From the IMG/VR virus record IMGVR_UViG_3300031712_000018, positions 1 to 20,338 of that record: 20,338 nucleotides of DNA. One strand, given 5' to 3'. This document shows, piece after piece, positions 1-20,338 of this stretch; position 1 is the first letter of the stretch, and every line of letters starts with the position of its first letter. A program made the position numbers and the translations under genes. The DNA comes from a virus. A model generated the notes under the pieces. That model had not been told where the DNA came from, made no database searches, and worked only from the letters and a program-made list of their open reading frames with translations.

Positions 1-1
1 G

Positions 2-202
2 CAAAAGCCACAAGAATCAATATCAAGCGTTGAAAACCAATCAACCACGTTCAAAAAAAGTACTAAATCAGAAAAAAAATTCTCTACTGAAGAAAAAAAT
101 CATCATGAGAATTGCAGGCTGCAATCAATGAAAAAAGCAGGCGTAAAAAAATATTTAAATTTAGGAGATAAAAATGAGCAGAAAGATGAAACGATTATTT
201 GA
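2..202 (+). CDS. C-terminal end of an unidentified upstream gene (partial)
   Basis: An open frame enters from the left edge and stops at a TGA at 200-202, giving 66 residues. It is very rich in Lys, Glu, Ser and Gln, as in a disordered charged tail. It overlaps the next gene by 29 bases, which fits the overlap style of this gene block. No fold can be recognised. By position, upstream of a nuclease and the lysis genes, it could be the tail of a replication protein, but that is only inference. The A-rich composition makes chance openness possible, so confidence is modest. Confidence 0.4.
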   Translation, partial: QKPQESISSVENQSTTFKKSTKSEKKFSTEEKNHHENCRLQSMKKAGVKKYLNLGDKNEQKDETII

Positions 203-833
203 AATATTGAAAGACAAAGTCCCCGAAATGCACGAAATATATTGGAAAAAAATTTCCTATTGGGAACCGCGCGTGGTTAATGGCGAGTTAATTGAGAAAT
301 TTGAATTAAAATACAAATATGCTTTCCAAGTTAAAGAATTAGCGGAAAAATACAAACTCACCGAGCATGAGCTACGTTTTTTAATAAACTATCATCCAGA
401 TTATAAAAAACATTGCCAATTTTGTTCAGGGATTTTGATTGTTTCACGCAATGGCGAGCATTTCGATTGTGGGCATTCCAAAAAATGTGCTAAAGACGAT
501 TGCACGAATGGGGCTAAATATACTTACTGCTATAAACACGAACAGGAACGCAATCAGCTTTGGGAACAAAATCATGAGATAGAAATGCAAAATCGCCGAA
601 TAGCTGAATCGCAATTATTTTGCGAAGATTTATTGCCTGACATGAGTTATGTTTTATGTCATGAAGTAGTGGATGAAGTAATTTCTTGGAAAATGTCAAA
701 AATAAGACTTAGCGATATTGGTAGCATTAACGATGCCGATGCAGAGCATTGTTTTTTTAATGTAGAAGCTAAAATTTATTTTACATGGTTAACCAAAGCT
801 CAATTAACAAAATACATCGATCTTTACATTTAG
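174..833 (+). CDS. Hypothetical protein with a Cys/His-rich, possibly zinc-binding centre (219 aa)
   Basis: The start ATG has a strong AGGAGA six bases upstream, so the start is secure. Residues 1-75 are charged and helical. Residues 81-122 hold C81, C84, C99, H101, C105, C110, C119 and H122, spaced like one or two zinc-ribbon or treble-clef sites. Residues 123-145 are a polar, probably coiled helix, and the rest is mixed with aromatic residues near the C-terminus. I do not recognise the family. The gene heads a rightward run leading to a VRR-NUC nuclease and lysozyme, where lambdoid phages keep nin-type recombination genes, so a nucleic-acid role is plausible but unproven. Confidence 0.75.
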   Translation: MSRKMKRLFEILKDKVPEMHEIYWKKISYWEPRVVNGELIEKFELKYKYAFQVKELAEKYKLTEHELRFLINYHPDYKKHCQFCSGILIVSRNGEHFDCGHSKKCAKDDCTNGAKYTYCYKHEQERNQLWEQNHEIEMQNRRIAESQLFCEDLLPDMSYVLCHEVVDEVISWKMSKIRLSDIGSINDADAEHCFFNVEAKIYFTWLTKAQLTKYIDLYI

Positions 834-846
834 GAATAGAGCCAAT

Positions 847-1374
847 ATGCACAAATGGGTAAAATTAAACCAAAAAGACCTAGCCGAAAAATTTAAGGCT
901 AGCCACGCGAAGCAAGTTAAACAGGCTGAGCTAAGGGGTGAGCCATTAAAATCAAATGACGAGCCTCCAATTAATGAATTTGACCGTTCAAACTGCTTGG
1001 TTCAAACCGATAAACCAAACGAAATGATTGAACTCGATTCTGAGCTTGGGAAGTGGTTAGGGTTTACCAGTGATAAGTTCAGTGGTTACCTATGGAAAGT
1101 TGGTGACGAAATATACATTAGCTTCATTGTTTCAGAAAAACCAAACCAGGGTAATTTAAATAAACTGTTTGAATCGATCTGGTCTCATGGCTGGACAGTA
1201 AAAATACCAACGCCATTTTTACGCATGGAATCAATTTGCAGACGCAAAGGATTTGAGCATACCGTAGAGTTCGATCCACATTCCGGCGATTACATCAACG
1301 TTTGGGTGAAAAAACCTTATGACATGGAAGCGAACAGACAACAATCAGACGCAGATTGTGCAAACACTCCGTAA
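847..1374 (+). CDS. Hypothetical protein, possible GNAT-like C-terminal domain (175 aa)
   Basis: An AGGAA site lies upstream of the ATG, 13 bases after the previous stop. Residues 1-60 are charged and look like a flexible arm. Residues 60-160 look like a compact alpha/beta domain: a strand pair (GYLWKVGDEIYISFIV), a helix (NKLFESIWSHGW), a strand with a proline turn (VKIPTPFLRMESIC), and a final stretch ending in INVWVKK. The pattern of hydrophobic strands, a helix, then RMESICRRKGF recalls the second half of GNAT acyltransferase folds, but no acetyl-CoA pyrophosphate loop is evident. The function is unknown. The last 56 bases overlap the nuclease gene in another frame, suggesting co-expression. 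Confidence 0.65.
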   Translation: MHKWVKLNQKDLAEKFKASHAKQVKQAELRGEPLKSNDEPPINEFDRSNCLVQTDKPNEMIELDSELGKWLGFTSDKFSGYLWKVGDEIYISFIVSEKPNQGNLNKLFESIWSHGWTVKIPTPFLRMESICRRKGFEHTVEFDPHSGDYINVWVKKPYDMEANRQQSDADCANTP

Positions 1375-1627
1375 ATTGGGCGCCACAGTTTTTATCGCGA
1401 GTGGTGTAGGGCATGGATTTCCCGATTTAGTGGTGAAATTGCGTGATCGTGTTTATCTTGTCGAAGTCAAAGACGGCAATAGACCACCCAGCCAGCAAAA
1501 GTTAACAGCTTGCGAAGTTGAATTTCATAGGCAATGGGCGCCATGCGTAGTTATAATCAATTCCGTTGAATCGGCAATAGAATTTGTAAACAAGGAAGCA
1601 AATAATGCTCGTATCACAATGCCATAA
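1319..1627 (+). CDS. VRR-NUC domain endonuclease (102 aa)
   Basis: The protein is a stand-alone VRR-NUC nuclease, a PD-(D/E)XK-type fold common in phages. Visible motifs are an N-terminal RTDNNQTQIV helix, then GHGFPDL (D36), then the strand EVKDG (E49, K51), followed by a conserved-looking RPPSQQKLT turn and a C-terminal helix. D36, E49 and K51 are the expected metal-binding and catalytic residues. Related single-domain VRR-NUC enzymes cleave branched DNA such as Holliday junctions, so this protein probably resolves branches before packaging, in the place of RusA or NinG in lambdoid phages. The length is typical for the family. The start lies inside the previous gene (56-base overlap) with only a weak GGGTGA site, suggesting translational coupling. 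Confidence 0.88.
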   Translation: MTWKRTDNNQTQIVQTLRKLGATVFIASGVGHGFPDLVVKLRDRVYLVEVKDGNRPPSQQKLTACEVEFHRQWAPCVVIINSVESAIEFVNKEANNARITMP

Positions 1628-1775
1628 AGCCAGAGTTATCGTGCGCACTACCGAAAACGGTAGTTTTTACTCTTGCGCTGACTGTAACCGTGCCTGTGAT
1701 GCAAGATTTTCGTTAACGCTAGGAGAAGATGATCATGGAACAGAACATTGCGCAGAAACTGAGAAATCGGATTAA
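1605..1775 (+). CDS. Small zinc-finger-like protein (56 aa)
   Basis: This short gene overlaps the nuclease end by 23 bases and the lysozyme start by 41 bases. An AAGGA sits eight to nine bases before its ATG, which supports translation. The protein has C6, H7, C24, C27 and C31, with the central stretch FYSCADCNRAC, as in a mini zinc ribbon; paired cysteines near each end are a frequent design in phage proteins of this size. The tail is acidic. I cannot assign a function. It could bind nucleic acid or a host protein. The good ribosome site, Cys spacing and wedged position argue against a chance frame. Confidence 0.6.
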   Translation: MLVSQCHKARVIVRTTENGSFYSCADCNRACDARFSLTLGEDDHGTEHCAETEKSD

Positions 1776-2163
1776 AATCCATGAAGGATTGAGATTAACT
1801 CCTTATCAGGATACTAGAGGAAATTGGACAATCGGTTATGGTCGTAATCTGACTGCTAATCGTATAAGCGAAAGTGAAGCAGAAATTTTACTCGGTAATG
1901 ACATTATCAATGCGAGTGCTGAACTTTATAGATTCTTACCATGGATTCAACAGCTAGATGATCCACGCAAATGTGCGTTTATCGAACTTTCGTTCAATAT
2001 GGGCATAGAACATTTGCTCACATTCCGCAAAATGCTCGAAGCTGCCAAAGCGCATGACTGGAATGCTGCTGCGCATGAATTGTTAAGCTCAGAGTGGGCA
2101 AAGCAAGTCGGTAATAATCGTGCTCACGACATAGCATACACAATCGAATTAGGCGTGATATAA
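1735..2163 (+). CDS. T4-type lysozyme, endolysin (142 aa, GH24)
   Basis: This is a muramidase that cuts the beta-1,4 bond between N-acetylmuramic acid and N-acetylglucosamine in the cell wall. The catalytic triad is intact: E17 in the IHEG motif, D26 in YQDTRG, and T32 in WTIGYGRNL. The spacing of 9 and 6 residues equals that of E11, D20 and T26 of T4 lysozyme. The length suits a minimal globular GH24 enzyme. There is no signal peptide, so release needs a holin. I chose the ATG at 1735 rather than the in-frame ATG at 1729, because AGGAGA at 1721-1726 is eight bases from the former but only two from the latter. Confidence 0.95.
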   Translation: MEQNIAQKLRNRIKIHEGLRLTPYQDTRGNWTIGYGRNLTANRISESEAEILLGNDIINASAELYRFLPWIQQLDDPRKCAFIELSFNMGIEHLLTFRKMLEAAKAHDWNAAAHELLSSEWAKQVGNNRAHDIAYTIELGVI

Positions 2164-2169
2164 TAAATC

Positions 2170-2427
2170 ATGGTAGATAAAATCAAAAAAGTAGGCGCAT
2201 TTTTTACAATGCTAACAAGCGTACTTTCATTGCTTGCCACAATTGTTTACATTACTTGGTTCCAGGCTTCACTCGACAAGCGTGTGTCTTTACTCGAACA
2301 AGCTCAAGGCGAAATAATTTATCGACTTTCAGACATGAAAACGAACCAAGAACAAAACATGACGCGGAATGAAACAGAAATTGATTTGATCTATCAAATT
2401 TTACTAAACCATAAAAAAGGAAATTAA
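2170..2427 (+). CDS. Single-span membrane protein with coiled coil, putative lysis protein (85 aa)
   Basis: The gene follows lysozyme by six bases. Residues 8-31 are a clear membrane segment after a short Lys-rich N-terminus, which predicts the N-terminus inside the cell. Residues 33-85 are a polar helix with heptad-like hydrophobics (L35, V39, L42, I50, L53), probably a periplasmic coiled coil. Next to a signal-less endolysin the natural roles are holin, or a protein of the inner-membrane spanin kind. It is shorter than Rz, and I see no embedded Rz1-like lipoprotein gene. The exact function is inferred from position and topology only. Confidence 0.7.
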   Translation: MVDKIKKVGAFFTMLTSVLSLLATIVYITWFQASLDKRVSLLEQAQGEIIYRLSDMKTNQEQNMTRNETEIDLIYQILLNHKKGN

Positions 2428-2428
2428 C

Positions 2429-2578
2429 ATGGGCGTTATTTTACAGTTAGAAGCGTTATTCAAAGAACTTGAGGCATTAATGCCAATCATCGATGCGTTA
2501 CCGCTTTCACCAGAGTTAGCGTCATTACGCGCAAAAATTGATTCTGTGATGAATGTTTTGAAAGTCGCTGGATTGTAA
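2429..2578 (+). CDS. Small hypothetical protein (49 aa)
   Basis: The ATG is eight bases after an AAGGAAA site and one base after the preceding stop, as in a coupled operon. The 49 residues are two amphipathic helices (about 3-22 and 29-47) separated by the loop LPLSPEL. Leu, Ala and Val dominate, and there is no real membrane span. I do not recognise it. Its place at the end of the lysis block makes a lysis accessory or a small regulator possible. A hairpin follows six bases after its stop. Confidence 0.65.
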   Translation: MGVILQLEALFKELEALMPIIDALPLSPELASLRAKIDSVMNVLKVAGL

Positions 2579-2584
2579 TTTATG

Positions 2585-2607
2585 AACGGTTACGTTTTGT
2601 AACCGTT
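2585..2607. terminator. Hairpin between convergent operons, possible bidirectional terminator
   Basis: A perfect nine-base stem (AACGGTTAC / GTAACCGTT) closes a five-base loop, GTTTT on the top strand. It sits exactly between the end of the rightward lysis genes and the end of the leftward operon, touching the latter's stop codon. Neither side has a good T-run, so it is a weak intrinsic terminator at best, or a 3'-end stabiliser. Confidence 0.5.
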
Positions 2608-2756
2608 TAACACCTGCAAGCGCAAGAACATCGGCATGTTAGAAGTTCTCTATCCGCACTTTCAACTAGCCATAACATCCATAATTCAAATAATCCCCAT
2701 CCCCATTGACCTGTGGCAAAAAATACAATAACCATTAATACAATTAAAAATTTCAT
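2607..2756 (-). CDS. Micro-membrane protein with Cys-rich tail (49 aa)
   Basis: This is the last gene of the leftward operon. An excellent GAGG lies eight bases before the ATG, and the ATGA overlap with the previous gene indicates coupled translation. Residues 2-15 are a strongly hydrophobic helix, residues 17-31 are Trp- and Leu-rich (GQWGWGLFELWMLWL) and could be a second, shallow membrane helix, and the tail ends in CRCSCACRC. The alternating cysteines might bind metal, carry lipid or form disulphides. I do not know any relative. The stop codon overlaps the terminal hairpin by one base. Confidence 0.6.
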   Translation of the reverse strand: MKFLIVLMVIVFFATGQWGWGLFELWMLWLVESADRELLTCRCSCACRC

Positions 2757-2911
2757 GATTTACGCCTCAACATTTTTTTCTTGTACGCCCACGCTTCCTG
2801 AAAAGTTTTGAATTCTGCTATCGGTTCAAAACTTGGTTCTCGGTTTGAACCTTGAATTACTTCGTAACCTACTTTCCAGATTTTTTCGTTTGGGCACCAT
2901 TTAATTTTCAT
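2753..2911 (-). CDS. Small soluble hypothetical protein (52 aa)
   Basis: The protein begins MKIKWCPNEKIWKVGYEVI and carries a strand-turn-strand start followed by a helix (FKTFQEAWAYKKKMLRRK), the look of a small alpha/beta domain with a basic tail. An AGGTG is placed five bases before the ATG. It overlaps both neighbours by four bases (ATGA), so it is the third member of a four-gene coupled chain. The pattern TFQEAWAYKKKM resembles the helix of small phage proteins that read a residue pair with a beta-hairpin, but I cannot name a family. Confidence 0.6.
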   Translation of the reverse strand: MKIKWCPNEKIWKVGYEVIQGSNREPSFEPIAEFKTFQEAWAYKKKMLRRKS

Positions 2912-3057
2912 TTCGCACCTATTGAATGTAAAAAAACCTGAATACCAATCAATCCAAAAAGTATTAAACCAATTATTCCGAAACCTATTCGACCAAAACC
3001 GAAAACTAGGAAAAAAGTTGATAGGAAAATTTCTATAAATATTTTTAATTCGTTCAT
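2908..3057 (-). CDS. Two-span micro-membrane protein (49 aa)
   Basis: Nearly the whole protein is hydrophobic: residues 5-21 and 24-43 form two likely membrane helices joined at R23, with regularly placed glycines (GFGRIGFGIIG) that would allow tight helix packing. GAGGTG lies five bases before the ATG. Four-base ATGA overlaps on both sides place it in the coupled chain. Candidates are a small membrane effector such as a superinfection-exclusion or holin-like protein, but this is inference; the sequence shows only topology. Confidence 0.6.
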   Translation of the reverse strand: MNELKIFIEIFLSTFFLVFGFGRIGFGIIGLILFGLIGIQVFLHSIGAK

Positions 3058-3200
3058 TCTGTCACCTCTTTTTGCTCAATGTAATAATAATTCTTAAATG
3101 CTAAAAACGATTCCCGCATTTGCGATAAGCGCGCAAACGATTTGCTAATTTCGATTAGCTCGAAACTGGGAAACCATTTTATAAGCACGTAGACTGTCAT
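3054..3200 (-). CDS. Small hypothetical protein (48 aa)
   Basis: The frame starts five bases after the stop of the upstream 104-residue gene and ends with an ATGA overlap to the next. It starts with a strand (MTVYVLIKWFP), then a helix with Ser, Phe and Arg, and a Tyr-rich end (NYYYIEQKEVTE). Its own ribosome site is poor (GAGAG about 14 bases away), so it may depend on re-initiation after the gene before it. The function is unknown. Confidence 0.5.
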   Translation of the reverse strand: MTVYVLIKWFPSFELIEISKSFARLSQMRESFLAFKNYYYIEQKEVTE

Positions 3201-3205
3201 TCGTT

Positions 3206-3520
3206 TTAATTTGCTCTCTCATTAATGCCTTTGTTGATACTTTCCGCGATTTCCTGATGTTGCTTAATAAAAACATTTATCTTTTTAAAAAATTCGTCTC
3301 TAATTTTATTAAAATTTTCTAGGTCGCCAGAAAATGCCATGATCCCCAAGCCATTCAAAGAATCGACCAAATTTAAAATATGCAGTAAGAAACATTGATA
3401 ATGCTCTAACTCCAACATATTGCATAAGGAATAATTTGCCAGAACTGATGCACGTTTGAATTGATCCATTTTTTCTTCGTCGCTTAAGTCTGATATGTCC
3501 ATGTATCTGGTTTGTATCAT
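3206..3520 (-). CDS. Hypothetical helical protein (104 aa)
   Basis: A TAGGAAA site lies six to seven bases before the ATG. The protein is almost all helical: an acidic start (DISDLSDEEKM), a central stretch rich in Leu and Cys (ANYSLCNMLELEHYQCFLLHILNLVDSL), and a polar, charged C-terminal helix. It could form a helical bundle or dimer. I do not recognise it. It lies downstream of a GNRA hairpin and leads the chain of overlapping micro-genes. Confidence 0.65.
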   Translation of the reverse strand: MIQTRYMDISDLSDEEKMDQFKRASVLANYSLCNMLELEHYQCFLLHILNLVDSLNGLGIMAFSGDLENFNKIRDEFFKKINVFIKQHQEIAESINKGINERAN

Positions 3521-3532
3521 TTATATTTCCTA

Positions 3533-3554
3533 GTTAAGCCCCTTGCGGGGCGTT
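3533..3554 (-). repeat. Intercistronic GNRA-loop hairpin, copy 1
   Basis: In the leftward transcript this reads as GCCCC-GCAA-GGGGC: a five-GC-pair stem with a GNRA tetraloop. It lies between the stop of the 82-residue gene (5 bases away) and the start of the 104-residue gene (about 17 bases from the stem). Over 22 bases it matches copy 2 at 3819-3840 at all but one position. No T-run follows, so it is not an ordinary terminator. It may set mRNA stability or processing. Confidence 0.7.
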
Positions 3555-3556
3555 AT

Positions 3557-3805
3557 TTATAATTCTCGTACTGTAAAATTATCCCAATTACACATCTCGC
3601 ATTCTTCTACAATATTTTCTGGGTTTAGATAATCAGTATTTGTTATTTCCCATCTTACCTCATACTTATTATCGTCATTATCTACTGCTGTTGCATAATA
3701 AGCGGATTCTTCATTATTTTTTTTATCTATATAGGGATTTTGTGTCATCATTATCATAATGCCTTCATGTTCCAACATTCCAAAATCATCTGCATTTTGT
3801 GTCAT
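3557..3805 (-). CDS. Hypothetical acidic protein (82 aa)
   Basis: The protein is acidic, rich in Asn, Asp, Glu and Tyr. It starts with a Met-rich stretch (EHEGIMIMMTQNP), then has alternating hydrophobic residues suggesting beta strands (SAYYATAV, KYEVRWEIT), and ends with CEMCNWDNFTVREL. The first ATG has an AAGG site 8-10 bases upstream; an internal ATG is possible but has no better site. It follows DUF932 in the operon behind hairpin copy 2. Small acidic proteins are often DNA mimics or inhibitors in phages, but nothing here proves that. Confidence 0.6.
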   Translation of the reverse strand: MTQNADDFGMLEHEGIMIMMTQNPYIDKKNNEESAYYATAVDNDDNKYEVRWEITNTDYLNPENIVEECEMCNWDNFTVREL

Positions 3806-3818
3806 GTTCTTGCCTTTC

Positions 3819-3840
3819 GTTATGCCCCTTGCGGGGCGTT
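3819..3840 (-). repeat. Intercistronic GNRA-loop hairpin, copy 2
   Basis: This is the same GC-rich hairpin as copy 1, seven bases after the DUF932 stop and about 18 bases before the next start. Both copies have the same order (stop, hairpin, ribosome site, start), which suggests a functional unit or a duplicated spacer rather than chance. Confidence 0.7.
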
Positions 3841-3844
3841 TATA

Positions 3845-4669
3845 TTATCGTTTCAATTCAGCCATTTTTTCAGCTAACGTCCAGAGTGCGCGATTCAATG
3901 CTGTACTTTGGTCAATGCTCTTTACTTCGCGGGTAGTTACTCTGCGCACTCGGTTGTTTGCGTCTCTGCCCCAACCCGACAAACCACCCTTAATCAAATT
4001 CTCTTGCGCAATGTTAAACGTAGTAAACAAATCGTGTTTATCGTTTTCTTGATAACGGCGCGGACGCAGAATTTTTAAGGGTTCAATCGCTTGAGATTGG
4101 TTATTTTCTCCACCGTCAAATTTCAATTGATGCGCTGCTTCTGCAAATATGCGTTTTTCATCTGAATTTAAAACTATATCCGTCATGGTTTGTGCTGAAT
4201 CAATCAATAAAGCGGATTCTTTCATGACCTCATAGGTTCCCTCAATCACTTTGCCAACAATGTCGCCTTGGTGACGGACGCGTGTTTCGTTGTAAGTATT
4301 ACCAGCAATCAATCCATTACTGCAAACCATGCGATACACGCCCGCCATTAAACGATAAGAACTAAGGCCATCATGGGAGTTAATCAAAACTAATTCGGGG
4401 TACAGGCCGTTATGGTTAGCTTGTGCGTCAACGTGACGAAAACGCATCATGTGTTTTGTATATGCTCTTTTTGCCTGAATTCTTGTACGACATTGTGTCG
4501 CCCAAACTGGCATAAATCCTTCACCCATTAAGCCTTCCACAACCTTTAATGTCGAAATATGCTGGTACTTATGGCTAGTGCGTTCCGAGCTATCAGCAGT
4601 GAAAATGCTTGGCGCTTTAACTCTTAATTGGTCGATTGATAATGTTTGATGTTGTGTTAATGATTGCAT
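3845..4669 (-). CDS. DUF932 (phage/plasmid-like) protein (274 aa)
   Basis: The protein fits the DUF932 family (the phage/plasmid-like protein family), found in many phages and plasmids and of unknown biochemical role. Recognisable parts are the N-terminal segment around SSERTSHKYQHISTLKVVEGL, the stretch with PVWATQCRTR and AKRAYTKHMMRFRH, the core ELVLINSHDGLSSYRLMAGVYR with MVCSNGLIAG, and a C-terminal region with NLIKGGLSGWGRDANNR and RALWTLAEKMAEL. The length suits family members. A clear AGGAG stands nine bases before the ATG. It is the largest gene of the leftward operon. Family members are usually carried as accessory genes, which agrees with its position between lysis and packaging modules. 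Confidence 0.9.
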   Translation of the reverse strand: MQSLTQHQTLSIDQLRVKAPSIFTADSSERTSHKYQHISTLKVVEGLMGEGFMPVWATQCRTRIQAKRAYTKHMMRFRHVDAQANHNGLYPELVLINSHDGLSSYRLMAGVYRMVCSNGLIAGNTYNETRVRHQGDIVGKVIEGTYEVMKESALLIDSAQTMTDIVLNSDEKRIFAEAAHQLKFDGGENNQSQAIEPLKILRPRRYQENDKHDLFTTFNIAQENLIKGGLSGWGRDANNRVRRVTTREVKSIDQSTALNRALWTLAEKMAELKR

Positions 4670-4695
4670 GGGGGACAGCTCCTAGTTAATGATTA

Positions 4696-4875
4696 CTATT
4701 TGTTTGTATCGTATAAATCTTTGAGTTTGTTTAACGCTAAAAATATTTCATGGTGAACTTCAAGTACTGCTTTCCAGTATTTTTCGTCTGCTGGCTTGCA
4801 ATCATATAAACAATGTTGGGCATGTTCTTTTAATGATGTGTAAAACTCTAAATCTTGATCAATAATGCGGGACAT
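4696..4875 (-). CDS. Small helical protein, first gene of the leftward operon (59 aa)
   Basis: The ATG follows an AGGAAA site by six bases and lies about 28 bases after the predicted transcription start. The protein is entirely helical: ELEFYTSLKEHAQHCLYDC-like N-terminal helix, a KPADEKYWKAV link, then a long helix (LEVHHEIFLALNKLKDLY). Two cysteines (C22, C26) are four residues apart on one helix face. First position in an operon is often where a small regulator sits, but no DNA-binding motif is visible. The family is unknown. Confidence 0.65.
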   Translation of the reverse strand: MSRIIDQDLEFYTSLKEHAQHCLYDCKPADEKYWKAVLEVHHEIFLALNKLKDLYDTNK

Positions 4876-4909
4876 GATTTATTTCCTGTTTGTTTAAGTA
4901 AGCAATGGA

Positions 4910-4939
4910 ATACTACAGTAAGTACTATATCAACGTCAA
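4910..4939 (-). promoter_or_regulatory. Sigma-70 promoter of the leftward operon
   Basis: On the bottom strand TTGACG (4934-4939, five of six matches) is followed after 18 bases by TAGTAT (4910-4915, four of six). Transcription would start near 4903 and lead into the 59-residue gene. Two direct TAGTA pentamers twelve bases apart, the second within the -10 box, might form an operator. Confidence 0.5.
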
Positions 4940-4956
4940 CAGATACCACAAACAAA

Positions 4957-4985
4957 TTGACTTATTTTCGATTTAATTTTATTCT
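4957..4985 (+). promoter_or_regulatory. Sigma-70 promoter of the packaging operon
   Basis: TTGACT (4957-4962, five of six) and TATTCT (4980-4985, four of six) are separated by exactly 17 bases. Transcription would start near 4991, about 37 bases before the first gene. Its -35 box lies only 17 bases from the -35 box of the leftward promoter, so the two could compete or share control. Confidence 0.55.
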
Positions 4986-5027
4986 GTTCTTAATTCATGA
5001 ACTTAAACTCTTTTTGGAGTTAATCTA

Positions 5028-5234
5028 ATGGCAGAAAACGCAAAATCTAATTATCAAATGCCTTCGATGCAGAAGGAAAACGTAGACGCAACCAATGCTG
5101 CTATGGGCTATCACAACATGGCTGATCGCGCGAATATCAGCAAAGCAGTACAGCCGATGGAAGGCGAAAAGATGCGTAAACAGATCATGGGACAGCCCCG
5201 TGATGGCAGCGAATCTGAAGGCAGAGATTTCTAA
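5028..5234 (+). CDS. Small hydrophilic protein upstream of the terminase (68 aa)
   Basis: A TGGAG site precedes the ATG by eight bases. The protein is polar and rich in Met, Asn, Lys and Glu (seven methionines after the start), with no hydrophobic core, so it is probably disordered or folds only with a partner. It is the first gene after the packaging promoter and its stop codon borders a hairpin that covers the terS ribosome site. That could make its translation a switch for terS. I do not recognise a family. Its position beside terS suggests a packaging or head-assembly accessory. Confidence 0.65.
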   Translation: MAENAKSNYQMPSMQKENVDATNAAMGYHNMADRANISKAVQPMEGEKMRKQIMGQPRDGSESEGRDF

Positions 5235-5261
5235 TTGCTTTCGACACTTTTGAGAGCAATT
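5233..5261 (+). promoter_or_regulatory. Hairpin covering the terS ribosome-binding site
   Basis: A ten-pair stem with one G-U pair (5233-5242 with 5252-5261) closes a nine-base loop. The 3' arm contains GAGAG, the likely Shine-Dalgarno of terS, and ends one base before its ATG. The 5' arm includes the last two bases of the upstream stop codon. A ribosome ending the 68-residue protein would open the stem, which predicts translational coupling. Confidence 0.5.
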
Positions 5262-5262
5262 C

Positions 5263-5646
5263 ATGGCAAATCAGTTTAAAAGAAAATACGATCCGGAAAT
5301 CTGTAAAAAGATTCCGGATTTGTTTCATAACGGCGCCTCAATCACTTCAGTTTGTTTAGAATTAAAAATCACCCGTGATACTTATTATGCTTGGCGTAAA
5401 GAATTTGAAGAATTCAATGAAGCATGTGAAATGGGTGAATACAAAAGCGAAAAGTATATGGAACGCCTCGCAATGAAAGGTATTCGCGGGAAAATAAGAA
5501 ACTTTTCAGCGCCGATGATGATTTTCATGTTAAAAAATCGCTTTCGCAAAACCTACGGCGAAGAAAAGAAAGAGGAAAAATCGGCTGCTGATACGCTGCT
5601 AGAACAAATCGTTTTGGGAAAGGTCAAGGTTGTCAATAACGAGTAA
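5263..5646 (+). CDS. terS: Terminase small subunit (127 aa)
   Basis: This is the DNA-recognition subunit of the packaging motor. Residues 8-50 form a helix-turn-helix-like start: YDPEICKKIPDLFHNG, then ASITSVCLELKITRDTYYAWRKEF, the usual pattern of phage small terminases that read a packaging site. Residues 55-100 are a central helical oligomerisation part ending in FMLKNRFRKTYGE, a frequent small-terminase phrase; residues 100-127 are a charged tail that would contact the large subunit. The length is short but normal. It directly precedes terL. Its ribosome site is inside a hairpin (5233-5261), so expression may be limited, as expected for a protein needed in small amounts. Confidence 0.85.
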   Translation: MANQFKRKYDPEICKKIPDLFHNGASITSVCLELKITRDTYYAWRKEFEEFNEACEMGEYKSEKYMERLAMKGIRGKIRNFSAPMMIFMLKNRFRKTYGEEKKEEKSAADTLLEQIVLGKVKVVNNE

Positions 5647-5659
5647 TAAGGTTGACAAT
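5628..5659 (+). repeat. Paired GGTTGWCAAT repeats across the terS/terL junction
   Basis: Two ten-base boxes (5628-5637 and 5650-5659) differ only at the central base and start 22 bases apart, about two DNA turns. Because the box core is nearly palindromic, TTGTCAA (5630-5636) and TTGACAA (5652-5658) can also pair as a seven-base RNA stem that includes the A of the terL start codon. It could be a protein site such as a pac-related element or a translation control; chance is possible. Confidence 0.35.
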
Positions 5660-7172
5660 GTCGCTTGATAACCTACTTAACTTTGATTTTTTCGCTTCTA
5701 ATTTTTTTCAGATACGCTCCAAGAGTGGCGAAGTTAAGCCACTAACTCTTAATCGCGCTCAATTATTTATACACAAACGCTTGCAGGATCAGCTAGAAAA
5801 GACTGGCAAGGTTCGTGCGATTATTTTAAAAGGCCGTCAATCTGGTTGTTCGACGTTAATTCAGGCAAGATTTGCGCATCGTGTGATTACTTCGCGCGGT
5901 ATGAAAGCGTTTATTCTCACGCATGAAGCAGAGGCGACCGCTAACTTGTTTGAGATGACACGGCGGTATATTGATAACCTTCCGGCTGGACTTTGCCCAA
6001 AACCAGATAACAGCGCAGCGAATAAGCTGCATTTCAAAGCGTTTGATTCTGGTTATGCGATTGGTACAGCAGGCAACAAAGGCGTTGGGCGTTCGCAGAC
6101 AGTGCAATTGTTTCATGGCTCGGAAGTGGGTTTTTGGCCACACGCTGAAGAACACGCAAAAGGTGTGATGCAGGCTGTACCGCGCGAGCAGAATACAGAG
6201 ATTATCTTAGAGTCTACGGCCAATGGTATTGGTAATTACTATTACAATATGTGGCAAGGCGCATTAAGCGGTTCAAGCGATTATCAAGCTATCTTTGTGC
6301 CGTGGTACTGGCAAGATGAATACCGCGCATCTATACCAGGCTTTCAGCTTACAGACGATGAGGAAGAGCTATTACAAAACCACAAAGCGAATGGGTTAAC
6401 AGCCGAACATTTGTGCTGGCGCAGATTCAAGATTGCAGAGTTTAACGGCCATGATATTGAGTTAGGCACCGAGCAGTTTAAGCAAGAATACCCAATGACA
6501 TCCATTGAGGCTTTCCGCAACCCTGTTGCAAATGCTTTTATAAATGCGCCTGCTGTTATGCGAGCACGCAAGGCGAAAGTCGAATCTGATGCAGGTTTAA
6601 TCATTGGCGTTGATCCTGCGCTTGGTGATAAGGACAAGTTTGCCATTATTCGTAGACGTGGGCGCCAAGCTTACAAGCTTGAACGTCATACAAACCATAA
6701 CACCATGCAGATTGCAGGCGTCATTCGCAAAATCATCGAGCGTGAGAAACCAGTTAAGGTTTACATTGACGTCATTGGCATTGGTGCCGGTATCGTTGAT
6801 AGATTGCATGAAATGGGATTCACGCAAGTTGAAGGCATTAACTCAGCGCGCAATGCATCAGAGCGTGACAAATTCGCCAACAAGCGTGCCGAAATGTGGG
6901 CGGAAATGCGGGACTGGCTTAATGGTGAATCTCCCGTTTCAATTCCTGATTCCGATGTTTTACACGGTGATTTATGCGGATTGGGCTACAAATGGACTAG
7001 CAACGGTCAATTGATTATTGAGCGCAAAGAAGAGTTAAAGAAACGCGGATTGCCTTCGCCAGATTGCGCAGATGCGCTCGCATTAACATTCGCAGGTGGT
7101 TTCTATGATATTAACCACGGCGACTTTGAATTTAACGAAACACGCGCAAACACCAAAGGCAAGTTCTTTTAG
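5658..7172 (+). CDS. terL: Terminase large subunit (504 aa)
   Basis: This is the ATP-driven motor and nuclease of DNA packaging. The N-terminal ATPase has a variant Walker A, KGRQSGCST (residues 58-66), preceded by LNRAQ and KVRAIIL; later comes LFHGSEVGFWPHAEEH, with an acidic Walker-B-like region, and ESTANG as a coupling motif. The C-terminal RNase-H-like nuclease shows D319 in GVDPALGDKDK, D371 in YIDVIGIGAG, and D469/D472 in SPDCADALALTFA. The length is typical. I chose the ATG at 5658, which has AAGG six bases upstream, over the in-frame TTG at 5652. The sequence resembles a TerL type common in gammaproteobacterial podoviruses and not P22 gp2 itself, so the packaging module may be mosaic relative to the head genes. 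Confidence 0.96.
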   Translation: MSLDNLLNFDFFASNFFQIRSKSGEVKPLTLNRAQLFIHKRLQDQLEKTGKVRAIILKGRQSGCSTLIQARFAHRVITSRGMKAFILTHEAEATANLFEMTRRYIDNLPAGLCPKPDNSAANKLHFKAFDSGYAIGTAGNKGVGRSQTVQLFHGSEVGFWPHAEEHAKGVMQAVPREQNTEIILESTANGIGNYYYNMWQGALSGSSDYQAIFVPWYWQDEYRASIPGFQLTDDEEELLQNHKANGLTAEHLCWRRFKIAEFNGHDIELGTEQFKQEYPMTSIEAFRNPVANAFINAPAVMRARKAKVESDAGLIIGVDPALGDKDKFAIIRRRGRQAYKLERHTNHNTMQIAGVIRKIIEREKPVKVYIDVIGIGAGIVDRLHEMGFTQVEGINSARNASERDKFANKRAEMWAEMRDWLNGESPVSIPDSDVLHGDLCGLGYKWTSNGQLIIERKEELKKRGLPSPDCADALALTFAGGFYDINHGDFEFNETRANTKGKFF

Positions 7173-7221
7173 TACAAATTTGTTGATAGAATAAACAACA
7201 TCTTAAAAGGAATAAAACATC

Positions 7222-9309
7222 ATGCCAAGACGCGACCCCAAGTTATGTGCAAAGTTTCGTAGCCATGTTGAGAACTGGCGCAAATATTTTAGAGATAATA
7301 TCCAGCAGTATCATGACTACCAGCGTTTTGTATTGGGTTCGCAATGGGAAGATGACGAAGAAAACCTATTGCACAATTACAATAAAATACCTTTGCAGTT
7401 TAATAAGCTCGCGCCTTTAATGAATCACTTGCTTGGCGAACAAATGATGAATACGCCTAACCTTGAAGTGACGCCGGATAATGACGTGATACCGGAAGAA
7501 ACAGTAGCAGTACGTCAGGCGTTAGTTAAAGAAATCTCGCTAGATTCTAACGCTAAAATGGTTTATCAGCTTGCATTCCAACAAGCAGCTATTGGTGGCT
7601 TTGGTGCATATCGCATTGGCTTAGATTATCTCAATAACAAAACATTCAATCAGCACCCAACAGTAGTTCCGTTTCGTGACCCAACGCGTTGCTTTTGGGA
7701 CGTGGGCGCCGAAACACCCTGCAAAACAGATAGTTTACATTCTGGATTTTATGCGCGGATGTCGCGTGCTTTATTCCGCAAAATGTATGGCATTAAGGTC
7801 GAATCATCTATTCCCCCGACTGTGATGGAAACAGAGGAAGATAGCTATGCAAGTTTTGAATGGAATAGTAACGAGCTAGTCACAATTGGTGAAGTGTATG
7901 TGAGAAAGTTTGTTAAAACGAATCTCTATGAATTAAGTAATGGCGAAGCGATAGAGGAAAAAGAGTTTAACGAACTAGAAAGCTATACGATGCCACTTGC
8001 TGAAGGTGAAGAAGGAGAACCGAAAGAATACTTAGTTCATAATGGCGAACTGGTGACAATCACACGCAAACGCCCAATTACTTCATACAAAATCAAGCAT
8101 TACAAATGGGCTGGCGACTATATTCTTGACGAAACAGATTTCCCGAGCCAGCAAACCCCGCTCATTTTCGTTGATCAGAATTCCTATTGGGACAAAACAG
8201 GCAAACAGATTTGCAGACCATTTGTAAAAGATGCGCGAGACGCACAACGATTTGTAAACTATCTTGGCACACAAATTGCTTATCTAATTAAGATTTCACG
8301 CTACGATCAGTACATGGCTTCACGCGAAAATATGAAGTCACCGAAAACACAATTGTTATGGCGCAATCCTACGGTTGTACAAGGCGTGTTAGTTTATGAC
8401 GTTGATAAAATCCACGGATCAAAACCAGAACCCTTGAATCCGCCATTGTTACCACCAACATTGATTCAGCAATACGAAAGAGCGTTAGCAGACATACAAA
8501 CAAGTACAGGCATTTATGATACAAAAGTGGGCGAACAAGGCAACGAAATATCTGGCGCAGCAATTGACGCCCGAACCAAACAAGGTGCTTATAATACTTT
8601 TATTATTTTTAATTCACTTAATCGCGCTGTGGCCGTGGGTGGAGAAATTATTAACGAAATAATTCCGCACGTGATAGATACAGAACGTAAAATGACGTTA
8701 GACATGCCGAATAAAGGCAAGCAAGCGGTAGTATTGAATCAACAAGCCGATGTTTACGGTTCAGCTATGCTTAATGACATGACCCAAGGTGATTTCAAGA
8801 TTCGATTATTGCCAGGCGCAAGTTACGAAGGTCAAAAAGCCGAAGGATTACAAGCATTGCAGCTTATTCTCCAAGCCAATCCAGAACTATTTACGCTCAT
8901 TGCTGATCTATATGCTAAAAACTTACCGCTTGCTGATTCAACAGAGCTTGTTAATCGTTTACGAACTATTGTACCGCCTGAAATTATTGAAGCCGGTAAA
9001 ACAGGTAAGCCAGTACCACCAAAACCACAAGCGCCTGATCCTGCTATCATGGTGAAGCTGCAAGAATTGGAATACAAGAAACAAGCATTGCAACAGAAAG
9101 CACAAAAAGATGGCTTAGACTATCAAGCAGAATTACAACAGATTGAAAACCAGAAACTCGAAATTGCCGGACAAGTGCAAGAGCAAATATTGCGTTATCA
9201 AGCCGAAACACACCGTGCCGATACAGATGCGCAAATTGCCCACGCGCAAAACATTGTGGAATTGCTCACACGTCCCAACCATGTAAACCAACCTGTTAAA
9301 CAAACTTAA
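7222..9309 (+). CDS. P22-type portal protein (695 aa)
   Basis: The portal is the dodecameric ring at one head vertex through which DNA enters and leaves and on which the tail is built. Length (P22 gp1 has 725 residues) and sequence fit the P22 portal family: an N-terminal helix with KYFRDNIQQYHDYQRFVLGSQW, then PLQFNKLAPLMNHLLGEQ, VPFRDPTRCFWDVGA and, in the crown and stem region, GNEISGAAIDARTKQGAYNTFIIFNSLNRA. Residues about 610-690 are a long Gln-, Lys- and Ala-rich helix that would form the C-terminal barrel. AAAAGGA precedes the ATG. Forty-nine bases separate it from terL and twelve from the scaffold gene, in the standard order. Confidence 0.93.
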   Translation: MPRRDPKLCAKFRSHVENWRKYFRDNIQQYHDYQRFVLGSQWEDDEENLLHNYNKIPLQFNKLAPLMNHLLGEQMMNTPNLEVTPDNDVIPEETVAVRQALVKEISLDSNAKMVYQLAFQQAAIGGFGAYRIGLDYLNNKTFNQHPTVVPFRDPTRCFWDVGAETPCKTDSLHSGFYARMSRALFRKMYGIKVESSIPPTVMETEEDSYASFEWNSNELVTIGEVYVRKFVKTNLYELSNGEAIEEKEFNELESYTMPLAEGEEGEPKEYLVHNGELVTITRKRPITSYKIKHYKWAGDYILDETDFPSQQTPLIFVDQNSYWDKTGKQICRPFVKDARDAQRFVNYLGTQIAYLIKISRYDQYMASRENMKSPKTQLLWRNPTVVQGVLVYDVDKIHGSKPEPLNPPLLPPTLIQQYERALADIQTSTGIYDTKVGEQGNEISGAAIDARTKQGAYNTFIIFNSLNRAVAVGGEIINEIIPHVIDTERKMTLDMPNKGKQAVVLNQQADVYGSAMLNDMTQGDFKIRLLPGASYEGQKAEGLQALQLILQANPELFTLIADLYAKNLPLADSTELVNRLRTIVPPEIIEAGKTGKPVPPKPQAPDPAIMVKLQELEYKKQALQQKAQKDGLDYQAELQQIENQKLEIAGQVQEQILRYQAETHRADTDAQIAHAQNIVELLTRPNHVNQPVKQT

Positions 9310-9321
9310 GGAAATACAATC

Positions 9322-10257
9322 ATGCCAGCGATAACACCGAATAATGTTGATGACATATTAGTAATGGGAACGCCTATGCCGGCGCCAGAAGTTGATAACC
9401 AGGCGCCAGTGGAAACGGCAGATACTAATGACGATACTCCACAATATGACGATGCGGATATTAAAGAACTCAAAGCAGATAATGTTGAGCAACCAGAGCA
9501 GAAAGTAGGTGAACCTGAAGATGAAGTTAATCCGTATGTAGACGAACAAAAGGAAGAAGCACAATCAGAAGTAAAAGCCGAAGCGCCAGCCGTTGACGAA
9601 TATGGCAACGAAACAGCAAAGCCTCGCATGTACTCTGAGGAAGATGTTCAGCGCATGATTCGTGATCGATTGTCGCGTGGTTCGGTTGCGCAGCAGCAAT
9701 CAGCGCAACAAACTCAGCAAGTGCAACAAGCTGCTAAGGATTTCCAAGCTGATCCAAACTCGCAAGATTCATGGGAAGTGCAGTTAGAAAATTTTGTTGA
9801 GAAAACATTTAACAAGATGGCTCAAAAGCAGCAGCAAGAACAAGCGCAACAGATCGAGAATCAAAGACGCGCAGAGTTTGATACTAAATTCACAACAGGA
9901 ATGAGTAAATACGGTGACTTTGTGGATGTTGTCAAAGAACGCCCGATTACTGATGCCATGCTAATGGCTACACGTTCACTTGAAAATCCTGCTGCATTTA
10001 TCTATGCTGCTGCGAAATTACAAGGTGCTGAATTAGACAGAATCTCTAAGATTAATGACCCATATCAACAAGCTGCCGAAATGGGAAGATTGGAGGAACG
10101 TATGCGCAAAAGCAAAGCAGTTACAAAAGCTCCACGTTTGGTTAAATCAGACCGTACCGATATAGTCGAGAAGCCCGACCCGAAGAAACAAGAAAATCGC
10201 AATATTGATGGATTAATTGAAAAACATGCTAGATCAAAAGTAGTTTCTCGTAGATAA
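9322..10257 (+). CDS. Scaffolding protein, P22 gp8-like (311 aa)
   Basis: Scaffold guides coat subunits into a procapsid and leaves before or during packaging. The position between portal and coat and the length (P22 gp8 has 303) support this. Residues 25-90 are acidic and Pro-rich, so disordered. MYSEEDVQRMIRDRLSRG (about 103-120) starts a helical part with Gln-rich stretches (121-145 and 168-180), followed by a helical middle. The C-terminus is basic and ends in DGLIEKHARSKVVSRR, matching the expected small basic helix-turn-helix that binds coat. AAGGAAA lies before the ATG. A strong terminator follows 29 bases after the stop, so this is the last gene of the packaging transcript. Confidence 0.88.
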   Translation: MPAITPNNVDDILVMGTPMPAPEVDNQAPVETADTNDDTPQYDDADIKELKADNVEQPEQKVGEPEDEVNPYVDEQKEEAQSEVKAEAPAVDEYGNETAKPRMYSEEDVQRMIRDRLSRGSVAQQQSAQQTQQVQQAAKDFQADPNSQDSWEVQLENFVEKTFNKMAQKQQQEQAQQIENQRRAEFDTKFTTGMSKYGDFVDVVKERPITDAMLMATRSLENPAAFIYAAAKLQGAELDRISKINDPYQQAAEMGRLEERMRKSKAVTKAPRLVKSDRTDIVEKPDPKKQENRNIDGLIEKHARSKVVSRR

Positions 10258-10286
10258 TACGCGGGTTCACCATGTACACAATAATT

Positions 10287-10308
10287 AACCCGCGCGAGCG
10301 GGTTTTTT
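10287..10308 (+). terminator. Intrinsic terminator after the scaffold gene
   Basis: AACCCGC and GCGGGTT form a seven-pair stem around a GCGA (GNRA) loop, followed by an unbroken T-run to 10308. An upstream copy of CGCGGGTT (10260-10267) could pair with the same left arm (10287-10294) and prevent the terminator from forming, so the stop may be conditional. Confidence 0.85.
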
Positions 10309-10312
10309 ATGA

Positions 10313-10666
10313 TTAGTATTTATCTTCAATAGCTAAATGAGTACGCCATTTCTTAATTTCTTTTTCGCAATTTTTAACATATTGCCTCAATGCGCAATTT
10401 TTAGTTTGAAATAATTGATCGTCATAATAAGTTTTCTGCACTAAAACATCATTCCGTCTCTCGTGTGTTATTTCAGCACGAATCGCGACAGTATAAACCA
10501 AGTCATCAGCTTGAAATGATGATTCAATTCCAATTGAAAGGATGGTCGTATTAACAATAAAAGGCTTTTCGTTCACGTACTCCAATACAAAAATTTCTTG
10601 TCCTATATTAAATTTTGATTTGATTCTTTTTATGCCATATGGCGTATGGATATGTAGCGTTTGCAT
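10313..10666 (-). CDS. Antisense orphan gene between scaffold and coat (117 aa)
   Basis: This is the only leftward gene within the head block. The protein starts MQTLHIHTPYGIKRIKSKF, continues with several predicted strands (QEIFVLEYV, KPFIVNTTILSIGI, LVYTVAIRAEI) and ends with a charged helix (QYVKNCEKEIKKWRTHL). The N-terminal part looks like a small beta barrel with YGIKRIKSKFNIGQEIFVLE, as in SH3-like folds; I do not recognise a family. I chose the ATG at 10666, which has TGGA about six bases upstream; the frame stays open to a GTG at 10717 and has an ATG at 10687, but neither has a ribosome site. A TATACT box at 10724-10729 might serve as its -10. It looks like an independently expressed added gene (moron-like). 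Confidence 0.65.
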   Translation of the reverse strand: MQTLHIHTPYGIKRIKSKFNIGQEIFVLEYVNEKPFIVNTTILSIGIESSFQADDLVYTVAIRAEITHERRNDVLVQKTYYDDQLFQTKNCALRQYVKNCEKEIKKWRTHLAIEDKY

Positions 10667-10743
10667 GATTTTTCCAATCTTAAACATAATAGGGATGTCA
10701 AAGGTAATAAACACCACAAAAAAAGTATAGGTTTTTTACCGTC

Positions 10744-10772
10744 TTGCTATTACGTATGATATTGCTTACAAT
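10744..10772 (+). promoter_or_regulatory. Sigma-70 promoter for the coat gene
   Basis: TTGCTA (10744-10749, four of six) and TACAAT (10767-10772, five of six) are 17 bases apart. The start would be near 10779. It lies after the scaffold terminator and before the coat gene, where a separate high-output promoter is expected. Confidence 0.5.
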
Positions 10773-10902
10773 TAAATCAGATGAGTGAGAGGCAGGCATC
10801 CGTCCCCTGCAAACAAAATAGGCGTGTAATCGATCTCCGCCGGTCAATGAGAAAGAAATAGTCAACTTGATATTAACTTAAACATTTTCCGGAGACATAT
10901 AC
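10773..10902 (+). promoter_or_regulatory. Coat mRNA leader with possible structure
   Basis: About 120 bases of leader precede the coat ATG. It holds a small stem (GCAGG 10792-10796 with CCTGC 10806-10810). It also holds TCTCCG (10834-10839), which is complementary to CGGAGA (10890-10895), the coat Shine-Dalgarno. If they pair, coat translation would be hidden. No convincing gene lies here. Confidence 0.35.
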
Positions 10903-12153
10903 ATGTCACTTAATACCTTTCGTACTTCCCAGTACGTGCTTGATGAAGTATTTGTACGATTTGTGAACTACCTCAATTTTGCAAAGGTCGCGAATCGTAA
11001 CCTTGAAGAAGATTTCAAGGGCTTAAAATTCGCAACAGGTCAAACCCTTAACTATCGCTTAGAAGAAAGATATTTGCCCCAACGTGGCGCGACAGCTAAT
11101 GCACAATCACGTACTCAGGTTGTCCGTCCGTTAACGATTGATACACAATTCAATACCATGGTGCAGTTCTCAGGTATGGAATTAACATTTGATCGTGCGC
11201 GTGACCGTCCTTACTTGGATATGATGTTAAACCCACGTGCTAAAACGATGGCAAATGACGTTGAGAAGTTTATTGCTACTGAAAACTTCCAATTGCAAGT
11301 CTATCAAGCTGTCGGCACACCAGGTGTTCCCTTGGACTTTGATACCATCACCTTAGCTGATGCGTACATGACAGAACTTGGTATTCCTGAAGATGGCAAC
11401 CGATACTTTGCTAACCCACCCCGCGTGTCTGCTGGTTTAGCAAGCTCATTAAGCACCGTGTTCAACCAAACAGTTAACACTGGCGCCTTGATGGATGGCT
11501 TTATCGGTCATTTGTCCGGTTTTGATTTCTTCAAAACAAATTTCTTAATGAGACAAATCGCCGGTTTAGGTCAAGCAGGTGGCTCACCTCCAACAGGCTT
11601 TAAATTGGGTGGTCTTGTAACAAATGGCACAATCACCAGTGGTAGTACAATTTCAGTAAACAGTTTAGGTCAATCCCCAGGCGCCGTTGTATTTAAAGAA
11701 GGCGATAGCATAGAAATTGACGATGCATCAGGCGTATTCATGGTTAATCCATTGACCTATGAAGCTTTATCCCAACGCGCTCAGTTCGTTGTAACGGCTG
11801 ATGTTGTTTCGGCAAATGGTAGCACGGCTGATATTCCAGTTAGTCCGGAAATTATCATCTCAGGCGCGCGTCAAAATATCTCTGCTGGTATTCCGAATGG
11901 TGCGCAAATATTGCTAGCGCAAAGCCATAATGTATCGCTTGCTTACCATAACCAATCAGTGGTTTTCGCAGCACCTCCGATCACTGAATTAAAAGGTGGC
12001 GTGGAAGTTGTTACGACATACAGTGAATTATATAAGTTAGCCATGACTTATACTCTCGGTGCTGATATTAGAAACTACCTGCAATTAGATCGTTTAGACG
12101 TTATCGGTGGTGTGGCGATTAATCCTGAATTTGCAGTAAGGGTTAGATCGTAA
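10903..12153 (+). CDS. Major coat protein, P22 gp5-like (416 aa)
   Basis: This is the shell-forming protein. Length (P22 coat has 430) and layout fit the P22 coat family. An N-terminal helix (RTSQYVLDEVFVRFVNYLNFAKVANRNLEEDF) is followed by a glycine- and strand-rich E-loop part (TGQTLNYRLEERYLPQRG), a spine helix (PRAKTMANDVEKFIATENF) and an extra domain about residues 235-340 with KEGDSIEIDDASGVFMVNP, FVVTADVVSANGSTADIPVSPEII and ARQNISAGIPNGA. The latter matches the inserted I-domain of P22-like coats. The C-terminus is short and beta-rich. CGGAG stands eight to nine bases before the ATG. Unlike its neighbours the gene has its own promoter and terminator, which fits the need for several hundred copies per virion. 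Confidence 0.92.
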   Translation: MSLNTFRTSQYVLDEVFVRFVNYLNFAKVANRNLEEDFKGLKFATGQTLNYRLEERYLPQRGATANAQSRTQVVRPLTIDTQFNTMVQFSGMELTFDRARDRPYLDMMLNPRAKTMANDVEKFIATENFQLQVYQAVGTPGVPLDFDTITLADAYMTELGIPEDGNRYFANPPRVSAGLASSLSTVFNQTVNTGALMDGFIGHLSGFDFFKTNFLMRQIAGLGQAGGSPPTGFKLGGLVTNGTITSGSTISVNSLGQSPGAVVFKEGDSIEIDDASGVFMVNPLTYEALSQRAQFVVTADVVSANGSTADIPVSPEIIISGARQNISAGIPNGAQILLAQSHNVSLAYHNQSVVFAAPPITELKGGVEVVTTYSELYKLAMTYTLGADIRNYLQLDRLDVIGGVAINPEFAVRVRS

Positions 12154-12169
12154 TATAGCGTAATAGGGC

Positions 12170-12216
12170 AACGGCCACTCGTTTTATTGCATGAGTAAAA
12201 CGGTGGCCGTTTTTTT
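12170..12216 (+). terminator. Very strong intrinsic terminator after the coat gene
   Basis: AACGGCCAC (12170-12178) pairs with GTGGCCGTT (12203-12211). Inside, after one bulged T, CGTTTTA (12180-12186) pairs with TAAAACG (12196-12202) around a nine-base loop. The T-run continues to 12216. This 16-pair stem should release most transcripts, so genes downstream must rely on limited readthrough or antitermination; I see no good promoter before them. Confidence 0.9.
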
Positions 12217-12234
12217 AAGATGAAGGGGCAAATA

Positions 12235-12663
12235 ATGACTGTTACCAGAACAAAATTAAAAGTAGTTCCACCGGATGATGATAGTTTTTTTCATGAAGAT
12301 GACAAAGAAGAATTAGGACAAGATAAACAGGAAGTAGATATCACGTTGGAATATGATAGCCCACAATTTTTTTATTTAGGCCGATTAATGAATAAAAAGC
12401 ATTTTCGTGCTTTTGTTTATGGCAAAGATGGCCAAATACTCGCAAATAGTTATGTTGAATATGAAAAGTTAATTGCTACTGGAATATGGTTTGACAGTAA
12501 AGAATCTTATGAAAAGTCGCTAGTTCAACCAGAAATTCCAGCTAAGAAAACACGTAAGAAACGCACACCAAAAGAAGTGCAACTTGATATTCAAAATAAA
12601 AAAGAATTTTCCGATGTTGATGAATCTCAACATGAGGTAATTGAATATGGTGCAAACCGTTAA
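12235..12663 (+). CDS. Hypothetical head-region protein (142 aa)
   Basis: The ATG at 12235 is chosen because AAGGGG lies seven bases upstream; the frame also opens at 12220, which has no ribosome site. Residues 1-40 are acidic with runs of Asp and Glu. Residues 40-95 look folded: LEYDSPQFFYLGRLMNKKHFRAFVYGK, then strand and helix pairs (ILANSYVEYEKLIATGIWF). Residues 96-125 are basic (KKTRKKRTPKEV), and the tail is acidic. Between coat and adaptor genes phages often keep a head-completion or decoration protein, but the sequence does not identify one. It overlaps the next gene by 17 bases, suggesting linked translation. Confidence 0.65.
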   Translation: MTVTRTKLKVVPPDDDSFFHEDDKEELGQDKQEVDITLEYDSPQFFYLGRLMNKKHFRAFVYGKDGQILANSYVEYEKLIATGIWFDSKESYEKSLVQPEIPAKKTRKKRTPKEVQLDIQNKKEFSDVDESQHEVIEYGANR

Positions 12664-13366
12664 AGAATTTGTGACTGATTGTTACCAATTAACATCAGCC
12701 AATAGTCCTTTTGTGACATTGCCGAATGGTGATTTTACTAAGGGACTGCAAATTGTTAATGAATTACTTGGTGCATTTTCTGGCACAGGAAATATGTTAA
12801 CTATTTCTCAAGAAATCAGCACGCCTGTAAATCCGCCGATGAGTGGTGGTAAATCATTCGTGACGTTTGCTGCGAGCGGTGCTGATGTAAATAACGGACG
12901 ATTAGCTAACATTGAAGATGCGTGGCTAGTTTTAGATGGCGTCACATATCCTTTGATACCTGTAACAGATCATTCTTTTGATGAACAATACAAATACGAT
13001 CCCTTAGCGGGTTTGCCGATTTATGCAATTATTGTCGATCAGATTAATCAAACAAGATTGCAACTTTATCCAGCGCCCAGCCAACAATATCAATTATTTG
13101 TGTACGGAAAGTTTGAATTACCGTTATTAACGCCTGCTGGCACGATGGCGGGTATTCCAACATATTATCTTCGTTTTCTTAAATTGGCTGCTGGACGTGA
13201 CATTTCATTTTATAAGGGACGTTCTAATGCTTGGGATGAAAAGTTAGAAAACATGTATTTGCAGGCATACGATGATATGCAAGCTGCAACGAACATGAAT
13301 CTAAATATTAATGATCCGTTAGGCAATCAGTTAAATGGCGCCTATCGTGTAAGGGCTGGTATTTAA
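12647..13366 (+). CDS. Tail accessory (head-to-tail adaptor) protein, P22 gp4-like position (239 aa)
   Basis: The protein starts MVQTVKEFVTDCYQLTSANSP, with a helix, then GDFTKGLQIVNELLGAFSG, the pattern by which P22 gp4 and related adaptors open (KxFVxxAYxxxG, then a helix with LxxLNxMLxxW). A beta-rich insert follows (about 45-150). Then YLRFLKLAAGRDISFYKG and a helix with ENMYLQAYDDMQAATNMN complete a helical core. Gp4 rings attach to the portal and carry the tail. It is longer than P22 gp4 (166) because of the insert. The start ATG at 12647 has GAGGT eight bases upstream and is preferred over the TTG at 12641. It directly precedes the gp10-like gene, as in P22. Confidence 0.75.
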   Translation: MVQTVKEFVTDCYQLTSANSPFVTLPNGDFTKGLQIVNELLGAFSGTGNMLTISQEISTPVNPPMSGGKSFVTFAASGADVNNGRLANIEDAWLVLDGVTYPLIPVTDHSFDEQYKYDPLAGLPIYAIIVDQINQTRLQLYPAPSQQYQLFVYGKFELPLLTPAGTMAGIPTYYLRFLKLAAGRDISFYKGRSNAWDEKLENMYLQAYDDMQAATNMNLNINDPLGNQLNGAYRVRAGI

Positions 13367-13367
13367 A

Positions 13368-15152
13368 ATGGCAATGATGCGTGGAATAGCTGGAAAGGAA
13401 TTGCCGATCATAGGAAGCTATGATTTACAGCGTTTCGCGCAATTTAATCCTGAAGATACGGCCAATTGGTATCGCGTTCCTAATAGCAATTCAAAAAAAG
13501 GTTCTGCACTTTATCCTTCAATGGGCAGAAAGCACATAAATTATTTAGGCCAAAACGTTTTACAGTTTCCGGTTGAAGCTCGCGCCAATTTTAAAACACG
13601 AAACTTTGCCTATTATGTGATTGGCGATAGGGTTTACCAAATTGATAAAAACTTTAATACTATTCAGATCGCAAATGCAGATTTTCAAACAATTGCGGGT
13701 AATGTTTGGTTTGCTGTTTTATACACGCCTGCTTTGACATATGTTGGATTGACTGATGGTGTACACATGTATATTTACACCGAAGAAACCAGCACATTTG
13801 TAACAGTAACTGATCCTAATTTAACGGGCAACATTCCACACCCAACTTATATTGCAGTATTAGGAAATCGGTTTGTCGTTTCATCGAATGGTAAGCCAGG
13901 ATTTAGCTTATCAGCTATTAATTTAGGTGTTACACCATTATTACCTTCCACTTATTTTACTGTGGCTGGTCAAGCAATATTTGCGCAAGAGTCTGGTATT
14001 ATTCGCCAAATGACGGTAAATCAAAATATTCTGTATATCTTTACGGATTTCACCACAGGCATTTGGGCTAATATTACTTCCACGATTACAGCGCCGGATG
14101 GAACAACTTCACAATTTCCTTTTAAGAAAAATACTTCATACGAGTTTCAGTGGGGCATAAGTTCTGATTTATCGCTGAGTGTCGATTTCGGCATCATGGC
14201 ATGGATAGGCCAAAACCAAAGTGGTTTAGTGCAGCCAGTCGTATCGAATGGTCAAGCGCCCCAGCCAATATCAACAAAAGCAATAGATGTACTTTTTCAG
14301 AAAAGCTCGAATATGTCGAATGTGAGTCCATTTGTATTTTTCGATGCAAATGGATTTTTATATCAATATGAAAATACTGTTTTCTATCGATTGTCTGCTG
14401 GTCAATATCAAGGGTTTGAAATTCTCGATCAAGAATCGAATGCAAATTCGATTGAATACAATTTTGATACGCAAGAATGGAACCGAAGTATTGAATTAAA
14501 TGGCGAGCGTAATCGTATTCAAAAACATCTGTATTTTAATAATATGCACTTGGTTACGGTACAAGGCGAAGGCACTGTCTATCAAATGGCTGGTAGTATT
14601 TATGTGAATGAGATTATAAATCCAGTTCAATCAGACCCTCCTAATCCGCAAGCTTTAGATTATTACATAGCGAATCCATTTAGATATGAGCGTGTCACGC
14701 CGATTATCAGTGAACCAGATTACGGCGAATTTAAAACTGAATGGGTACAGATAGATTTTGTTTGGGGTGACATGACGTTTATTCGTCAAAACATTCCATT
14801 TGATAATGCTGTTTATGTGGTAGCAGAGGATGGCGTTACATTCGTTACAGACGAAAATGGTAACTACATTCTTAAAGAAGGCACAAGCACGCCGGATTTT
14901 AGTTCAAATCATTATTTCGAATTATTTAAACCGTCGATTGAATTATATTTTTCGAATGACGGTGGCATAACTTTTCAGGCTGCGGATGTATTGCAGTTTA
15001 GTGATCTTGGCGTTTATTCATGGCGTATGCGTTGGTATCAATTGGGTTGCTCAAGAAACCGCGTATACAAATTAGTTTGCGTTTCGCCTGCTCCTATTGT
15101 GATCTTAGGAGGCTGGCAATTAACTGAGAGGGTGAGCGGTGGCGCTGCCTAG
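13368..15152 (+). CDS. Packaged-DNA stabilisation protein, P22 gp10-like (594 aa)
   Basis: Gp10 forms the hexameric hub that plugs the tail tube and keeps DNA in the head. The start (MRGIAGKELPIIGSYDLQRFAQFNPEDTANWYR) resembles that of P22 gp10 and its family, as do repeated beta-propeller-like stretches (NFAYYVIGDRVYQID, YTPALTYVGLTDGVHMYIY, YIAVLGNRFVVSSNGKPGF). The tail carries the segment IELYFSNDGGITFQAADVL and YSWRMRWYQLGCSRNRVYKLVCVSPAPIVILGGWQL, the usual end of these proteins. The length is above P22 gp10 (472) and in the range for larger homologues. It begins one base after the adaptor stop, with a weak ribosome site, so coupling is likely. Confidence 0.85.
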   Translation: MAMMRGIAGKELPIIGSYDLQRFAQFNPEDTANWYRVPNSNSKKGSALYPSMGRKHINYLGQNVLQFPVEARANFKTRNFAYYVIGDRVYQIDKNFNTIQIANADFQTIAGNVWFAVLYTPALTYVGLTDGVHMYIYTEETSTFVTVTDPNLTGNIPHPTYIAVLGNRFVVSSNGKPGFSLSAINLGVTPLLPSTYFTVAGQAIFAQESGIIRQMTVNQNILYIFTDFTTGIWANITSTITAPDGTTSQFPFKKNTSYEFQWGISSDLSLSVDFGIMAWIGQNQSGLVQPVVSNGQAPQPISTKAIDVLFQKSSNMSNVSPFVFFDANGFLYQYENTVFYRLSAGQYQGFEILDQESNANSIEYNFDTQEWNRSIELNGERNRIQKHLYFNNMHLVTVQGEGTVYQMAGSIYVNEIINPVQSDPPNPQALDYYIANPFRYERVTPIISEPDYGEFKTEWVQIDFVWGDMTFIRQNIPFDNAVYVVAEDGVTFVTDENGNYILKEGTSTPDFSSNHYFELFKPSIELYFSNDGGITFQAADVLQFSDLGVYSWRMRWYQLGCSRNRVYKLVCVSPAPIVILGGWQLTERVSGGAA

Positions 15153-15309
15153 TCTGGATAGTGTACCAGTCGCTTATTTGGCGTCTGATCCACAAAATAA
15201 ACCTTTAATCGTGCCGGATGTTTTTCAGGCATGGATAACGCAATTAATTGATACAATGAATGAAGCATTGTTGGATATTGATAAACGCTTAACGGCGGGA
15301 GGATTGTAA
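15139..15309 (+). CDS. Small hypothetical protein with GTG start (56 aa)
   Basis: A GTG start with GAGAGG seven bases upstream opens a frame that overlaps the gp10-like gene by 14 bases and ends one base before the next start. The protein has a Pro-rich start (VALPSLDSVPVAYLASDPQNKPLIVPDVF) and one long amphipathic helix (QAWITQLIDTMNEALLDIDKRL). Such a helix could make a trimer like a small tail-needle stub. P22 carries its needle, gp26, just after gp10, but this is much shorter than gp26 (233). It may be a tail accessory. No family is recognised. Confidence 0.6.
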   Translation: MALPSLDSVPVAYLASDPQNKPLIVPDVFQAWITQLIDTMNEALLDIDKRLTAGGL

Positions 15310-15310
15310 A

Positions 15311-15961
15311 ATGGGATTTTTGAGAAGTTTAGGAAATTCGGGATTAGTTTCCGCGCCGTTTAATATGGTAAAAAGTTTTTTACATCCAGAGGCTGGATAT
15401 GAAGCGGCTGGCAATGAAACGCAACATGCGTTTGAAATGCTGCAAAACTTTTTGCGTCCTTATCAAAATGCTGGTTTAAATCAGATAGCGCCATTAGAAG
15501 GCGCATCTTCTAATTTAATGCACCCTGATGAAATGCTAAATAAATGGATTTCTGGTTATCAAGAATCGCCTTATGCCAAGCAATTAACTGAACAATCAAC
15601 GCAAGCAGGCTTACAAGATGCAAGCCAGCAAGGATTATTAGGAAGCAGTGCAGCATTAAATAATGTTCAGTCTACCGCTTCAAATATTACTAATGCTGAT
15701 AGACAAAATTATCTTCAAGATTTAATGAATAAATATATGCAGGGTGTTGGTGTAAGCCAAAACCTATATGGCACCGGCGCGACTGCCGGCGGCCAATTAG
15801 GTCAAGGCGCATTTAATACAGGCGAAAATATGGCGCAATCGCGAGAATTGCAATTAAATTCTCCAGGTATGATGTTGCAAAAATTAATTGGCTTAATCGC
15901 AGGTGCCGCTTCTGGTAAACCAGGTGCTGGTTCTGCCGCCTTGGCAGGAGGAGCAGCATAA
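15311..15961 (+). CDS. Ejection protein, gp7-like position (216 aa)
   Basis: The protein matches a common type in podoviruses: a Gly/Ala-rich internal protein with YQNAGLNQIAPLEGA, DASQQGLLGSSAALNNVQSTASN and NLYGTGATAGGQLGQGAFNTG, then a hydrophobic end (MMLQKLIGLIAGAASG) and a Gly/Ala tail. In P22, gp7 (229 residues) is one of three proteins ejected before the DNA to form a channel across the cell envelope. Length and order support that role. A GGGAGGA lies nine bases before the ATG. The last base of its stop is the first base of the next start (TAATG). Confidence 0.7.
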   Translation: MGFLRSLGNSGLVSAPFNMVKSFLHPEAGYEAAGNETQHAFEMLQNFLRPYQNAGLNQIAPLEGASSNLMHPDEMLNKWISGYQESPYAKQLTEQSTQAGLQDASQQGLLGSSAALNNVQSTASNITNADRQNYLQDLMNKYMQGVGVSQNLYGTGATAGGQLGQGAFNTGENMAQSRELQLNSPGMMLQKLIGLIAGAASGKPGAGSAALAGGAA

Positions 15962-17271
15962 TGGCTTTGAATCTTACTCCTTTAAGTGAAGTTGGAAATG
16001 GATTACTGCAAGGTTTGGACACTGGTTCTACTTTGATGCAGCGTTATTTAGCGAATAAATTGAATCCTGCTCAATTACAATTATTACAAGCTCAAGCGAA
16101 AGAAGCACAAGGTAATGCACTGAAAACTGGCATGGAAGGAAATATTTTACAAGCATTAATGGGTGGCACACCAAGCAATATGACACCTGCTAATTTACCA
16201 GGCGTTCCAGGCAGTATAGCAGGTGGAAATAATGTGAATGGTGCTACAAATATGCCAATGCAAAATACTGGCGCACCAGGCGCTGCCTCAACTTTAATGC
16301 AAAATATTCGAAGCAATCCAGCTTTGGGAGCAATAGCAGCTCATTTGTTTGGTCTTAACCAGATGCCAATTGAAGGTGGTAAAGTTTATAATCCATTAAC
16401 AGGTGTTGCTACTCAAGTTGGTGAAGCGCCAGAAGTAAAGCGACAAGGCGAAGCAACAAGCAAAGCAACACAAAAATATCTTGAAAATATTTATGGTGAT
16501 CAAGAAAAAACATCCGGAATTGGGGATTCAATTCAATCATTACAAGATTCTTTCAATAACCCAGTTTATAAAAATATTGGGGGAACGGTTAAAGGTAAAC
16601 TTATCAATGATCGTACATTAGGAGTTCCGGTAGGTACAGTATTGCAAAGTGCATTGCCAAAGACATTCTCAAAAGATGAAGCAGAATTAGCAGGCAATGT
16701 TCAAACTGCCATGGGAAATATTAATGTTGGGTTTGGTTCATTATTCAAAGGTGCATATAAAGGTTTAGTGAATGGATTAATCACGCAAGTAAAACCTGCA
16801 ATGGATGAATCTATACCTGTTCAACAGGGTAAATTAAATGCAATGTCTGTATTGCATCAACTTGGACAGCAACGAAAACAAATGATTGAGGACTTGGTTG
16901 TTAATCAAAAAGTACCACCACTTGCTGCTATTAAAATTGCAGAGGATAGAATTCCATTCACACAAATTAAAGCACAAGTTTTACAAGCTAAAAAAGAAGG
17001 ACAACAACAGGCACAAGCACAATATGATCAACAGCAATTACAAAATAATCAACAAAATGCTGATCAATCGAATATTAATACTATGAAACCAGGTGATTCA
17101 TATGTTGCTGGAAGTGGCACCCCCCCTGCTCAAACTAACATGAATGAACAGTCTCCTGTTAAAATTGGAAAACAACATGTTACCGAAGAAAATATAAAAG
17201 AAACGATGCAAGTAACTGGTTTGTCACGTAAACAAGTAATGAAGAAACTGAAAGCTAAAGGATTAGTCTAA
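15961..17271 (+). CDS. Ejection protein, gp20-like position (436 aa)
   Basis: The protein is a helix-rich, Ala-, Gly- and Gln-rich internal protein. Features are an N-terminal helix (LMQRYLANKLNPAQLQLLQAQAKEAQGN), a disordered Pro/Asn/Gly segment (about 65-110), a long helical middle, possible amphipathic insertion helices around 245-280 (FGSLFKGAYKGLVNGLITQV), a Gln/Asn run (about 340-370), and a compact C-terminal motif HVTEENIKETMQVTGLSRKQVMKKL. I recall such TEE/D-I-x-x-T... G-x-x-x-x-x-V...L ends in several phage internal proteins. P22 gp20 has 471 residues and helps DNA entry. The GGAGGAG site and TAATG junction are clean. Confidence 0.65.
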   Translation: MALNLTPLSEVGNGLLQGLDTGSTLMQRYLANKLNPAQLQLLQAQAKEAQGNALKTGMEGNILQALMGGTPSNMTPANLPGVPGSIAGGNNVNGATNMPMQNTGAPGAASTLMQNIRSNPALGAIAAHLFGLNQMPIEGGKVYNPLTGVATQVGEAPEVKRQGEATSKATQKYLENIYGDQEKTSGIGDSIQSLQDSFNNPVYKNIGGTVKGKLINDRTLGVPVGTVLQSALPKTFSKDEAELAGNVQTAMGNINVGFGSLFKGAYKGLVNGLITQVKPAMDESIPVQQGKLNAMSVLHQLGQQRKQMIEDLVVNQKVPPLAAIKIAEDRIPFTQIKAQVLQAKKEGQQQAQAQYDQQQLQNNQQNADQSNINTMKPGDSYVAGSGTPPAQTNMNEQSPVKIGKQHVTEENIKETMQVTGLSRKQVMKKLKAKGLV

Positions 17272-18749
17272 TGAATCTTTTGCCAGAAGAAACGCCGAAT
17301 CAAGCAAGTGGTGCAAATTCTGCACCTATTAATCTTTTACCTGAAGAAACTCCTGCGCATACTCAACAACAACCTTTATTTGGAATAAATGACCAACAAA
17401 AGTTTGGTTCAAATATTATTGAACAGATGATTAATGCTGCTGGTGGTGGAGAATCAGGATTTAATCTATTATCAAAAGGTGCTTCATTGGCTGCTCGCCC
17501 TATCAAGGCAGCTTTTAATTCTCTAGCGCCTTATGAACAAAAAGCAGAAAGTGCTATTCAGGATTATTTGCAAACTAAAAATTCTTCACCTGAAAAACCA
17601 TCAGTTGTTCCACCAGGACAGATTTTACAAGGTGCTCCTAATTCAGCATTAGAAGAAATTGAAGATAAACTCGGTCGCAATTTGAATATTGGAGCTGCGC
17701 ATAATACGAGAACGGCAGCATCATTAAAAAATAGAATTTCAGATATTAACAATTATTGGTCGCAAGGTTTTAAAGATTTAAATAAAAAGTTAATAGATAC
17801 AAATTATCAGATGCCTAATTTAGGTGATGAATTTAGTGTATCACCACGCTCGCCTGCTGATGTTATACAAAATATGCAACAGCAAGGACAACGAATTAGA
17901 TTACAAGATATTCCGGACATTATTAAATCGCAAGGTGAAATTGCTACGCCTGATTTTAAGGAATTAATGTCAAAAGCTCCGACTGCTGCTGATACTTCCG
18001 CATCAGATTTTTTAGCGAAGTACAGAAGTTTTCGCGATAAACTTTATGATATGTCGCAATTAACTAAAAGCGGAAATATTGATGCAATTTATCGCAAACA
18101 ATTGTTTGCAGATATTAATAAAGGCAATCAAGTTAAAAGTATTATGGAAGATGTTTTGCAAAAAGGACTTGGCGAGCATGCGCCAGAATTTTCGCGTTTA
18201 AATCAGGGATATTCTTCTCAAGTTTTTCCTTTGAGAAATAATGCAGTCGCACGAAAAATTATGGCTGGAAAAAACCTATCTAAAGATATGATCAGTGAAT
18301 TAAGTGGTGAACAATCAGGCCAACCATTGTTGCGTGAATTAGTAAAACAAGACCCTGAATCATTAAACAATGTTTTAGGACAAAGTTATAAAAAAAATCC
18401 TAATTCTTTAATGAATCCTGATGAAAGCACTCTCGAATACCTAAATGAAAAACCAGATATTCAATCATTGTTAGAACAAAAAAGAAATGCACATGAATTA
18501 CAGCAAAACAAATACATGCAAGATTTACAAGATTATGCTTCTCGTAAAGATATTTCATTAGAGAAAAAAATTAAGGCTCAAGATGCGTTAAAAGAAGCGC
18601 GTCAAAATCAAACCTTTAACAGAAAATATTTAGGATTAATTGGAGCAGGAGCCGTCGGTGTTCCAATGATAGGTAAATATGTTGCAAAATTGATTAATCG
18701 AAATATGAGTGAAAGTCCTACAAGTGGTGAAACTGAAGGAGCGCCCTAA
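17271..18749 (+). CDS. Ejection protein, gp16-like position (492 aa)
   Basis: This is the last of three tandem internal proteins. The N-terminus carries the motif NLLPEETP twice (residues 2-9 and 21-28), 19 residues apart. The body is helical and polar with a Gly-rich stretch (NAAGGGESGFNLLSKGASLAARPIKAAF) and a long charged middle. A C-terminal membrane segment (FNRKYLGLIGAGAVGVPMIGKYVAKLI, about 448-474) is followed by a hydrophilic tail. P22 gp16 (609) also acts in membranes during ejection. I see no lytic transglycosylase motif. The assignment rests on order, composition and the membrane span. TAATG links it to both neighbours. Confidence 0.65.
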   Translation: MNLLPEETPNQASGANSAPINLLPEETPAHTQQQPLFGINDQQKFGSNIIEQMINAAGGGESGFNLLSKGASLAARPIKAAFNSLAPYEQKAESAIQDYLQTKNSSPEKPSVVPPGQILQGAPNSALEEIEDKLGRNLNIGAAHNTRTAASLKNRISDINNYWSQGFKDLNKKLIDTNYQMPNLGDEFSVSPRSPADVIQNMQQQGQRIRLQDIPDIIKSQGEIATPDFKELMSKAPTAADTSASDFLAKYRSFRDKLYDMSQLTKSGNIDAIYRKQLFADINKGNQVKSIMEDVLQKGLGEHAPEFSRLNQGYSSQVFPLRNNAVARKIMAGKNLSKDMISELSGEQSGQPLLRELVKQDPESLNNVLGQSYKKNPNSLMNPDESTLEYLNEKPDIQSLLEQKRNAHELQQNKYMQDLQDYASRKDISLEKKIKAQDALKEARQNQTFNRKYLGLIGAGAVGVPMIGKYVAKLINRNMSESPTSGETEGAP

Positions 18750-20338
18750 TGTCATTAGTTAGAAGTTATAACCCAATCTGGTATTTCGTTGATTTACAGG
18801 GCGTTCAGCTTGACGATACCTATTACTTTTTCGTATTAGAAAATACTTTCCCGTATGTTCCTGCGACTGTTTGGCATGACGTAGATGGAATAAATCCATG
18901 GAATTTCCCAATTCAATTTTTAGCGAATGGAACATTGCCTGATCCTATTTATTTTGATCCTAACCTAGTTTATCGCTTAGAAGTGCGAAAAGGTAACACA
19001 CAGCTTGATCCATTGATTTATGAAATTGATAACTACGTGCCATCATCTAATGAACCGGCGCCGACAACGAATCATATCATTAATACGGAAAACCAGATTT
19101 CTAATCCGAATTTCGCGCTCATAAATTTTGTTAGTCCTATTACAATTAATGCATCTGGAACCTACCAAATTGCGCCAGATTGGTTTTTAAAATTAACCGG
19201 CACCGGAAGCTCCACGATTACACAAATTGCCGTTTCTGGTTTATCTAGTTCACCAGAACAAAACAACGCGCCATTCGTTTTAAATTTCGCAAACAGTGGA
19301 TGGTCGAGCGCGATTCTCTATCAACAATTTAATGAAGTCTCAGATATTTGGGCGAATACACCGATTAATGCGAGCATTACGGGTATTTCGCAAAGTGTTG
19401 GTAGTTTGCCTATCGCAATTAACTATGTTCCTTCTTCTGGTTCGCCACCACCGACTTCAATTGCATCAGGTAATTTTGTTCCAGGTATTTATACTACGAT
19501 TGCAGGTGGTTTAGAATTCACACCCCCATTAAATCCAGATTCAGGCGCAAGTGCATTTGTGCAAATTCAGATTGTTTTGCCGCCTGTAGGTACATTTAGT
19601 ATTACAAACGTTCAATTAATTTCAGGTGATACAAGTATCTTATCTACTGATCCTGATGCAGCACCATTTATTCAAGAAACGATTGAACGTCAAACAGACA
19701 AGTTGTTTCATTATTACAATCCATTATTGCAATATAAACAGATTCCGAGTTACCTGGTTGGGTGGGATTTCCCTTTGAATCCTGCCCAAACAGGTTCTAC
19801 CGTTGCTGCAACAGCAATTGGCGCGAATAAATCTAAGTATGTTTGGGATCAAACAATCATATTTCAATCGGCAAATAGTGGCGTAGGCGTTAGTCGTGGA
19901 AACGCAAGCGAATTGCTTTTAACGGCTGCCGCGACAACACAAATGGCAGTCATTCAATACATAGGTATTGATGAAGCACGAAAAATTTTGAATTCTCCAT
20001 TATGTGTAAATGTTTCTGCATCTACTAATGTAGTTGCTGGTGTAAAAGGTACTGTTTCATTATGGTATACAAAAGATGGTTCGTTGCCGAATATTGCAAG
20101 TGGAACCAATAATTCATTGGTTTTATCATTAGATGTAAATGGTAAACCTGCCTCTTTTAATGGAAATTGGATTGAGGTTCCACGTATAACAACGCAAGAA
20201 GCCATTTTTACCGTGATGCCATCGGCTACAACAAATTTTAATGATTATCCACTTTCTGGTTGGGACTTAGCTGGCAATGCGGATGCTAATGCCGCTAATT
20301 TCTTTGCAATTGTCGTTGGATTTGCATCAGTTGCAACA
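18749..20338 (+). CDS. Tail fibre or receptor-binding protein, N-terminal part (530 aa seen, incomplete)
   Basis: The gene starts at a TAATG junction with AAGGAG seven bases upstream and stays open for 530 codons to the window end. Residues 1-95 form a head-binding-like beta domain (YNPIWYFVDLQGVQLDDTYYFFVLENT, then VYRLEVRKGNTQLDPLIYEID). Residues about 110-300 look like a jelly-roll resembling carbohydrate-binding modules (NPNFALINF, DWFLKLTGTGSSTITQI, PFVLNFANSGW, and a last strand GTFSITNVQLISG). A linker (RQTDKLFHYYNPLLQYKQIPSYL) leads to another beta-rich domain. It probably binds host-surface glycans. I do not see its C-terminus, so an enzymatic or trimerisation domain may follow. Confidence 0.75.
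   Translation, partial: MSLVRSYNPIWYFVDLQGVQLDDTYYFFVLENTFPYVPATVWHDVDGINPWNFPIQFLANGTLPDPIYFDPNLVYRLEVRKGNTQLDPLIYEIDNYVPSSNEPAPTTNHIINTENQISNPNFALINFVSPITINASGTYQIAPDWFLKLTGTGSSTITQIAVSGLSSSPEQNNAPFVLNFANSGWSSAILYQQFNEVSDIWANTPINASITGISQSVGSLPIAINYVPSSGSPPPTSIASGNFVPGIYTTIAGGLEFTPPLNPDSGASAFVQIQIVLPPVGTFSITNVQLISGDTSILSTDPDAAPFIQETIERQTDKLFHYYNPLLQYKQIPSYLVGWDFPLNPAQTGSTVAATAIGANKSKYVWDQTIIFQSANSGVGVSRGNASELLLTAAATTQMAVIQYIGIDEARKILNSPLCVNVSASTNVVAGVKGTVSLWYTKDGSLPNIASGTNNSLVLSLDVNGKPASFNGNWIEVPRITTQEAIFTVMPSATTNFNDYPLSGWDLAGNADANAANFFAIVVGFASVAT

Follow-up and report, generated by a model that had tools for sequence, protein, structure and literature searches.

The window analysed here, which is the whole of one viral record of 20,338 bases, carries between its scaffold and coat genes a leftward gene that, judged by comparison with related phages, is a patchy cargo gene in an insertion hotspot at the scaffold-coat junction. 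The head genes of tailed phages are usually regarded as a conserved, little-interrupted block. The clade of the window, P22-type podoviruses known here from uncultured contigs only and of which few show an integrase, as a whole keeps a cargo bay inside this block, directly before the shell gene and ranging from empty to almost 9 kb. A leader of twin pseudoknots ahead of the coat gene provides a testable reason for this bay and would be a compact new control element if it acts in cis. The gene founds a small protein family with a predicted fold of a known kind; alone it is of modest interest, which is raised by the hotspot within the head block and by the leader. It is probable that this is an accessory gene of the hotspot, tolerated through the coat promoter and leader, read leftward and early, dispensable and encoding a small barrel adaptor. 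The features of the junction are collected in Table 1.

Table 1 Features of the scaffold-coat junction, in positions of the window
Feature	Position	Strand	Basis
Scaffold gene, left border of the hotspot	9322-10257	+	phrog_8865, E 4.3e-9
Intrinsic terminator after scaffold	10287-10304	+	Hairpin, T-run on the rightward side
Accessory gene, 117 aa	10313-10666	-	L170, L183 and L190 have a homolog in this position and orientation
Possible N-terminal extension, GTG 10717, 134 aa	10667-10717	-	Judged less likely
TATACT, -10-like box without recognisable -35	10724-10729	-	Sequence
Coat promoter, TTGCTA, 17 nt, TACAAT	10744-10772	+	Consensus; regional promoter count not above shuffles
Pseudoknot 1, GATG/CGTC and GCAGG/CCTGC	10780-10810	+	Covariation in relatives; window copy not in the alignment
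Pseudoknot 2, GGCG/CGCC and GATC/GGTC	10821-10845	+	Covariation, window included
P22-type coat gene, right border of the hotspot	10903-12153	+	Pfam PF11651, E 2.3e-18

An antisense gene and its small family

The gene is the first, and in the window the only, gene of a leftward unit that diverges from the coat gene. Its reading frame ends at 10313 and can be opened either at an ATG at 10666, which yields 117 residues, or at a GTG at 10717, which yields 134. The ATG is the likely start because the homologs begin with MQKLT and their starts align with the MQTLH of the window protein; according to the ORF listing, L170 and L183 have no in-frame start codon upstream of the one preceding QKLT. When the 645-bp scaffold-coat gap was dinucleotide-shuffled 2000 times, 0.5% of the shuffles held an ATG-initiated frame of at least 117 codons. 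The codon score is neutral (-0.5 bits), yet the highest among the six frames, and three other non-structural ORFs of the window are neutral as well. At 31.9% the GC content lies below that of scaffold (43.1%) and coat (43.3%); 2.9% of 1000 sliding windows are as poor in GC, and a few other non-structural genes have similarly low values (30.1-33.8%). On the sequence comparison the ORF is a real coding gene, a judgement made because homologs exist and settled by them.

Relatives of the coat gene were fetched by two scans, 80 loci each, out of 190 and 276 matches, and a phmmer search of the 19,631 six-frame ORFs of the fetched coat loci returned at least three homologs of the window protein, in L183 (E 1e-12), L170 (E 1.1e-10) and L190 (E 1.1e-8), with identities to it of 28-34%. 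The protein of a further locus, L194, is the same as the L183 homolog. All three homologs are encoded by the minus strand, and going left from the coat leader each is the first leftward gene-like ORF met, with L170 listing an extra 62-aa ORF that overlaps the leader itself. An earlier, sequence-only reading of this DNA had placed a leftward gene of 117 residues between the scaffold and coat genes and had named the absence of protein homologues as grounds for abandoning it; the gene is present, and the three homologs carry it through that check. The same reading had called the family unrecognised, which stands insofar as Pfam, PHROGs, NCBIfam, PADLOC and the PDB sequences gave no match, and falls insofar as homologs do exist.

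Searches with the single ORF sequence gave nothing among viral contigs, genome contigs, phages, plasmids, PDB sequences, NCBIfam and PADLOC. No family member was found by tblastn at E 1 against 50,697 phage records, and no further member by pattern scans of viral contigs, the reach of which is limited to sequences matching the patterns. By the phage tblastn and the viral-contig pattern scans, the family is seen solely beside coat genes of this clade. L120:1390-1656(-), in another phage of the clade, is a weak candidate relative, the one match (E 0.0067) in a search of 50 out of the 118 viral loci fetched at that stage; it scores E 0.09 by phmmer and E 0.0048 with a four-member profile. It is possibly a member, and searches starting from it returned no additional one.

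Several weak matches were set aside. PriC (Pfam, E 0.013) falls below the cut-off, and phrog_2330 (E 0.083) was rejected because its model also matched in 13 of 14 control genomes. The matches to late-transcription coactivators (Pfam E 0.036, phrog_254 E 0.18) given by the homolog in L190 are non-significant and absent from the other two homologs. Neither the ORF nor the three homologs matched an HNH, GIY-YIG or LAGLIDADG endonuclease family above cut-off, the nearest match being LAGLIDADG_WhiA (E 0.11) for the L170 homolog.

The homolog is followed in L183 and L190 by leftward ORFs of 66 aa, of membrane type, and 84 aa, and in L170 by a leftward 243-aa ORF with an HNH match (phrog_7091, E 1.2e-5). 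The two further ORFs in L183 and L190, where the window has the gene alone, as well as its neutral codon score, would suit the remnant of a longer leftward cargo operon, with products of 117, 66 (membrane-type) and 84 aa, of which the first gene alone is left, drifting and with little function. This is rather unlikely, as the frame stays open from end to end and the conserved core residues are kept.

A predicted barrel fold

AlphaFold run with four sequences gives a model (pLDDT 81.8, pTM 0.69) with predicted strands at residues 3-8, 11-16, 24-31, 34-47, 56-63 and 75-81 and a helix at 89-113, in agreement with the strand-rich N-terminus and helical tail expected from the letters alone; with a single sequence AlphaFold was useless (pLDDT 40.5). 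In the PDB, Foldseek ranks chromobarrel domains highest (best E 0.015). VIA gave MRG15 a Z of 7.7 over 85 residues at 5.0 Å and MSL3 a Z of 7.4, both below 8 and hence in a range that possibly reflects just a common arrangement. The best viral fold matches are the uncharacterised phage proteins A0A6J5N0T0 (E 2.6e-4) and A0A8S5TKS6 (E 1.3e-3), which are like the window protein in predicted fold. Sequence identity to the best fold matches is 9-18%.

The protein is thus predicted, with middling certainty, to be a small SH3/chromobarrel-like barrel with a C-terminal helix, a fold of a known kind. Eukaryotic chromobarrel readers such as MSL3 and MRG15 bind histone marks, which is irrelevant to a phage protein; the likeness is one of predicted fold, while the low identity (9-18%) and the reading of histone marks set these domains apart. 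The modelled barrel suggests binding of nucleic acid or peptide and shows no function; most likely the product would act in early takeover as a small adaptor, with nucleic acid or a protein of host or phage as its ligand.

The scaffold-coat junction as an insertion hotspot

The head block lies in the middle of the window and has the P22-type order of terminase, portal, scaffold and coat. A total of 111 distinct coat loci were fetched, where distinct means that the last 400 coat bases differ and some near-copies remain; two are copies of the window, and scaffold is also shown in 89 of the 109 others. Across these 89 relatives the scaffold-coat interval ranges from 146 to 8765 bp: 25 intervals are of at most 250 bp, 18 of 251-600, 15 of 601-1500 and nine of 1501-3000 bp, and 22 exceed 3 kb. 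The relatives are metagenomic fragments, and many of the ORFs in the cargo counts below were called mechanically.

The sequence-only reading had the gene inserted between two head genes and looked to related phages without it there. This proved right for most relatives, including L005, the sister of the window on the coat tree (SH-aLRT 95, 106 rows), which has an empty site of 157 bp. On the same tree the gene family needs four changes, at least three of which are forced by well-supported branches. A shuffle test on the tree, in which 500 of 500 shuffles were as low, has no power because there are only four carriers. Because most relatives lack the gene, it would be dispensable for the clade.

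Elsewhere the interval holds Endonuclease VII, a DnaQ-like exonuclease, a C5 DNA methylase and ParE- and ParD-like proteins. A cargo ORF of at least 75 aa is present in 61 of the 78 gap loci examined, and the one nearest to coat points leftward in 39 of the 61; nine of these 39 cluster with the Endonuclease VII protein of L026, where cargo ORFs were picked mechanically and clustered by single linkage.

Individual loci add observations of their own. The ParE-like toxin and ParD-like antitoxin form a toxin-antitoxin-like pair at L072:4229-4781(-), within the scaffold-coat interval, and the cargo at L158:4680-5576(+) is a collagen-like repeat protein, whose cluster (12) occurs in five loci. In L016 (1463-1672) and L068 (1205-1415) the start of the coat gene carries a group I intron. 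Not far upstream, on the opposite strand, L016 has an ORF that belongs to the Endonuclease VII cluster and L068 one that by eye looks like GIY-YIG. Near the L068 intron there is also a match to the Rfam int-alpA RNA (L068:865-932(-), 51.7 bits, gathering 35.8), which is unexpected in a phage fragment. In the window itself three leftward ORFs lie left of terminase at 3206-4669(-), one of which matches DUF932 (E 3e-37) and also phrog_12094 (E 2.1e-87).

Transcription signals, time of expression and lysogeny

A scan of 9300-12000 listed four promoters, a number not above shuffles (mean 6.2), and five terminators, which is above shuffles (mean 2.4). None of the promoters listed in this region is on the minus strand, for which reason the TATACT box stands alone: the box that had been noted at the start side of the gene is indeed there, at 10729-10724 of the minus strand, and lacks the -35 of a promoter. 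L183 and L190 by eye share TGGYAA-17-TAAAAT upstream of the gene.

The position of the gene after a terminator, likewise noted earlier, is borne out by a hairpin whose T-run faces rightward transcription. Within 160 nt of the scaffold stop (less in short gaps) terminator-like sites occur in only seven of the 89 relatives; a post-scaffold terminator was accordingly rejected as a feature of the clade, and because of this rarity the hairpin of the window is probably part of the insert. It may have arrived with the insert and would shield the gene from scaffold transcription.

The hairpin is listed for the minus strand too, where its leftward tail, AATTATTGTG, is T-poor. Leftward read-through past 10313 would enter scaffold in antisense, and the main role of the gene could then be that of an antisense RNA against scaffold and portal mRNA. 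This is highly improbable, since the protein sequence is conserved across distant phages, which an RNA role would not need, and since in L183, L170 and L190 other ORFs follow the gene before any scaffold gene is reached.

The direction of the gene, opposite to that of the late genes, had been taken to suggest another time of expression, and this still holds; the lysogen and host immunity, to which that reading extended it, find no support. A PF00589 tyrosine integrase occurs in one of 42 records (the window and 41 of the 109 relative loci, mostly long ones chosen for their length) and in none of the three homolog-bearing records, a scan that leaves room for plasmid-like or serine-integrase prophages. 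A scan of bacterial genomes returned two relatives of the coat gene, both on short MAG contigs (13.1 and 12.5 kb). Lysogeny in this clade is therefore not supported and is doubtful, given the single integrase, its absence from the homolog carriers and the mere two short MAG contigs.

The only homolog-bearing record that was mapped, G060 (37.7 kb), has portal, scaffold, coat and the long ORFs beyond coat on one strand, as assigned by eye from the window, and the homolog with its two neighbours on the opposite strand together with Sak4-like and SSB-like proteins. Strand is a partial guide to timing, because the primase- and helicase-like genes of G060 share the strand of the head genes. Early expression appears to fit better than expression in a lysogen, since an integrase is found in one of 42 records and since in G060 the homolog shares its strand with recombination-type genes. 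It is proposed that transcription of the gene runs leftward, away from coat, and is probably early and carried out by host RNA polymerase; this orientation would avoid reading into the coat gene.

Morons, in the excerpted text of PMC2920897, lie between genes that are neighbours in related phages, differ in GC content from the remainder of the phage, have a promoter and a terminator of their own and are expressed in the lysogen while the late genes are silent. Compared with the morons of temperate phages in that excerpt, the window gene is alike in lying between adjacent genes, in its patchiness, in its differing GC and in occupying a hotspot with varied cargo (PMC2920897). Its neighbours adjoin in L005 and stand at most 250 bp apart in 25 of 89 relatives, and its GC is lower than that of both. 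For a promoter the window shows TATACT without -35, which is no complete promoter, and for a terminator a hairpin with the T-run rightward and a T-poor minus-strand tail. The carriers in the window clade look non-integrating and the family is seen in one clade only, points in which, as in the want of a complete promoter in the window, the gene is unlike the morons of that excerpt. A classical moron, expressed from the prophage and giving the lysogen immunity or another trait, is improbable: its place between adjacent head genes, low GC and absence from most relatives would all fit, but an integrase seen in a single one of 42 records and missing from the three homolog carriers that were tested, the two short MAG contigs from the bacterial scan and the want of a complete promoter of its own in the window argue against it.

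The coat leader

The two pseudoknots ahead of coat are both of H-type, stand in tandem and begin at about the expected transcription start, and in many relatives TTGACA-type promoters are seen by eye just before the same leader. They share one plan, consisting of S1 ending in G, NGUA, S2, a short pyrimidine-rich loop, S1' and S2'; pseudoknot 1 of the window has GTG in place of GTA. At a threshold of 15, a scan found pairs of knots 30-110 nt before coat in 56 of 85 loci, which include near-copies and a copy of the window, as against two pairs in 484 kb of shuffled sequence, one strand. There were 23 matches elsewhere in 1.2 Mb, some being the leaders of the window, its copy, L123 and L016, and the remainder look like chance. 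At a threshold of 13 the pair is present in 89 of 107 relative loci versus 37 of 2140 shuffled upstream regions (1.7%); several of the 18 loci with no mechanical twin call show a near version by eye and are counted as misses.

Covariation was assessed for each knot in MAFFT alignments. The pseudoknot 1 alignment takes 48 of 49 rows (L161 dropped) with a loop 1 of 4-7 nt from the 89 twin loci, the window being absent; all ten of its ten pairs have changed on both sides, and covariation reaches 0.670 versus 0.280 in shuffles (0 of 500 as high) and at most 0.160 when slid. Pseudoknot 2 was first run with 64 rows, made up of 63 of the 80 listed rows and the window, and gave 0.463 versus 0.227 shuffled and 0.180 slid. 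Among the 17 omitted rows the knot was visibly wrong in three; others had long loops or were near-copies, and some were dropped for no recorded reason. Because this choice was selective, the run was repeated with all 80 rows and the window, whereupon the effect held and was smaller: covariation 0.392 versus 0.212 shuffled (0 of 500 as high) and at most 0.162 slid. Helix 1 is 96.9% paired, with three of four pairs changed on both sides, whereas helix 2 is only 68-71% paired (68.0% with the 80 rows and the window). The number of pairs changed on both sides in pseudoknot 2 does not exceed shuffles (209 of 500 with 64 rows, 265 of 500 with 80 and the window). Rows were picked with the help of a pairing scan, so that the alignments lean towards structure, and related rows can beat shuffles without any structure; the slid controls and the effect size nevertheless make a chance origin of the covariation unlikely.

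Rfam at E 1 gave no match in the leaders of the window, L041, L071, L036, L016 and L068, a weak negative since covariance models ignore pseudoknots, and among open-licence papers, by title or start of abstract, no published description of the leader or the hotspot was found. A third helix from pseudoknot 2 to the ribosome-binding region was dropped, as at least seven pairs form in 30 of 82 loci and swapped partners reach 20.5 on average and 30 at most. By eye the leader of L170 (2160-2295) looks like three tandem knot units with a different core.

The reading that is somewhat favoured is that coat is driven by a new class of leader RNA acting in cis, as antiterminator, mRNA stabiliser or coat operator, which would free coat from scaffold transcription and so let cargo of up to nearly 9 kb land at the junction, the antisense gene being one such piece. 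A promoter recognised by consensus and a structured leader recognised by comparison would together let the spot tolerate cargo: because coat has its own promoter and leader, its link to scaffold could be broken harmlessly. This causal step, like the functions given here to the protein and the RNA, is inferred.

The gene product might instead regulate coat, its barrel binding the divergent promoter or the leader beside its own start. Four distinct members directly adjoin the coat leader and diverge from it, and the barrel resembles nucleic-acid and chromatin reader domains, but the gene is missing from most loci that have the leader, which is called in 89 of 107 relative loci as against three fetched relatives and L194 for the gene, and one carrier, L170, has an atypical leader that was missed by the scan. 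Such a regulator is unlikely.

Comparison with known systems

The twin-pseudoknot leader is reminiscent of two kinds of RNA. The HK022 put RNA is a cis-acting antiterminator whose put elements are plain stem-loops; like it, the leader places a tandem pair of structured elements at the 5' start of a phage transcript, and unlike it these elements are pseudoknots and the downstream gene is coat. ToxI-type RNAs are short pseudoknots in tandem, a likeness to the leader, which differs from them in preceding coat and in having two units.

The cultured phages VvAW1, P26218, X14, BA3 and PAE2 have the same order of terminase, portal, a gene in the scaffold position and coat; two of the five records give this pre-coat gene the name scaffold. 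A sixth fetched record carries no usable annotation at this place. Coat identity for the five is 23-27%, and they differ in a pre-coat gap of 6-29 bp, which has no room for promoter, leader or cargo.
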